A DNA stretch of 64,000 nt, from NCBI RefSeq assembly GCF_004365095.1, contig NZ_SOCN01000002.1:1-64000 (forward strand), written 5' to 3'. How positions within the stretch are numbered: position 1 is the stretch's first letter; every line of letters begins with the position of its first letter. A program made the translations under genes and the position numbers. This DNA comes from Mycoplasmopsis mustelae (lineage in GTDB: Bacteria; Bacillota_I; Bacilli_A; Mycoplasmatales; Metamycoplasmataceae). Positions 1 to 64,000 of the stretch are shown piece by piece. Below the pieces are notes generated by a model. The model was not told where the DNA came from and searched no databases. It worked only from the letters and a program-made list of their open reading frames with translations.

Positions 1-1241
1 TTACTAATTTAGAAAATCAAATCAAAGCACAACAACAAAATGTAGCATTTTCTACTTACGATGAACAAGTGGCTGAAAATAATTTAGCTAAAGTAACTGA
101 CTTAAATCCAAAACATTACACACCTGAAACTTATGCTAAATTAACTGAAGAAGTGGCTAAACTTAAAGAAAAAATTAAACAAGGACAAGCTACACCGGCT
201 GATTTTGTGGGAATAAATACTCAATTTACTGCAAATTATCAACAACTTCAAAAATCAGAGACCGGAATTGCTTATGACGCACTTCAAGAGCAATTAAAAG
301 CAGCACAACAATTTGTCTTTGATAACGGTGATAAATTCCCGGATCAAGTCAAACAAGTTCAACAACAAATAGCACAACTTCAAGATGTTTTAAATAATAA
401 AGACGCAGACATACAACAACTTCAAAACGCAACTAAACAAATTAAAACATCAACCGACAATGCAGTATCTCAAAAACAACAAGCATTAAATAACTTTAAA
501 CAATTAATTCAAAATCAAATCGCAAATAAAAATGATATTTATACACCCGAAAGTTATCAAGCATACTCAGATGCGATAAATAAAGCAAAGGTTAAATTAA
601 ATGCATCTGATACTTTAACTAATGAAGAGATTTTAGACTTACAAAATCAAATTCAACTTGCACAAAATCAATTAACTATCGCAAGCGATAAAGTAGAAGC
701 TGCTAAAAGCAATGTTGAACCATTAGTAACACAGTTAGAATCACCAGAAATACAAAAACAATACCAAGAATTATTAAAAGCAGCTACAACTCCCGAAAAA
801 TTAGCTAAAGCAATTAATGATATTAATACCGCTATTAAGGATCAAAAAGTTGAGAAAGAAACTTTAAAAGATCAAGTTCAAAGAGATATTGATTCGATTA
901 AAGATCCCGAGAAAAAAGCAGAATTACAAAAAGAATTTGATACGCTAAAAACATCAAATGCAACCAATGATAAATTCTCAGAATTCAGATCTCAAACATT
1001 AGCAGAATCACTTAAATCAATATTTAAATCACAACAATCAACAAATAATGCTGATGCTACTAAAGATAAACCTGAAAATCCAGAATCAAAACCTACAAAT
1101 CCTACAAACCAACAACCTTCAAAATCAAAAAATACTGCAATTATTGTTATCTCAGTATTAATTGCTCTTGCGGTAATTGGTGGATTAATTGGTGCTTGAT
1201 TTGCTGCTCGTTCAATCAAAAAGAAGAAAGCTAATAAATAA
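1..1241 (+). CDS. C-terminal part of a FIVAR-repeat, coiled-coil surface protein (5' truncated by window)
   Basis: The frame is open from base 3 and ends with TAA at 1239-1241, reading one TGA as Trp just before the end. The visible 412 residues are rich in Gln, Lys and Asn and predicted helical. At least two modules start with YTPE(T/S)Y and end in an LxxAQNQL-like helix, the pattern of FIVAR / GA-like modules of Gram-positive and mycoplasma surface proteins. Near the end comes a Pro/Asn/Lys linker, one strong membrane segment (roughly residues 373-398: AIIVISVLIALAVIGGLIGA) and a basic tail, RSIKKKKANK, which should be cytoplasmic. I infer a surface-exposed, C-terminally anchored protein, perhaps an adhesin or protein-binding factor; the ligand is not visible. 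It is followed directly by a hairpin terminator. Confidence 0.75.
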
Positions 1242-1251
1242 GTTACCAAAT

Positions 1252-1281
1252 AAAAAGACATAGTAGATGCTATGTCTTTTT
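1252..1281. terminator. Bidirectional intrinsic terminator
   Basis: AAAAAGACATAG (1252-1263) pairs with CTATGTCTTTTT (1270-1281) around a short loop. It has A- and T-runs on both sides, so it can end both the upstream surface-protein gene and the convergent HAD gene. Confidence 0.85.
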
Positions 1282-1309
1282 ATTTAATTATTTAATTAAA
1301 GGTGTATAT

Positions 1310-2122
1310 TTATTTCTCGATAAATTTATGTAAATATCGTGCCAGTCCAGATTCATTACATGGATATTCAGTTATTTCATCGGCTATTTCTTTTAATTCT
1401 GAAACTGAATTAGCCATTGCAACTAATTTACCAACTTTACCTTTTGCTGACGCGTCATTCATCGAATCACCAATATGCATTGCGTCAGTAGGATTAATAC
1501 CTCAAAGTTGGCATAGTCTAACTTCTTCATCACCTTTAGAAATACCGATATTAGTTATCTCAATGATGTTATTGCTTCCACTTAATGAGACATTTAATTT
1601 TCCATCAAATTTTTCAGATCATTCATTAGCTAATTTTAAAATTTTCTTTTTTGATAAACTTCAAATTAAAGCTTTTAAAGGTTCAAAATTTGGATCATAC
1701 TGTGAAAACTTTTTAGCAGTTTTCTTACCAAAACCCATAATTAAACGATAAAAACGATTTTTAGTATATGCATAATCTCTTGGATTTGAATTATAAACCA
1801 CAAAACATTTATTACGCTTAATTTCAGTAAATAATTCATTTGCAATTTCTGCAGGTATTTTAGCAGAATGTGCTACTTCGCCGTTTATAACAGTTTGTGC
1901 ACCATTTCAAGCAATATATGTATTAGACCCTAAAGATTGAACTATTTTTAAGGTTTTAGGATTTACACCACGACCGGTAGAAACAACTACAGGAATTGTT
2001 TTTTGAACCTTTTGAACTATATCTTTAGTGTATTCAGTTATTTCTTTTTGTCAAAATTTTTCGCCTGGACCATCAATCGTGGTGCCATCTAAGTCAATAA
2101 AAATTATTTTTGGTTTTTGCAT
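1310..2122 (-). CDS. Cof-type HAD-superfamily phosphatase
   Basis: A 270-residue protein with the HAD class IIB (Cof) layout. Motif I, DLDGTTID, lies at about residues 10-17 and holds the nucleophilic Asp. A later Lys (ISKGDEE) fits motif III, and HIGDSMND near residue 210 is the C-terminal acidic motif IV. These enzymes are Mg-dependent cytoplasmic phosphatases, often acting on sugar phosphates or pyridoxal phosphate; mycoplasmas carry several and substrates cannot be assigned from sequence. Two TGA codons are read as Trp. The ATG at 2122 is the only good start. The gene converges on the surface-protein gene through a shared terminator. Its promoter side faces the prophage, so the phage lies in the intergenic region upstream of it. 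Confidence 0.85.
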
Positions 2123-2530
2123 TGATTTATTATACAAAATTTTTATGTTTTATGTTTTATAAAACATAAACACATACTTTTTTTCACAATTAAATACAAA
2201 TTTGAATTAACTTAAAGATAATTTTTCTAAATCTTTAAAAGTGTTAAAATAGATTTATAAATTTTGAGTTTATTAGATTAATATTCAATTGCTTGATAAC
2301 TGAATTTATTTGATTAACATTATGTTAGGATCTTATATATATATGTATATTTTCCACATTTGAACATTAAACAATGAGTCCTTTTATTTAACTCGTCAAT
2401 CTAATTTTAACTCCATAAAAAAATAACTCCAAATAAAAAAATAAAAAAATTTAAAAAAGTTTTTAAAAAGTTAAAAAAATAACTTTAAGAATTTAAAAAT
2501 AAAAAAAGAATAAAAAAATAAAAGTAGACT
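2123..2530. other. Intergenic DNA with a long A-rich tract
   Basis: No gene seen. The first part is ordinary AT-rich upstream DNA of the HAD gene. From about 2410 to 2525 the plus strand is almost only A with some T, built from runs such as aataaaaaaat. A (TA)n stretch lies at 2334-2346. The host/prophage border probably falls here or shortly after. Confidence 0.6.
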
Positions 2531-2766
2531 CGTAATTATGGGTTGTTATAATTATCTTGCTATCATTTATCATTGGATGGTAGCGCTAACTTTGAAAATT
2601 CATCCGAATATTACAAATTTTTAAAAACTCCAATCGTTTTATTATTTTTATTTTAGTAAGTAAGTGATTCGTACTTAAAGGTTTTACAATTCATAATTTC
2701 TTTCCATTGATTAAATCTAAGTAGCAAAATTACACCCGCATATTAAGTTATGTGGGTTTTTCTTTA
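2530..2766 (+). ncRNA. Candidate structured phage RNA ending in a terminator
   Basis: No ORF. Several hairpins follow each other: TAATTAT/ATAATTA near 2531-2551, GCTATCA/TGGTAGC near 2559-2585 (one G-U pair), and TAAGTA/TACTTA at 2657-2677. Last is an intrinsic terminator at 2734-2757 (ACCCGCATA pairing with TATGTGGGT) followed by a T-run to 2766. A terminator with no gene ahead of it suggests a short plus-strand transcript, but there is no clear promoter. Both function and 5' end are inference. Confidence 0.35.
2711..2723 (+). repeat. Candidate attL core, 13-bp direct repeat
   Basis: TTAAATCTAAGTA occurs here and again at 37312-37324, on both sides of the phage genes and in the same orientation. 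In DNA this AT-rich a 13-bp match between two chosen regions is only mildly surprising, so this is a candidate core and not proof. A second candidate is the TA-rich tracts at 2334-2346 and 37379-37403. Confidence 0.3.
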
Positions 2767-2788
2767 TTTAATAGCAATAAAAAGCCGC

Positions 2789-2878
2789 CTATAAATACAC
2801 ACAACCTCGTAATGAGTGATACATACATAAATAAGCAGCGGCCACTATAACTTTTTGAAAGGTTACAGGTCTAAACAT
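2789..2878 (-). CDS. Possible 29-residue peptide gene with its own terminator
   Basis: ATG at 2878 follows a good ribosome site (AAAGGGGTG). The peptide starts MFRPVTFQKV and ends ...RGCVYL at TAG. GCCGC inside the ORF can pair with GCGGC just after the stop, followed by a T-run on the minus strand, giving a terminator with a long loop. It lies alone, reading away from the late genes. It may be a real small peptide or a short regulatory RNA; I recognise no family. Confidence 0.3.
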   Translation of the reverse strand: MFRPVTFQKVIVAAAYLCMYHSLRGCVYL

Positions 2879-2939
2879 AGTTGCACCCCTTTCTATATAT
2901 TAATAACTCCGCAGCAAAATAAAAGAAGTAGAAAATAAA

Positions 2940-3640
2940 AAAGTTATTTAAAGACTGTTAGGGGGTGTTTAGGTGTTTAGATATATAAAAAATGCTCTCT
3001 ATAAAAGAAAGCATCCACAGTGCCTCGCGAATTTACAAAATCGCTTAATCAAGTAAAGATGAGTTCGCACCAGTGATTTAGAGTAAATACTTAGATCTAC
3101 TACAATATTATTATACCATAAATTAGGTGGGCTATCGTAGGTGTTTAAATGATGTGAATATATTAAAAGAAAGTAAAAGGGGGGTGGGTGTAGTGTTGGC
3201 TGTGAAATAGGGGGTGGTAGTTGGTGTATATAATATAGGGGGGAGTTGGTTGGTAGATGTGAGTGTAGATGTAATAAAATAAAAAAAGCTTTAAAAAGTT
3301 GTGAAATTTTCGTGTTAGGTAAGTATAGGGGGGATGATAAAAAAATAGGATTTTTCCTTTTCACCCCAACGCGCCCCCATTTGTGCAATTTTTTCAAATT
3401 TTGAAAATTAGACTTTTAAGGGGTTCAACTTTCTCCTTTTTTAAGGTCTTTTGAAACTCCATTTTTTGTGTTTTATAACAAAATGTGGTATGTTTCCACA
3501 TTTCAAACCCCTAATTTAAGTGAAAAAATAGGGGGGTACAGGTGAAAAATTTAAGACATTAGGAACTCAAAAATAACTCGAGTCGATTCCAAAAAAACCC
3601 CCGTTTTTTCACTTGACCCCCCGTTTTTTTCACTTATAAT
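2940..3640. other. Strand-skewed G-rich region with short repeats, gene-free
   Basis: From about 2955 to 3340 the plus strand is very rich in G runs and poor in C, unlike anything else in the window. Downstream, CCCCCGTTTTTTCACTT (3598-3614) and CCCCCCGTTTTTTTCACTT (3617-3635) are tandem direct repeats, and AAGTGAAAAAATAGGGGGG (3518-3536) is an inverted copy. A minus-strand ORF across 2999-3397 exists but looks like a consequence of base skew. Position next to the terminase genes suggests a packaging (cos/pac) or replication origin site; this is inference. Confidence 0.45.
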
Positions 3641-3790
3641 TGACTTCATTTTTTATCATTTTTTCAAAAAGTTAATTTTTACTATTTTTTTATATATATT
3701 TATATACTTTTTATATTTATTAATATTAAATATATTCTTATATATAAAAATATAGAAAAATAAGGGATTTTAGGGGGATAATAGTAAAAA

Positions 3791-3916
3791 ATGAAAAAGA
3801 ATGAGTTTGCATCATTGAAAAATCTGGACCATCAAGATTTTAAACTTTTTATTTGGTTTATTTTTGGTTGCGAGTTAGAATTAGAGCGTATCTGCGTAAA
3901 AGGTCTCATCCTGTAA
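3791..3916 (+). CDS. Small 41-residue phage protein ahead of the terminase
   Basis: ATG at 3791 to TAA at 3914-3916, beginning MKKNEFASLKNLDHQDFKLF and containing an aromatic stretch (FIWFIFGC). AGGGGG lies about 13 bases before the ATG, a little far for a ribosome site. It is the first possible gene of the late operon, 10 bases before terS and on the same strand. No family is recognised; its Met-Lys-Lys start and tight spacing argue for a real gene, its length against. Confidence 0.4.
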   Translation: MKKNEFASLKNLDHQDFKLFIWFIFGCELELERICVKGLIL

Positions 3917-3926
3917 AAAGGAACTG

Positions 3927-4556
3927 ATGACAAACAAAACAAATAAACACCAAAAAATAAAATTTATTGAAGCATTAAAACACGAACTTAAAACGATCAA
4001 TCCCGACATTGATTTCAATGGTGTAATTGCTGAACTAACATTATCAGCCATTGAGAGTTTGTTTGATAAATTAGCTTCATTACTTTCATTACAACAGCAA
4101 TGAGAACAAAAAATTAAACCCGAACGAGTTTCAAAATACAACCACGAAATTCAAACACTAACTGAAAGTATCAACCGAATAAAAAAACAACTAAGCATCG
4201 AGCAAAAAATACAAAACGAAAAACTTAAACAATTCAAAGAAAGTTCACCAAACATTGAGGATGCATTACTTTATTCGCATATCAAGCGATGAACCGATAG
4301 CGGCTTTCGCACTTTGTTAAGTTTGCAAAAGCGATTAGACAAATTGCAGGACGAACTTTGAAAGTTAAATCATTCAACCAACTTTTACAGCATCGCAAGT
4401 GATGGATCTTTAATTGATAAAAGTAATGAAACTAATAAAATTTTTGAAAATATACAAAACCACTTGCAAGGCAATTTTTATACAAGTATCGCTCGCGAGA
4501 AACTTAAAAAGCTTATAAGTCAAAGTCAAGGGGAAGACGACGATGAATTATTTTAA
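3927..4556 (+). CDS. Putative terminase small subunit
   Basis: A 209-residue, mostly helical and coiled-coil protein with an acidic C-terminus (EDDDELF). ATG at 3927 follows AAAAAGGA. Three TGA codons are read as Trp. It overlaps the start of the large terminase gene by 14 bases, the usual place of the small, DNA-recognising subunit that binds the cos or pac site and loads the motor. I see no clear helix-turn-helix and call it by position, size and helical nature only. A scaffold-like or other packaging accessory protein is the alternative. Confidence 0.55.
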
Positions 4557-6348
4557 GCATTCTCTCTGAGAAAATGTTAATGAGTTTATTAAAAACATAG
4601 CAACCGAACAAATAGACGAGCCAACATCGTATGCGTTAAAGGTGTATCAAAATAAGATAGTCGCCTCTGAAATGGTGCGATTACAAGCCGCAAGGCATCT
4701 TTTGTTTTTATATCACCAATCAACCGACCCCGACTTTGGTTTTATCTATGATGCGAGTGCATATCAAAAGGTCGCAGACTTTGCGAAGCATATTATCATA
4801 CCGGAAACAAAAAAGCCGTTTATCTTTACCGACTTTCGCGCATTTATCACGGGATTTGTTTTCGGATGACGATATAGAAACGACCCGAGTCGCAATATTA
4901 CGACCGAAGTCTTTGACATCGAAGCGCGTAAGCAATGGAAAAGCAGTTTTTGAGCGATGATAGCATTAGCGACATCTTTAGGACTTTTAAAAGACGGAGC
5001 GGCCGAAGTATATTTTTGTGGGCCGCATAAAGAAAGCTCGAAAATACCTTACAAAATTGCGCTCGGTTACATTAAGACAAGCAAGAAAATTAAAAAACTT
5101 TTTGAGCGAGCTAATAGTGTAAGAATTATTAGCAAAAAGATGGGTGAAATTAAAGCGCTCCCTTTTGATAAAGCGGGATTGGAAGGGAAGAATCCATCCT
5201 TAGTTATCTTAACTGAGTATCATTTACATAAAGACGAAACGATGCAAGAAAGCGCGATGACATCTAAAAATTTAAGTAGGAAAAACCAATTAATAGTGTA
5301 TGATACTACTAAGGGAGCAAATATTGAGTCGGTGTGTTTTCACCGCGAACGAGATTATAAGAATTTTTTAATTTCGCAAATTTTAAACCCTGAAAGCATT
5401 CATCCTAATTTTTCTGTGTTTTTGTTTTGTGCAGAATTAGATGAAGCAGATTGAGAAAATTGAAAAGATAGCAAATTATGGAAAAAGAGTAACCCGGGAT
5501 TGGGTGTTACCGTTTCATTGCAAGACTTAGAAGCAGAAGCATCAAAAATTACCAACATAAGCGCCGAGGCTGAGTTTAAGATTAAGCGACTTGGGATTTG
5601 AGTTAATACAGGAATGGCCTACTTTTCATTCTCCGATATAATGGAGAGTCAAAAAGCAAACAAGGCCAAAGTGGAGGAATATCTACAACACCACAACCTG
5701 AAAGAATTAAATGCATTGATGGGAATCGACTTATCAAGCACGAGCGATACAACGGCTATATGTTTGAACTGAGAAATCCCGCAAGCAGATGGTGAAAGTA
5801 TTTACCTTTTTAAAATTCACTCCTTTATACCATCGGATTCAATCGCTAAGAAAGAAATAAGCGATAAAGCACGATACCGGCAATGATTGCAGCAGGGACT
5901 ACTCACAGCATCGCAAGGGAAAGTGATTGATTATTCGTTGGTAGTTGATAAAATAAGAGAATGAAAAAATTTATACAATATTAAGAAATTATTATACGAC
6001 CGATGACGATTTTTTGCAGTTAAAGACAACATCTTAAAAAATGAAGTTTTTAGTGACGAACAAGTCCAGGACGTAAAGCAGGGAGTATATTTAAATCCCG
6101 CCTTTCAACAGTTTGAGATTAAGTTAAGAAATAAAAAAATTTATATATTAGATGACAACGAATTAGTGTTTTCACATATTTTAAATGTAGAGGTGCAACA
6201 TTCTAAAAATAGTACCGAGACTTTTTTAATTAAAAAACTATCAACCAATTCGCGCATCGATGCATTTATTGCGATGCTTAATACCATAAGTTGAAGACAT
6301 AATATAACAGATAAAACGACGGAAGCATTTTTTGATTTAATATCTTAA
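4543..6348 (+). CDS. terL: Terminase large subunit (Terminase_1, HK97-like)
   Basis: 601 residues in one frame through many TGA-Trp codons. The N-terminal ATPase shows an adenine-binding region, a Walker-A-like RKQWKSS around residue 130 and a Walker-B-like LVILTEYHLHKD around residue 225. The C-terminal RNase H-like nuclease shows GIDLSSTSDTTA (first acidic residue), LLYDRWRF and a late Asp in SRIDAFIAM. This is the motor that pumps DNA into the prohead and cuts it. Two oddities: the usual Gly of the Walker A loop appears as Trp (TGG codon), and the DE of Walker B is TE. Start ATG at 4543 lies inside the end of terS; the portal follows 31 bases downstream. Confidence 0.93.
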
Positions 6349-6379
6349 AAGGATGAAATAGTTAGCTAAGGAGTTATCT

Positions 6380-7729
6380 TTGGCGTCTATTTTTAAGAAT
6401 TTAAAGAATTTATTTACACCAAAACGCATCAACGATATACCGGAAATAGGGTATCGTAATTTTTCTATATCTTTGAGCGACCCTATTGTTGCTAAAACTA
6501 TCAAAACATTAACTCCGGCCGAGTTTCTAACCTTTGGACTAGCCGTGCGAGCAGTGCAAATGATAGCTAATGATATAGCAAAAGTAAATTTTAGACATTC
6601 AAAATATAACAAAGACAACGACAGCGAAAACATCAACAATTCGCAACTTTTGAAAATTTTAAACAAAAAACCAAACGACAAGCAAACACCCTGAGAATTT
6701 AAGAAGTCACTGATATGGAATTTATTAATTTATGGAAGTGCACCTCTTTTAAAAGTAAGCGACCAAACCGGAGCCTTGATTGAATTAATACCGGTGTACC
6801 CACCTTATCTAACTAAAAAACAAAAAGACAACGGTGAGACATTTTATCAATTCAAGCGAGATAATAACGACCCGATAAATTTCTTAGATGATGAGATTAT
6901 ATTTATCGAGTATGAAATCATCCCTGGTTTTGATACTGCTAACATTCGTACCTTATTCAAAAGCACCATTAGCAAAATACGCGAAAACGAGCTTTCAATG
7001 TTAAATGCGATAGCCAACGACCTTTCGACATCTTTATTTATTAAAATAAAAGAAAGCACCAACCCTGAGCAAAGACGATTAGCAAATACAGCGCTAAAGG
7101 AAATGTTAGAAAATCAAAAGAAGTCGGGAAGTTTTGGAATCGTTATCGATGAGAAATGAGACATCGGTCAAGCGACCGAAATTATAAATGCACGTATCGA
7201 CTTTCAAACAAGAAACAGTCTCGGACGAGAATTTGCTGCAAGTTTGGGAATACCGCCGGCTAAATTAGGAATTGATGATCCGAACAAATATAACAGTAGC
7301 GCCGAATTAAACCGGGCGTATGTAGATAATTCACTTAAACCGCTACTGATTAACATATGCGAGAAATTAACCGACAAATTATTAAGCAATGATGACGAGT
7401 TTATAACGTTTCGTACCTTAGACCTTTTATCAATAGATTTAAAAGCAATCCAAGAATTTGCAACGAGTGCAATAAATAGCGGCTACGCGACGGCCAACGA
7501 GATACGCGCACTTATCGGACTAGACAAACACCCTGACGGTGACCACTTATTAGCAAACGGAGCATTGACACCGATAAATTCATTAATTAACAACAACAAC
7601 CAAACACCACCAAAAACAAGCGATAACGAAAACCAAAGCGACGATAAAGACGAGCAAACAACGCAGCAGGAGGCTAATATTGAAACCGATAATTATAATA
7701 ACCAAAAACAAACCAACAACAGCAAATAA
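6380..7729 (+). CDS. Portal protein (HK97/SPP1-like phage portal)
   Basis: 449 residues. The start is TTG at 6380, seven bases after AAGGAG, giving MASIFKNLKNLF. The segment IPEIGYRNFS...TPAEFLTFG is the usual N-terminal entry. The stretch PGFDTANIRTLFKSTISKI near residue 180 and the C-terminal helix TANEIRALIGLDKHPDGD are characteristic of HK97-family portals. A polar tail rich in Asn, Asp and Gln follows. The dodecameric portal forms the DNA entry vertex and docks the terminase. The gene overlaps the next reading frame by 50 bases. Confidence 0.92.
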
Positions 7730-9497
7730 TGAAAATAAGCGAACCATCGAGCTGACAATTGAATTAGATAGTTGAAGTCCAATTTATGAAAATTATGGAA
7801 CCAAGTACCGCGAACAAATCGCTCCGAATTGTTTTGATTTTGATACCGAGATAAGCAAACAAGAAATAAACAGTTATTTAGATCATAAAGTAAGTATCGA
7901 GCATTTATTAGCAAGCACTAAGAACAAGTCGATGCAAGTAAGAAAAGAAAATAACAAAATAATAGCAAACATCCCCGTCGATGAAGCTAACCCGCTTTTA
8001 AAGAAAGCCGCCGATTTAATAGCCGATGGAGTTATTGAAAGTAATTCGTTTATTTTTCAACCCTTAGAAGTAGAAGTTAATAAAATAAAAGACAATCCGG
8101 AACTGCAATTAGAGCTAACTTATACCAAGGCAAAACTAATGAGCATCGACCCGGTTTTTGAAGGGTTTTATCCACAAGATAAATGCAGAGTATACGATGC
8201 AAGCAACAACGAAAATATTAATATTTTAGAATATTTACAAGGAGTAAAAATGAAACAAGAAACAAGCCAAGAACAAAAACAACCAACACCAAACAACGAT
8301 ACAGAAATTCAAGCATTAAATGAAAAGATAGCAGAATTAGAAGCACAAGTGCTAAACCAACAAGCACAACGTGATGAAATGTACGAAAAACTACAAAAGA
8401 GATTTGAAGCAGTTAAAGAACAAAACGAACAACCAAAAGCACCCCAGCTATCTTTTAAAGAGTTAAGAGACAAAGCAAAAGCAGGAACAGCAACAGCGCA
8501 AGAATTAGCACAATTGAACAACGAGATGCTGGACTTATTAACCGAAGCAGATAAAAACGAAATAAGAGTAGCGCACCCAGCAACCTATGCGAAACTACAA
8601 AAAAGAGCCCTAGATGGAACCACTAACGAAAAAGGACTCGCAGTAATTGAAACACAAAGTATGCCGGGAATTTTAACCGATTGAAACGCATTGTTCCCAG
8701 AATATACTGAACTTGCATCAAAGTTTAACCTTACCGGGTTAGATCAGTTAGTAAAGAACGTCTATGTCCCAGATAACAGCGATATTAGTGCAATAAATGA
8801 AGGAGCAGATTCAACAGCATTAGGTGGGAAAACTTTTCAAGTAAAATTCAGTCCCGTAAGATATTCAACATACATTACACAAAATAACGCCCTAACACAC
8901 GGAGCGGAGTTATGAAACGCACAAGTGCAGAATGCTAAAAATTCAATTATTCGCGCATTACGTAAAAAATTCTATGAATCACTCTTTACACATGCAACAG
9001 CAACCGTTCCAACTAATGGAACATACAGTGGTGGAGTAACCCAAGAGGCTAAATATACCACTAAAGCAACCGGAAAATTTAGCTGAAGCGACATCGATGC
9101 GTTAGTTAGAGAAATACAAGATAAAGGCGGAGATGATAAGGTAAAAGACTTTGTGATTGTAATGCATCCAACAACTTTAGCAGCATTAGAGGAACCTTTC
9201 ATTAATTCAACCACCGCATCGTTTATTAATACTGTGTATGATACTATTAACAAAACATATCGTGGGTTACAAATTATCACAACCTCAATGTACCCAGATA
9301 ACACCATCGCAACAAACAAGAAGGTCGCAGTATTGTTTGATAAAAACGCCGTAGCAAGTTATGGACTTTCATTTGTAGTAGAAAACGACCCTTATAAAGA
9401 TATGAGTAAAGACCAAATCAACACTTACATTAGAACACGCGGAGAGATTAAATTAGTAGACCCGCATGTGCATTCACGTTTTGTAGTAGTTAAGTAA
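7680..9497 (+). CDS. Prohead protease-scaffold-major capsid protein in one reading frame
   Basis: 605 residues from a TTG at 7680, six bases after CAGGAGG, to TAA at 9495-9497 without TAA or TAG between. Residues about 1-185 resemble the HK97-type prohead protease (S78): a His in YLDHKVSIEH and the NSFIFQPLEVE segment after DGVIES, though I cannot confirm the full catalytic set. Residues about 195-320 are a Gln/Glu/Lys coiled coil like the scaffolding delta domain. The rest is an HK97-fold capsid: TQSMPGILTDW, the DFVIVMHPTTLAAL helix, RGLQIITTSMYP and RTRGEIKLVDPHVHSRF. A second start with a strong ribosome site at 8250 would make scaffold plus capsid (415 aa) alone. Confidence 0.85.
8239..8252 (+). 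promoter_or_regulatory. Internal ribosome site and start codon inside the protease-capsid ORF
   Basis: AAGGAG at 8239-8244, five spacer bases and ATG at 8250-8252, in the same frame as the long ORF. It would start MKQETSQEQKQ, exactly at the scaffold coiled coil. This offers separate production of the abundant capsid precursor. Confidence 0.7.
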
Positions 9498-9562
9498 TAA
9501 AAATTAAAGAGAGGGAGAGTTTTCACTTTTCTTTTCTTTGTTTTTATTTTAGGTAATAAACT

Positions 9563-9892
9563 ATGTGACCAAATGAAGTTATTTATGATTGATTGCAGCA
9601 ACTTAAACAAAATCTCGCAATTGCAGATGATAGCAGGGATGACTTATTATTAGACTATATAGAAATAGCACGCGAGAATATATGGAAACAATACTACGAA
9701 CTAGAAACCGACGAAAACGGAATACCAGACGAACACCCATGATCCTGAGATTTAAAAACGAAGCTGGCCACCTTACATTTAGCAGCCTTATATGTTAGCA
9801 ACCCCGACACCAACAACATCGCAAATAGTGTAATAGATTCGCGAATGATTTTTAAAATATTAGGAGATAGGATACCATATGGCAAGAATTAA
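9563..9892 (+). CDS. Head-tail connector (HK97 gp6-like)
   Basis: 109 residues, starting ATG-TGA (Met-Trp) at 9563. The central DDSRDDLLLDYIEIARENI is the typical opening helix pair of gp6-like connectors (Phage_connect_1), which form a ring under the portal. Trp at the second position and in WSWD come from TGA codons. Only a weak AGG precedes the ATG. It overlaps the next gene by 14 bases. The 65 bases before it, after the capsid stop, contain purine- and pyrimidine-rich stretches but no clear terminator. Confidence 0.75.
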
Positions 9893-10445
9893 CCACATCA
9901 ACCCGAGAAATTACCGAGAACCGTTTTTATTAGTGAAGAAAAAGATTATGGAAGAACGGGGAATGCAACGAGGCTATGCATTTTATTCTAAATTGTTTTA
10001 TGCATCTATTATCAAAAATACAAATAGCAACCTTGATGCACAAACCGAGCGCGAAGCATTAGAATTTTTATCAATTAAGATATTAAATACTACCTTCCAA
10101 ATTAATAACGGTGATTTTATCGTTAGAGATTCAAAAGTCTTTAGTATTACAGAAGTAGATAACGACCAATTCAATGTCCAAGAACAAAAACTCCGCGCAA
10201 GATATGAAGGTAGCATTAGTGACCGAAATTTCACAGATTTAAAAGCATATGTTGATACCGTTAATGATTACGAAATTAATAAACCACTGCAGGTTATGGT
10301 GAGTGTGAAGTCATTAGGAGAAGTGTTTAAAAAAGATTTTGGAACAATGGTGCAGGAATTGTTAGGGGGAATTAATGAACAAATCAACACCTTAAAACAA
10401 GAAGTACAGGAACTTAAAAATGAACGAACCAATTCTAGCGGTTAA
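9879..10445 (+). CDS. Putative head-closure / head-tail joining protein
   Basis: 188 residues from ATG at 9879 with TAGGAG upstream. The start MARINHINPRNYREP and a beta-rich centre (NNGDFIVRDSKVFSITEVD) suit a stopper protein of the adaptor complex. A C-terminal coiled coil (INEQINTLKQEVQELKNERT) is unusual for that role. Function is inferred from its place between the gp6-like connector and the tail genes. Confidence 0.5.
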   Translation: MARINHINPRNYREPFLLVKKKIMEERGMQRGYAFYSKLFYASIIKNTNSNLDAQTEREALEFLSIKILNTTFQINNGDFIVRDSKVFSITEVDNDQFNVQEQKLRARYEGSISDRNFTDLKAYVDTVNDYEINKPLQVMVSVKSLGEVFKKDFGTMVQELLGGINEQINTLKQEVQELKNERTNSSG

Positions 10446-10938
10446 GTATTCAAAAGCAGAAATTAAAGATGTGTTTGATGGTTTAAAAACTAAATACGGA
10501 CAAAAGCTAGACACTTTTTTAAGTAGTCCGCAGACGATGAATTTTTTAAAAACTAAAGGCGAAATAATTAAACAAAAAACTCAGCAAACCGTCCCTGATT
10601 CAAGTTTTTCAAAACGGCCTAGAACCAAAGGACAACACCTTAAAGATGTTATTAAAATATGAACTTGGCAGCCTAAGAATTCAAAGATGAAGTTTATTGC
10701 TGTTGGAGTAAATAAAGACGAGACCACCAAAGCAGAGCGCACTGGGTATTATGTAGCAATCGCAGGACGGAGAAAAGGAAAGGGTGGAAACTATATCAAC
10801 TTTAAATATAGCAAAAAACAAACCAAAAAAGAAGCGTTGCGCAAAGCATATAAAGAAACCTGAGGTAATGGTAGTAAACCAACAGCCGAATATATTAATA
10901 AGATATTACTACCAGAATTAAATAAGAACGGAGCATAA
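10420..10938 (+). CDS. Putative HK97 gp10-like tail completion protein
   Basis: 172 residues, overlapping the previous gene by 26 bases, ATG at 10420 with CAGGAA upstream. The first half is helical. The second half is basic, with a YYVAIAGRRKGKGGNY segment such as gp10-like tail-component proteins show. It should help close the head or terminate the tail; assignment rests on order and this resemblance. Confidence 0.5.
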
Positions 10939-11390
10939 TGAAAATAACAGAGAATGATGTGGCATACGAAATATACCAAAAAGCAAGCGAACAAATTAAA
11001 GATCTGCCGAAGTTTTGATTTCAAATAGTAGAAAACGACAAAGATGCACCAGATCAGGCGTTATTGTTTTATTTAGAAAATTCGTTATCGCTACCGGTAT
11101 ATTTTAATGATAATTATAAGTATATTAATTTTAGCATTCTATACGGAGCAAATCGAAACGAGCATCCTAAGCAACTTTCAAAAGTTAAGGAATTAATTAA
11201 TTTTTTAGCACACACCTGAACATTTAATAGCTTTGATATCGTCCTTATGAAATTAAATGGAGTAACCTTTACACAAAGCCAACAAGAGAATCTCAGGTAT
11301 TTATTACTTTCACAACCCATCTTTGATTTACTTTCACAAGAATACAAAATTAATTACGAAATAGCAATAACAAGCAAAGGAGCAAAATAA
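10938..11390 (+). CDS. Putative tail terminator protein
   Basis: 150 residues, coupled to the previous gene through TAATG. Mixed alpha/beta, no motif I can name. In HK97-like phages the gene just before the major tail protein is the tail terminator, which caps the tail tube; that is the basis for the call. Confidence 0.45.
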
Positions 11391-11392
11391 TA

Positions 11393-11920
11393 ATGGCAAA
11401 TTTTAAAACAAATGCAGGGAATAAACTTTTTATCGCATTAAGCCCCGACACAGCAATAAGCGATGATGGAAGTATTAACGTTTCAGCTGCAAGATTTAGC
11501 GAAATTGAACACATTACTGCCTTAAAATTAAACTATTCACCAAAGAAAGAAGATAAAGTATATTATCACAATAACGGAGAATCGACATCAATTACTACTG
11601 GACTTTCTAAGTCCTTATCGGTTTCTATTGATTTTGATAATTCAAGCCAAGCACATCAATATTTATTAAGTCTTTTATTAGGAGACGTTCATAATGTTAA
11701 TAATCAGGTGATTATGCTTGAAATTCATACTATAAGTGCAGAAACTAATAAATTCGTAACTGTTAGTGGTAAAGCTACTATTAACTTTAAAAATCACTTC
11801 CCATCAGGTAATGCAGATGAACTACAAAAATTAGAATTCGATATCTTACCACAAGACAATAAATGAACCACAACCAATACCCCAAAAACAAACAGCACAC
11901 AAGCACACACAGGAGTATAA
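11393..11920 (+). CDS. Putative major tail tube protein
   Basis: 175 residues with GCAAAGGAGC upstream of ATG 11393. Beta-rich with a start, NFKTNAGNKLFIALSPDTA, and a middle (ITTGLSKSLSVSIDFDNSSQ) that fit a phage tail tube fold. It sits directly before the two overlapping tail chaperone frames, the standard place of the major tail protein. One TGA-Trp occurs before the Thr-rich C-terminal tail. Confidence 0.65.
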
Positions 11921-11921
11921 G

Positions 11922-12293
11922 ATGATTTTAGACATCAACGATATTATAAAAGCAAAAGAGGATGATTGATTTATTTACGCAGAGAATAAAAAGGTCAAAC
12001 TAAGAACTAACATTGAGGGAGTATTGCGTTTTCAAAAATTTATAGAGGAACATTCTAATTTTGAGAGTTTTTCAGCAGGTTTAAACACTGATGCAGATTT
12101 TGAGTTATTGATGTGTTTAATTGAAAGTGATGAACAAAGTTCACCGGCAAAATTTTTATATGATATTAGAGAGTTTTATGGACTACATGCCGGTCATTTA
12201 GTGCTTAATGAACTTTTTTCTTTTTGATATAAGCAAGCATTTGCAGGACTTAATATAGAGCAAGCAGAGCAACAAACTAAGCAAAAAAAGTAA
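11922..12293 (+). CDS. Tail assembly chaperone, G-like
   Basis: 123 residues, ATG at 11922 after CAGGAG. Mostly helical, ending ...EQQTKQKK just before TAA at 12291-12293. Its last codons form a slippery heptamer (A AAA AAG), so a fraction of ribosomes should shift -1 and continue into the frame ending at 12580. This is the lambda G / G-T arrangement of tail chaperones that coat the tape measure during tail assembly. Confidence 0.7.
12284..12290 (+). promoter_or_regulatory. Programmed -1 frameshift site A AAA AAG
   Basis: The zero frame reads CAA AAA AAG TAA. Re-pairing on A AAA AAG moves ribosomes into the -1 frame, GTA ATT AAC CCC TTG..., which is open for 96 residues. This is one of the most efficient known bacterial slippery sequences, and the stop lies directly after it. 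Confidence 0.75.
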
Positions 12294-12580
12294 TTAACCC
12301 CTTGATTGATTATTTACATGATTTAGGGGACATTATTGCAGCATTTAAACGAGATTATGGAATTAACCCTGAGGAATTTTTAAAACTAAAAACAAAGATT
12401 TTTTTAAACTACTTTTCAAATTTGCACCCTGATAATTTAATTATCAAAAAGATACAATTACGAAACACACCGGATGCACAATTAAGTTTAGAGCAAGTGC
12501 GATATAAAAATGAAATAAAGTTATTAAAACAAAATAATAATGATGAAACCTTAGCAACGTTTGCAAAGTTAATGTCATAA
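12284..12580 (+). CDS. T extension of the G-T tail chaperone (made by -1 frameshift)
   Basis: The -1 frame gives about 96 residues after the slip, containing PLIDYLHDLGDIIAAF and ending ...LATFAKLMS. The fused product would be about 219 residues. A TTG at 12302 could start it independently, but no ribosome site precedes it, which favours frameshifting. In lambda-like phages the T part recruits the tail tube protein. The tape measure gene follows 17 bases later. Confidence 0.7.
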   Translation, partial: KKVINPLIDYLHDLGDIIAAFKRDYGINPEEFLKLKTKIFLNYFSNLHPDNLIIKKIQLRNTPDAQLSLEQVRYKNEIKLLKQNNNDETLATFAKLMS

Positions 12581-12597
12581 GAAAGGAGACTCATTAA

Positions 12598-13515
12598 ATG
12601 GCTACATCTGTTGTAAATATTAAGTTACTACTTGATAATAAACAAATGCAAAAAGAATTAGACAAAAGTGTTAAGCAATTTCAAACAGCGATGAGTGGTA
12701 TAAAGTCGGTGATGAAGTCTGTAAATTTTTCATCCATCTTTTCTTATGCTAACTCAGCAATTGATGAGTATATGGCTAAAATGCGACTTGCGGCTAATTT
12801 AACCTCACAAGGCTTTAGCGAAGCAAGTCAACAGTCACTTTTTAACATTTCGGATGCTTTTGAAAAAATTGGTTACAATGCTGACACAGCTAATGATGCA
12901 TTCACACAATTTATTACTTCTGGGAAAGCGACCAGTTTGCAAACGCTTGGAATTTATTTAGATTCAAATACAAAAAGCACCCTCGCGGCAGCTGATGCAC
13001 AACAGCGACTGAATTATGTTTTAGAACAAGGTCAAAGTATGCTACAAGCACAACAAGATAAGATGCCCGAAAGCATTAAAACGATGATCGAGTTTCGTAA
13101 AGCAGGAGATGACGCTCGTAAGGCGATTGGAACGGCCTTTATGAATACTGTTAGTAATTTAATTAATGCATTAGGAGGAGTCGGTCCAGCACTAAAAGCA
13201 GCCATTGCAGCATTTACAGCCTACAAGATAGCAATGATTGCTGGTAATATGGGGATAGCGATTGCAAAAACATTAGCGATGGGTGGTTTGTTTGTTTGAC
13301 CAGCTGTAGCCGTGTTATCGGGGTTAGCATTAGCACAGATTGCAGCGATAGGAGCAGCATCCGGGATTGCAATAAATTCAATAAGTGCAGGACCAACACC
13401 AAACATGCCGCAACCAGATGCCAATGTTACCAAAGTTTATGTAGATGTAAGTGAAGACAAATACGGAAAGGAAGTCAGACAACGTAGCGGAAATAATTCG
13501 GGGAGAGTGGCATAA
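12598..13515 (+). CDS. Tape measure protein, unusually short
   Basis: 305 residues, ATG at 12598 after AAAGGAG. The N-terminal half is helical (VNIKLLLDNKQMQKELDKSV) in tape-measure style. The centre and C-terminus hold Ala/Gly-rich hydrophobic segments near residues 195-235 and 238-260, the kind that enter the membrane. Tape measure proteins of long-tailed phages usually have 600-2000 residues; about 1.5 angstrom per residue would predict a tail of only some 45 nm. Position after the G-T chaperones supports the call. Confidence 0.7.
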
Positions 13516-15161
13516 TGAAAATTAAGCAATTCGCCGGAGATTTAGTTTTAGAGATAAATGGAGACCGAGATTGAGCATTCGATGCCAACATTCGTTTTTC
13601 TTATCATGCTACCAACTTTTCTAAAATAATAATTAATAATGTTATTCACAAGACTTTATTAGATGAGGGAACTCATTTTTTAGATAATAATATTAATAAC
13701 ATTGATACGTTTTCAATTGCTACCTTATATTCAAATGGTAAAGAGATTTTTACGGGAATTGTAAATTCATCGGGTAGGTATTCGCTGTCACCATGAAGTA
13801 TAAAAGACAAAAGCTTAGAAATAGTGGACCCGAGATTATGATTATCAAAACGGAGTCCAGCCGACATATCGTTTGAAAATGATTCACCATTTCGTGCATT
13901 ACATAAATACATCAGAGCATTAGATGAAGCTAAGATAAAAGTCGGGAGCGTAAGTTTTAGCAACTTAGACCCCATTACCGCCTACGATACGACATCTAAA
14001 AGTCCGTACAGTGTTTTAAAAGATGTTATCGCATCGCGGACCAGAAGTTTCTTATACTTTTCACAAGACAACGGGAATTTATTAATCAATTACAAAAGCG
14101 ATGCCGATTTTCAAAAGGGAGCAAGTGTCGTAGAAATTACACCCGAAACTTGAAAGAATTTAAAAATAACCGACCTACAAATGGACGAAAACATTGACAA
14201 TTATTTTAATACTTATCGTTTAGAGAGCGAAAATGTAGTTAGCACACAGTATAACCAGGAGTATTTCTTGTTATCTAATAGCATTAGTAGTGTATGATTA
14301 GTTGAAAATTTTAGTAAATTACCAGAAAACTCAACGGAATTATTAAATTATTATTATTCAATTGATGAACCTTTAAACAAAAAACAACTTAACATCATAT
14401 CAAAACAAGAGAAAACGTCTGGTAATGATTATCATTTATATTACCAAGACGGAAGAAATGAGTTAGTAATTAACCCTAAGTGAGAGCGAGAAAATTTAGG
14501 TCTTGTTGTTAGCTATGTTCCAGTAGGTAAGTATTCTGTAACATTAAGCAACCAAAGTGAAGTGAATAGAATTCACAACTTAAATAATTTTAATGGAGAC
14601 GTATATAAATATGAACGTAGCAACGATTTATCAAGTTTCGATGACCTTTATACACATGCAGATAATTCGCTAAAATTGAACTCGTTTATTCGCTACGATA
14701 TGAGTATTCAAACCAACCAACCATTCTTAGAGTTAGGGGATATTGTTTCACTAAATTTACCAAATGCACCTAAATTTAATGGTAGATACATATGTATCGG
14801 CTTCGATGGAAGCATTAAAGGAAAAAGTGGATTCATTGAAATTACTTATCAATTACGCAACGGACTAAATTCGGATACTTTGCTAAATTTTTATGATAAC
14901 CAAGATTATAAGATTAACCCATTAAAGCGCAAAGATGGAACTTATTATAAATTTAAAGATTTTTATTCATCTTATTTACATAGTTGGAAAAGATATTCAG
15001 TACAACAAAGTCAACACCAAATTTCAAACAGTGTTTTTAAATTTTTACCAGCTTACTTACCTTATAACCATAGCGCGATTATAGACTATGAGTCGATTTT
15101 TAGCGATTTAATTTACGACAATGGAGATATTAGTTCGTTGGCTTTAGAAGGTTCAGAATAA
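13515..15161 (+). CDS. Distal tail / baseplate hub-like protein
   Basis: 548 residues, coupled by TAATG to the tape measure gene. Beta-rich. The first 130 residues (FAGDLVLEINGDRDW..., TIFTGIVNSSGRYS-like turns) and the segment LELGDIVSLNLPNAPKFNGRY near residue 410 resemble distal-tail and hub proteins of siphoviruses, which use similar strand-rich domains. No enzymatic motif seen. It should connect the tail tip to the receptor-binding proteins; the exact role is inferred. Confidence 0.5.
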
Positions 15162-15170
15162 AAAAGTACG

Positions 15171-16076
15171 TTAATTTCGCACCTTTTTAAAAAGTTTATA
15201 AGATTTATTATTAACAATGTAGAGAATAAAAGAATTAAAAATTAAGAAAATAAAAATATAAGTGATTGATTGTGTTATTACAAAATCTATAAAATTATCA
15301 TAACCGAATTGTAGATTTTCAAATTCATAACCTATTTTATTCATAAACATTCCATCATTAAATTTTTGATTGTAGTATTTTTTCAACATTTCCAATGCAT
15401 TCATTTTTAAAATGTTTCAAGTTCTTTTAAAACTTCAATATTTAAAGTTAAATTTATCATCGTTTTCTTTTCATTCTTTATTAAGTTCAATATTGTTTAA
15501 ATGTGGAGAATAGTAAAGCGAAAAAATTAAAATTCCCAATGTTAATAAAATTAGAAAGCTAAAAAGACCGAACTCAATTTTTTCGTTACTTTGAATTTTA
15601 AAAAATTTATTATGTTTGTAGATTATTAAAATAACACAATAAAATAAAGTAATAGCTGATAGAGAAGTTCCTATGATTGATACTTTCTTAACTATTTCAA
15701 TATACGTAAAGTTGTATGAAGCTTTTTGTAGTTGTTCAATTTCTAAGGACATCGGTCTATCAAACATCCCAAATAAGTATAACCACTGTGTTGGTGGGAC
15801 GATTCCATCGTTCGCTTCTTTGATTTCATTTATAGCTTGTTGAAGTGTTTGTCTTTCTTCATTTCCAAAGCCGTCTCTAACTAAGCGAGTCTCATCTTTG
15901 TGGAGTAGTAAGAGGTTATTTTTTATAAATTCGTTAAGTTGATAGTTCCATTTGGCATCGTAATTGTTCACATTATATTTAATTAGTTGCGCTAGAAATA
16001 AAATAAATAAACCAGACAACAAAATTAAAACAAAAAGAAAGATAAAGCGATTTAAGTTCTTTTTTACTATAAGCAT
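15171..16076 (-). CDS. Membrane protein in reverse orientation inside the tail cluster (moron candidate)
   Basis: 301 residues. Membrane segments lie near residues 10-32, 133-153, 170-190 and 277-295, with a long exposed loop between the first two containing a LYLFGMFDRPMS segment. It is the only minus-strand gene in the late operon, placed between two tail genes with 9 bases to one stop and about 30 to the next start. Its codon use is more AT-rich than the tail genes around it. That is typical of a separately expressed lysogenic-conversion gene. No family recognised; a role in superinfection exclusion or host surface change is possible. Confidence 0.75.
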
Positions 16077-16107
16077 ATTTCCAAATTATACACGATAGGA
16101 GACTATT

Positions 16108-19100
16108 ATGAAATTAATCAAAAAACCAGATTTCGTTTGAGTCTGAGCTTTCTTTAAGTTTATCACAAACAATTTTGCATCCGATGTACCTTACAGAGAT
16201 AGCACTAAGTCAGCAGTAGAGCAGGAAAAGTTTGATTTTATGCGAACAAACAACAACCCTGATGATGTTTCTAATGATTATAAAAATTTTAATTTTTCAA
16301 TTCAAATAGATACAGGACAAAAATATCTTAGTGAAGTAAAGTTTGCAACAATTAACCGAGAAAAGTTTGATGTAGAGTTTTTTAAACAATTGAAAGTTTT
16401 AGAGATCGCTCTAAATTATAAAAATTTACGATTGTCTGATGAGATGTTTGAAAAAATTAAATTAATTCAAAAGATAACAAAAAGGGACAGGATAGTTAGT
16501 TTTTATGAAATTCCAATTGATTTAAGTAATAACCAAATTCGCAATGTTTCTTTTATTGAAGTTATTTATCGACCTTTTAGCGATTCGCCTGTTTTTAATT
16601 ATTTTTTTTATGATGGAGTTAGTAAAAAATCTTTCCCTAAATTTCTAAAAGTTAAAGAAATGAGAAGTGGTGGAGTTTTAGCATTAAGTAAAGAAAAGGA
16701 AAACTTTTATTTTATAAAGTTTAGTGATTTATTAACTACCGAAAGTTTAGAAAGTGTTGCAGTAAGTTTTAGTATGTTAGTTGATATAAAAAAAAGTGAA
16801 TTTTCGTGGCTTAGTGATTTTAAACATTTAGACTTCAATGAAAGTTATAACAATAATAATTTTATAAGTGTAGCAGCCATAGATTCGTTTGATAGGGTAT
16901 TTTTTGGTGAATTTAATTCTGATGTTATTAGAAACGGAAAACAAAAATGAGAGAAGGCAACATTCATCAGATTAGATAATTGATGAGATTCGATATATTC
17001 AAATTCAATAGATTATTTTAAAATTAATGATGTTAGCGGCCTATATGTTAGTTCGATGACAAAGAGATTAAATGAAAAAAACGAGTTTTATGGAAATCTA
17101 TTAATAGCAACAAGCGCGGAGAGTGTTAGTTTACAATTGCCGCAAGAAAAAACATCCGGCGATGTAGGTGCATCTGTTTTTATAGATCCTATCAGTGAAC
17201 ACGCCCGTGATTTAAAAGATTTATTGATTTCTTATATCACTTCTCAGAACCGAAATAACAACAATTTACGTCCCGCAAATAACAACGGTTTCGTAATTAT
17301 GATTGACCCACATACATTAACATTTAGACGCAAAGAGAATAAGCGCTCATATTTAACACATAACGGAATTATTCCGCTGACGTTCGCTTTTGACGCTATT
17401 TTAAGTGTTTCTTCGGATTTAGATTTAGAAAATTTCATCAGGGATGCTTATTTAATTTCAAAAAGTTTTGTACGTATTAGATTGATTATGTATGATATAA
17501 CATTATATAAAAATTATGATGATTTATTTAGCTTATATACCGCCGGTGGACTATACATTGATAATAAACTTGCTACACACAATTTAAGGAATAGAAAAGA
17601 TATTAAACCAATGGTGGTAGACATTGAATTAACGTATGATGAAGCTTTAGCAGTATTCGCTGACCCGCTTGGTGTTCAGGTAGAGATAGCGCAACCAAAT
17701 TATGATGGATTTTATTATTCTTTTGATAAATTACCAGATTATGTATATCAAAAAAAGGAGAAGCAAGGATACTTCCGTAATAGTAGTTGAGATTGGGGAT
17801 TTTACTTTAATAATTCAGATGAGAGCGGCAGAGAAAACAATGAAATTCAGCGCGATATTAAAAAAATAATGGATAAGAATGTCTTTTTTCCACAATATAT
17901 TCCTATCATAATTCGTAAAGATAAGAAAATAATAAAAGTATTTAAATGAAAAAACACCAAAGGGTATTATGATTTTAAAACTAAAAAATATGATGATGAA
18001 ACTGGGCACTTCGGTTTTGATCCAACACTTCCATCTGATAAGCAATTAGGGTATTTCGGGGCTTTAATTAATGATATGGAAATTCGTTTTCAGTTTGATT
18101 TTTATTACAATGGCTTCAACGAGGTTAAACCAAATAGAGGGCAAGTTTTTAAAATAGCAATAAGAGAACATAAAGACAGTAAAAATGGATTAATTTTTGA
18201 AAAAGATAAAGTGGTTGATGATATTCAAAAAACTTCACAAGGACTAGTATTATCAAGTAATGAAATTTATTTACCAATTAAAAAGCAAGGTCAGTGACAT
18301 CTTTATTGTTTTGATAATTCTACTAAGATAAGTGAAGCAAATAGAGTTGAACCAACACAAGCTCGTTATGTTTTTAATTATAGTGATTATCTTAATAATA
18401 TTGAAGGTATTAAGCTTCTAAGAATTCAAACCGATGATGGACGTTATGGCAATTTTATAAGTGTAATAAATAATAAAATTTTTGGAATACATGTAGAAAG
18501 TACAAGTCCCGGTTTTATTTATAAAGTTAATTGTGGATTTCAACAAATAGATGAAGCAACCAGCGAATATGGGTGTTCGGTAGGTGTAGATAGTGTGAAC
18601 TTATCTCAATTCATTCATTATCATCTTCCTGATGGGTTTAATTTCCGTGTTGATTTTTTAGCAGTGTTTAAAGAAAATTACATAAATAAACTACTATATT
18701 TTAATGATAATAGATACACCTTTTACAACTTTCAATGAGACAGTCGGCCACATAATTTTTCTAATAATCCTTATTTATTTAATTCAAACGAAAATTGAGA
18801 AACATTGGCTGAAGAGTTTAACCTTTCCCACTATTTTAGCAACGACTTACTGGCGGGTGGTAGAGTTAGAGATGTATATATTAAGGATAACAACTTGGTA
18901 GTAGTTTGTCAAATTCCTAAAAATTCATTAAACATTGCAAAACAAGACGAAAACGTTAAAGTCATAAAATTAATAAGCAATAACTCACATGAAGCTTTAG
19001 AAGTACCTGTTTCAATTTTAAAAACTTCACATGATGACTACTTTATTTCTTTACATTTTAAATTTAATTGATTAGATATTCAAGCCCCAAATGAAACAAT

Positions 19101-19455
19101 GGCTAACGAGTTCACTAAACTTTGAAAAGACCAAAACAACCGAGATATATTTAAAATGGTAAATTATAAAATTACATATTACGGAGAAAGTGAAAAACCA
19201 CAATTAAGAGAGGGAAGTTTAAAGACTTCTAATTATATTGTAGATGGGAACAAACTTAAAATAGTTTTCCCTTTGATACTAAGAAAGCGAAATTATTCGC
19301 AACGATTCACCGATTTATGTTTTGGAAATAAAGAAACGGATACTTGATATAAGACAGATTTTCAACCCTTTGTTTTAGAAGCAAACCAACCCGATCAATA
19401 TCAGATTGCGACGCAAGTCTTAGAATATAACAGAATACCAATAAACAAGGAGTAA
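16108..19455 (+). CDS. Large tail protein, probable receptor-binding or tail-tip protein
   Basis: 1115 residues, the largest protein in the window, joined through about ten TGA-Trp codons; ATG at 16108 after AGGAG. It starts MKLIKKPDFVWVWAFFKF, without a cleavable signal. It is rich in Asn, Asp, Phe and Tyr and appears made of beta domains. Several segments share a rhythm of W-DN/D-S turns (for example FIRLDNWWDSIYSN), suggesting repeated carbohydrate-binding-like modules. Position after the hub makes it the likely tail-tip or receptor-binding protein. I recognise no known domain. Confidence 0.65.
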
Positions 19456-19459
19456 CAAA

Positions 19460-21253
19460 ATGTCACGAAGCAATATAAACAAATTAACCTTTAATGATAA
19501 AGTAGATTTTACAGATACACCAGTAAGATACGACGAAGCCAACAAAGTAATTACAGCCCAAGAATTCAACAGCATAAAAAACACCATAAACCAAACCGTG
19601 GATGCAGTTAATGCAAACAATACCGACATACAGCGACACGAAACGAGCATTAACGAGATATTAACACGCAACCGGGCAGTTGGTGAATCTTTTAATCAAC
19701 AACTAAACGAATTAAAATCACAAACATCACAATTACAAGAATATAACACACAACTACAATATTCTAAATTAGAAAAGCAAGAATACTATACAGACAAAGA
19801 TAAACAAGTCCAATATAATCTAACTTATGAACGAAGAATCAGCGAAGCACACACCAAAGCAGACACAAATCAACGTGATATTACAAATTTAAACAAATGA
19901 AAACAACAACTTAATTATGAAGCAAGTATTCCAACCGCACTTAATTCTTTAAAGGCAGAAGTTGTTTCAAACACCACACAACAAATTACTAATGCGATTC
20001 AACCGTTAGCAACTAAGAATCAAGTGCAACAAGTACTAAGTGAACACGCAAACATGAATCGACAAAACCAACAAACACATCAAAATTTACAAAATCAGAT
20101 TAACGGTTTGAAACCTTTGTCGAATAAAATTAATGCTAATGTTGAAAAAATAAACCAAAACAAAAACAGCATCAACGATATCAACCGACAAATACAAAAC
20201 CAAAACACTGACATACGAGGACTTTCTAATAAAGCATCGCAGTTAGATACAGCTGGAGATATTTCTTTACAGAATTTAGGACAACCACTTAATAGAATAA
20301 AAAGACCCGCACGTGTAGATAACCGAGAGATTCCAAACGAAAAAACTAGTAATGAAATAGCAATGCGTGGTTGAACGTTATATGATAAGGTTGCATATTT
20401 AGTAGATAACATCGGAATCAACCCCAACGACGTTGATTTTAAATATCACCAACAAAGCGATCCTTTTGCAGACACTGGAACTGGTGCCCTACGACGTTTG
20501 AAAAAGATGCAAAATGATATAACTACAAATACCAATAAAATCAATACCAACATACAAAATATAACAAACCTTACCGAAAGTATTACCACCTTACAACAAG
20601 CACAACAACGACAACAAATAGCACAAGCAACACAGACAAATACCAACAGTGATATCAAAGCACGTGTAGTATACCGCGAACTCTTTCAAAATACCGAAAA
20701 CACAGCAAACCAAGATCCTTCTTATGGTAATGAACATATTAAAAAATACTCTGGCAGCTTTTCGGTTCCATTTACAGTTTTAAAGAAAAATGAAAGCTTA
20801 TTAGGTTATCGTGTTTTGATTCGTCTCAATGATGAGCGATATGTAAATTCAGATGCAAATTTATTAGGTGGAGATGCTTATTCGCTCTGATTTGATGTTA
20901 AACTCTTAAATGACTGCTCTGGAACATATGGATGCACTGAGATAACAAAAGAATTAACACAAAGCTTTAATCTTTTTAATAATGCTGGAGTTTTACCGGG
21001 ACGACTTACATTGAATCCTAATTACTCACAAACAACCGATGCATCATGGAATTTTTCGGTATATCTTTGAGACATACTTACATCATTTGTTGACCTAGGG
21101 CCTGATCTAATATATCGCAACAGCGAACCAAGCTATGATGATAGCGAACGACGAGGTGCACCACACACCCCACCAAGTTATTTATATAGCGAAAACGATA
21201 CATGGGGGTTTCGTGTTAGTGTTTCAATATTTGCCGAAATTTTACAAAGTTAA
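19460..21253 (+). CDS. Coiled-coil tail fibre-like protein
   Basis: 597 residues, ATG at 19460 after AAGGAG. Residues about 1-45 are globular. About 45-400 consist of Gln/Asn-rich heptad repeats (NTDIQRHETSINEI, NINKINQNKNSINDINRQI-like) broken by a short Pro/Arg linker (LNRIKRPARV). The last 170 residues are a beta-rich head with a Cys pair (NDCSGTYGCTEI) ending SIFAEILQS. This is the architecture of a trimeric phage fibre: shaft plus receptor-binding tip. No tail-fibre family is certain. Confidence 0.7.
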
Positions 21254-21268
21254 AGAAAGGAGACAACC

Positions 21269-21664
21269 TTGATATTAGCATTGATTATATGAATTTTAAA
21301 TATTATCGCAGCAAGTGACGAGCGATTAATTGAAGCATTACCACACATTAAAAATTTAGATCAAATTAAACTATTACAAGATGCTGGTATTTACTCATAT
21401 TTTGATACCTTAGGAAAAGGAGCAAAGAGTGGTTTTTATTTAGCGGCCGGAATAGAACTTGCAATAGAGTTTATGATGCTACTGCATTTTTTACCGCAGT
21501 ACCTAGCGGCCAAATTTGAACGCATACGCAACAAAAGCATCCACGATGCACAAATTCTTAAAGCAATAAAATATAAAATTGAAAACGATCTTATATTAAC
21601 AAAAAAAGAACAAAAATGATGAACCAAACAACAAAAGAAAGGAGGTAAGTATGAAAAAAAGTAA
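21269..21664 (+). CDS. Small membrane protein, holin-like by position
   Basis: 131 residues from a TTG at 21269 (AAAGGAG upstream). Membrane segments lie at the N-terminus (ILALIIWILNIIAA) and near residues 55-78 (SGFYLAAGIELAIEFMMLLH), with a basic C-terminal tail. It follows the tail genes directly, where tailed phages keep lysis genes. It overlaps the lipoprotein gene by 14 bases. Confidence 0.55.
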
Positions 21665-21833
21665 ATTAATATCATTAATAGCATCATCGGCCGCAGTTAT
21701 TACAATAGTTCCAGCAATTAGTGCATCATGTAGCCAAAATGCTAAAAACAAAGCAAAGTATTTAAAAGAAAAATTAGGACACAAAGATAAAGCACAACCA
21801 AAAGAACAAACACAAAATAAGGAGGGGAAATAA
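21651..21833 (+). CDS. Small phage-encoded lipoprotein
   Basis: 60 residues, ATG at 21651 after GGAGG. MKKSK, a hydrophobic core and a lipobox-like AISASC give a short mature chain, CSQNAKNKAKYLKEKLGHKD..., that is basic and polar. After lipidation it would sit on the outer face of the membrane. In a host without a wall it may act in exclusion of other phages or in release; it is conserved-looking in style with host lipoproteins, so acquisition from the host is possible. Confidence 0.7.
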   Translation: MKKSKLISLIASSAAVITIVPAISASCSQNAKNKAKYLKEKLGHKDKAQPKEQTQNKEGK

Positions 21834-21836
21834 TAA

Positions 21837-22400
21837 ATGTTTAAGTGATTACAACTAATTCCCAACTTTTGAAAAAAGATCTTACTTGCGCTTTGTATTA
21901 TTTTGTTTTTATTAGCCTTTTCACTTTTAGTTGCTGGACTGGTAAATGATGGAGTTAATGAGTTTGCAAAAGTGTTTTACTTTTATAAAGAAGTCCCAGT
22001 ACCGGACGATAGATGAAAAGAGTTTTTAAAATACGCACAAGAACAAAAATTAGCACCCGAACACATCGAAAAGCTACGCGAAATTTTCGGAGATACCTTT
22101 ACAATAACCCAAGAACAGCAAAACGTGGTCGGGTATGGATTCTTTATATGCACGATGTTTTTAATTGCGTTATTTTCTTTTTCTATTGCGACATCTTTAA
22201 TATTCATCAACATTCAAGCAACTAAACACGCCGGAATTATTTTATTTCGTGAGCGTTTAATTAACGAACATGAGTATAATACTTTCTTAGCAATCTTGGA
22301 AGCAGCGCAACAACGATTAGACAAAAAAGAACGCATCGGAATAAGTTTAGATGAAATTAATAAACAGATTGAAAAATTAGAACAAAACGAAAGTGAGTAA
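21837..22400 (+). CDS. Two-helix membrane protein of the phage lysis/lysogeny cassette
   Basis: 187 residues, ATG at 21837 after GGAGGGG. Starts MFKWLQLIPNFWKK; membrane segments near residues 15-37 and 98-122; between them a charged loop, and a C-terminal coiled coil ending EIEKLEQNESE-like. No family recognised. Confidence 0.6.
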
Positions 22401-22401
22401 C

Positions 22402-23001
22402 ATGAAAATCAGCGAGTTTATTAAATTATTCAAAACCAATCCAAGAACTAAGCGAATGATACAAATTTTCGGAATTTTGTTAATTCTTATCATCGTTTCA
22501 TTAATTATTTTATTTTTACCATTTAAAGATGGTTCAACCGTTGAAAATTTAATCGTTGAATTTAAAAAACAAAATTGAAATTCTAAAACAATTACCAACT
22601 TAATAATAATTATTATTACATGAATTTTTATTTTATGAAAGGTGACTCTACTTATCTTAGATACTATTCTTTATACACGTAAAAAAAGAAAGTTTGAGCA
22701 AGAACTCCAACAACGTAACGAACTAAACCCATTAATCCCAGCAGTAGACAGAAAGGAACCAATGCCACTTAACACTAAACAATTTAATAATTATGTCGAA
22801 ATTACCGTAGCAGCGATAATAGACGCAACCGCACGAACCCCACAACGCCTAACAGGGGGAGCAATCTATGATGTGCGCGAGATTATATCGAACGAAAAAA
22901 CAGCACGCAAACACAAAATAGCACAAGTGCGAGCGATATTATTAAAACACGGCGTAGATGTAGAAAATAAAGAGATTATCAAATCATTAAAACAAATATA
23001 A
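22402..23001 (+). CDS. Two-helix membrane protein, last gene of the late membrane cassette
   Basis: 199 residues, ATG at 22402, one base after the preceding stop, so probably translationally coupled. Membrane segments lie near residues 20-42 and 64-88 (the second rich in TGA-Trp). The C-terminal half is cytoplasmic and helical (LTGGAIYDVREIISNEKTAR). A hairpin terminator follows at once. It may assist release; no homologue recognised. Confidence 0.6.
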
Positions 23002-23010
23002 GCAAATTTC

Positions 23011-23039
23011 AGCGGGGTATAAATTCACCTGCTTTTTTA
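23011..23039 (+). terminator. Terminator of the phage late operon
   Basis: AGCGGG (23011-23016) pairs with CCTGCT (23028-23033), with one G-U, then a T-run at 23033-23038. Confidence 0.75.
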
Positions 23040-23121
23040 TTACCATTTTTATAAACTTATTTTTTTATTTTTTTTATTTATATTTTTTTATTTTATGGAG
23101 TTATAATTGGTTCGTAAAAAA

Positions 23122-23148
23122 TTAGTGGTAATTAATTTAAACCACTAA
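23122..23148 (+). promoter_or_regulatory. Inverted repeat ahead of the 56-aa gene and integrase
   Basis: TTAGTGGT (23122-23129) and ACCACTAA (23141-23148) are perfect inverted copies separated by 11 bases, just before the ribosome site GAAAGG. It can act as an operator or as a hairpin in the leader RNA. Confidence 0.5.
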
Positions 23149-23165
23149 AAACGAAAGGATTTAAA

Positions 23166-23336
23166 ATGAAAAAATTATCAGTTGCAATATATTCAAAAGA
23201 TAACGATGAAAATTTAGTCGATGCTATCTTAGAATTAAAAAATCAAGGTTATAAAGTTCAATATATCACCGAGCAAGCAATTCGCATGTATTTAAAGCAA
23301 AAATACCCAGATATTGCCAAAAAATACAATTTATAG
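23166..23336 (+). CDS. 56-residue protein upstream of the integrase, possible regulator or excision factor
   Basis: ATG at 23166 after GAAAGGA. MKKLSVAIYSKDNDENLVDA, then two helices ending YPDIAKKYNL. Its place between an inverted repeat and int is that of excisionases or small regulators in temperate phages. No clear winged-helix or RHH pattern, so function is unknown. Confidence 0.5.
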   Translation: MKKLSVAIYSKDNDENLVDAILELKNQGYKVQYITEQAIRMYLKQKYPDIAKKYNL

Positions 23337-23355
23337 AAATTAAGGAATTAATGAA

Positions 23356-24105
23356 ATGAAAACATTGGATGATTACTTACAATACTGTAAAAATCGTAAT
23401 TTTAGCGAGATAACTATATATAACTACCAAACATTACTAAATAAAATCAATTATGAAAATATTAATATAAAAGACGTTGTGCGCATTATTTTAAGTGCTA
23501 AGAGTGCAAACACCCAAATTGCTTTTCGTGCGCGATTTATTAGTTTTCTTAAGTATTTAGGACGTTTAGATTTAGTTGAAACATTACGCGAGCTAAAACT
23601 AAAAAAACCTTATGATGCTTACTATCAAACACTAACAAAACAACAGGTTTTAGAATTTACCAAAATTGAAGAGTTTGATACTAAAACAACCGCAAAAATG
23701 AAAACAATTCTTCGCTTTATGTTTCAAACTGGTATTCGTTTGGGTGAACTTTCAAAACTGCAAATAAAAAACGGACGTATGTTTGTAATTGATGGTAAGG
23801 GTTCAAAGACACGCGAAATCTTTTATGATAATAATACCTTTACAAAATTACAAAGTTACGTAGGATGAAAAAATACACCATCGTCCGAAATTGGTAAATG
23901 GTGTAAAAAGGTGTTTCAAAATGATAATATTACCCCACATTCACTACGCCGTTCTTTTGCGACTTATTTAAATTCACAAGGCGTAGATATTGCAATAATA
24001 TCAAAACAATTAGGACACGAAAATATTAACACTACTTATGCTTATATACATACCAGCCGCGAAAGTGCTGTATCGATTTATAATAATTTTATGACGATGG
24101 ACTAA
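23356..24105 (+). CDS. int: Phage tyrosine recombinase (integrase)
   Basis: 249 residues. It has an N-terminal SAM-like DNA-binding domain (TLDDYLQYCKNRNFSEITIY) and a C-terminal catalytic domain. The first Arg lies in TGIRLGELSKL, followed by GKGSKTREI with the Lys. Box II reads HSLRRSFATYLNSQG, then QLGHENINTTYAYIH with the Gly-His and the nucleophilic Tyr. All catalytic positions appear intact. It is XerC/D-like in size. It should integrate and excise the 35-kb element. Unusually it lies in the middle of the prophage, far from the proposed att sites. Its stop codon overlaps the stop of the convergent primase gene. Confidence 0.92.
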
Positions 24106-26113
24106 ATGCCATAAATATTTCAATAATCATCCCGTCGCGTTGTATTTTGCGAGTGCTTAATTTTAGGTGTCGATAATAGTTTAACACATTTTTTCTAAAA
24201 GTTTGAAAACTACCAGCTTTATGTCCGTAATTACTACAGTAAGCTTTATATTCTTCATACATTTCCAACGTACTTTTGTCTTTAACGTTTTCACCCTTAT
24301 AAATTTGCTCATCATCATAAAAAAGAGAATTCTCTAAATATAAGATCACATTGTTATTTTCTTTTTCGTAATTTTTCAAAATATCTTCGCAAACTTGAAC
24401 CGGTTTGAAATCACCACGAGCTCTTAAACTTTTCAAACCTTCAATCGCTAAACGAAACAAAACGTTCATATTGGTTTTATTTCTCAATCTATAAATTAAA
24501 GACTTATCTACATTATTTAATTCATTAGTGAATTGTGCTAAAAAGGGGACGATGATAAATCTACGAAAAAACCCATTACTGTTTTCGCTGGTACTTGGTA
24601 ATTTATTGGTAGCAAAAATAAATTTAGTTTTATTACGAAAGGTGAACATGTCCTTTCCTTTGAATTCGGCCATTAATTCGTCCCCTGAAATTAATTTTTT
24701 AAAAGTGGACGAGTTTTTGATATGCTCGGTTGATATATCGGCTCCGATATTTACCATCTTATCGATTAAAGTTGCAGTAGTAAAACGTTTATCGAGTTCC
24801 TCTATACCTAAGGCGCTAACGTTAGCATCTGAAAAGAAAAAAGCAATTAAATCTAAAAAAGTTGATTTTCCATTTGATGCGGTTGGCCCATAAAGTAGCA
24901 GCGACTTTTGGTATCTAGTATCAGCTGTTAAACAATAGCCTAAATATTCAAAAAGTAAGTCACGTAAGTCGTTGTTGTTTAGTGTTATTTGGTCAAAGAA
25001 TTTAAGCACTTGCTCCGAGCGATAACTTAGTTTGATATTGTATTCGACGTTAATTTTAGAAATAACAAACAAAGATGGGGTGCTTTCGATGGTTTTATAG
25101 GTACTTAAATTAAAAAAACAATTCTGCAATGCGATAATATCGTTTTCCGGGGTTTTGTTTGGTATTCGTGGTGAAATGTAAAGTTGTTTCACTATTTCAT
25201 TCATTCGCGCAATACTTAAATGTGGTGTAATTGTTGCAATCACTGTCATCAATTCGTTGTCGTCTACTCTCCGGTAACAATTGTGTTCAGTGGTGTAGAT
25301 ATACAACTGCTTTGCATAGCGTACCATTTTATATTTTGAAATAAGGTGAGAGACTAATTTAATAACCACCATATTAGATTTAAAATCGTCGGGATGTAAG
25401 GTTAGCTCCTGTGTTTCCTTTTGTAATTCGTCTAGTCCTGCGAGTGTGTTTTCAACTTCTTTATGTGATAAAGGGTCTACAAAAAGTAATGAATTAATGG
25501 AAGATAATAAATTAAAAATTCGTTGTTTGCTTCAGCCCAAATTTAATAATGTTTTAACACGTGCAAAAAGGTTATCGCGTCTGCTTCCTTGTTTTAAAAA
25601 GATTGGACTCTCTATTTCTTTGAAAGTGCTAAGTGAAATTGGTGTAAGTTCTGGTGGTAAGTAATCGACATCACTATAAAATCTGGTTCACTCTCTAAAT
25701 TGTCCCTTTTGCTTAATAACTACATAAGAATTTTGCGATGTTTTAGTGTCTGCTCGTATTCCTATCGGTAGCACTACGTCGACGTAATTTTTGGGGTGGT
25801 TGTTATTTGGTAATTTAAAATAAAAGTGCATCCCCCGTGTGGTTTTCATTACATTACACTGTCATCCATAATGATCAATAATTTCTAACATTTTCGATGC
25901 TGCTGTTGGGTGGTCTTTTCCATCTATATCTATCACAATTCAATTATCGCTAAGTAATAATCCGAGGTTACTTTCATTCTTTACGTCATCTAATTGATAA
26001 ACATTTTGCCCATCTTTAAATGCTTTGATGGGTGTTTTGTTATCGTTTAAGATGATAAATTCGCCGCGTTGTAAAAATGCGCGTAAGGCTTCCTTATTGA
26101 TTAATTTCTCCAT
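24089..26113 (-). CDS. Phage primase-helicase (AEP prim-pol plus D5-like SF3 helicase)
   Basis: 674 residues joined across TGA-Trp codons. The N-terminal part has DNWIVIDIDGKDHP near residue 60, the acidic motif of archaeo-eukaryotic primase/polymerase domains, then GMHFYFK. The C-terminal part is a D5/P4-type helicase with Walker A LYGPTASNGKSTFL, a NIGADIS motif and FRNKTKFIFATNKLP (sensor/motif C). It unwinds and primes phage DNA for the polymerase encoded just upstream. Last gene of the early operon; only 2 bases separate it from the polymerase stop, so they are translationally coupled. Confidence 0.88.
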
Positions 26114-26115
26114 TG

Positions 26116-28122
26116 TTAAATCTCCGTTTTCTTTTTAAAATAACAATTTTTACAAACTTCCATCCCGTCTTTGGTTCTTACGGTTAATTCTTGCATCAAA
26201 CTTTGTGAACATATCGTACACTCGTATTGTTCTCCTGGATAAAATTGCTTAAATGCTTCGCGCCTGTTTTGTTTATAAAATAATTCAATGCGATTCCATG
26301 CTAGTAATTCATAATATTCATAATCTAGCGGTAAAAAGTCGGTAGTCTTGGTTCGGATGTCTTGGTTGTATATCATTGTTCGCTCGCTACTGTTTGCTAT
26401 CTTTTCGCGTCTAATGTTTCCGTCGCTGTCGGTTCATGTTTTAAATGCTGGTTGGCCGTTGGTGGTGTAAAACATGCGATAGACTTTGAGCTTTGGTTGT
26501 TTTTGGTCTCCTAAATACACATCTTCATACTTTCCCTTTTTTTCAAAGACGAATTGAAATCTAATAAGCTCTTTAATGTTTTTTAAAGTTTGCATTGGTG
26601 GAATCTCTTTTACTAAATACATCACTACGGCTTCATCGATTGCTGTAAGGTTGTTATTTTTAGATCCTCGTGCGTCTTGGTAGGTACTTTGGTTGAATTG
26701 TGTATTTCAATGCTTAAGCATTCCACCTTTTGCTTTTCAAGTATTTTGATCATTGATATCTTTAACGAGTATATAGTTATTTACATCCTTTTGAATAATT
26801 TGACTAAATTCTTGTTTTTCTATTTGCATCATTGTTTGTACTTGTCAGTATTGTGTTATCTTATCAATTTCACTGAGTTGCTCTCGGTTGGTAATTTCTA
26901 CAAAGACCCCATCGGTGTTCACTTGAATTACCTTACATATCTTACTGAGGAGCATTGCATAGATAAAAATAATAATTTGACCGGTGATGCATATGCTCAT
27001 GCGTTGTTTTGCATCTCATAAATCATTATAACGATACTCCATCGCACCAAAAGGGGTCACTAATAATTCTTTTAGGTAATTAACTTTTATCTCATCATTT
27101 ACTTTCTTTGCTTGTGTTCTTTGAACTAGAATATCAGCTATCATACTGGCCATCTGCGGTGCTCGTCGGCTACCGTAGTTGTATTTACTTATTAAATTAG
27201 GGTAGTTACTAAAAATATCTAAGGTGATAATTTTACTCTTTTCATTTTTGTAGCATTCTAAGGCTGCATGCAAACCACCTAGCCCGAAAATGTAATTAAG
27301 ACCGTCAATGGTGATTGATATTTCAAAATCGTCCATTACTTGGGGCGAAAATTCAGTGTGGTAGGTAGTATTCTCAAACTTCTCTAAAATTCACAGATAA
27401 CTTGGACAGACTTCGTTAAATAATTTTTTTATATTCTCGGGTGCTTGATATGTATAAGTCGCATAATACGGTAGCAACTTCGGGTTTGCTTTAAAAATTT
27501 TGGCAGTTAGTTGTGCTGTGGTCTTTTTTAATTCAAAGACTGAAAGATTGTAGGCATTTATTAAGTTACATTTAATTAAAAAATTATTAACATACTTCAA
27601 AAATAAAAATGCTGTTGCTTTGACGTCATATTGATTGTACTCTTTTATTTCTTTGGTCTCCGTCGGACTTAATTGTGTAGTCTTATCAAAGGAAACGGTT
27701 GATTCTAATATTTTAAGACCTAAAAAGGCCTCGTATTTTTTAAGTGGTAATTTACCGGTTCCTGGTAGGTAAGAAATATCAAAGGTTACAAACGGTAAAG
27801 ACTGCGTTGATATATTTTCAAAGTCTCAGGGGTTTTTGCGTTTGTTGATGATTCATTGTGATAAACGGTAGGGGTTACGGTATGAAAGTAAAAGTCGCAA
27901 AATTCAGTCATCATAGCGATTGTTATTAAATCCCCCAACTAAAGCATTTTTTAGTTTTGTTTTTACAAACTGCGAAAGAATAAAAAAATCATTTTCAATT
28001 GTGAACATCTGCTTTTGCTTAATATCATAAAAACTAACACATCAATATTTTGCAAAAACTTCAATGTCGTAGATAAAAATCGAGTTTTCTATTTCATTCT
28101 TTAATTTCTCTAATTGATTCAT
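26116..28122 (-). CDS. Family B DNA polymerase with C-terminal zinc-finger-like module
   Basis: 668 residues in one frame through many TGA codons. Exonuclease: Exo I FIYDIEVFAKYW near residue 18, Exo II GGFNNNRYDDW, Exo III YNQYDVKA. Polymerase: motif A TLDIFSNYPNLI, motif B region KVNYLKELLVTPFGAMEYR, motif C VNTDGVFVEI. The end holds two Cys pairs (CTICSQ and VCKNC) about 20 residues apart. It is a replicative proofreading enzyme, small for the family and with no obvious TPR insertions, though I cannot exclude protein priming. The neighbouring primase-helicase favours RNA-primed replication. ATG at 28122 lies 5 bases after the methylase stop. Confidence 0.88.
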
Positions 28123-28127
28123 CTTTT

Positions 28128-29636
28128 CTATTCCCTATATTTTTCAATTTCATTAATTAATTCATTGAATTTTTGTAGCTTTATAATATTAGGGTGGTGT
28201 TCTTGGGTGTATGTTTCAAAAACTTCCTCAAGTTGGTTATATTTTTCAAATAACGACTTGTCATTTTTCTTTACTACTTCGTTAATTCACTCCTGCATTT
28301 GGCTTTTTATATATTTATATTTTTCACAAACAATATAAGCTATTTGGGTAGTATCAAAAGTGTTTCATTGTTGCTCCGTTACTTGTCTTGGGTTAATAAT
28401 TTCAATGTCGCTAATAACTTTATAAAGTATTGATAATTGCTCGACTAAAATTCCGTTTCCGACTTGTCTGCATAAAATTCGCTCGCTTAAATATTTTGAT
28501 GCGGGATGTGCTTTAAGTTTTTCATAGTGGTAATCATAAAGACCAAAAGAGTTAAAACGTTCACGCACGGTTTGAAAGCGATAAGGTAGAAACCCCTCCA
28601 TATTCATCTCCTCTTGTTGTCCTTGATTTACTTTAATTAAAGGTGCATTAATAACTTGCGGCGGTGTGTCTTTTTTAGCATTTAGCGCTGGAATAATATA
28701 AAAAGGGTTTTCATCAAAATTTAAAAAAGTTTTGCAATGTTTCACCATTTTATGACTTATCTTTATGTGCTTTGATAACATAAATTTTTTAATTTCATCA
28801 ATATGTTCACAAAATTCGCTCACACAATCTAAAAGCCGTCTTTTTCTATTTTTAAAAGCTGCTTTAGGGTCTGGGTAGTATTGCTTAACATATTCAATGA
28901 AATCATTGTGGGTGTTTTCAAAAGGCAGCGATAAATCGTTTCGTATTGATAACATAAATACTCGTGGTCGTCTTTGCACTGCTCCTTGTTGTAGTCCGTC
29001 CATCAATATTTCATAAGATATATACCCTTCTGCATTGATTATCTGTTTAATTTTTTCAAAGTCGCCTCGGTTGTGTTTATTTAGTAAGGCTTTAACATTC
29101 TCCATCAATAGATAACGGGGTTTATGCTTAACTGCTTGTAATAATTTTAAAAATTGTCAAACTATCGCCGATGCTCCGTTTTCTTTTTGTAGTCCTGCCG
29201 ATGTGTTGGTTTTAGCATTTAAAATCGAAATGTCGGTACATGGAAATGAATAAGTTCATAAATCAGCTTTTAGTTCGTCTAATTGCTTCGGGTGAATGTC
29301 GTTAATGTTTGGTAGGGTTTTATTTGCTTTTAGTGCTTCATAGAGATACATCTTAAATTCATAGGGTTTATTTTTTAATAATTTGGCTGGTTGCTTTAAA
29401 TTAAAAGATAGGTTCATTTTTAAAAGTTCTGCATCTAAAAACTGCTCGCTATGTTCATTGTTTGCTTTTAAGTTTTCGTGCATAATACCGTAAGTAATAT
29501 TTTCATATACTCCTCACTCACAGTTTCCTATACTTTGAAAATCTATATGTGGGTTATCTTGGTTATCAATGCTATATTTTTCTAGTGCGAAACGTTGAAA
29601 TCCTATCCCTGCGAAAAATTCAAACATTTTTACCAT
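28128..29636 (-). CDS. Phage C5-cytosine DNA methyltransferase
   Basis: 502 residues. Motif I FEFFAGIGFQRFA at the start, motif IV TYSFPCTDIS with the catalytic Pro-Cys, motif VI MENVKALL and motif VIII QRRPRVFMLSIR identify a Dcm-like enzyme making 5-methylcytosine. A long helical insert lies between motifs I and IV, and an extra C-terminal coiled extension of about 80 residues (WINEVVKKNDKSLFEKY...) follows the conserved part. No restriction enzyme is next to it, so it is probably an orphan that shields phage DNA from host restriction. The ATG at 29636 is coupled by TAATG to the upstream gene. Confidence 0.88.
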
Positions 29637-29800
29637 TATTCAGCTCCGTGATTTTTTAGAAATTCGTGGATTGCCCGTCTAATAATTGCCGATGTTGATT
29701 CGTTGGTGTCTTGTGCTAATTTTTGTAGTTTTTCAACTAATGGGATTGGAAATTCTATTCTAACGCGATTGCGTATTCTTATCTTACGTGGTATATTCAT
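29636..29800 (-). CDS. Ribbon-helix-helix DNA-binding protein
   Basis: 54 residues from ATG at 29800, with AAAGGA upstream. An RNRVRIEFPIPLVEKLQKLA strand-helix start and TNESTSAIIRRAIHEFLKN second helix are a typical RHH (CopG/Arc) fold. A longer in-frame reading from 29899 overlaps the preceding gene and lacks a ribosome site. It may autoregulate the early operon, act as a repressor, or aid partition. Confidence 0.8.
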   Translation of the reverse strand: MNIPRKIRIRNRVRIEFPIPLVEKLQKLAQDTNESTSAIIRRAIHEFLKNHGAE

Positions 29801-29801
29801 T

Positions 29802-30860
29802 TTATTCCTTTCGTTTTGCGATAATTCGCTTAAATAATTCTTTTTTGGTTTGTGGGTTTCATAATTTTTTAAAGGTGTGTAAGTTTGCATCACATTCACT
29901 TCCTAAAATACAGCAAACCTCAAAACGTTCTCAAAAATCTACGGCATACATCGCTGTTATTGGTAAAATGTATCAATCAACGTCTGAGTCGTGGTTTATT
30001 TGATAATATGTTTCTTTATAAGTATCTAATGCGAGAAAATTAGAAGGTAAGAGATTATCTTTTTCATCTAAATATACCGAGTACATCGTTTCGTTTTTAA
30101 AATATCGGTCGAAATCTGCTTTTTTATGCTGCTTATTTCATAAGTTAGAATATCAAAAACAACTCGGACCTCCTTTTGAGATTACTATTTTCCCATCTGC
30201 GTCTCTTGTAATATTACGTGCATCGATGTAGGCTGCTTTTTGGTCTTTGTGTAGTCCGTATGCGTGTAAGTTGTTTGTTTTGTAGTCTTTAAAGGTATTA
30301 ACATATGATGCAAACATTACACCCCCTAAAATAATAAAATCGATGCTTTGTTCTTTAAGTTTGTTATAAAACTTACGCGCAATTGAAAAAGGTGGATTGG
30401 TAATAACGATATTGCTTTCTTGGTAATATTGATTAACTTCTTCACCTAACATATCACCGTCACCTTGTAATTTGCTAATTTCTACACCATCAAAGACGTC
30501 ATCATCGTTTCCATCTCCAGTATATACTGCGAGCTCTCCTTTAGAATTTGGGTTATATGCTGTTGCGATTAATTTTTTAAGTTTCAATACTTTAAAATTC
30601 TTTTTAAAATAAATTCAGAAAGCACTCGGCCATTCTTGCTTATTGTTAAAATATTCGCTACATAAAAACAAAGAATCGGCCGGTAGATATACAGTTTTAT
30701 TTTCTAAAAATGATATTCAGTGCTGCATTTCTGTTTTAATAATTTCGGTAGTAGTATAAAATTCATCATTTCGTTTTACTTTTGCTGCACTTAGTGTTTC
30801 ATTGCTTCAGCTACTTTCGTGTTGCTTTTTAAATTCATCTAATAACTGCACGAAATTCAT
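29802..30860 (-). CDS. EcoRI-type adenine-specific DNA methyltransferase
   Basis: 352 residues. The family opening RNDEFYTTTEIIKTEM is present, followed by VYLPADSLFLCSEYF. Next comes KLIATAYNP and the catalytic NPPF in NIVITNPPFSIARKF, then FIILGG. These match the EcoRI methylase family, which modifies adenine and is common in phages. A C-terminal domain (YILPITAMYAVDF...) is also of the family type. The start ATG overlaps the stop of the upstream gene (TAATG). Like the cytosine methylase it has no restriction partner here. Confidence 0.85.
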
Positions 30861-31324
30861 TAAATAAAGACGTCTAAACTTTCATCTACTTCTCCTAATT
30901 CGTGTAAGTCTTTTTGATTAGCTGCTAGTGTAAAAGTTTTATTTAAATAATTGTGTCCATATTGATTAACTGCTTGGGATTTGGTAATTTCTACATTCAC
31001 CTTTGCCCCTTTCATCTTAATTAATGCGCTCATAAACTCTAACTCATTTTTATAACTAAGTCCGAGTCCGATTATCATTTTATTCAGTTGTGCTTGGTCT
31101 CACTTTCTTTTGCGTTCTGCTTTATAGTTTTCATCGATATAGTAGCGGCGATTGGTGGTTTTTAGTCCTTCGGGTGTATTTACTTCTACGTCTATTTGCA
31201 CATAATTAATTCCCTTATCATCGCGTAAAATCGCTGCATTTACGATACTTCCTAGATAGTTTCCTACACCTAATGCACTTGGGATTTCGGTTGCTTGTGC
31301 TTCTATGTTAAAATTGATGGCCAT
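30860..31324 (-). CDS. Phage protein, possibly DUF669-like single-strand DNA-associated
   Basis: 154 residues, MAINFNIEAQATEIPSALGV at the start, then a beta-rich middle (GINYVQIDVEVNTPEG) and a C-terminal GEVDESLDVFI. The opening, size, acidic tail and place between the SNF2-helicase/nuclease block and the methylase/polymerase genes fit the DUF669 proteins of Firmicutes phages, thought to bind ssDNA. I cannot confirm the family by search. Confidence 0.45.
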
Positions 31325-31578
31325 TATTTGTCTCCTTTGTTAACTGTAATTAATTTATGAATGCGACTTGGTCTTATGCCGCTATCTCCATAATATGCTC
31401 CGGATGATATCTTTCTTCCGTATTGTTGTGTTTGTGTTAATATTTGTGCTTCATTGTTAAATTCATAAACTTCAAAAACACCGGTCTCGCTTCCATCTAA
31501 ATTAGTGGTAAAAATTGCGAGATATTGTTTATTATTGCGTTTATCGCTGTAAATTTGGTATCTTGTGGTTAATTCCAT
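31324..31578 (-). CDS. Small phage protein of unknown function
   Basis: 84 residues, MELTTRYQIYSDKRNNKQYL at the start, beta-rich, basic end. ATG at 31578 has GAAAGGA upstream and the stop overlaps the next start (TAATG). It lies between helicase and the 154-aa protein. No family recognised. Confidence 0.65.
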   Translation of the reverse strand: MELTTRYQIYSDKRNNKQYLAIFTTNLDGSETGVFEVYEFNNEAQILTQTQQYGRKISSGAYYGDSGIRPSRIHKLITVNKGDK

Positions 31579-31588
31579 TTTTTCCTTT

Positions 31589-32935
31589 CTAATTATTCAA
31601 TGCGATTCAATTCTCAAACATTGATAGAGTATAATCTTGCGATTTTTGTAGTCGATTTCATATTTGTCCCTCGATTGATTGAAAGTCGATAAAATAATAA
31701 TAATTTACCTTATGAACTTGTCCGATGCGATGAATTCGTTTGTGTGATTGCTTGAATAATTCACCAGATGTTGGGAGGCTGTAATATATTTGATTGAACA
31801 CCTTATGCTGCAACCCATCTATTCCCCGCGCTCCGGATTGATAATGTATTAACACAATAAAACGTCCATCGCTGTATTGTAATGCTTGTGGTAATTGATT
31901 TGCATTTCCATTAATTTCAAAAATCTTAATACCCGGGTGTTTGTCTTTGATTAAGTTGATAATGTCGTTTGCTTCTGCTTTGTAATTGTAAAAAATACTA
32001 AAATTATATGTGCTCTCGTTGATTAAAACTTCCAGCTGTTGTAATTTCGCATCAGAAACATTTACAAAACTTCCATCATCTGCTTTAAAACACCCCGATG
32101 CTAATTGTCGTGCTGCGTGTAATAGTTTTATACTGCTATCAGCCGTGATGCTATGCTCTCCGGTTATCAGTGCGTGTTCTTTGAATAATGTTTTATAATG
32201 TTGTGTGGTTGTAACTTGTTTTATGTGTTGGCGTTGGTCTGGTAATTCTATTGCTTGATCACTACTTAGAAAAAACGAGCGGTGATATAAAAGGGCTAAA
32301 AGTTCGTTCACTTTGTTTTGATCGTATCCTGTGATAATTTTAAAACGTCTCCCCGGTATGATGTAATACTTGCAAAACTTGCTAACGAATGCATCGTAGC
32401 TATATTTTTCCGGTAATAATTCTAAGAGTTTCATCTGCATAAATAAATTCACATAACCATTTGAAATCGGGTCTCCACTTAACATTAGCACCTTAGCATA
32501 CTTCCGGTTTCATTGTCATATACATTTAGAAAGTTGCGACTTGGGGTTTTTAAGGACTTGTGATTCATCAATAATTAAATTTATGTCGTATCAAAGTTCC
32601 CATCCTTTGCCGTTGATTAAGTTTCTAAAAATTCCATAACTGCATATAATAACTTGTTCGGCTTTCTGCATTTTTGATTGTATGTCGATGTTAAAACTTT
32701 TTTTATTTAAAGACTTTAAAGTAATAACGCTAAATCCTAAATTTTGGGCTTCATTACTTCAGTCGTCTATTTTCGCACTGTCGCAGATTATATAAGTGGT
32801 TCGCTGCTTTTGGGTTTTTAGCCAATTCAGTGCCGTGAAAGTTTTTCCTAACCCCATATCTAATGCTAATAAAAATCGATCGTGGTTATTTGCTACCTTG
32901 ATTGCTTCCTTTTGATATTGATAAAGTTGCTTCAT
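31589..32935 (-). CDS. SNF2-family DNA helicase/translocase
   Basis: 448 residues. Walker A LLALDMGLGKTFTA at residue 24, motif II LIIDESQ (DESQ instead of DEAH), motif III MLSGDPISNG, and motif VI SHKRIHRIGQVHKVNYY are the SF2/SNF2 signature. It is a short helicase lacking regulatory domains, as found in many Firmicutes phages next to VRR-NUC genes. It probably remodels replication or recombination intermediates. ATG at 32935 has AAAGGA upstream and lies within the end of the nuclease gene. Confidence 0.88.
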
Positions 32936-33308
32936 CTCTTTTCCTTTGTTTTATTTCTTTATTCTTTCAGTATTGTTTTCAGTATTCAATTTGTTTGTTT
33001 GAGTAATGTTTTAAAATTTGTCATTGATTGGTGATTATTTTATTGAGTATAAAATCGATATTATGCAAATCAGCAAAAAGGTAAATTAAATTACTTGCAT
33101 AATGCGATGCTTGTAGCACTTGTAGTGCTTTGGGTTTGCTTTTATGAAAGTCGCTTTTTAACTCTAATGCATAACTGTGAAAATGGTTGAAAATTAATAA
33201 ATCAGCGATACCAGACCTTTGAAATTCTCCACCTGCTATTTTGATATAACTAATGCGATGCTTGTTAAGAATTCGCTTCACTTTGTTTTGTAGTTGTTTC
33301 TCTAACAT
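32886..33308 (-). CDS. VRR-NUC family nuclease
   Basis: 140 residues. A GEFQRSGIADLLIF core and YALELKSD give the D-(x)n-ExK active site of the PD-(D/E)XK fold, as in VRR-NUC/Holliday-resolvase-like phage nucleases. A Trp/Lys-rich tail follows the first TGA and runs 50 bases into the helicase gene in another frame. It should cut branched or structure-specific DNA with the helicase. Confidence 0.8.
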
Positions 33309-34069
33309 AAATCAATCTCACAGTAGTCTTTTGAAGTACGAAAGTAATTAAAGTCTCCGTAGATGGTGTTGTCTATTGCTTCAATTCGTTCTCGGTCGTT
33401 TTGAGATGTATGTATTAAGATGACTTTCGGTTGTTTAAAATTTACCCCAAGAATGTGTTTTAATGCTTTCAGTGTTTGAATGATATTAAAGTGACCTAAT
33501 TCGCTATTTTGAATCTGTGTCTTTAAATCGTTTTGGGTTGGGGTTTTGATGTGGTTTGATTCTATCATTACAAAATCTAAGTCGCGATTGAAAGCGTTGT
33601 CTAAACTTGATAATTTTAAACTCCCAGCATCGGTGATATAAATCCCTTTTTTATTTAACTGCTTAAAATTTAAATAGTATCCATTGTTGGCCTTAGAATT
33701 GTGTAAAACTTCAAAGGCTCTAAACTCTACAAAATCATTATGATAGGTTTGTTTATAATTTAATTCAACAAAGCGATGTTGGTTGATGTGATACACGTTT
33801 TCGTGTTTTTTCTTAAATTCTTGCAGTGATAACGGGTTTATGATAACGGGCGCTTTTTGATTAACTTTTAAAAAGTTCGGTAGATACTTAATATGGTCAA
33901 TGTGTTCGTGTGATATCAATAAATAATCAGCATTCAAAATTTTAAAATAGTGCTCGTTTCGTGTATTTAAAAATATATTTACACCAATGTCGATTAATAC
34001 ATTTATACCCGTATCACTTAATAAATAGCAATTGCCAGCACTACTACTTCCGAAACTAATGAGTCGCAT
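33302..34069 (-). CDS. Metallo-beta-lactamase-fold hydrolase (YycJ-like)
   Basis: 255 residues. ISFGSSSAGNCYLL at the start, LLISHEHIDHIKYLP with the HxHxDH metal motif near residue 50, a later VLHNSKANNGYY and GIYITDAG, and a His-rich end (NSELGHFN, LIHTSQNDRE). This is the pattern of the YycJ-type MBL proteins, related to nucleases. In this operon between a RecF-like ATPase and a VRR-NUC nuclease a DNA end-processing role is likely. Confidence 0.82.
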   Translation of the reverse strand: MRLISFGSSSAGNCYLLSDTGINVLIDIGVNIFLNTRNEHYFKILNADYLLISHEHIDHIKYLPNFLKVNQKAPVIINPLSLQEFKKKHENVYHINQHRFVELNYKQTYHNDFVEFRAFEVLHNSKANNGYYLNFKQLNKKGIYITDAGSLKLSSLDNAFNRDLDFVMIESNHIKTPTQNDLKTQIQNSELGHFNIIQTLKALKHILGVNFKQPKVILIHTSQNDRERIEAIDNTIYGDFNYFRTSKDYCEIDLC

Positions 34070-35198
34070 CCGAATTACTTACCGTAGTGATTAACACTTG
34101 AAAGCCTTGTGCTAGTTCTTGCAATCTTTGCTTACTGTAATTATCTAAGTGCTCAGCATCATCGATTAAGATAAACCCCATAATATTACTTTGAGTTTGT
34201 AAAAATTTCGCTAATTCTACACCTACCAACACCCGTTCAGCCTTATTTAAACTCTTAAACTCTACTCCCTTATATCTAATTAATAACTCATCGGTTTTTT
34301 GTGTTGGTATAAAACTAAAATCAAAGTAAAAGTGTTGTGTTTTAATTAATTCATTGAGTTGTTCTACTACTAATGCCTCGAAAATGTCTAACATTCAAAG
34401 ACTTGTGTTTCATATTGCAATGTCTTTTAAAAATTGTGTAATCTCAGAAGTGTACTGCTGCATTAATTCATTAATATTTGGGTCTTTATCGTTAAGCAGG
34501 TCTTTTAAGGTATTTATTTTAATTCGTGTTCGTTGTTCGTGTTCGCTCTCTCTTTTTAAGTTGGCTCTAAAGATCTTACGTATTTCAGCGGTGTCGATAT
34601 TATTAACCTTAGATGGTTCACTTACTTTTAATAAGTTATAAAAAACACTAAGTAATGCATCAAGTTCATCGCTATTGATAATATTGATATCTTGTTTGGT
34701 AAGCATTCTATCTCTAAAAATCAATCAGATCTTTTTTAGGTTTTCAGCATTTCTAAGATATTTACGTATAAAATAATTTTTCAGCACAGTTGGCCCTGCA
34801 TTTAAGAAAGTAACGGGAACAAACATTGCTTCAAAGTCTGCATCCCCAACATTCATTAGTGTCTGCATTTGTTCTTTAATTTCTTGTGGTTTTCTACCTA
34901 TTTTATTAATACAAAATTCAGTGAGTGATTCGTGTGTTGTTATTTCATAATTTGTTTTATCGATTTGTAACATTAAAGATGCGCGCATATTTTTAAAATA
35001 TTGAGGACTACTTAAATTTCCGGTAAGGTTCTTTTTATTATTTAACAAAAACGGAATAATATCTAACGATGTCGTCTTTCCACTTGCGTTGGCTCCGGTA
35101 TTGTAGGTTTGTAAGTTAGTACCGTTATCGCTAAAATTAAAAACGGATAGACCTTTAAAATTTCGTGCACTTACTGTTTTGATGCGTATTTTTTTCAT
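34056..35198 (-). CDS. RecF/SbcC-like ATPase
   Basis: 380 residues from ATG at 35198 (AAAAGGAG upstream); an ATG seven codons earlier has no ribosome site. RNFKGLSVFNFSDN and GANASGKTTSLDI (Walker A) open a head domain; IMGFILIDDAEHLD near the end is Walker B. The middle is only about 200 residues of helices, so this is a short SMC-like head without the long coiled-coil arm. It probably works with the MBL protein (overlapping by 14 bases) and nuclease in recombination, similar to a reduced SbcCD or RecF. Confidence 0.78.
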
Positions 35199-35241
35199 TT
35201 TTCTCCTTTTTATTATCATTGTCTTTTGATATTATAAAAAT

Positions 35242-35766
35242 ATGACTATCAATTGAAAACACCCTTATCATTCCACAAAGTGAAAGAAATTAAGAGATCA
35301 GCATTTAAACAAATTCCCCTACTGCATTCAGTGCTTTAATACCTTAAACTTACACGTCGACCATATCATCGAGCATCGTAATAATGAGGCTTTTTTCTTA
35401 GACGCTTGCAATCTGCAAACACTTTGTGCGCGTTGTCATGGTGCTAAGTCGAAACAATTTCAAAAGTTAAAATCGTGCGAAATTAAAGATGTGCGAGTGT
35501 ATTTGGTCTTTAATACTGCGAATGGGTTAAACTTGGATGATGTCTATTGACTAAATAAACAAATTCATCAATATATAAATCAAGGTGACTCTTTTGTGTT
35601 TTATATCGCTAATGAAAATCTTAATTATCAAAGAGCAAACAACTTAATCGAGTTTTTATTCCGTTTTTTTATCGCTTTAAACTTTGTGTCTTTTAATATC
35701 GTTTTAAATATTGAGACAAAATTTGATATCGTTGAAAATATTAAGAAACGAATGCAATTAACGTAA
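35242..35766 (+). CDS. HNH endonuclease, plus strand within the early region
   Basis: 174 residues. FPYCIQCFNTLNLHVDHIIE with a CxxC pair, then NLQTLCARCHGAKS, give the complete HNH zinc-supported nuclease (His-Asn-His). The C-terminal 100 residues (VYLVFNTANGLNL, NLIEFLFRFFIALNF) are of unknown type. The usual HNH of HK97-like phages lies beside terS and helps cos cutting; here it reads toward the right end, so after circularisation it would point to terS through the att region. It could also be a homing nuclease. Confidence 0.82.
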
Positions 35767-36114
35767 ATGTAGCAAATGCTGTCAGCGTGCTTGCTTTAAA
35801 TACCTTATCACCCTTCATTTTGAAGGTTTTTTTATTTTTAATCGCTGCAACACTCCCTTATTGCTATCAATTGCTTTAATATGAATGTTGATAAACTTTT
35901 CAAATTCACTTTTTTTAGTGTGTTTGTGAAATTTTAAAAAATCATCAATCGCATTTATTGTTAATGTCCTTGTTTTAGTGCTTTGTTTTATAAGATTATG
36001 TGTGTTTTTATCAAATTCAAAATCATAAAAATCAAGGCGCATCTCTTTATAATTTAAGACTGCAAACACGAAAACGGGTCGGAGGCATCTATCTATAACA
36101 AAATTAAAGTCCAT
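35758..36114 (-). CDS. Early phage protein of unknown function
   Basis: 118 residues from ATG 36114; a longer version from an ATA at 36168, 5 bases after AGAGGTG, would add 18 residues (RIFKYIKIDIATLNKDG) and has the better ribosome site. Beta-rich start (MDFNFVIDRC, PVFVFAVL), helical end with Lys and Trp. Its stop overlaps that of the convergent HNH gene by 9 bases. No family recognised. Confidence 0.6.
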
Positions 36115-36164
36115 CCCGTCTTTATTAAGTGTTGCGATGTCTATTTTTATATATTTAAAAATTC

Positions 36165-36620
36165 TTATATTTTCACCTCTTTAATGTTTTTGTAGTTTTT
36201 GATCAATAACTTAAAATAATTTTTTAGACCAATCTCGGTAATGTATTTATGTAAATATGCGATGATATTGATTCGTGTTGCTTGTTTGGTTTTAAAATTA
36301 ATGTGATAAATAAAATCAGGGTGTTTGGTGATAAGTTTTTTATTTTCTTTATTTAGTAAATCTAATCGTGTGTCTAAAATTCATTCTCAGCCCGGTTTGA
36401 TGTTGTTTCAAAGGTTTTGTTGTTGTAGTTGTTCAATAATTCAACCATTAAAGGCATGATGTTTATATTCTCCGATGTGAATTATTTTTAAAAGGTCGAC
36501 TTTAGAAAGTTTGCGTAGTTTGATTAATTGATAAAGTTGAATCGGTGAAGGTTTGACTGTTTTATTATTTAAATTTCAAAAAGTTAACACCGGGTGATTT
36601 TGATAGAAATCTTTTAACAT
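36165..36620 (-). CDS. Early phage protein of unknown function
   Basis: 151 residues, starts MLKDFYQNHPVLTFWNLNNK and ends NYKNIKEVKI. Basic and helical with several TGA-Trp codons. It starts two bases beyond the stop of the first early gene. A QLYQLIKLRKLSKVDLLKII segment could be a helix-turn-helix, but this is weak. Confidence 0.55.
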
Positions 36621-36621
36621 C

Positions 36622-37290
36622 TTAAATAAATCAACTCTTTCAATAAGTGTGCATTGCTACTAAATTTATCACAATAATAAAATCAAAAAGTGCCTCACAA
36701 ATAAACTTTTTAAAACTTTGTTCGTTAATGTTGGCTAAAAATGAGTTTTCGTTAATGGTAAAAATTAATTTATCGTAGAAATCAATAAATCTTCACTTTT
36801 TGTTATGTGTTATTCCTTTATTTACTTCTGCAACCATATCATCTAAAAATGGCAAACATATGTTGATCATTTCTTGTTGGTGTGGTTTAATTTCGCGGAT
36901 GTATGCTTTTAAGAAATTAAGAAAGTGACTAAAACTTATTAAATTTTTAAGGTATGTATTAGTAAGAAAAGTTAAATATAATGTATCTAAGTTATCAACG
37001 AAATCATCACATCAGATGTTGTCTAATTGATACATTTCATCATTAATTTCTAAATTTAAACGACTTTTTAACTTTGATGTATTAATTGCTAATAATTGTT
37101 TTAATACTCCATCGCATAAAAATGTTTTTGAAAAATTGCGCTCAAATTCACTGCTTTCGGTTTTGCTACACATCAAAAAGAGGGACTGGTATAAATCGGA
37201 GAGTTCGTTTTCTTTGAATATTTTCTTAATTGTTTTTTTGTTGGTTCTGAATAAGTTTTTTAATTCTTTTCAGGTTACTAATGTATTCAT
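36622..37290 (-). CDS. First gene of the phage early operon, unknown function
   Basis: 222 residues, starting MNTLVTWKELKNLFRTNKKT and predicted all-helical. The N-terminal 35 residues look like a helix-turn-helix, so a DNA-binding or regulatory role is possible. It uses TGA for most Trp codons. Its ribosome site (AGAAGGA) lies inside a hairpin in the leader. No family recognised. Confidence 0.6.
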
Positions 37291-37297
37291 AATAAAA

Positions 37298-37349
37298 AAT
37301 CCTTCTATTAGTTAAATCTAAGTAATTAGACTTGTTTAATAAAAGGATT
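37298..37349 (-). promoter_or_regulatory. Leader hairpin hiding the early-operon ribosome site
   Basis: AATCCTTCTATTA (37298-37310) and TAATAAAAGGATT (37337-37349) are inverted copies, 12 of 13 matching. On the minus strand the second arm contains AGAAGGA, 9 bases before ATG 37290, and is followed by TTTTTT. The hairpin can block translation or end transcription. The candidate att core lies in its loop. Confidence 0.6.
37312..37324 (+). repeat. Candidate attR core, 13-bp direct repeat
   Basis: TTAAATCTAAGTA, the same as at 2711-2723. It lies between the last early-operon gene and the host operon, where the right prophage end is expected. Low certainty because of its AT-rich nature. Confidence 0.3.
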
Positions 37350-37378
37350 AATTGTGTTTAACTTAATGTCTGATGGTA

Positions 37379-37403
37379 ATATATATATATATATATATAT
37401 ATA
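37379..37403. repeat. (AT)12 dinucleotide tract upstream of the pentose operon
   Basis: An uninterrupted run of twelve AT units plus one A, 61 bases before the epimerase ATG. Tracts of this length are prone to slippage and here could change promoter spacing. Confidence 0.8.
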
Positions 37404-37463
37404 GGCGGAAGATTCTATGATTTATATGGGTAATCATAAGTTGCTAACTTTAAAAGGAGATTT

Positions 37464-38105
37464 ATGAAATATTCACAATCTTTTTGCGCTATTAACACCT
37501 TTAATTCAATTGATATTTTAGATAAATTAATTAAAAATGGCACCAAACATATTCATATAGACTTTATGGATGGCTATTTTGTTGATAATTTTGGTGCAAC
37601 TTATCAACAAGTAGAATTTTTAATCAAAAGATATCCAAATGTTCATTTTGATGCACATTTAATGCTTGAAAAGCCATTAAATTTTATTAATAAATTAGTA
37701 AATTTAGGTTTTCATACAATATTTTTACCGTCCGAAAGTGTTAATATTAAAATATTTAAACAACTCTTAAATGATTATCCAACAACAACTTTTGGAATTA
37801 TGATCGAAGCAAAGGATCACCCAAAAGATTTTGTTGAAATTATTAATCTTTCAACAAAAATTCTTGTAATGACAATCAATATTATCGGCGGAACAGGTCA
37901 AGAACTTAATTTAACTTTATTAAATAAAGTTAAGGAAATTAAGGAGATTAAACATAATATCATAGTTTTTAGTGATGGTGGTTTAAGAAAACACAATGCA
38001 AAGGATTTTTATATAAATAAAGTAGATATTGCTGTTGGTGGTTCCATTATATTTTCTTTTGAAAAAATTAAAGAATTCAGTACTTGATGAAAGGAAAATT
38101 TTTAA
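37464..38105 (+). CDS. Ribulose-phosphate 3-epimerase family protein
   Basis: 213 residues, ATG 37464 after AAAAGGAG. TIM-barrel signs: HIHIDFMDGYFVDNFG near residue 30 (family H-D-MDG-FV-N), VHFDAHLM, VMTINIIGGTGQ, FSDGGLRKHNA and VAGGSIIF-like VDIAVGGSIIF. Catalytic Asp residues are present. It is divergent from housekeeping Rpe, so it may be an allulose- or ulose-phosphate epimerase of a pentose or ascorbate route. It starts an operon with ascorbate-type PTS and transketolase, which fits feeding pentose phosphates into the non-oxidative pathway. The stop overlaps the next ATG (TAATG). Confidence 0.8.
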
Positions 38106-38731
38106 TGAGCTTCTTAACAATCATTATTTTTGTGTTGGGAGGTATCTTATTTTGCATTTTAATTGGTGTGATAATTTGACGAATTTGACTAAAATACAAT
38201 AAAAAAGATGATTTAAATATACAAAACTACGTTGGTTATACTTCAAAAACTACTATAGAAAAATTAAAAATACTAAATGCCTTAAGTAATGCAAAGGTTT
38301 TAAGTAATATCTTAGTTAAAAACCCTTTCGCTAAAAAGAAATACACTTTATTTTCTGCCATTGTAGTTTCTGAACATAAAATATATATTTTAAGCGATAT
38401 TTTAAAAAATAGCAAATTCAAATTAATCATCAATAATAATGGCGCCTTCATAGAAAACAAAAAATTGATCAAACAAGACAAATGAGAAATATTTTGATTA
38501 AAAGAAATGAGTGGTTGATTAGATCGCCGCTTTAAAAATCAATATGAAATAATTATCTTTTCCGATGAAAATTTAAATTTTAAAAACGTGAAAAACCAAA
38601 CAACTTATCGAATTATGAATTTGAATGAAATTAACGATGAAATCATCAATAACAAAAACAAAGAAATTAACACTGAAAAAGTAACAGAAATTTTCTTAAA
38701 AAATAATTTATTTAATGAAATTAAGAAGTAA
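38105..38731 (+). CDS. Membrane-anchored protein of the PTS operon
   Basis: 208 residues. One N-terminal membrane segment (LTIIIFVLGGILFCILIGVI), then a cytoplasmic basic domain (VKNPFAKKKYTLFSAIVVSE...). Coupled to the epimerase gene through TAATG. No homologue recognised; its operon suggests support of sugar uptake or cell-surface function. Confidence 0.65.
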
Positions 38732-38736
38732 TTACT

Positions 38737-39405
38737 ATGTTTTATCTCTATGGACTTTTTATGTTATTTGGCATTTTACTGGTACAACTTTTTATTCATT
38801 ATGTTTATTCATATAATTTAAAAATAAAATATTCAAAAATCAGTATTATTTTCCAAAAACCATTAATTCCTTTAATTCAGAATTCACTACAAAATAGATA
38901 TAAAAGTAGTTTTTCAATTAGTCTTAAACATAATTATTTTAAAGATTTTTTTAATGTATATAAACATAAAATCTATCTAAATGATGATTTTTTAAACTCT
39001 AATATATATTCATTAGTAAATTTAATTTTTATCAATGAATCGTCAAAATGAATCACCATTAAAGATCAAAATTACCAATTGGTAAACAAAATTTTAGCTA
39101 TATCTTTTTTAACTTTGAGCTGAATTTTATTACTTATAAGCCTATGAGTCAGTGCATTAGTATTTATGTGTTTATTTCTAATCATCATTTTGGTAGATTT
39201 TTTATGAAATTACAGAAAATTTCAAAATATTTATTTAAACAGCAAAAATTATCTCATTTCGCATTATCATAATCAAAATTTAACTCTAATATTAAGTTAT
39301 TTAAAATACAAAAAGTTTTTCATACTTCAAAAATATCTAACCTTTTATACCCAAATTATCACTGAATGCATTAAAACATTTAAAAAATGAGGTCAAAATG
39401 AATAA
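38737..39405 (+). CDS. Membrane protein of the PTS operon
   Basis: 222 residues. N-terminal membrane segment (LYGLFMLFGILLVQLFIHYV), a middle domain of about 80 residues, and a second hydrophobic hairpin near residues 118-152 containing TGA-Trp codons. The C-terminus overlaps the next gene by 8 bases. Unknown family. Confidence 0.65.
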
Positions 39406-39700
39406 AAGTCGCAATGAATTAATTGAACATTTAATATATAAATATGAATTTCAACAAGAATACTTAAACTCCTTAAATGACGAACAACTTTTATCTTTGT
39501 ACAACCAAAAAGAAAATGAATCATTAATTTTAGCTAAAAATCCTAATAAATTCTTTTACATTAAATCATTACCAATTCCTAAAGATGTTAAACCTAAAAC
39601 ATCCGCAAAAGCAGGTAAATGAATTTTTATCGCATTTATTGTAATGATTTTGCTTTTGTTTACATTATTTATGATAGTTGCTTTTATTAATAATAGGTAA
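39398..39700 (+). CDS. Small tail-anchored membrane protein
   Basis: 100 residues: a helical cytoplasmic part (RNELIEHLIYKYEFQQEYLN) and a single C-terminal membrane segment (FIAFIVMILLLFTLFMIVAF). It belongs to the same run of overlapping genes as the PTS components. No family recognised. Confidence 0.65.
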
Positions 39701-39702
39701 AA

Positions 39703-40155
39703 ATGAAATTATTTGATCCAAAAATGATTATATATCTAAGCAAAGAAATCAATTGAAAACAAGCAATTCATTTAGGTGTAAAAATGCTAGTAGATAATCA
39801 AAAAGCGTCTTTTCAATTAGAAAACGAAATTTTAAAATCTACTGAAAAATTTGGTGCTTATTATGTTTTAGAAAAAGGAATTGCACTTTTACATGCTCCG
39901 GCAGGATCATATTGTTATAAGCCTGCTACTTCTACCTTAATTTTAGACAAAGAAATTATTTTTAACAATCAAGCAGATAAAGTTGCAAAAATTATCATTA
40001 CTTTATCTGCACCGGATAATGATTCGCATTTTGATTTAATCGCTGAATTTGCTAAATATTTTGGAGATACTAATTTTAAAGAAAAAGTATTATCTATTTC
40101 TTCATTACAAGAATTTTTAGATTTAATTAAACAATGGAGTAATAATGAAATTTAA
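39703..40155 (+). CDS. ulaC: Ascorbate-type PTS EIIA component
   Basis: 150 residues, fructose/mannitol EIIA fold. ILLHAPAGS-like ALLHAPAGSYCYKP carries the phospho-accepting His; HFDLIAEFAKYF and LQEFLDLI near the end are typical. It receives phosphate from HPr and passes it to EIIB, encoded by the next gene, which it overlaps by 11 bases. Symbol given for the Ula/Sga family; the true substrate is not certain. Confidence 0.82.
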
Positions 40156-40420
40156 ATGTGTATGTGGTTCTGGTTTAGGTTCCTCACTTCTATTAGAAAT
40201 GAACGTCAAATCAGTACTAGACTCATTAGCTATAGACTACGAATCAGTAGAACATACTAATATCTCATCATTCGATAAAAATGACGCAGATTATGTAATT
40301 GTCGGTGCAGATGTTGCGCCGGTTTTAGATTTTCCACAAGATAAAATGGTAGTTTTAACTAACATTTTATCTAAAGATGAATTAACAGAGAAACTCAAAC
40401 AACTTTTAAAATTAAATTAG
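40145..40420 (+). CDS. ulaB: Ascorbate-type PTS EIIB component
   Basis: 91 residues. KFKCVCGSGLGSSLLLEMNV gives the phosphocysteine loop (CGSGLGSS) at the N-terminus, as in UlaB/SgaB. It transfers phosphate from EIIA to the sugar carried by EIIC. Confidence 0.87.
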   Translation: MKFKCVCGSGLGSSLLLEMNVKSVLDSLAIDYESVEHTNISSFDKNDADYVIVGADVAPVLDFPQDKMVVLTNILSKDELTEKLKQLLKLN

Positions 40421-40428
40421 GAGTAAAA

Positions 40429-41964
40429 ATGGCTTTTCTATTTTGAATGCTTAACTTTTTAAAAGCATTTGTTGGAACTCCGGCTTTATTGGTTGGTATT
40501 TTTACTATGATTGGTGCTTTAGTACAACGCAAAAAAGCATCTCAAGTAGTAATTAGTACTTTTAAAGTAATTGTCGGATTTATAATTTTAGGTGGCGGAG
40601 CAGGAGTTTTAGTTGGTTCGTTAAATCAATTTCAACCCGTGTTTCAATCCGTATATTCGTTAAATGGAATTATTCCAAATAACGATGCATTTGCAGGAGC
40701 GTTAGCTACTGCACTACCGTCCATAGCAACTTTAGGATCAATTATTATGATTGTTGCTATGTTATTAAATCTTACATTAGCGCTAACATCTCGCTTTAAA
40801 TACGTATATTTATCAGGACATGTATTATATTATTCATCATTGATGCTAGCCGCAATTATGTATGTCATTGGATTTGATTTTGCTAACAAACCAGGTGATT
40901 TTGTATTAGCATTATTCACTTCCTCTGCTCTTTTGGCAATTTATATGGTAATCTCACCACACACACAGCAAAGATATATGCGCTTAATTATCGGCAGCGA
41001 TGAAATTGCTTTAGGTCATACTGGCGGATTTGGTTATGCGCTTTCTGGTTTAATTGGTGAAGGAATTAACAAACTTAAGAAAGGCAAGGTTTTATCCACC
41101 GAACAAATCAAGTTTCCACAATCGCTCTTCTTTTTTAGAAACACCTTAGTTTCTATATCAATTACGGTATTTGTGTTTTATTTAGCAGCATTTCTACCGG
41201 GTGGAATTTTATATGAAATCGGTAAGATAACAAAAGACAACTCGCCCGCTGCATATGCTGTATTATCCAAAGGAAATTGAGTAATTACGATGTTCGTGCA
41301 AGCGTTTACATTTACTGCTGGAGTGGAAATTATTTTGGCTGGAGTAAGATTATTTGTCGGTGAATTAGTTCCAATGTATAAAGGATTTAGTGATAAATTA
41401 ATTAAAAATTCTAAAGCAGCAGTGGATTGTCCGGTAGTATTTCCATATGCTCCAAATGCTGTAATAATTGGTTTTATTTCTTCCTTTTTTTCCGGTATAA
41501 TAGGTATGTTCATCACAATTGGACTTGGTAAAGCGTCATTAATCCCTGCGGTTGTACTACCTGGCTTAGTTCCACACTTCTTCTTAGGTGCAACATCTGG
41601 AGTCTTTGGAAATGTTAAAGGTGGAATTTGAGGTGCAATTATTGGACCATTTATCGGTGGTTTAATTATTACCTTTATTCCGGTGTTCTTTGTACTTGGT
41701 AATTGAGCACCAACTAACTCCAATGCATTAGGTGCTTTAATTGAAAAAACCAATGATTTAAATACTTCAGTTACTTCACTGAACTGAGGAGACACCGATT
41801 ATCTCATTGGGTACATTCCAGGATTACTTGGATTAATACCAAAAGCAGGTAAATATGTTGCCTTTGGTGTAATTATTGCTGGTTATCTCGCTTTAGTCAC
41901 AGATGGACTGATCAAACAATTTGTTTTTGACAAAAGAAAGAAGGATAAACTCCAAAATGCATAA
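40429..41964 (+). CDS. ulaA: Ascorbate-type PTS EIIC permease (UlaA/SgaT)
   Basis: 511 residues in one frame through several TGA-Trp codons; ATG 40429 after TAGGAG. About eleven hydrophobic segments. FVGTPALLVGIFTMIGALVQ, GFIILGGGAGVLVGSL and GHTGGFGYALSGLIGE are family motifs, as is SFFSGIIGMFITIGLG. It is the membrane channel for ascorbate or a related pentose/ulosonate compound. Transketolase starts inside its end (8-base overlap). Confidence 0.88.
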
Positions 41965-43897
41965 AAAAAACTTTACTCATAAAGATTTTATCGCTAATAT
42001 GCGCGCAATCGCTATCGATGGAATTAACAACGCCCACCAAGGCCACATCGGAATGGCATTGGGTGCTTCTGAAATTTTCTATACAATGGTAGGTGAAGTT
42101 TTAAAATTTTCACCTCAACATCCAAGGTGAATTAATCGTGATCGCTTTGTTTTATCGGCTGGACACGGTTCAATGGGACTTTATTCGCTTTATCATTTAA
42201 TGGGACTTTTAACTTTAGATGATATTAAACAACACAAATTATATAATTCTAAAACACCATCACATCCTGAAATTGAAAAGCTAGAATACGTGGATGCTTC
42301 AACCGGACCACTAGGTCAAGGGTTAGCAATGGCAGTTGGAATGGCTCTAAGCAACAAACATTTAAGTGAGCGTTTTAATCAAAAAAATCATAAAATTTTA
42401 AATCACAATATTTTTGTACTTTGTGGCGACGGGGACTTGCAAGAAGGTGTTGGTTTAGAAGCAATTGCCTTTGCCGGAACCAATAAATTAGACTCTTTAA
42501 TCATTGTGCATGATTATAACAATATGCAAATTGATACTTCGGCAGCTGAAGTTAATAATATTAACCTTGAGAAATTTTTCCAAGCAGCACACTTTAAAAC
42601 AATTATTTTAAATAATAATCGCCCTGAAAGTATTCGGCGTGCAATTGAACAAGCAAAAGAAAGTTTACGCCCTACTTACATTCAGGTTCCTACTACTATC
42701 GCTTATGGAACTAAAGTTGCCAACACTCCAAAAGGACACAATGGAATTTTAGACCCTAAAGCAACAGTAGAATATAAAGAAAGTTTAGGACTAACACATA
42801 CTAAACCTTTTGAATATGATCCTGATGCTTATGAATTTGGTGCACAATTAATAAAAGCCAAAAATACTTTATATAGCAAATGAGAAAAAAGATTCGCAAA
42901 ATATAAAGAAGAATTTCCACAATTAGCAGCCGAATTGCAAACTATCATTAATAAAGAAAAAAACTTTGATTTTAAAGGATTTAAATTCAAAAAAACTAAT
43001 ACTGCTACCAGAGATTATGTTGATGAAATTATGGTGTATTTAGATACACACCATAAAAACTTTTTAGGTGGTTCGGCGGATTTAAGAGCTGCTACAAAAG
43101 TTGGATTTAACTCAGAGCGCAATATTAAATACGGAATTAGAGAATTTGCGATGTTTGCAATCAATAATGGAATTAACCTACACTCAGGAATGCCTGCTTT
43201 TGGTGCAACTTTCTTAGTTTTTGCCGACTATGGTAAAGCTGCTTTAAGATTAGGTTCAATTATGGAATTGCCTAATATTGCTGTATTTAGTCATGATTCA
43301 TACCAGGTAGGTGGTGATGGTCCAACACACCAACCGGTAGAACAAGTCGGTACTTTACGTAGTATTCCAAACTATTTAGTTTTCAGACCAGCTGATGAAA
43401 ACGAGATGTTAAACTCATTTAAATATGCATTAGCATTAAAATCAACACCATCAGCAATTATTACCACTAGACAACCAATTAAATCATTCAACTTGCAAAA
43501 AGATGAGTTTAAAGCTGCATATTTTATTCACAGTTGTCAAAAAGCACAACTTAACTTGTTAGCTAGTGGTTCAGAAGTAGAATTAATTTATAATGTAAGT
43601 CAAAAACTAATGGAACAAGGAATTCATGCTAATGTTATTTCTGTTCCATCATTGCAACTATTACTTAACAATGAAGATTTAATTAAAGAATTAGGTTTGA
43701 ATAAGTTACCTAACTTTGCAGCGGAAGCAACAAATGATCCTTTATGATTTAAATTAGCACAATTTAATAAGTTTGATGCGCATTTAGCTAAGGAGTTTGG
43801 ACACTCTGCTCCGGGGGACTTTGTTTATGAATTAAATGGTTTCACCGTTGAAAACGTCTTAGCAAAAGTAAAAAGTTTTTTACTAAAATCTAAATAA
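41957..43897 (+). CDS. tkt: Transketolase
   Basis: 646 residues. N-terminal AHQGHIGMALGASEIFY, SAGHGSMGLYSLYHL, TGPLGQGLAMAVGMA and the thiamine-diphosphate motif GDGDLQEG...YNN. The pyrimidine domain shows GIREFAM and HDSYQVGGDGPTHQPVEQ; the C-terminal domain shows LLASGSEVELI. It transfers two-carbon units in the non-oxidative pentose pathway. Placed behind an ascorbate-type PTS and epimerase it likely serves pentose-phosphate metabolism; a housekeeping copy elsewhere cannot be excluded. Start ATG 41957 is inside the ulaA end. Confidence 0.95.
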
Positions 43898-43903
43898 GAT
43901 TTT

Positions 43904-43975
43904 AATCCTTATACATTGTATAAGGAGTTTTATTAAAAATCGTTTACTACTATGAATAAGTAATAAACGATTTTT
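43904..43975. terminator. Tandem terminators between tkt and fruK
   Basis: TCCTTATA (43906-43913) pairs with TATAAGGA (43918-43925). A second perfect stem, AAAAATCGTTTA (43935-43946) with TAAACGATTTTT (43964-43975), has runs on both sides and serves both converging operons. Confidence 0.85.
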
Positions 43976-43976
43976 A

Positions 43977-44894
43977 TTATTCCTTGATGATTTCAATTTT
44001 GATGCTATCGTAATTTGCTTGAGTTGTCGTTTCATTTCCTAACCATAGATCAGATACCGTAGCTAAAGCAGCTGCTGAGGCGCGTTTTAATGATACCACT
44101 GCATCATTTGTTTTGATATATTCTGCAGCAAAAATTGCAGTCATTGTATCGCCTGCACCAGCGGTCGAAACTGGTGTAATTTTCTTTAAATTACTTGCAT
44201 AGAGAATTTGATTGTCTTTGGTAAATAAGTATGAACCTTCACCCCCTAATGATACAATCACATTTTGTGCACCATATGCTTTCAACTCATCAACACAAAG
44301 CTTGATTTCGACAAAATTATTTAAGGTTTGATTTGGAAATAATTTTGCTAACTCATCAATGTTAGGTTTAATTAAATAGGGCTGATATTTTAACAAATCA
44401 AAGAAGTTTTTGCTTTCTACGTCTAAAACAATTTTAACTTGCTTTTTATAACAAAATTGTAGAATTTCTAACAAATGTTCTTCTTTTGCAGTGCCCATTA
44501 ACATAAAAACATCATTAGATTGCATTTTCTCTAAGATTTTTAAAACCTTTGATATATGTTCTTGATCTAAATCGGCTCTTGGCCCATTTAATTCAAATGA
44601 AGTTTTATCAGACATAAATTTTATATTCACACGTGTTTTATTATTAACAGGAATATTCAGGATATATAATTTTTCTGCATCAAAAACATTCTTTAAATCT
44701 AAAAAAGTTTTTGAATCAAATAAAGTGATTGCAACATTATCAATTCGATGTCTTGATAAAATAATTGAAGCATTAATTCCTTTTCCGCCTGCAAAAGCAT
44801 GCATTTGTTGATAACGATTTACTTTTGAAACTTGAAATTCATTTCCTTTAATCAACAAATCTAATGATGGCGATAAGGTTAGAGTATAAATCAC
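43977..44894 (-). CDS. fruK: 1-phosphofructokinase
   Basis: 305 residues of the PfkB family: TLSPSLDLLI at the start, HAFAGGKGINASIIL near residue 35, KPNIDELAKLF, and the catalytic/ATP motif STAGAGDTMTA. It phosphorylates fructose 1-phosphate to the 1,6-bisphosphate. The start is a GTG at 44894 overlapping the fruA stop (TAGTG). A tagatose-6-phosphate kinase of the same subfamily is the alternative, but pairing with a fructose EIIABC decides for FruK. Confidence 0.9.
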   Translation of the reverse strand: MIYTLTLSPSLDLLIKGNEFQVSKVNRYQQMHAFAGGKGINASIILSRHRIDNVAITLFDSKTFLDLKNVFDAEKLYILNIPVNNKTRVNIKFMSDKTSFELNGPRADLDQEHISKVLKILEKMQSNDVFMLMGTAKEEHLLEILQFCYKKQVKIVLDVESKNFFDLLKYQPYLIKPNIDELAKLFPNQTLNNFVEIKLCVDELKAYGAQNVIVSLGGEGSYLFTKDNQILYASNLKKITPVSTAGAGDTMTAIFAAEYIKTNDAVVSLKRASAAALATVSDLWLGNETTTQANYDSIKIEIIKE

Positions 44895-46987
44895 TATTTA
44901 GCTACCTTTGCTTTTTTAAACTTGAATTTATTACTTAAATTTGGATATTTTTTATTAACAAAGTTAACCAATCAAATAGTACCAGCAGATGCAAAACTTC
45001 CTACTAATAAAGCAATGATAAAGAATAATACCCCTAAACCAATTGATAAACCTAAATTATCTTCAATCAATGATGTTTTAGCTAAAAATACTACGAAGAT
45101 TCCACCGTGTGGAGCAATGATATTTACACCTAATAGTGCAGAAACCAATCCTGCCACTGCGCCACCAACTATGTTAGCTGGAACCATCACTTTTGGATTT
45201 TTGGAAGTATATGGAATCGCACCTTCAGAAATAAATGAAAGTCCAAATAAGATATTTGACCATTTTCCAGCTTCGCGGTCTTCTTTACTTCAAAGCTTTT
45301 TAGAAATAAACATTGATAATGCAATTCCAAGTGGTGGTACCATCCCTGCAATCATAACTGCCGCCATTGAAACGGTGCTAGTTCCGGTCGCAATAGATAA
45401 AGTTCCAAAAATATAAGCTGATTTATTAATTGGACCACCCAAATCAGTAGCCATCATTATCCCTAAAATCAACCCAAGTAATCATGCTAAATATGGTTTT
45501 GATTCAAAGAGCTGTAAAAATAGCACTAATCCTAAATTAATATAAATTAAAACTATATTAACACCTCAAAATAAAATCGCAATCGCCAAAGTACCAAATA
45601 GTGGTAAAAATAAGATATTTTTAATTCCTTGCATTGTTGCGGATAATTTTCCGAAAATGTATTGAGAAAACACAATTACCATTGCTGCTGCAAAGAATGC
45701 ACCAAAAATTCCGCCGACAAAACCGGAACCAGTTCCTAAAAATGTACCAGCATCATTAACACCAGATGCTACAATACTAGGTTTTAAGAATGCATAAGTC
45801 TCAGATAATTGTCCGCTTGCAATTGCCCCGATAATAAATCCAGGTAGCAGACCTTGGCGACCAACTAAAGCATAAGTTATATAAGCCGCTAACACTGGTA
45901 CCGCTAGTCCTAAACCAATTTTACCAATTTTAAAGATAATGTTAGAAATAGCTGAATTAAATCCAAAACTCTTTAAGAAATTTTGCGAATTTAAATCAAT
46001 TCCTTGTGAAGCACCAATAATCATATCAATGACAAATGCTACCGCAAGCATAATTCCACCAAAGATAATAAATGGTAGCATATGCGAAATTCCGCTCATT
46101 AAAGAACGCCACATTTTTTTACCAAAACCATCAAATGTCATTGCTGCTTCGTTATTATCATTACTTTTGGTAACTCCATTAAGTTTTTTACCTTGTTTAT
46201 TAAGTACTTTAGTAATTTGTTGCTGTGGTTGATGGATGGCTTTCTGTGTTGAGATTTCTAAGACATTATCACAATTTGCAAATCTGGTCTTCTCAATTTC
46301 GCGATCTACAGCTAAAATCACTCCCTTAGCTTGCTTGATTTCAAAATCTGTAAGTTTATTATCCACACCTTCAGCGCCTTGTGTCTCTACTTTTATAGAA
46401 ACATTCATCTTTTTGGCTTGCTCATAGAGTTTCTCTTTAGCCATAAAAGTGTGCGCTATTCCTGTTGGGCAAGCTGTTACAGCAACAATGTCAAAATTTT
46501 TAGCATGAACATTTTCAACATCTTTAGATAAATTTACTTCATATTTATCAATTAATCTGAGAAATTCATCTGCACTTGATACTTTTGTAAGCTCTGCTTT
46601 AAAATCTGAATTAATTAATAAACTTGATAATTTAGACATTATTGATAGGTGTGCATTTTGCCTTTCATCTGTAGATAAAGCAATTGCAAAAATATAATTT
46701 ACCGGTTGTTTATCAAGTGAATCTCAATTTAAATCTTTAACTTTTGCAAACATTAAAGTGTTTTTTAAAACAACCGATGAACCAATGTGAGGCATCGCAA
46801 TTTGTTCACCGATACCGGTTGAACCTTGATTTTCGCGATCTATAAAAAGTTGATAAGTTGCTTTTACATCTGATACATATTTTTTGTCATAAAGTTGCTG
46901 ACTTAAAAACTCAATTGCTTGTTGTTTAGAAGCAAATTCATTATCAATAAAAATAGTATCTTTGTTAAATAAACTATTTATTTTCAT
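44894..46987 (-). CDS. fruA: Fructose PTS EIIABC
   Basis: 697 residues in one frame joined over TGA codons. EIIA (1-150) with GIGEQIAMPHI, the phospho-His region; EIIB (about 150-250) with VAVTACPTGIAHTFMA, phospho-Cys; EIIC (about 285-690) with MSGISHMLPFIIFGG, FLGTGSGFVGGIFG, MATDLGGPINK and ISEGAIPY. It imports and phosphorylates fructose at C1. ATG 46987 with AAAGGAC upstream. Domain order A-B-C is common in Gram-positive and mycoplasma enzymes. FruK lies directly downstream. Confidence 0.93.
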
Positions 46988-47019
46988 TTAGTCCTTTCTA
47001 TTAAATTAAATATTTTAAA

Positions 47020-47025
47020 ATTATA
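47020..47025 (-). promoter_or_regulatory. -10 element of the fruA-fruK operon
   Basis: TATAAT on the minus strand, 33 bases before the ATG. No strong -35, as usual in mycoplasmas. Confidence 0.45.
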
Positions 47026-47104
47026 TATGAACTAAGACAGAAAATAACACTATATATAAAATTTAAAAATTTGTTACTTGAAAATAATACTAATTGAATA
47101 AATA

Positions 47105-47143
47105 TTTATCAAATACAAGTATAATATATTTGCATTTGATAAA
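47105..47143 (+). promoter_or_regulatory. Perfect 10-bp palindrome around the -10 of the R-M operon
   Basis: TTTATCAAAT (47105-47114) and ATTTGATAAA (47134-47143) are exact inverted copies around TATAAT (47120-47125), and the second arm touches the ribosome site AAAGGTAGG. It can be an operator for autoregulation or a leader hairpin blocking translation. Confidence 0.55.
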
Positions 47144-47150
47144 GGTAGGT

Positions 47151-48098
47151 ATGATGAATAATTTGAAATATGTTAATGGTAAATCAATGTTAATCAATAT
47201 TAAAAATCACTTAGACCAATACTTTACAAAACATGCAATAGCTTCTGAATTATTCGAAAAAACCAAAAAAATTATTAAAAAATATGAAGAAAATAATTTA
47301 GAAAAATATCTCTGGATCGAACCAAGCACCGGCGAAGGGTGTTTTTTAGATTTGTTACCAATTAACAAAAGAATCGGCATTGATATTGATCCAAAACGAG
47401 ACGATGTTATTAAATCAGATTATTTAAAATATAAATTACCACAACAACCATTTATTGTTATCGGAAATCCACCTTTTGGTCATCGCGGGGTTTTGGCGCT
47501 TGAATTTTTAAATTATTCTGCCAATGCAGACTATGTGTGTTTTATCTTACCAATGTTTTTTGAAAGCAAAGGTAAGGGAAGTATTAGATATCGTGTAAAA
47601 GGTTTAAATTTAATTCACAGTGAGGTTTTGCCTAAAAATTCATTTTATACGCTCGAAAATAAAGATATAGATGTTAAATGTGTGTTTCAAATTTGATCAA
47701 AAAATCACATTAATAAAACTTTATCTACCTTTAATTGATATTCCTTAGGTTCAAAAAATCCATTTAAAAAATATTTGGATGTTTATACAGTTTCAACAGC
47801 AAAAAGCAGAGAGTGTGGCAAAAGATGAATTTTTAAAGAGAAAGCAGATTTTTATTTGGCATCAACTTTTTTTAAAGAAAATAAAGTAGTTTATGATTTT
47901 AATGATGTGAAATATAAAAGTGGAATCGCAATTAAAATCAATACAAAAAAACCAGAAGAAATCAAAAAAATTAAAAACCTTTTAATTAATGCTGATTGAA
48001 CTAAATATAGTTCGCTCGCTACTAATTCTTGTAGACATATCGGAAAAAGTCATATTTATGATCTTTTGTTAGATAATGATTTTAAGATGGAGATTTAA
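47151..48098 (+). CDS. Adenine-specific DNA methyltransferase of a type II R-M system
   Basis: 315 residues from ATG 47151 (AAAGGTAGG upstream; longer readings lack a ribosome site). Motif I IEPSTGEGCFLDLL, RIGIDIDPKRDDV and catalytic IGNPPFGHRG in the order of gamma or beta-like amino-methyltransferases (m6A or m4C). The C-terminal region (SSLATNSCRHIGKSHIYDL) probably reads the target. It starts a two-gene operon with the nuclease, coupled through TAATG. Target sequence unknown. Confidence 0.85.
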
Positions 48099-48670
48099 TG
48101 GAATTTGAAAAGATTTTACTGGACATTATAGAAGAAAAATATAAATTTTTAGGATTAGATAAAAAGAATACAAACAATATATTTTGAAAGATAATTGAGT
48201 TTGAAGGAAATGCAATTGGAAACATCGGAGAAAAATTTGTTAAAGAAATCTTAAAAAGGTTAAAGATAGAATTTGTAGAGAATACCGATAACAAGAGCAT
48301 TCACAATGAGTATGATATCCATATACAAAAACCTAAAGAAATTTTACTAGAAATAAAGTCCGCAAGACTAGGAAAGAAAAATTTAACATTTCAATTTAAT
48401 GGTATCAATCCAGATTATAACTATGACTATTTAATATGCATCGGTATTTCTGAAACACAAGCATTTTATAAAATAATTAGCAAAAGGGATTTCATATACA
48501 TTCATCAAAAAGAAAATCGTGGTCATTGAATAAAAATTGATGGTAAAAACAAAAAATTAGTCGAAATGAATCCAGATAATAAAGTAAATTACAAACTGAC
48601 ATTACATAAGAGTTCAATGAATGATATTTCAAACTTCGCTGAGGAATTAACAAAATATATTTTTAAATAA
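48098..48670 (+). CDS. Type II restriction endonuclease (PD-(D/E)XK type)
   Basis: 190 residues. IGNIGEKFVKEIL is a common opening of PD-(D/E)XK nucleases and HNEYDIHIQKPKEILLEIKS gives the D...ExK catalytic set near residues 70-90. A beta-rich rest (YLICIGISETQAFYKI) follows. Its coupling to the methylase gene makes it the restriction partner. Not recognised as a named isoschizomer. Both TGA-Trp codons are inside conserved-looking regions. Confidence 0.78.
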
Positions 48671-48703
48671 AATTACTATAAAACAACAGCAAAAATTAAC
48701 TTA

Positions 48704-48878
48704 AAATATAATTACATATTTCTTTAGTGATTTATCTGTGGCTTATGCTACAACATTTGTGTATCAAAGCTTGTATTTAAGTATGCGTATATATTTGGAT
48801 AGGCTATCTGTTTATTAAGCATAAGATAAGTGCACAAAGCTGGATAGAGTCCGCTTAAGTAATTAAGGAGATTTTTTA
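48704..48878 (+). ncRNA. Candidate small stable RNA
   Basis: No ORF. A TATAAT at 48706-48711 is followed by structured sequence: GTGGC/GCTAC hairpin near 48737-48750, CTTATGCT pairing over distance with AGCATAAG, and an intrinsic terminator with CTTAA (48854-48858) and TTAAG (48863-48867) plus a T-run (48872-48877). The region is less AT-biased than normal spacers. It may be one of the abundant small RNAs of mycoplasmas (for example the MCS4 class), but I cannot align it. Confidence 0.5.
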
Positions 48879-48908
48879 AAATAGATAACACTCGCGCGCT
48901 ATCTATTT
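48879..48908 (-). terminator. Terminator of the ABC transporter operon
   Basis: AAATAGATA (48879-48887) pairs with TATCTATTT (48900-48908) around a GC-rich loop; a short T-run follows on the minus strand. The stop of the permease gene lies inside it. Confidence 0.65.
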
Positions 48909-50560
48909 CACTTAGAAATTTTCAAAAGACTTTTTGTCGTAAATAGCTTAATCTTTTCAAAAACTTCTCTTTTATATAATAAAAATAAGATTTCAAAAAT
49001 TGCATAAATTAAAAATGCTGGTAGAAATGCTGGTCCAATTTTTTCATATTCTGAGTTTTTAATATATTCATTAATATATGCATATAAGACAACATTACTA
49101 AAGATTCCAAATGTTATAAAGTTTCTAAAAGTTCCTTCGCTCTTGAATAAAACTAATGATACAATTGCTTTTTTATACATTGGTAGTAAAAGATTTCAAT
49201 AAATATAAAAATTGTTATACCCAAGCGATTTTCATAATTGTACTTTCGATTTATCTATACGGTTAATAACTTCTGAAAACTGCTTTGTTAAAGACCTAAA
49301 AGTAATAATAATAACTGCAATAATAATTGCTGTATCTTTATTTAGCAATGAGTTAAATAAAATAAAAAAGACGATAACCGGAATTGCTTTTAGTAAGACA
49401 ACAATCACCTTGAAAACGAAAGTAAAATGCAATTTATATAATTTTTCACTCATAAATAATGCATATATAAGTGATAAAAAGTACGAAACATAAACTACAA
49501 TATAAGTTTGTTGAAAAATTTTTCAATAAGAAAGATACAAATTCGGGTTTTCTTGCACCCCGCTAAAATCTCAATTAAATAAATTTTGTAATCAAATTCT
49601 TAATGATATGGTATTTGCACTAGTTTTAGAAATGTCTGCAAAACTAATAATAACGATAATTAAAAAGATAATAAAAATTGTTAATTTAATGAGCTTTTTA
49701 AAATTATATTTTCAACTTTTTGGAGTATTGATATCAGGTTTATTAATGTCGCTAGCAACAAATAAGTATTTATTAAAAAAGATTAATAATAGTTCAAAAA
49801 AGATAATAACAACTACAATGTAAAAAATACTAATTCCGTAGTATTCAATATTATTCGGATAAGTATTAAAAAGTTGTCCAATTCCATAAATTCCAATTGA
49901 ACCTAAAATTGAACTTCATCTGATGTTAGTCTCAAGTGTAAGCAGTGAATTCATTATGAATTTGTTTTTATTATTTAAAACAATATTTTTATAAAAACTT
50001 TTAAAACGCGGCATTCCTTGATGAATATCCATTCAATATTTTTGAGTTGAAGTAGACTCAAAAATATCACAAAAATAGCGATGCAAATAAACTCATGAAG
50101 TAAATCAAAAAATCATAAAAGCTATCATTTGGCCTTCGTAGGCAGAACCAAATATCATGATAAAAATCAAAACAGGCAAAGAGCGCAATAGAATAATTAA
50201 AAGCCGAATACATCAGGTTCATCAATTACGTTTTCATAGATTTAATGAACTAAAATAAGCAGTAATAAAAGCTAAAATTAAACCTATAAAACTACCACTG
50301 AATACTGATTTAATTGTTATTCACATTAAATTCAAGTTTATATATCATAAATTCAATACATTATCATTATTAATAACAACAATACTTTTAAAAGAAAATA
50401 ATTCTTTTAAATGTGTAAAAAATAAATTTGTTCCTGTTTTAGTTATATAAAAATTGAAAGTATGTAAAAAATATATAAAAATCAAAAATAAAGCTAAAGT
50501 TACAAACCATTTTAAGATAGTTTTTTTAGTTAATTTTTGATGAAATTTTTGTCTAGTCAA
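48899..50560 (-). CDS. ABC transporter permease (p69-type, PhnE-like fusion)
   Basis: 553 residues with about twelve hydrophobic segments in two halves, each like one PhnE/BPD permease. The segment RSLPVLIFIMIFGSA and later LLKAIPVIVFFILFNS are the paired positions, and SLGYNNFYIYWNLLLPMYKKA holds an EAA-like loop. It resembles P69 of the Mycoplasma hyorhinis p37 operon. Start is a TTG at 50560 with AAGG upstream, overlapping the ATPase gene. All Trp codons but few are TGA. Confidence 0.8.
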
Positions 50561-51395
50561 AATACAACCTTAATTCATCTAAATCGTATTCATTAGGATG
50601 ATATATTTTTTGTATTTTTCCGTCCTTGAGAGCAATAATTTTATCCATATACTTAACAGCATCGTTTAAGTTATGTAATGCTACTACAATATATTTATCG
50701 CTTTTAATTTTTTGTAAATATTCAAAAACTAATTGTGCATTAGTAATATCTAAATTTGATGTTAATTCATCACACAGCAGAATTTCGGGATCGTTAATTA
50801 AATTCAAAATTATTGCAAAACGTTGTTTTTGTCCAGCAGAAAGCTGCTCAACTGGTTTAAAAATATAATCTTGCATTCCAAAATATTCACACATTTGATA
50901 TAAATTATCTTTTTGTTGTTTAGTTAAAATTTTTAAAAATTTGTAAAAAGGGTTTTTATATTTTTTAAAAGTTAATTTAAAGTTAGTATAAAAATCAATA
51001 GATGTAATCAAATTGTCATCGGGTGCTATATAATTAATTTTTTTCTTATATTTTTTAATTTCTGCTTTACTAAAATATTCATTTAAAGTATTTTTATATA
51101 GTTTTACGACGTTTTTAAGAGAGCTTTGTTTAAATAATTTTTTAAATTTGGTAAAATAACCTTTAAAATCATTTTTTTTATTAGTTTTTTTGATTTTAAC
51201 AACTTTTTTGTCGTTATACCAAAATTCACCATCTTTAATTAAACTAAAATCAAAAAATGCTTTAAGAATGGTGCTTTTACCAGTTCCACTTTTTCCGATT
51301 AAGCCTATTATAGAATTTTTTTTCACATGTATACTTACATTATCTAAAATAACTTGGTCACTATATTGTAACACTATATCATTAAATTTAATCAT
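50553..51395 (-). CDS. ABC transporter ATP-binding protein (p29-type)
   Basis: 280 residues. Walker A GLIGKSGTGKSTILK, signature QLSAGQKQRFAI (a variant of LSGGQ), Walker B EILLCDELTSNLD, and switch His in VVALHNLND. A Lys-rich insert of about 50 residues follows Walker A. It resembles P29 of the M. hyorhinis p37 system and PhnC. ATG is coupled through TAATG to the p37 stop. Confidence 0.88.
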   Translation of the reverse strand: MIKFNDIVLQYSDQVILDNVSIHVKKNSIIGLIGKSGTGKSTILKAFFDFSLIKDGEFWYNDKKVVKIKKTNKKNDFKGYFTKFKKLFKQSSLKNVVKLYKNTLNEYFSKAEIKKYKKKINYIAPDDNLITSIDFYTNFKLTFKKYKNPFYKFLKILTKQQKDNLYQMCEYFGMQDYIFKPVEQLSAGQKQRFAIILNLINDPEILLCDELTSNLDITNAQLVFEYLQKIKSDKYIVVALHNLNDAVKYMDKIIALKDGKIQKIYHPNEYDLDELRLYFD

Positions 51396-52879
51396 TATCT
51401 ATCTAATACTTCTTTAGCAATATTTCAAAATTCAGATTCAACATCTTTAATTTCAAAATAACCAAAAAATCCATTTGTTATAGCACCAATATCTTTATGT
51501 TCTTTAGATAATTTCATCATAACTTTAGAAATCACAGAAATTACATTTGGATCAACTTCTTTACCAAAAACTCCTACAAAATACGGTAATGCTTCAGTAA
51601 CTGTTAATACTTCTAAATTTTGATTTGGTCTTAAGTCCTTATTTATAAAATAAGTATCTCGTCCATCCGCTTTATATGGAGTTCAAGCTCATGAGGGTAT
51701 ATTATCAAAAAAGATATGTTTGTTTAAGTATTGAGCTTGATGAACTCCTTTAATTGAACCTGTAGTTATATTGTTGTGATGTTTGCTATTTACATCAATT
51801 TGATATGTCTTTAAATCTCTAAATTTTTCTTTAAAATGTTTCTTTAATAAACTGTTTTGTAAAATATATTTTGCACCGGAGTTTGAATCACCAGTAACTA
51901 TTCCATAACTTAAAAATGTATCCCAGTCTCTTTGATTTCAAGCCTTTTTAATTGCAGCACGTTGTGCTTCGGTACCAATCAAAATAATTGAACCACGATT
52001 GTACGGAACTAAATTATCTCTATTATAAACATCCTGATAAATAGAACCATTTCAGTGATAATCATTATTTCATTCACTTCTAGGTTCACCATAAAAAACT
52101 TCATTAACATTACGAGCTATTTTTGTTAAATCATCATTTCAGCTTCCATCGCTATATTTACCATTTATTGGATTTTTAAAATCAAATTTAATATCGCCAC
52201 GAAATTGACGTGCTAAAGTCTGTAATTTAATTTGAAAACCAGCATTAATAATATCGTTTTTTTTATCTCATAAAAAACCAGTAGGCAAAAATGCCATATC
52301 AGCTTCTTTTTTAACTAAATTATCATATGAAGCATTAAAATTTTCGGCCCCATAAAACTGAATTTTTACCGTTAGTTTATTATTAGAGTTTTTTAATAAA
52401 TCGTTGATTTGTTTTTCAGCTTCTTTTCGAACTTGTTCTTGTGTTTTGCCGTTTAAAGCATAACTTTGTGGAGTTGAAAATGTTAATTTTAAAGTATGTT
52501 CTGTTGTAATTAAATTTTTTGGAATTTCTATTTGTTCTGTCCCGAAATTTGAATTAGTTAAAAATTTATCACCTATACCTCGATAAAATTCTTTAGTTAA
52601 TTGTTGCACCAACTCTTTAATTTGAGAATTTTGTCGATAGATTTCATTTAAAATCACATCTTGTTTAGTTGCTTCTTTTTCGACTTTTGCTTTATTTAAA
52701 ATACTTTGATATTTGTTTAATTCTGCGGGTGATAAAGCAGCTTCTAATGCATTAATTTGATTTGAATATAACGCTTTTTGTTGCGATTCAGTAGTTTGAT
52801 TTGTTCCACATGAAGCAGCAACTAATAAAGTTGGTGTAAATGAAATAATTGCAATTTTCAATAGTTTTTTCATTTTCAT
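51395..52879 (-). CDS. p37/Cypl-type substrate-binding lipoprotein
   Basis: 494 residues, ATG 52879 after TAGGAG. Signal MKMKKLLKIAIISFTPTLLV with lipobox VAASC. An extra Gln/Glu-rich helical region (about residues 25-100) precedes a periplasmic-binding-type body: KEADMAFLPTGFL, GSIILIGTEAQ, FLSYGIVTGDSNSG and IPSWAWTPYKADGRD. The last parts are typical of p37/Cypl, which binds thiamine diphosphate in M. hyorhinis, and of PhnD proteins. It delivers the substrate to the p29/p69 components encoded downstream. Confidence 0.85.
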
Positions 52880-52897
52880 ATTCTCTCCTAATATCAA

Positions 52898-53690
52898 TGT
52901 TTAAGACATCAAAAAACTCTAAAAGAGATATTGAATTCATTAATCCTATTAATTATAAAACAAAAACAAAAATATCACCTAAATTAGTAATTTAAAAGTA
53001 TTAAAAACATGAAACTACACAAATTAGCGCCTTAAAACATTAAATTTGGTTTTAACAACTCGCAACACTACCTCTCTAAGTGATTTTTTAAAAACTTTTC
53101 ATAAATAAATTTAGGCACCGAAGAAATATAAGAAGCATAAGTTAAAATAAATTCTGATAATGTTAATTTTTCAATTAGTTTATGACTTTGATTTGATAAA
53201 ACTAACAATTTTATAGATTTTATATTTTTCAAGCGGATTTCTTCAAAGAAATTATTGATTTAATTTTCATTTTTAATTCCTACAAATTTCAATTTATACA
53301 TTATTTTTTAAAATCTAATTTAATCATTCCGATTCATAATTTCTAGTTTTTTTAATTTTATATTTTAAAATGCAAATTTAATATTTTGATTTACTTCAGA
53401 AATTAATAAACTCTCACTTAAATAAACATTTTCATTTAAAAATCAGCCTGATAATCTTTATAAAATTCCAGTTTTTTTAATTTTGATTAAAACTTATCAT
53501 CACAAAAAAAGATAATGTGGTAGTAGAAACACTTAATTTAAATAAAAATGATTTAAGATTTTCATAATCAACAAAGAAATAAAATATTAAAAAATTAAAA
53601 TTCTAGTATTTCAGTGAGGTTAACATATTAGCTTCTTTGCTTTATTATAAATTTAGTAACCAAAACAATAAAAAATTTTATTTTATAAAA
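52898..53690. other. Gene-free, degraded stretch between p37 and the pepF leader
   Basis: No intact ORF on either strand. The 3' part has short runs of plausible codons broken by stops in all frames. No hairpin or clear promoter except one on the pepF side. Confidence 0.6.
53068..53262 (-). pseudogene. Fragment of a decayed coding sequence
   Basis: Minus-strand frame of about 64 residues, NNFFEEIRLKNIKSIKLLVL continuing to a YASYISSVPKFIYEKFLKNH end and TAG at 53068-53070. It has no start and is cut by a TAA just upstream. It looks like the C-terminus of a repeat-type surface protein; identity not certain. Confidence 0.4.
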
Positions 53691-53698
53691 TATTTTGA

Positions 53699-53704
53699 TA
53701 CAAT
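53699..53704 (+). promoter_or_regulatory. -10 element of the pepF leader transcript
   Basis: TACAAT at 53699-53704, upstream of a long leader; TTTT-rich DNA replaces a -35. Confidence 0.4.
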
Positions 53705-53725
53705 TAATTTTATGAAAAAAGGAAA

Positions 53726-53800
53726 ACAACAAGTTATTATGACTAATATTAACAGTTGAATGTATATTATCAACCGTTATTTTTAGTCATAATCTGTTGT
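53726..53800 (+). other. Long imperfect hairpin at the 5' end of the pepF leader
   Basis: ACAACA, ATTATGACTAA and AAC/GTTGA on the left arm pair in order with TCAAC/GTT, TTAGTCATAAT and TGTTGT on the right. The total stem is more than 20 pairs with small bulges. It also overlaps a possible 24-codon ORF (ATG 53713, MKKGKQQVIM...). Function unknown; it could stabilise the leader or interact with the riboswitch. Confidence 0.55.
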
Positions 53801-53837
53801 ATTAATATAACAGATGAGACGATAAAAAGAGTTCAAA

Positions 53838-54012
53838 TCTGTTATAGATACTACTATAGAGGAGCTTTTAGCAATAGTAATTAACCTAGTGGGCATGCAG
53901 AAGTTAATGAAAGGGTATAAAAGCCGAAACTAAGATAATGGCAGTTATTTTGGTTGGTAGAAAAACATAAAAGATTTCTACTCTTTGGATTTTCCATTGG
54001 TGCTATAGATTT
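53838..54012 (+). promoter_or_regulatory. Lysine riboswitch (L-box)-like aptamer
   Basis: Conserved L-box pieces occur in order: ATAGAGGAGC (53856-53865), AGTA (53875-53878), GAAAGGG (53909-53915) and AGCCGAA (53922-53928). A hairpin AACTAAGATAA/TTATTTTGGTT follows, then GTTGGTAG, a GTAGAAA/TTTCTAC hairpin, and GGTGCTATAG (53999-54008) to close P1. Lysine-sensing is inferred from this match; it is not shown. A terminator stands between it and pepF. Confidence 0.7.
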
Positions 54013-54046
54013 ACAGTTCATTAAAGTTAATATTTCACTTTAAATT

Positions 54047-54085
54047 AAAAAAGTCTTGTAAATCTACAGTTTATAAGACTTTTTT
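54047..54085 (+). terminator. Riboswitch-controlled terminator before pepF
   Basis: AAAAAAGTCTTGTAAA (54047-54062) pairs with TTTATAAGACTTTTTT (54070-54085). TATAGATTTACA (54005-54016), the end of the aptamer, can instead pair with TGTAAATCTA in the left arm and loop. This gives mutually exclusive terminator and antiterminator forms. Confidence 0.8.
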
Positions 54086-54105
54086 CATAACTTTTAGGAG
54101 TAACA

Positions 54106-55935
54106 ATGAATGCAAAGCAATTTAAAAATCACAGCGATGTTCCTGAGGAATATACTTGAGATTTAGAAGACATTTTAAAAGGCGATTCGATTGAAAATTT
54201 AATCGATAAATATCATAAGGTAAGAAAAGAAAGAATTTTAAATAAAGATAAAAAATATGAAAATATTGAAGCATACTTAAATGACGTAAAATTATCAGAG
54301 CAAGAAACAATTTTATCATTTAAGATAGATAACTACATTTCCAACCACTTAAATACTGATTTAGTTAATGCAAAATTTAAAAAATTAGAAGCTGAATTTC
54401 AATTCTTAAATCATAAATTAAACACTACGTTCGGTTCAGAAACTAACAGATTTTATGCAAATATAGAAAAAATGAAACTATGAATGAATGATCGAAGATT
54501 AGCTTCATATCGAAGACAAATCCAAGATGAAATTGACGAATATGAACATAAATTAGACGATAAGGTTGAAGAATATATCATCAATAGTTCGTTCGGATTT
54601 CCTAGTCCGCATAATACATTTAGTATTTTAAGCAACAGTGAGTTGGATTACGGGATAGTAACAAGTAAGACAGGCAAAAAGATTAAACTCAATCCGGCAA
54701 TCTATTCTAAATTATTAAAGTCAAACGACGAACAAGTTCGTAAGCAAGCATATCACAATTATTGAAACGCTTTTATTAAACACAAAGACACATTTGCAGA
54801 ATTGTTATTTCAACACTTTAAAAGCATCACTACTGAAGCAAAATTACGTAAATATACCTCTGCTGTAGCGATGTTAACTTCAAAAGACAAGGTAACAGAT
54901 GAAATTTTGAAGAAGCTCTTTAGCAAGGTTTCTGAAAGTAAACAAATATTAAAAAAATACAAAAAATGAAGTGATAAATTTTATCAAATCAAATTTAAAT
55001 CTAGGCGTCAACTATGAGACTATTCACGTGATTTAGTAAGTGTAAAAACTTCTTACACAGTCTCAGAAATGAATGAATTAGCCAAAACAGCACTAAAACC
55101 ATTTGGTCAAGAATATCACCAACAAGTTTGTAAAGCCATCGATGAAAAATGAGTGGATTATATGAGCACCGACACCAAGCGTGGTGGTGCATATAGCATC
55201 GGTGGAACCTATGGTATAGATAAAAAATACATTTTAATGAATTTTGAAGGAACGCTAGCTAGCGTTGAAACTTTAGTGCACGAACTAGGTCATTCAATGC
55301 ATTCGTATTTTTCTGATACTAGACAAGATTTACAAAATTCAATGTATCCAATTTTTTTAGCTGAAATTGCATCAATTTATAATGAATTTATGTTAGCTGA
55401 TTATATGTTAAAAACTAGTACTGATAAAAAATTAAAATTTGAAATTTTAAACTCTATGATTCAAGGATTTATAGGAACCGTTTTAAAACAAACAAGTTGA
55501 GCTAACTATGAATACGATTTATATAATGCAATTGCAAACGGCAGTGTCTCAGGAAGTTTTGATTCAATTAGCAAACTTTATTACACTAATAGTCAAAAAT
55601 ATACCTTAGTTCCACAAAAATATTCTGTTCAAACAAGTATTCAATCCATTTATGTTCCACATTACTATTATGGATTTTATGTTTATAAATATGCAATTGG
55701 TCAATTAGTTGCTACCTATTTCTTTAGAAAATATAAAACCCAAGGCAAGACCGCGTTAGATGACTATATCAACAACTTTTTAAGTGCCGGAGGGAATGAT
55801 TATCCACTTAATATACTTAAAAAAGTCGGTGTAGATTTAACTACTGATAAATTCTACGATAATGGTTTAACTTTCCTAAAAGAATTAGTTGATGAATGAT
55901 TACAATTAGGAAAGGAAATTTTTAAAGTAAAATAA
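54106..55935 (+). CDS. pepF: Oligoendopeptidase F
   Basis: 609 residues, usual family length, ATG 54106 after TAGGAG. N-terminal [16 protein letters not shown] is the classical PepF opening. The catalytic [12 protein letters not shown] (HExxH zinc site) lies near residue 390 with the third ligand in [26 protein letters not shown] forms the conserved end. It is a cytosolic zinc M3 peptidase cutting imported short peptides. Expression appears to be controlled by the lysine-type leader, so it may be raised when lysine is scarce. Confidence 0.94.
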
Positions 55936-55962
55936 ATGAACTTTTTACAAAGTTCATTTTTA
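55934..55962 (+). terminator. Terminator after pepF
   Basis: AAATGAACTTT (55934-55944) pairs with AAAGTTCATTTTT (55949 onwards), ending in a T-run. Confidence 0.75.
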
Positions 55963-55988
55963 CAATAATAATATAAACAAGGAAAACA

Positions 55989-56435
55989 ATGAATAAGTGA
56001 TTTAAAAAATTTATGATACATACTAAATACCAATTACAAAGCACACGATTTTGAATAATTAACATTATATACGCATTAATTTTTAGCATTATTGTGGTTG
56101 TTTGATATTTTACAAAAGGTAATAAACAACTTTTAGATTCTTTTACTGCCGCTAGTATCATAATTTTTTGTTTAGTACTATTTATCTTGATTTTTAAATG
56201 AGGTTTTTTAGAAAGAACAATCCAAAAATTCAATGAAAATCAAAGTATTTCTAAAAAATACTCCGAAGAACGTAAATTAGCTAAAATGGACGCAATAGAA
56301 CGTAAAATATATTTAGAACAAAAACAAAACAAACATAAGCAAAAACATAAACCAAAATCAAACTATGTTTTTTATTTAAATCTCTTTATTTATTTAATTG
56401 TTCTTATTATAATCATTATTTTAAACTATGTTTAA
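55989..56435 (+). CDS. Small membrane protein of unknown function
   Basis: 148 residues; ATG 55989 with AAGGAAAAC upstream. Membrane segments near residues 22-42, 58-80 and 126-147, with a charged Lys/Gln-rich loop between the second and third. Several Trp codons are TGA. It resembles three-helix membrane proteins common in mycoplasmas; no function seen. Confidence 0.7.
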
Positions 56436-56492
56436 GAATATAAATTTTATATTTATTAATTTAACCAAACAACACTACAAAAACCAAAAAAC

Positions 56493-56522
56493 GCATAAAA
56501 ACTCAATTTTTTATGCTTTTTA
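56493..56522 (+). terminator. Terminator after the small membrane protein
   Basis: GCATAAAAA (56493-56501) pairs with TTTTTATGC ending at 56516, then a T-run. Confidence 0.75.
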
Positions 56523-56585
56523 TTTGCTTTTTAGTTTTTAAGATATAAAATTATTGTTATAAAAATTATATAAAGAGGAGGATAT

Positions 56586-57956
56586 ATGACAAAGTATGAT
56601 GTTGTAGTTTTAGGTGCCGGGCCAGGTGGATATACCCTTGCAGGAATTCTATCTAGCAACGGACTTAAAGTTGCAGTTGTAGAAAAAGAAGATTTAGGCG
56701 GAACATGCGTGAACAAAGGATGTATTTCCACAAAAACACTAATTAAGTCTGCTAAAGTTTTAGATACCGTAAAAAATGCTGAAAAATACGGAGTCCAAGC
56801 ACATTTACAAGGGTTTGATTTTGCTACTATGCAAGGCAGAAGAACTTCAAATAAAGAACTTCTAAACGGTGCAATTGAAAACTTCTTAAAAGGTGCTAAT
56901 GTTGATATTTTAAGAGGTGAAGGAAAATTAGTAGACGCACATTCATTAATGGTAAATGATACTAAAGTTTCATTTGATAAATTAGTAGTTGCTACTGGTT
57001 CAAAAAACCGTACTTTAACTGTTAAAGGCGCACAAGAAGGATACCAATCAGGATTTTTAATTGACTCAGAACAAGCTTTAAAACTAACCGAAGTTCCTAA
57101 GCGTCTTGTGATCATCGGCTCAGGTGCGATTTCATTAGAATTTGCTTACTTTTATAGCACATTAGGAAGTAAGGTTACCATTTTATCAAACACTAAATTC
57201 TTAAGCAATTTTGATTCAATGGCTGCCGCTGCAGTTGCCGGTAGTTTAAAAGCTAATGGAGTAGAAATCATCGAAGAAGCTAACATATCAGAAGTTAGAA
57301 AATCGGAAGTAGTATTTAAAACAGGAGAACAAACACATATTCTTGCGGCTGATAAAGTTTTAGTTGCTATTGGTAGAGTTGCAAACTTATCAGGATTGGA
57401 TGCATTAGGATTAAAATTGAATGCAAAAGGTTTTGTAGATGTTTGCGAACATATGAAAACTAACATAAGCAATGTGTATGCTTTAGGTGATGTAACTGGA
57501 TTAATGATGTTATCAACTGTCGCTTACAAAACAGCAGATGTAATCGCTAAGGATATTTTAAAATTCAAAGATAATGAAACCTTAATGCTAAATCACGTTC
57601 CATGAGCTATTTATCTAAACCCAGAATTAGCTGGTGTTGGTAAAACTGCAGCACAATTAACAGCTGAATGTGTTGAATTTGATGAAGTGGTAGTTCCTGC
57701 GAAAGCGCTTCCAAGATTACATGCTGACGGACAAGCAAATGACTTAGGATTTATTAAATTCTTAGTTTCAAAAACAGATGGACAAATTTTGGGTTGCTTT
57801 ATGTTTGTTGAAGGTGGTCACATTTTAATCAATCAAGTAGCATTCGCTATGCATCAAAAAGTTACATTTAAGCAACTTCAAGAATCAATTTATACCCACC
57901 CTACAATTGCTGAGGCTTTATACTACTCATCAAGAAATGTAGTATTTAAAAAATAA
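56586..57956 (+). CDS. pdhD: Dihydrolipoamide dehydrogenase
   Basis: 456 residues, ATG 56586 after GAGGAGG. FAD site VVLGAGPGGYTLA, redox disulfide GGTCVNKGCIS, NAD site VIIGSGAISLEFA, second FAD motif VYALGDVTG, and active-site His in YTHPTIAEAL. It regenerates lipoyl groups as E3 of pyruvate dehydrogenase. Here it stands alone with no pdhA-C and no N-terminal lipoyl domain, while several mycoplasmas have E3 in the pdh operon; a second E3-like paralogue is possible. One TGA-Trp at residue 340. Confidence 0.9.
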
Positions 57957-57970
57957 CACTAAAAGTAGAT

Positions 57971-58010
57971 ACACAAAAGCACATCATTATATGTGCTTTT
58001 GTGTTCTTTT
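57971..58010 (+). terminator. Strong terminator after the dehydrogenase gene
   Basis: ACACAAAAGCACAT (57971-57984) pairs perfectly with ATGTGCTTTTGTGT (57991-58004), then TCTTTT. Confidence 0.9.
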
Positions 58011-58034
58011 GAAGGTAAAATTATGGGAATGGTT

Positions 58035-58040
58035 TATAAT
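58035..58040 (+). promoter_or_regulatory. -10 element placed so that apt mRNA may be leaderless
   Basis: TATAAT lies 6 bases before the ATG at 58047. The upstream TTGAAG (58009-58014) has 20-base spacing. The transcript would start at or next to the start codon. Confidence 0.5.
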
Positions 58041-58046
58041 TTATTT

Positions 58047-58556
58047 ATGAATATAAGTAAACTAATTAGAGATATACCTAATTTTCCAAAAAAAGGAATT
58101 TTGTTTAAAGATATCTCTCCACTTTTAGCCGACGGAGAAGCACTAAACTATACTATTAATCAAATTGCAAACTTATGTAAAGATGTAGACATCATTGTTG
58201 GTCCTGATGCTCGTGGCTTTTTATTTGGAACACCTGCGGCCGCATTTTTAAAAAAACCATTTATTATGGTGCGTAAACCACATAAACTACCAGGTGAAGT
58301 AATTTCTATGCAATATAATTTAGAATACGGACATAATACTTTAGAACTACAAAAGGGTTTTGTAAAAACAGGACAAACTGCTGCAATTGTTGATGATGTT
58401 TTAGCTACTGGCGGAACAACCAAAGCAATTATTGATTTGTTAGAATCACAAGGCGTAATTGTTAAAAAAGTTATTGTATTATTAGAGTTAGAAGAATTAC
58501 ACGGAAGAAATCTTTTAGGCGAAAAATGTCAAGTTAATTCATTAATTAAAGTTTAG
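58047..58556 (+). CDS. apt: Adenine phosphoribosyltransferase
   Basis: 169 residues, a normal Apt length, starting MNISKLIRDIPNFPKKGILF like its relatives. VGPDARGFLFG, RKPHKLPG and PRPP loop AAIVDDVLATGGTTKA are present. It salvages adenine to AMP, essential in mycoplasmas without purine synthesis. An upstream ATG at 58023 with GAAGG before it would add 8 non-conserved residues; I prefer 58047 from family alignment and promoter position. Confidence 0.94.
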   Translation: MNISKLIRDIPNFPKKGILFKDISPLLADGEALNYTINQIANLCKDVDIIVGPDARGFLFGTPAAAFLKKPFIMVRKPHKLPGEVISMQYNLEYGHNTLELQKGFVKTGQTAAIVDDVLATGGTTKAIIDLLESQGVIVKKVIVLLELEELHGRNLLGEKCQVNSLIKV

Positions 58557-58564
58557 AAAAATCA

Positions 58565-58596
58565 TTCCAAAACATTATTCATGTTTTGGAATTTTT
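58565..58596 (+). terminator. Terminator after apt
   Basis: TTCCAAAACAT (58565-58575) pairs with ATGTTTTGGAA (58581-58591), then TTTTT. The next 190 bases up to the fusA terminator hold nothing I can recognise. Confidence 0.85.
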
Positions 58597-58784
58597 AAAC
58601 ACGGCAGAACAAACACATAGCTACACTACTGCGTTATAATTTCTTAATATATTACATCTATTTTAATTGTAAGTCCAAACAGATTTGTTTTAATTATGAT
58701 GCATCATATTCATTAAAAAGAAAATTATTTTCGCTTACAAAACTAGATATTTATTTTCCTATATTTCTAAAAATACAGAAAAAT

Positions 58785-58817
58785 TAAAACACGAACACAT
58801 CTGAATAGTGTTCGTGT
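58785..58817 (-). terminator. Terminator of the str operon
   Basis: ACACGAACAC (58789-58798) pairs with GTGTTCGTGT (58808-58817). On the minus strand a T-rich tail follows. Confidence 0.8.
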
Positions 58818-58850
58818 ATTTTATTAATTGAATGAATCTAGAGTCTAATA

Positions 58851-60941
58851 TTAATCTTCATCTTTAGATTGAATATTTCTGCGCTTAATGATTTCGTCAG
58901 CGATGTTTTTTGGTGCTTTTTCATAGTGATCAAATTGCATTTGATATGTTCCACGACCACTAGTCATAGATCTAAGTTCAGTTGAATATCCGAACATTTC
59001 CGCCAATGGAACCATTGCTTTAACCACAACTGCTCCGTCATTTCTTTGTTCTTGATCATTTACTAAACCTCTACGGCGTGATAAGTCACCAATTACATCT
59101 CCCATATGATCTGAAGGAACAACTACCGAAACATCCATAATTGGTTCTAATAATACTGTACCAATCAAATCTTTAGCTTTTGTAAGTGCTTTAGAAGCTG
59201 CGATTTTATAAGCCAATTCAGATGAATCGACATCGTGGTATGAACCATCGAACAAAGTTGCCTTAATATCAATCATTGGATAACCAGCCAAAATTCCAAC
59301 TGCCATTTTCTCTTCAAGTCCCTTTTGGATTGATTTAATGTATTCTTTTGGAATTTTTCCACCAACAATTTTATCTACAAATTCAAACCCTGCATCTGGA
59401 TTTGGCTCAAATTTCAATCAAACGTGTCCATATTGTCCTTTTCCACCAGATTGTTTAATGTGTTTTCCTTCCACATCGGCAGTTTTAGTAATAGTCTCGC
59501 GATATGAAACTTGAGGTGCCCCAACTTTTGCTTGTACACCAAATTCACGTTTTAGACGATCCACAATGATATCAAGGTGTAATTCACCCATTCCAGCAAT
59601 AATTGTTTGTCCAGTTTCTTCATCAGTATATGTTCTAAAAGTAGGATCTTCGGCTGCCAATTTTTGTAATCCTAATGATAGTTTTTCGGTAGCAGCCTTT
59701 GATTCTGGTTCTAAAGCTTGCGAAATAACTGGTTCAGGGAAAATCATTTTTTCTAAAACAATTTTTGCACCTTTTTCGTTTACTAAGGTATCTCCTGTTG
59801 TTGTATATTTCAATCCAACCGCAGCCGCGATATCACCGGCACGACATTCATCAATTTCAACACGACTATTAGCATGCATTTGCAATACACGACCGATTCT
59901 TTCCTTTTCTCCTTTAGTAGAGTTAAATACATAACTACCTTTACTTAAAACCCCACGGTATACACGGAAAAATGTTAGAGATCCCACAAATGGATCGTTC
60001 ATAACTTTAAAAGCTAAAGCTGCAAATTCTCCTTCATCGGTTGCTTCTACATTAATTTCTTTTTCATTGTCATGTGCCTTAATCGCAGGAATGTCAAGTG
60101 GCGATGGTAAATAATCAACTACAGCATCAATCATCTTCTTCACACCTTTGTTTTTAAACGATGTTCCACACACAACAGGGAAGAATTCTGAGGTTAAAGT
60201 TGCTTTTCTAATTGCTTCTTTAAATGAAGCAACATCAACATCTCCGCCCTCTAAAACAGTCATCATCAAGTCATCGTCAAATGCAGCAACCGCTTCTAAT
60301 AATTCTTGACGTTTGATTTCAACTATATCTTTTAAATCTTCCGGAATTTCAGTTGCAAACTCTTCTTCTTGTGGTTCTCCGTTATATGTAAATGCCTCTC
60401 TAGTTACTAAATCTACCAATCCTTTAAAATTTGATTCAGCACCAATAGGTCATTGAATCGCCACTGCATTTCCGCCTAAACGTTGTTTTACAGATGCAAC
60501 TGATGCAGCAAAATCTGCTCCGGCTTTATCCATTTTATTTACATAAACAATACGTGGTACTTTATAATTGGTTGCTTGTCTTCAAACGGTTTCTGTTTGT
60601 GGCTCAACACCTGATTGAGCATCTAAAACAGCTACGGCACCATCTAAAACGCGCAATGAACGTTCAACTTCAACTGTAAAATCAACGTGTCCAGGGGTAT
60701 CAATGATATTAATTCTCTTCCCTTTTCAAAACGCCGTTGTAGCAGCAGAAGTAATGGTAATTCCTCTCTCTTTTTCTTGTTCCATTCAGTCCATTTGTGA
60801 AACTCCATCGTGAGTTTCGCCGATTTTGTGAATTTTACCTGTATGAAATAAAATTCTTTCGGTTGTTGTGGTTTTTCCTGCATCAATGTGGGCCATAATA
60901 CCAATATTACGGTAATCTTTTAAATCATAATCTCTTGCCAT
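58851..60941 (-). CDS. fusA: Elongation factor G
   Basis: 696 residues, joined across TGA-Trp codons, ATG 60941. GTPase motifs: [18 protein letters not shown] (G1), ERGITIT (G2), DTPGHVDFT (G3), NKMDKAGAD (G4). Later, YRETITK and the C-terminal GRGTYQM...YEKAP are EF-G hallmarks. It moves tRNA and mRNA through the ribosome. Last gene of rpsL-rpsG-fusA; no tuf gene follows, and a terminator closes the operon. Confidence 0.98.
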
Positions 60942-60962
60942 ATTTAAATATTCAATCCTGGA

Positions 60963-61433
60963 TTATCATCTAAAATGCGCAAAGGCACGGTTGGCTTCTG
61001 CCATCTTGTGTGTATCTTCGCGTTTTTTAATAGCTCCACCTGTTTTATTTGATGCATCAATAATTTCATTTGCTAAACAAATATCCATTGTTTTTTCGTT
61101 TCTTAATCTAGCATATTGCACTAACCATCTTAGCGCTAAGGTTTGTTTTCTACGTGTAGGAACTTCGGTTGGTACTTGATAATTAGTTCCACCAATTCTT
61201 CTAGTACGAATTTCTAATTGTGGGGTAATGTTTTCAACCGCTGCTAAAAACACTTCCATTGGGTCTTTATTAGTTTTATTTTTAATTAATTCAAACGCTG
61301 AATATAAAATATCTTGTGCGATTGATTTCTTTCCGTCAAGCATAATTTGGTTAATTAATTTTGTAACAACTACTGAATTAAAAACTGGATCTGCAAGTAC
61401 TTCACGGATTGGTGCACTTTTCTTTCTTGACAT
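60963..61433 (-). CDS. rpsG: 30S ribosomal protein S7
   Basis: 156 residues, the standard length. [39 protein letters not shown] and the C-terminal [13 protein letters not shown], whose Trp is encoded by TGA followed by TAA. S7 organises the 30S head and binds 16S rRNA near the exit site. It lies between rpsL and fusA. Confidence 0.98.
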
Positions 61434-61479
61434 ATGTCCTCCTTATTATTATGTAATGTAAAAAGTTAATTAATTATGC

Positions 61480-61893
61480 TTATTTCTTTTCTTTTTTAGT
61501 TCCATACAAGCTACGTCCTTGGTTTCTCTTAGAAACTCCTGCTGCATCTTGTGTTCCACGAACTATATGATATCTAACCCCTGGCAAATCTTTAACACGA
61601 CCACCACGAATTAAAACAACAGAGTGTTCTTGTAAGTTATGTCCTTCTCCAGGAATATAAGCAGTCACTTCCATCATATTTGATAACTTAACACGAGCAT
61701 ATTTACGTAAAGCTGAGTTAGGTTTTTTAGGTGTCATTGTAGCAACACGAGTGCATACACCACGTTTAAATGGTGATGCCATTTTTTTAGATTTTTTAAT
61801 TAATGAATTGTAGCTTAAACTTAATGCAGGAGCATTTTGTTTTTTAATTTTAGAACTACGCCCATTTGTAACTAACTGATTTGTTGTTGGCAT
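61480..61893 (-). CDS. rpsL: 30S ribosomal protein S12
   Basis: 137 residues. [52 protein letters not shown] and [14 protein letters not shown]. The lysines of PKKPNS and RVKDLPG, positions known for streptomycin response, are present. First gene of the str operon. It carries about a dozen residues more between the N-terminus and the core than E. coli S12, as in other Firmicutes-type S12 proteins. Confidence 0.98.
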
Positions 61894-61954
61894 TTTTTCC
61901 TTTCATAAAATTAATATTAAACAACAGTTTTATCTAATTAAAATAGATTTAGAT

Positions 61955-61960
61955 ATTATA
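61955..61960 (-). promoter_or_regulatory. -10 element of the str operon
   Basis: TATAAT on the minus strand, about 60 bases before the rpsL ATG, preceded by GGG. No clear -35. Confidence 0.55.
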
Positions 61961-62075
61961 CCCTAACAACACCTCCGTGTGTATCATATTTTATTTTTTT
62001 TATCCCTATAATATAGTGATAAAAGTTTAAAGTTAAAAAGAATTTCAATTTATTTTAAACTAAAAAAACATTCTT

Positions 62076-62106
62076 TAAAAAAACATAAGTCCTAATGAAC
62101 TTATGT
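62076..62106 (-). terminator. Terminator of the unknown minus-strand operon
   Basis: ACATAAGT (62083-62090) pairs with ACTTATGT (62099-62106); a T-run follows on the minus strand. Confidence 0.75.
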
Positions 62107-62119
62107 TGTTATAATATTT

Positions 62120-62578
62120 TTATTTAAGAATGTTAAAATATAAAACAAAATTAATAAATGCATTTTCACTTTTGGGTGTTTTAGTGGTTAAAACTACTTT
62201 TATTAAAGTTAAAAAGAATCATGCAAAAAATAAAACTGCAAAAGCTCAATAATAAGTTTCATTACTTTGGAAAATAACTCTTGCTAATCCTAATGCTGTA
62301 ATAATAATGGCTACAACAATGACTACTAGAAATGATAATTTTAGTAATAATGTTATATTTTTGTTGAGAAATTTATCACTAACTTCATATCTTCTAAAAA
62401 CTAAATAAAGAAAAGGATAAGAAAGTGAGCATATAAAAAACACAATAACATTTAATGGTACAAAATAATAATCATCTTTTCTAACTAAGATTAATGAAAT
62501 AGTAGCTATAACTCAAAGAACGATTCAACTTGTTAAAATTAAGTAACCAATAAGAATTCTGTTTTTTTCTTTTTTCAT
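62120..62578 (-). CDS. Multi-pass membrane protein of unknown function
   Basis: 152 residues with four hydrophobic segments near residues 8-32, 42-62, 75-98 and 108-130. ATG 62578 overlaps the stop of the upstream gene (TAATG). Trp codons are TGA. No family recognised; its coupling with a GG-rich, coiled upstream protein suggests they work together. Confidence 0.7.
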
Positions 62579-63294
62579 TAGTATCCTCCACCATAGTAAG
62601 AATCATATTCATGATCATAGTTATAATCTGTTTGCACGGTTGAAACTAATTTATTTTTATATGTTATTAGACTGTTTTTGAAAGCTGTGATTTTATTAAT
62701 TAAATTACTTTTATGTTTTGACGTGATATTAGTTTGAACATAATTTAAGAAATCATCAACTTTTAATATCACGTTATCTACATTAAAACTTCCATCTTCT
62801 ATTTTTAAAAATTCATTTTTTAGCAGTGATGAATAATTTAACAATATTTGTTCCTGATATTTATAATTAGCCTTTCTTTTAACGCTCTCTGCTTTAGCTA
62901 TTTGCAATCCTGCAGTAGCGCCTAATAATGCTGGTGTCTCAAAACCAAATGTTAAAATTCCACCTATTAGAGATCCGATTCCTGTTATTCAAGAACTAGT
63001 GTCTAATTTTTTTATATACGCGGATTCCTCTGCCGCTTTATTTGATAGTTCATTAACAATATATGAAATTAAATTTTTTATATCTTTTAATAAATTTAAA
63101 TCCAAGCCACTTAATGCTTCATAATTTGAAATTTCATTTAAATAATTGTAAAGATATAAATTATTGAATTTATTTATTTTACTATCTGATTCTGTTAATC
63201 TTAAGAGTTTACTTATTTGTGTAACAATCTCGCCTTTTAATGAGTCCAACTCTTTTTTTGTTATATCTTTTTGTGTTTCGGTATATAAGATCAT
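62578..63294 (-). CDS. Helical protein with a glycine-rich hydrophobic hairpin, unknown
   Basis: 238 residues. Long helices (NLLKDIKNLISYIVNELSNK), then a hydrophobic Gly-rich segment (WITGIGSLIGGILTFGFETP) around residue 105, more helices and an odd end, DYNYDHEYDSYYGGGY. The middle segment may enter the membrane, as in pore-forming or dynamin-adjacent proteins. ATG 63294 with AAAGGAC upstream. No known family. Confidence 0.65.
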
Positions 63295-63348
63295 TTTTAG
63301 TCCTTTTTATATTTTATTTACATGTAACAGTTTTTGTGAGCAACTGTT

Positions 63349-64000
63349 TTAATATCACTTATTTAATTCATATATAAATTTCTCTTGATTTTGAGCTCCT
63401 AAATCTATAAAATAATTTTTGCTATTTTCATAAATAAATTTTTTCATATCAATTCTGTATTTATTAAATGTATGGAACACGAAAAAATCTAATTTAAATG
63501 AATTTTCTATATCTTTTTTTACTTTAAAAGTCATTCCATAATTAACTGATATATCATCTTTTTTACTTAAATTAAAAACGTTAATTAATTCTGATTTAGT
63601 ATTTATAAAAACATTAAACAATATTTCAATTTCTTTTACAAAAGAAACTAATTTTTCGTTTTTTAATAATTTAAAAAAGTTAGAATCTTTATTTAAATGG
63701 AAATTATATTGTTGATTTTTTTCTTCTAAACAAAAGAAATAACTATAAATATTTGTAGAAGTAACTAGTATGTCAAATTGTAAATTTGATTTTATATTCA
63801 TAACTAGTACTTTAATCAACTTTTCCACATCTGTAAAGTAGTCTTCATATTTTAAAAATAGAGATACAATGTCATTTATTGTTGATTGAATTTTTTCTTT
63901 ATTATCTCTTTGTTCAAACTCTAAAACTCTAAAATTTGACAATAATTGACAGAACTTTGATGACATTATGTAATCAAGATTTGTTAATTTTAAGTTATCT
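63349..64000 (-). CDS. Helical protein of unknown function, 5' end probably outside the window
   Basis: Open to the window edge; ends ...FIYELNKWY at TAA. An ATG at 63966 would give 205 residues but has no ribosome site, so the true start is probably beyond the window. Mixed Lys/Phe/Asn-rich helices with a strand-rich stretch near the C-terminus (SVNYGMTFKVKKDIEN). It shares strand and style with the next two genes. Confidence 0.55.

Follow-up and report, generated by a model that had tools for sequence, protein, structure and literature searches.

The window considered here, i.e., positions 1 to 64,000 of the forward strand of contig NZ_SOCN01000002.1 of Mycoplasmopsis mustelae (assembly GCF_004365095.1), belongs to an 836-kb, mycoplasma-type genome that has to be read with translation table 4, in which TGA encodes tryptophan. 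On the plus strand, a phage head module comprises, in order, genes encoding the terminase large subunit (4543..6348), the portal protein (6380..7729), a 605-residue polyprotein assigned as prohead protease, scaffold and major capsid protein (7680..9497) and a gp6-like head-tail connector (9563..9892), with a tyrosine integrase being encoded downstream of the module, at 23356. The polyprotein ORF begins with a TTG codon at position 7680, such that the portal gene overlaps the start of the protease-encoding region by 50 nt. This codon is preceded by the Shine-Dalgarno (SD) sequence AGGAGG at 7668..7673 (dG -10.3 kcal/mol). A second SD sequence, AAGGAG, is found inside the ORF at 8239..8244 (dG -7.8 kcal/mol), upstream of an in-frame ATG at 8250..8252 (Met191) that represents the putative start of a nested scaffold-capsid product. 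The element carrying this ORF, as its head gene, is a mycoplasma prophage of the MAgV1-like type; the MAgV1-like elements are a published group of mycoplasma phages and prophages (PMC7466169, PMC11004492), with phage PMF329 of Mycoplasmopsis felis forming visible tailed virions (PMC11004492).

An earlier note on this DNA had claimed that no stop codon separates the protease-like and capsid parts of the ORF. This was borne out, with all 605 codons being open under table 4, including four TGA codons (W32, W335, W412 and W469). A reading according to table 11, in which the frame falls apart at those TGA codons, was rejected, since they encode tryptophan. A tblastn search revealed one phage relative, Mycoplasmopsis phage vB_Mfe_PMF329 (OR753717), the product of which is annotated as 'prohead protein', while a search of genomes across the family added nine more full-length copies and one decayed remnant. 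The comparison set thus comprised 11 sequences, namely, the window sequence, PMF329 and the nine copies from mycoplasma genomes. In every one of these, protease and capsid are encoded in a single unbroken frame, with the ten relatives being 37-67% identical. No confirmed homologues of the window protein were detected in IMG/VR or in a scan of GTDB contigs, nor, at the sensitivity used, outside the family, where 320 genomes from the order and a class-level sample of 395 were covered. As such, no outgroup in which the parts are encoded by separate genes is at hand. At one locus in a relative genome (L026, 6183-7277), a decayed second scaffold-capsid copy containing in-frame TAA stops adjoins F1-ATPase-like alpha/beta genes, without a protease or other phage parts. 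In another family of the same order, genomes of 1.4-1.9 Mb (L039-L042 and L048-L054) each contain one to five unfused S78 protease ORFs, mostly of about 300 residues.

The N-terminal part of the polyprotein (residues 1 to about 175; 7680..8204) is a predicted S78-type protease. His-69 (codon 7884-7886) and Ser-123 (codon 8046-8048) are invariant in all 11 sequences; in an alignment to a known head protease, they coincide with its HD and SMSFGF motifs. Although the window protein falls below the cut-off of the Pfam S78 profile, homologues score above it (e.g., 1.1e-8 and 8.6e-7). An AlphaFold model of residues 1-189 (pLDDT 80.7) gave no significant match when compared to the PDB using Foldseek. 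Subsequent use of VIA-align placed T4 gp21 first among structural matches (Z 9.7; 140 residues; rmsd 3.3 A), with herpesvirus proteases occupying ranks 2-8 (Z 2.6-3.6). The same model matched predicted phage head proteases in BFVD, with E values down to 4.6e-11. The S78 assignment proposed in the earlier note thus survived examination by structure prediction, given the T4 gp21 fold and the Pfam scores of the relatives.

The protease domain is followed by a disordered linker (8205..8294) that includes no conserved residues, is modeled with low confidence and contains the putative nested start. In the structure model, residues 161-209 are of low confidence, while residues 206-248 form a long helix within the delta-like scaffold domain (residues 191-309; 8250..8606), such that the internal ATG precedes the coiled coil. 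The positions reported earlier for AAGGAG and ATG (8239-8252), said to lie at the scaffold boundary, proved correct, with both falling in the linker. Conservation within the capsid part begins with an R-x-L-D-x-T motif at residues 309-314, after the scaffold. On the basis of such conservation, scaffold cleavage probably occurs near R309/A310, in the region of K308, R309 and A310 (8601..8609); cleavage before A310 would yield a capsid protein with a computed mass of about 32.7 kDa. The HK97-fold major capsid domain is encoded by 8607..9494. Structural alignment of residues 337-605, as modeled by AlphaFold, to HK97-fold capsids gave the best score with the GTA capsid (Z 16.7), with HK97 itself (1ohg) scoring Z 12.8; the TIGR01554 match of the capsid part (4.1e-6) lay slightly under the cut-off.

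An SD-like site and an in-frame start codon (ATG in ten sequences, GTG in one) were found 16-31 codons past the conserved CRVY motif of the protease in all 11 sequences, even though the linker protein is unconserved, with no invariant column between alignment positions 170 and 287. When the window sequence was considered by itself, the strength of the internal SD was ordinary for the protein encoded (p = 0.65, synonymous shuffle), and hence the case for a nested start draws on comparison across relatives. This ordinary strength is in line with the possibility that only the full polyprotein is made, with each capsid subunit carrying a protease that removes both itself and the scaffold and the SD-like sites being a by-product of a linker rich in Lys, Glu and Gly; other phages, moreover, contain such fusions with no nested start having been described. 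Across the 11 sequences, however, the summed SD energy was -91.7, as compared to a mean of -54.1 (sd 6.1; z = -6.2) for shuffles in which protein and codon usage were held fixed, a value that, given the shared ancestry of these sequences, reflects maintenance rather than 11 independent origins. None of 5,000 shuffles gave an equally strong sum, and the signal was limited to the coding frame, with sums of -23.2 and 0 being obtained for the +1 and +2 frames, respectively. This joint excess, together with the presence of the site in every sequence despite the lack of linker conservation, argues against production of the full polyprotein only, which is accordingly considered unlikely. Furthermore, in nine of the 11 sequences, no 45-codon window outside the linker-scaffold region equaled the linker signal, and the strength of the internal SD in the window (-7.8) is typical of SDs preceding other genes of the same phage. 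The 3' end of the host 16S rRNA was not found in the genome; SD use is instead suggested by AGGAG-like sites before most of the phage genes.

The internal site could also be a relic. The protease/scaffold boundary is where the capsid gene of most HK97-like phages begins, and a formerly separate capsid gene could have lost the stop codon upstream while retaining a start that is now little used. Still, the SD signal exceeds synonymous expectation among relatives that are only about 37-67% identical, meaning that the site has been maintained, and a relic is thus regarded as very improbable. That the open frame is an artefact, with a sequencing error masking a stop near 8240, an outcome that the earlier note had named as fatal to its proposal, was looked for and can be dismissed, since ten further genomes show no interruption of this frame. 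The comparative sequence evidence therefore supports selection across relatives for a nested start where the scaffold begins. Moreover, the conserved frame, the predicted folds and the SD excess over shuffles together make it likely that a nested product of 415 residues beginning at Met191 (computed mass 46.4 kDa) exists beside the full-length fusion (68.2 kDa). In four relatives (L001, L024, L020 and L022), a second strong SD with an in-frame ATG or GTG is seen deeper in the scaffold, at ORF residues 275, 274, 243 and 296, respectively; a third, shorter capsid precursor may possibly be generated in these.

With production of two nested products as the preferred reading, the following scheme is considered quite probable on the basis of sequence comparison and structural models. 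Initiation at TTG 7680 would generate the 68-kDa protease-scaffold-capsid fusion, while initiation at ATG 8250 of the same mRNA would generate the 46-kDa scaffold-capsid precursor. Because the scaffold and capsid parts are common to both, fusion molecules could co-assemble with the precursor and join the prohead as minor subunits, bringing the protease inside. The packaged protease would then remove the scaffold, probably near R309/A310, as well as itself, leaving a mature capsid protein of about 33 kDa. The single frame, its conservation, the folds and the conserved start signal underlie this scheme as observations, while initiation at the nested start, the relative amounts of the products, the position of the cut and the manner of co-assembly are inferred.

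As to the ratio, it had been proposed earlier that capsid precursors would far outnumber protease fusions. As stated, this is not supported, since in ten of the 11 sequences, including that of the window (-10.3 vs. -7.8 kcal/mol), the SD of the upstream protease start at least equals the internal SD in strength. The only possible advantages of the internal start in the window are the codon itself (ATG rather than TTG) and the 50-nt overlap of the upstream start with the portal gene. In HK97, about 60 protease molecules are needed for 415 capsid subunits (PMC12749128), such that a fusion alone, with protease and capsid at 1:1, would be unusual and a mixed ratio makes sense. If two products are indeed made, then a single gene suffices for protease, scaffold and capsid, yet the phage avoids producing one protease per capsid subunit, with a co-assembling fusion guaranteeing that the protease is packaged. 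The 'prohead protein' of MAgV1-like phages should, in that case, be re-annotated as a protease-scaffold-capsid protein with two products. The ratio of protease to capsid is directly testable in a virion-producing phage.

It is conceivable, although tentative and rather less likely than otherwise, that a conserved second start between protease and scaffold is a general, hidden feature of unrelated protease-capsid fusions, such that annotations as single polyproteins are wrong and initiation sets the protease:capsid ratio. Four non-mycoplasma fusions were examined, namely, those of ScienceWizSam, 1706, FP_oengus and Anseraureola. In each of these, the linker contains the strongest internal combination of SD and start, with that of Anseraureola being a tie. 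When the same shuffle test was applied to 65 dereplicated members of the ScienceWizSam family, a site at residue 306 was found in 55 but was weaker than synonymous expectation (z = +3.5), while a site near residue 241 reached only z = -1.8. Similar SD-like sites occur within the capsid of this family, at residues 467 and 610, indicating that such sites can arise from protein motifs alone. Given these mixed results, no general rule is claimed, and the generalization is offered only as a lead. Lactobacillus phage SA-C12 was dropped as a fusion comparator, as its close relatives encode the capsid in a separate frame. In both this phage (L055, 24521-26710) and Lactobacillus phage Maenad (L146, 1381-2601), a protease-scaffold ORF contains a very strong SD (dG -12.3 and -11.6, respectively) preceding an in-frame TTG directly after the protease, with Maenad and the relatives of SA-C12 encoding the capsid separately. 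This arrangement looks like an undescribed nested scaffold of the lambda C/Nu3 type, with the SA-C12 TTG being better read as the start of a scaffold-only product.

Nested in-frame starts are themselves known from lambda C/Nu3. In lambda C/Nu3, as in Mu I/Z, an in-frame internal start yields a long product that bears the protease and a short one that does not, as proposed here. In those phages, however, the nested product comprises nothing but scaffold, the capsid having a gene of its own, whereas the nested product predicted here consists of scaffold and capsid, there being no stop codon before the capsid part; lambda C, moreover, belongs to a protease family different from the S78 type. The comparison to lambda drawn in the earlier note thus holds for the principle of a nested start but extends neither to the content of the nested product nor to the protease. 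HK97 presents the same domain order, the same folds and a scaffold attached to the capsid, with the gp4 protease preceding the gp5 capsid protein and its N-terminal delta scaffold, yet protease and capsid are there encoded by two genes rather than one. Fusions of protease and capsid are known in actinophages and described as 'common in small-genome siphoviruses' (PMC9671004; see also PMC9753647), and Lactococcus phage 1706 likewise contains a known fusion of this kind. These other fusions similarly combine an S78-type protease, a scaffold and an HK97 capsid in a single ORF but differ in sequence, and the evidence for an internal start is weaker or mixed. The closest known systems also include the MAgV1-like phages themselves, as represented by PMF329, where a homologous single gene (about 65-67% identity) is found in the same terminase-portal-prohead order. 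In the available parts of the reports on this group, the gene is labelled only as 'prohead protein', with neither the fused domains nor the nested start being described (PMC11004492, PMC7466169). No report joining a nested start with a protease-capsid fusion was found in the open-access literature. The type of fusion encountered here is already known; the conserved nested start is likely new.

What the first reader, a model, noticed from the sequence alone, without database searches (positions are those of the whole stretch)
53726..54105. Lysine-type riboswitch with terminator controlling oligoendopeptidase F
L-box elements, P1 closing strand and exclusive antiterminator/terminator pairing are visible. 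L-boxes are mostly known before lysine synthesis or transport genes; a peptidase would be a logical target in an organism that gets lysine from peptides. A long extra hairpin precedes the aptamer.
Basis: partly seen in the sequence, partly recalled or inferred. Interest (0 to 1): 0.8.

Follow-up and report, generated by a model that had tools for sequence, protein, structure and literature searches.

The report
Lysine riboswitch behind a second switch
A mycoplasma gene for a peptide-cutting enzyme is controlled by a known type of lysine-sensing RNA switch, and just upstream, shared with dozens of related species, lies what looks like a second, previously unreported switch built around a tiny gene whose translation would report shortage of other amino acids.

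Summary
The lysine riboswitch is real. Rfam RF00168 matches window 53849-54013(+) at 73.8 bits against a cut-off of 30. Behind it lie a terminator (54047-54085), an antiterminator that uses the P1 3' strand, and pepF (54106-55935, oligoendopeptidase F).

Two things go beyond that. (1) The switch belongs to a peptide-import regulon. 42 of 61 Mycoplasmopsis genomes carry it, mostly before pepF-oppABCDF or oppABCDF; the window's genome has a second copy before oppABCDF. (2) The "long extra hairpin" is part of a conserved module. In 45 of 53 riboswitch loci an apparently leaderless 18-29-codon uORF (window 53712-53786), rich in Ile/Asn/Met/Arg, is followed by segments that can pair 1:2, 2:3 or 3:4, as in a trp-type leader-peptide attenuator. 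The shared-strand signature far exceeds shuffles and genomic controls. Relatives without any lysine riboswitch keep the uORF before opp, at least three with an automatically detected U-tailed 3:4 hairpin. In the window 3:4 lacks a U-tract, so its read-out there is unresolved. No expression data were available.

The parts
53699..53704 (+). -10 promoter hexamer TACAAT
   Evidence: 7 nt before the uORF ATG; a TATAAT-like -10 at 6, 7 or 9 nt before the ATG recurs at nearly all loci with a uORF
53712..53786 (+). apparently leaderless uORF, MKKGKQQVIMTNINSWMYIINRYF* (TGA=Trp)
   Evidence: equivalents at 45 of 53 lysine-riboswitch loci of the genus; frame-specific codon use
53727..53746 (+). region 1, inside the uORF, 5' arm of the long hairpin
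   Evidence: pairs with region 2, hairpin z -5.5
53783..53801 (+). region 2, includes the uORF stop codon; core ATCTGTTGTA 53792-53801
   Evidence: pairs with region 1 or with region 3
53806..53815 (+). region 3, TATAACAGAT
   Evidence: pairs with region 2 (-9.6 kcal/mol) or region 4 (-10.4 kcal/mol)
53837..53846 (+). region 4, ATCTGTTATA; no U-tract follows in this species
53849..54013 (+). lysine riboswitch aptamer (RF00168); P1 strands 53854-53859 and 54003-54008
   Evidence: 73.8 bits, gathering score 30
54002..54016 (+). P1 3' strand and its extension, 5' half of the antiterminator
54056..54070 (+). 3' half of the antiterminator, overlapping the terminator's 5' arm and loop
54047..54085 (+). 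intrinsic terminator, 17-bp AU-rich stem ending in a T run
   Evidence: -15.6 kcal/mol, z -7.4
54096..54100 (+). Shine-Dalgarno AGGAG
   Evidence: sequence
54106..55935 (+). pepF, oligoendopeptidase F, 609 aa, read with TGA=Trp
   Evidence: TIGR00181 503.5 bits; PF01432 E 3.5e-57

Best explanation
The leader before pepF carries two stacked controls. The 3' one is an ordinary OFF-type lysine riboswitch: bound lysine holds P1, the terminator forms and pepF is off; without lysine the P1 3' strand joins the antiterminator and pepF is on. The 5' one is a ribosome-read attenuator module. The transcript starts at or near the ATG of a short uORF rich in Ile, Asn, Met and Arg. A ribosome stalled inside it would cover region 1 and let 2:3 form; a ribosome that reaches the stop would cover region 2 and let 3:4 form. 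In several relatives 3:4 is a U-tailed terminator, so shortage of those amino acids would favour read-through. In the window's group 3:4 has no U-tract, and how it acts on the riboswitch or on RNA polymerase is unknown. Both controls serve lysine and amino-acid supply from peptides (PepF plus the Opp importer). Shown here: the riboswitch anatomy, target genes, uORF frame, three-way complementarity, its spread, and its occurrence without the riboswitch. Inferred: leaderless start, stalling, the sensed amino acids, and the direction of response.
For: Riboswitch: (antiterminator found by an automatic search in 43 of 53 loci). Regulon: 42 of 61 genus genomes, 53 hits, downstream genes pepF and/or opp in most. 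uORF: 45 of 53 loci. Codon use differs by frame in 53 non-redundant uORFs (riboswitch-linked and riboswitch-free together): ATG 8.0% in frame against 1.3% and 0.7%, CGT 3.1% against 0.3% and 0.4%, ATT 18.8% against ATA 0.5%; all hold Ile and Asn, 50 hold an internal Met. Met is 7.7% against 1.1% in downstream genes. Shared-strand 2:3/3:4: 44 of 53 leaders p<=0.05 against dinucleotide shuffles; score >=20 in 57% of leaders against 0.4% of 800 window segments, and 53712 is the only uORF in the 64 kb to pass 17. Region 2 mostly pairs into the uORF in 41 of 53. Riboswitch-free genomes keep a uORF before opp; a U-tailed 3:4 was found automatically in G024, G034 and G035, and a terminator of 13 pairs in G035 independently.
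Against: In the window, and in most leaders, 3:4 lacks a U-tract (automatic count: 12 of 53 have one). Amino-acid order of the uORFs is poorly conserved and the substitution test is weak (18 non-synonymous against 22.4 expected). Eight loci lack a uORF under the rule used, and riboswitch loci of other genera lack it. uORFs were picked by spacing and length, and zero in-frame stops is by construction. The leaders are related, so combined p-values overstate independence. Several riboswitch-free leaders scored poorly or on a different helix than the one read by eye. No RNA or protein data.
Confidence: 0.68

Rival explanations
1. Only the lysine riboswitch regulates. The upstream hairpins are a structural leader, for example protecting the 5' end of the mRNA or insulating the aptamer fold, and the open frame is incidental or tolerated.
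For: Stable hairpins in the leaders; no U-tract after 3:4 in most leaders; weak peptide conservation.
Against: Does not explain frame-specific codon use, the fixed -10 to ATG spacing, the shared strand between 2:3 and 3:4 in unlike sequences, or U-tailed 3:4 hairpins in relatives.
Confidence: 0.15
2. A trp-type attenuator in clades with a U-tailed 3:4, degenerate in the window's clade, where only the riboswitch still works.
For: U-tract present in G013, G037, G040 and others, absent in the window; no pairing of region 4 with post-aptamer sequence that would give another read-out (2 of 43).
Against: The window and most of its group keep both pairings at the p floor of the test, which neutral decay should erase.
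Confidence: 0.12
3. The uORF encodes a functional small protein, and the hairpins regulate it or its translation.
For: Real reading frame.
Against: The peptides share composition rather than sequence across species, and the frame overlaps the pairing arms.
Confidence: 0.03
4. The aptamer no longer senses lysine (relic or changed ligand).
For: Ligand binding not tested.
Against: Hits of 59 to 84 bits across the genus, AGAGG and GCCGAA motifs in 53 of 53, amino-acid permease and peptide-import targets.
Confidence: 0.02

Closest known systems
Lysine riboswitch (L-box, RF00168)
   Same: Full-length aptamer far above the gathering score, OFF-type terminator/antiterminator platform
   Different: Targets are peptide hydrolysis and import rather than lysine synthesis; preceded by a second module
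Lysine riboswitch before oligoendopeptidase F in Mycoplasma (PMC5584792)
   Different: That paper leaves the clustered membrane gene as an unidentified transporter; searching its text found no leader, attenuator or terminator wording
Leader-peptide attenuators of the trp/his/ilv type
   Same: Short ORF, exclusive 1:2, 2:3 and 3:4 helices, stop codon in region 2, terminator 3:4 in some relatives
   Different: Apparently leaderless start, mixed Ile/Asn/Met/Arg composition, no U-tract in the window, riboswitch directly behind
mgtCBR leader of Salmonella, tandem attenuators (PMC3641672); mgtA leader with MgtL ORF and Mg2+ element (PMC8346122)
   Same: Short ORF and a further sensor in one leader, answering different signals
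   Different: Other ligands, genes and phylum; mgtA uses Rho, which the Mollicutes lack (PMC8346122)

Membership tests
Lysine riboswitch RF00168 | Covariance-model score above gathering threshold, full length | tested here: met
   73.8 against 30 bits, model 1-182
Lysine riboswitch RF00168 | Conserved core nucleotides | tested here: met
   AGAGG, GCCGAA and the P1 3' motif in the window and all 53 aptamers; individual ligand contacts not mapped
Lysine riboswitch RF00168 | Expression platform coupled to P1 | tested here: met
   Antiterminator shares the P1 3' strand and the terminator arm
Lysine riboswitch RF00168 | Binds lysine and responds to it | not testable with these tools
   No binding or expression data
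Leader-peptide attenuator | Translated short ORF at the start of the leader | tested here: inconclusive
   Frame-specific codon use and fixed promoter spacing; substitution test weak; translation not measured
Leader-peptide attenuator | Exclusive 1:2, 2:3 and 3:4 helices | tested here: met
   44 of 53 leaders p<=0.05 for 2:3/3:4; region 2 into uORF in 41 of 53; met in the window
Leader-peptide attenuator | 3:4 is an intrinsic terminator | tested here: not met
   No U-tract in the window; present in some relatives. The window is not filed as a member, only as built like one
Leader-peptide attenuator | Enrichment of control codons | tested here: met
   Met, Ile, Asn and Arg above downstream genes and above shuffled nucleotides
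Leader-peptide attenuator | Expression rises when the matching aminoacyl-tRNA falls | not testable with these tools
   No expression data
Oligoendopeptidase F | Score above the pepF equivalog cut-off | tested here: met
   TIGR00181 503.5 against 490.55

The most novel reading that the evidence does not exclude
Mycoplasmopsis controls its peptide-import regulon with a two-input leader: an apparently leaderless, multi-amino-acid leader-peptide attenuator stacked in front of a lysine riboswitch, the attenuator being an independent module that also stands alone before opp in riboswitch-free species.
Probability: 0.6. Interest if true: 0.75.

Novelty: new variant of a known kind. Interest (0 to 1): 0.6.

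Why it matters
The riboswitch-pepF link alone is known. The regulon view gives it a clear biological sense: lysine shortage would switch on both peptide import and peptide digestion in organisms that live on host peptides. If the upstream module works as proposed, it would be a leader-peptide attenuator in Mollicutes, for which my literature searches found no earlier report, and a riboswitch and an attenuator in series would let one leader weigh lysine against other amino acids. The many natural variants, with and without riboswitch and with and without U-tract, make the logic directly testable.

Tried and rejected
Region 4 as a switch that pairs with sequence after the aptamer: 2 of 43 loci at p<=0.05, median p 0.60, rejected. 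Leader peptide as a lysine sensor: Lys is 9.0% in uORFs against 8.4% in downstream genes, so lysine is not singled out. A first automatic test of 2:3 chose the wrong hairpin in several loci and was replaced (one search failed on short leaders). Ka/Ks-like test: too few substitutions to decide. uORF before stand-alone pepF in relatives: none of the same kind convincing. Literature: no paper found on leader-peptide attenuation or lysine-riboswitch control of oppA in mycoplasmas; the M. hominis riboswitch hit is for TPP.

Full report
The window reads with TGA as tryptophan; the PepF search in named genomes places relatives in Mycoplasmopsis. The lysine aptamer is at 53849-54013(+), 73.8 bits against a gathering score of 30. 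P1 is CTATAG/CTATAG. Behind it, GCTATAGATTTACAG can pair with TTGTAAATCTACAGT, which overlaps the 5' arm and loop of a 17-bp terminator ending in a T run at 54085. An SD and pepF follow.

The interpretation also stands, and is published. [quoted passage not shown]

The regulon is wider. 42 of 61 genus genomes hold 53 hits. Downstream are pepF-oppABC..., oppABC... alone, pepF alone, large lipoproteins, PDxFFG-type surface proteins and, in one case, an amino-acid permease. In the window's genome pepF and opp are apart and each has its own lysine riboswitch, the second at C1:431903-432067(-). OppA there is NF045850 (649 bits), OppB and OppC carry BPD_transp_1, OppD carries ABC_tran and oligo_HPY. 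In the same family but other genera, the riboswitch precedes pepF-opp, opp or an amino-acid-permease-like gene without the upstream uORF. PepF is present in 53 of 61 genus genomes and OppB-like proteins in 56.

The extra hairpin is part of a module. Reading 230 nt upstream of all aptamers showed a -10 hexamer, then 6, 7 or 9 nt, then an ATG that opens a short frame. By rule, 45 of 53 loci have it, 18 to 29 codons long. Peptides share composition rather than sequence: Ile 22%, Asn 15%, Met 7.7%, Arg 6.9%, with Gly, Asp, Glu and Pro nearly absent. Frame matters: ATG, CGT, AAC and ATT are concentrated in frame 0, ATA is avoided. A substitution test on eight close pairs was too small to decide.

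The uORF folds against the sequence behind its stop (1:2), and a second hairpin (3:4) sits just before the aptamer. Region 2 is also complementary to region 3. The motif differs between groups: ATCTGTT/AACAGAT/ATCTGTT in the window's group, TACCTG/CAGGTA/ACCTGC in another, TGTGTCTG/CAGACACA/TGTGTCTG in a third. A test for two strong helices that share a strand gave p<=0.05 in 44 of 53 leaders; the window is at the floor, 0.005. The Fisher value of 6e-47 should not be taken at face value because the species are related. Real sequence of the same window served as a second control: 0.4% of 800 segments reach 20, against 57% of leaders, and 53712 is the only uORF in 64 kb to pass 17. Region 2 pairs mainly into the uORF in 41 of 53, median z of that hairpin -2.4.

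Is it independent of the riboswitch? I read opp leaders of genomes without RF00168. Several have the uORF, for example MNTRTIFAQNMIIKNFIKIALMIIS in G035, followed by a terminator-like 3:4 (13 pairs, T-rich tail). The automatic count of U-tracts finds 12 leaders, three of them riboswitch-free. By eye G015, G044, G001, G011 and G041 look similar, but the automatic test chose other or longer helices there, so I do not count them. In the window and its group there is no U-tract, and a search for pairing of region 4 with post-aptamer sequence was negative.

My reading is therefore a lysine riboswitch (near certain) behind a leader-peptide attenuator module (likely), whose read-out in this particular species is open. 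The nearest precedents are leaders with a short ORF and a second sensor, such as mgtCBR with tandem attenuators (PMC3641672) and mgtA (PMC8346122). I found no report of the attenuator, or of lysine-riboswitch control of opp, in mycoplasmas in the open-access library; subscription papers were not searchable.

Noticed in passing
L002 1501-1665(-); G000:C1:431903-432067(-): Second lysine riboswitch of the same genome, before oppABCDF, with its own uORF MKKVKQQISMTYADRRRNFNTYRLF and hairpins.
   Followed up: yes
window 3927-36620: Block of phage-like ORFs (by eye: terminase, portal, capsid-like proteins, tyrosine recombinase, DNA polymerase, methyltransferases), looks like an integrated prophage. 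Not tested against any library.
   Followed up: no
window 2981-3102(-): Rfam match to DUF3800-I RNA (RF02969), 48 bits against 44.2.
   Followed up: no
window 48899-52897(-): ABC transporter set (lipoprotein, ATPase, double permease) that by eye resembles phosphonate-type importers; divergent from the pepF leader.
   Followed up: no
L036 5244-8447(-); equivalents in G049 and G055: Lysine riboswitch plus uORF module before a ~1065-aa lipoprotein with no family assignment (only a sub-threshold coiled-coil match).
   Followed up: partly
L080 232-4287(-); L064 (G003): Lysine riboswitch before large PDxFFG surface proteins (NF012210, tested on L080) that contain an HEYGH motif, perhaps surface metallopeptidases that supply peptides.
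   Followed up: partly
L044, L058, L062 (G004, G006, G005): Two lysine riboswitches in a row, the first before repeat-rich lipoproteins and without a uORF, the second before oppA with one.
   Followed up: partly
L077, L078 (G019): Two riboswitch copies with identical upstream flanks; the pepF behind the copy on contig 2 is broken by many stops.
   Followed up: no
window 55989-56435(+): 148-aa membrane protein after pepF with only sub-threshold Pfam matches; may be the conserved membrane gene mentioned in PMC5584792.
   Followed up: partly
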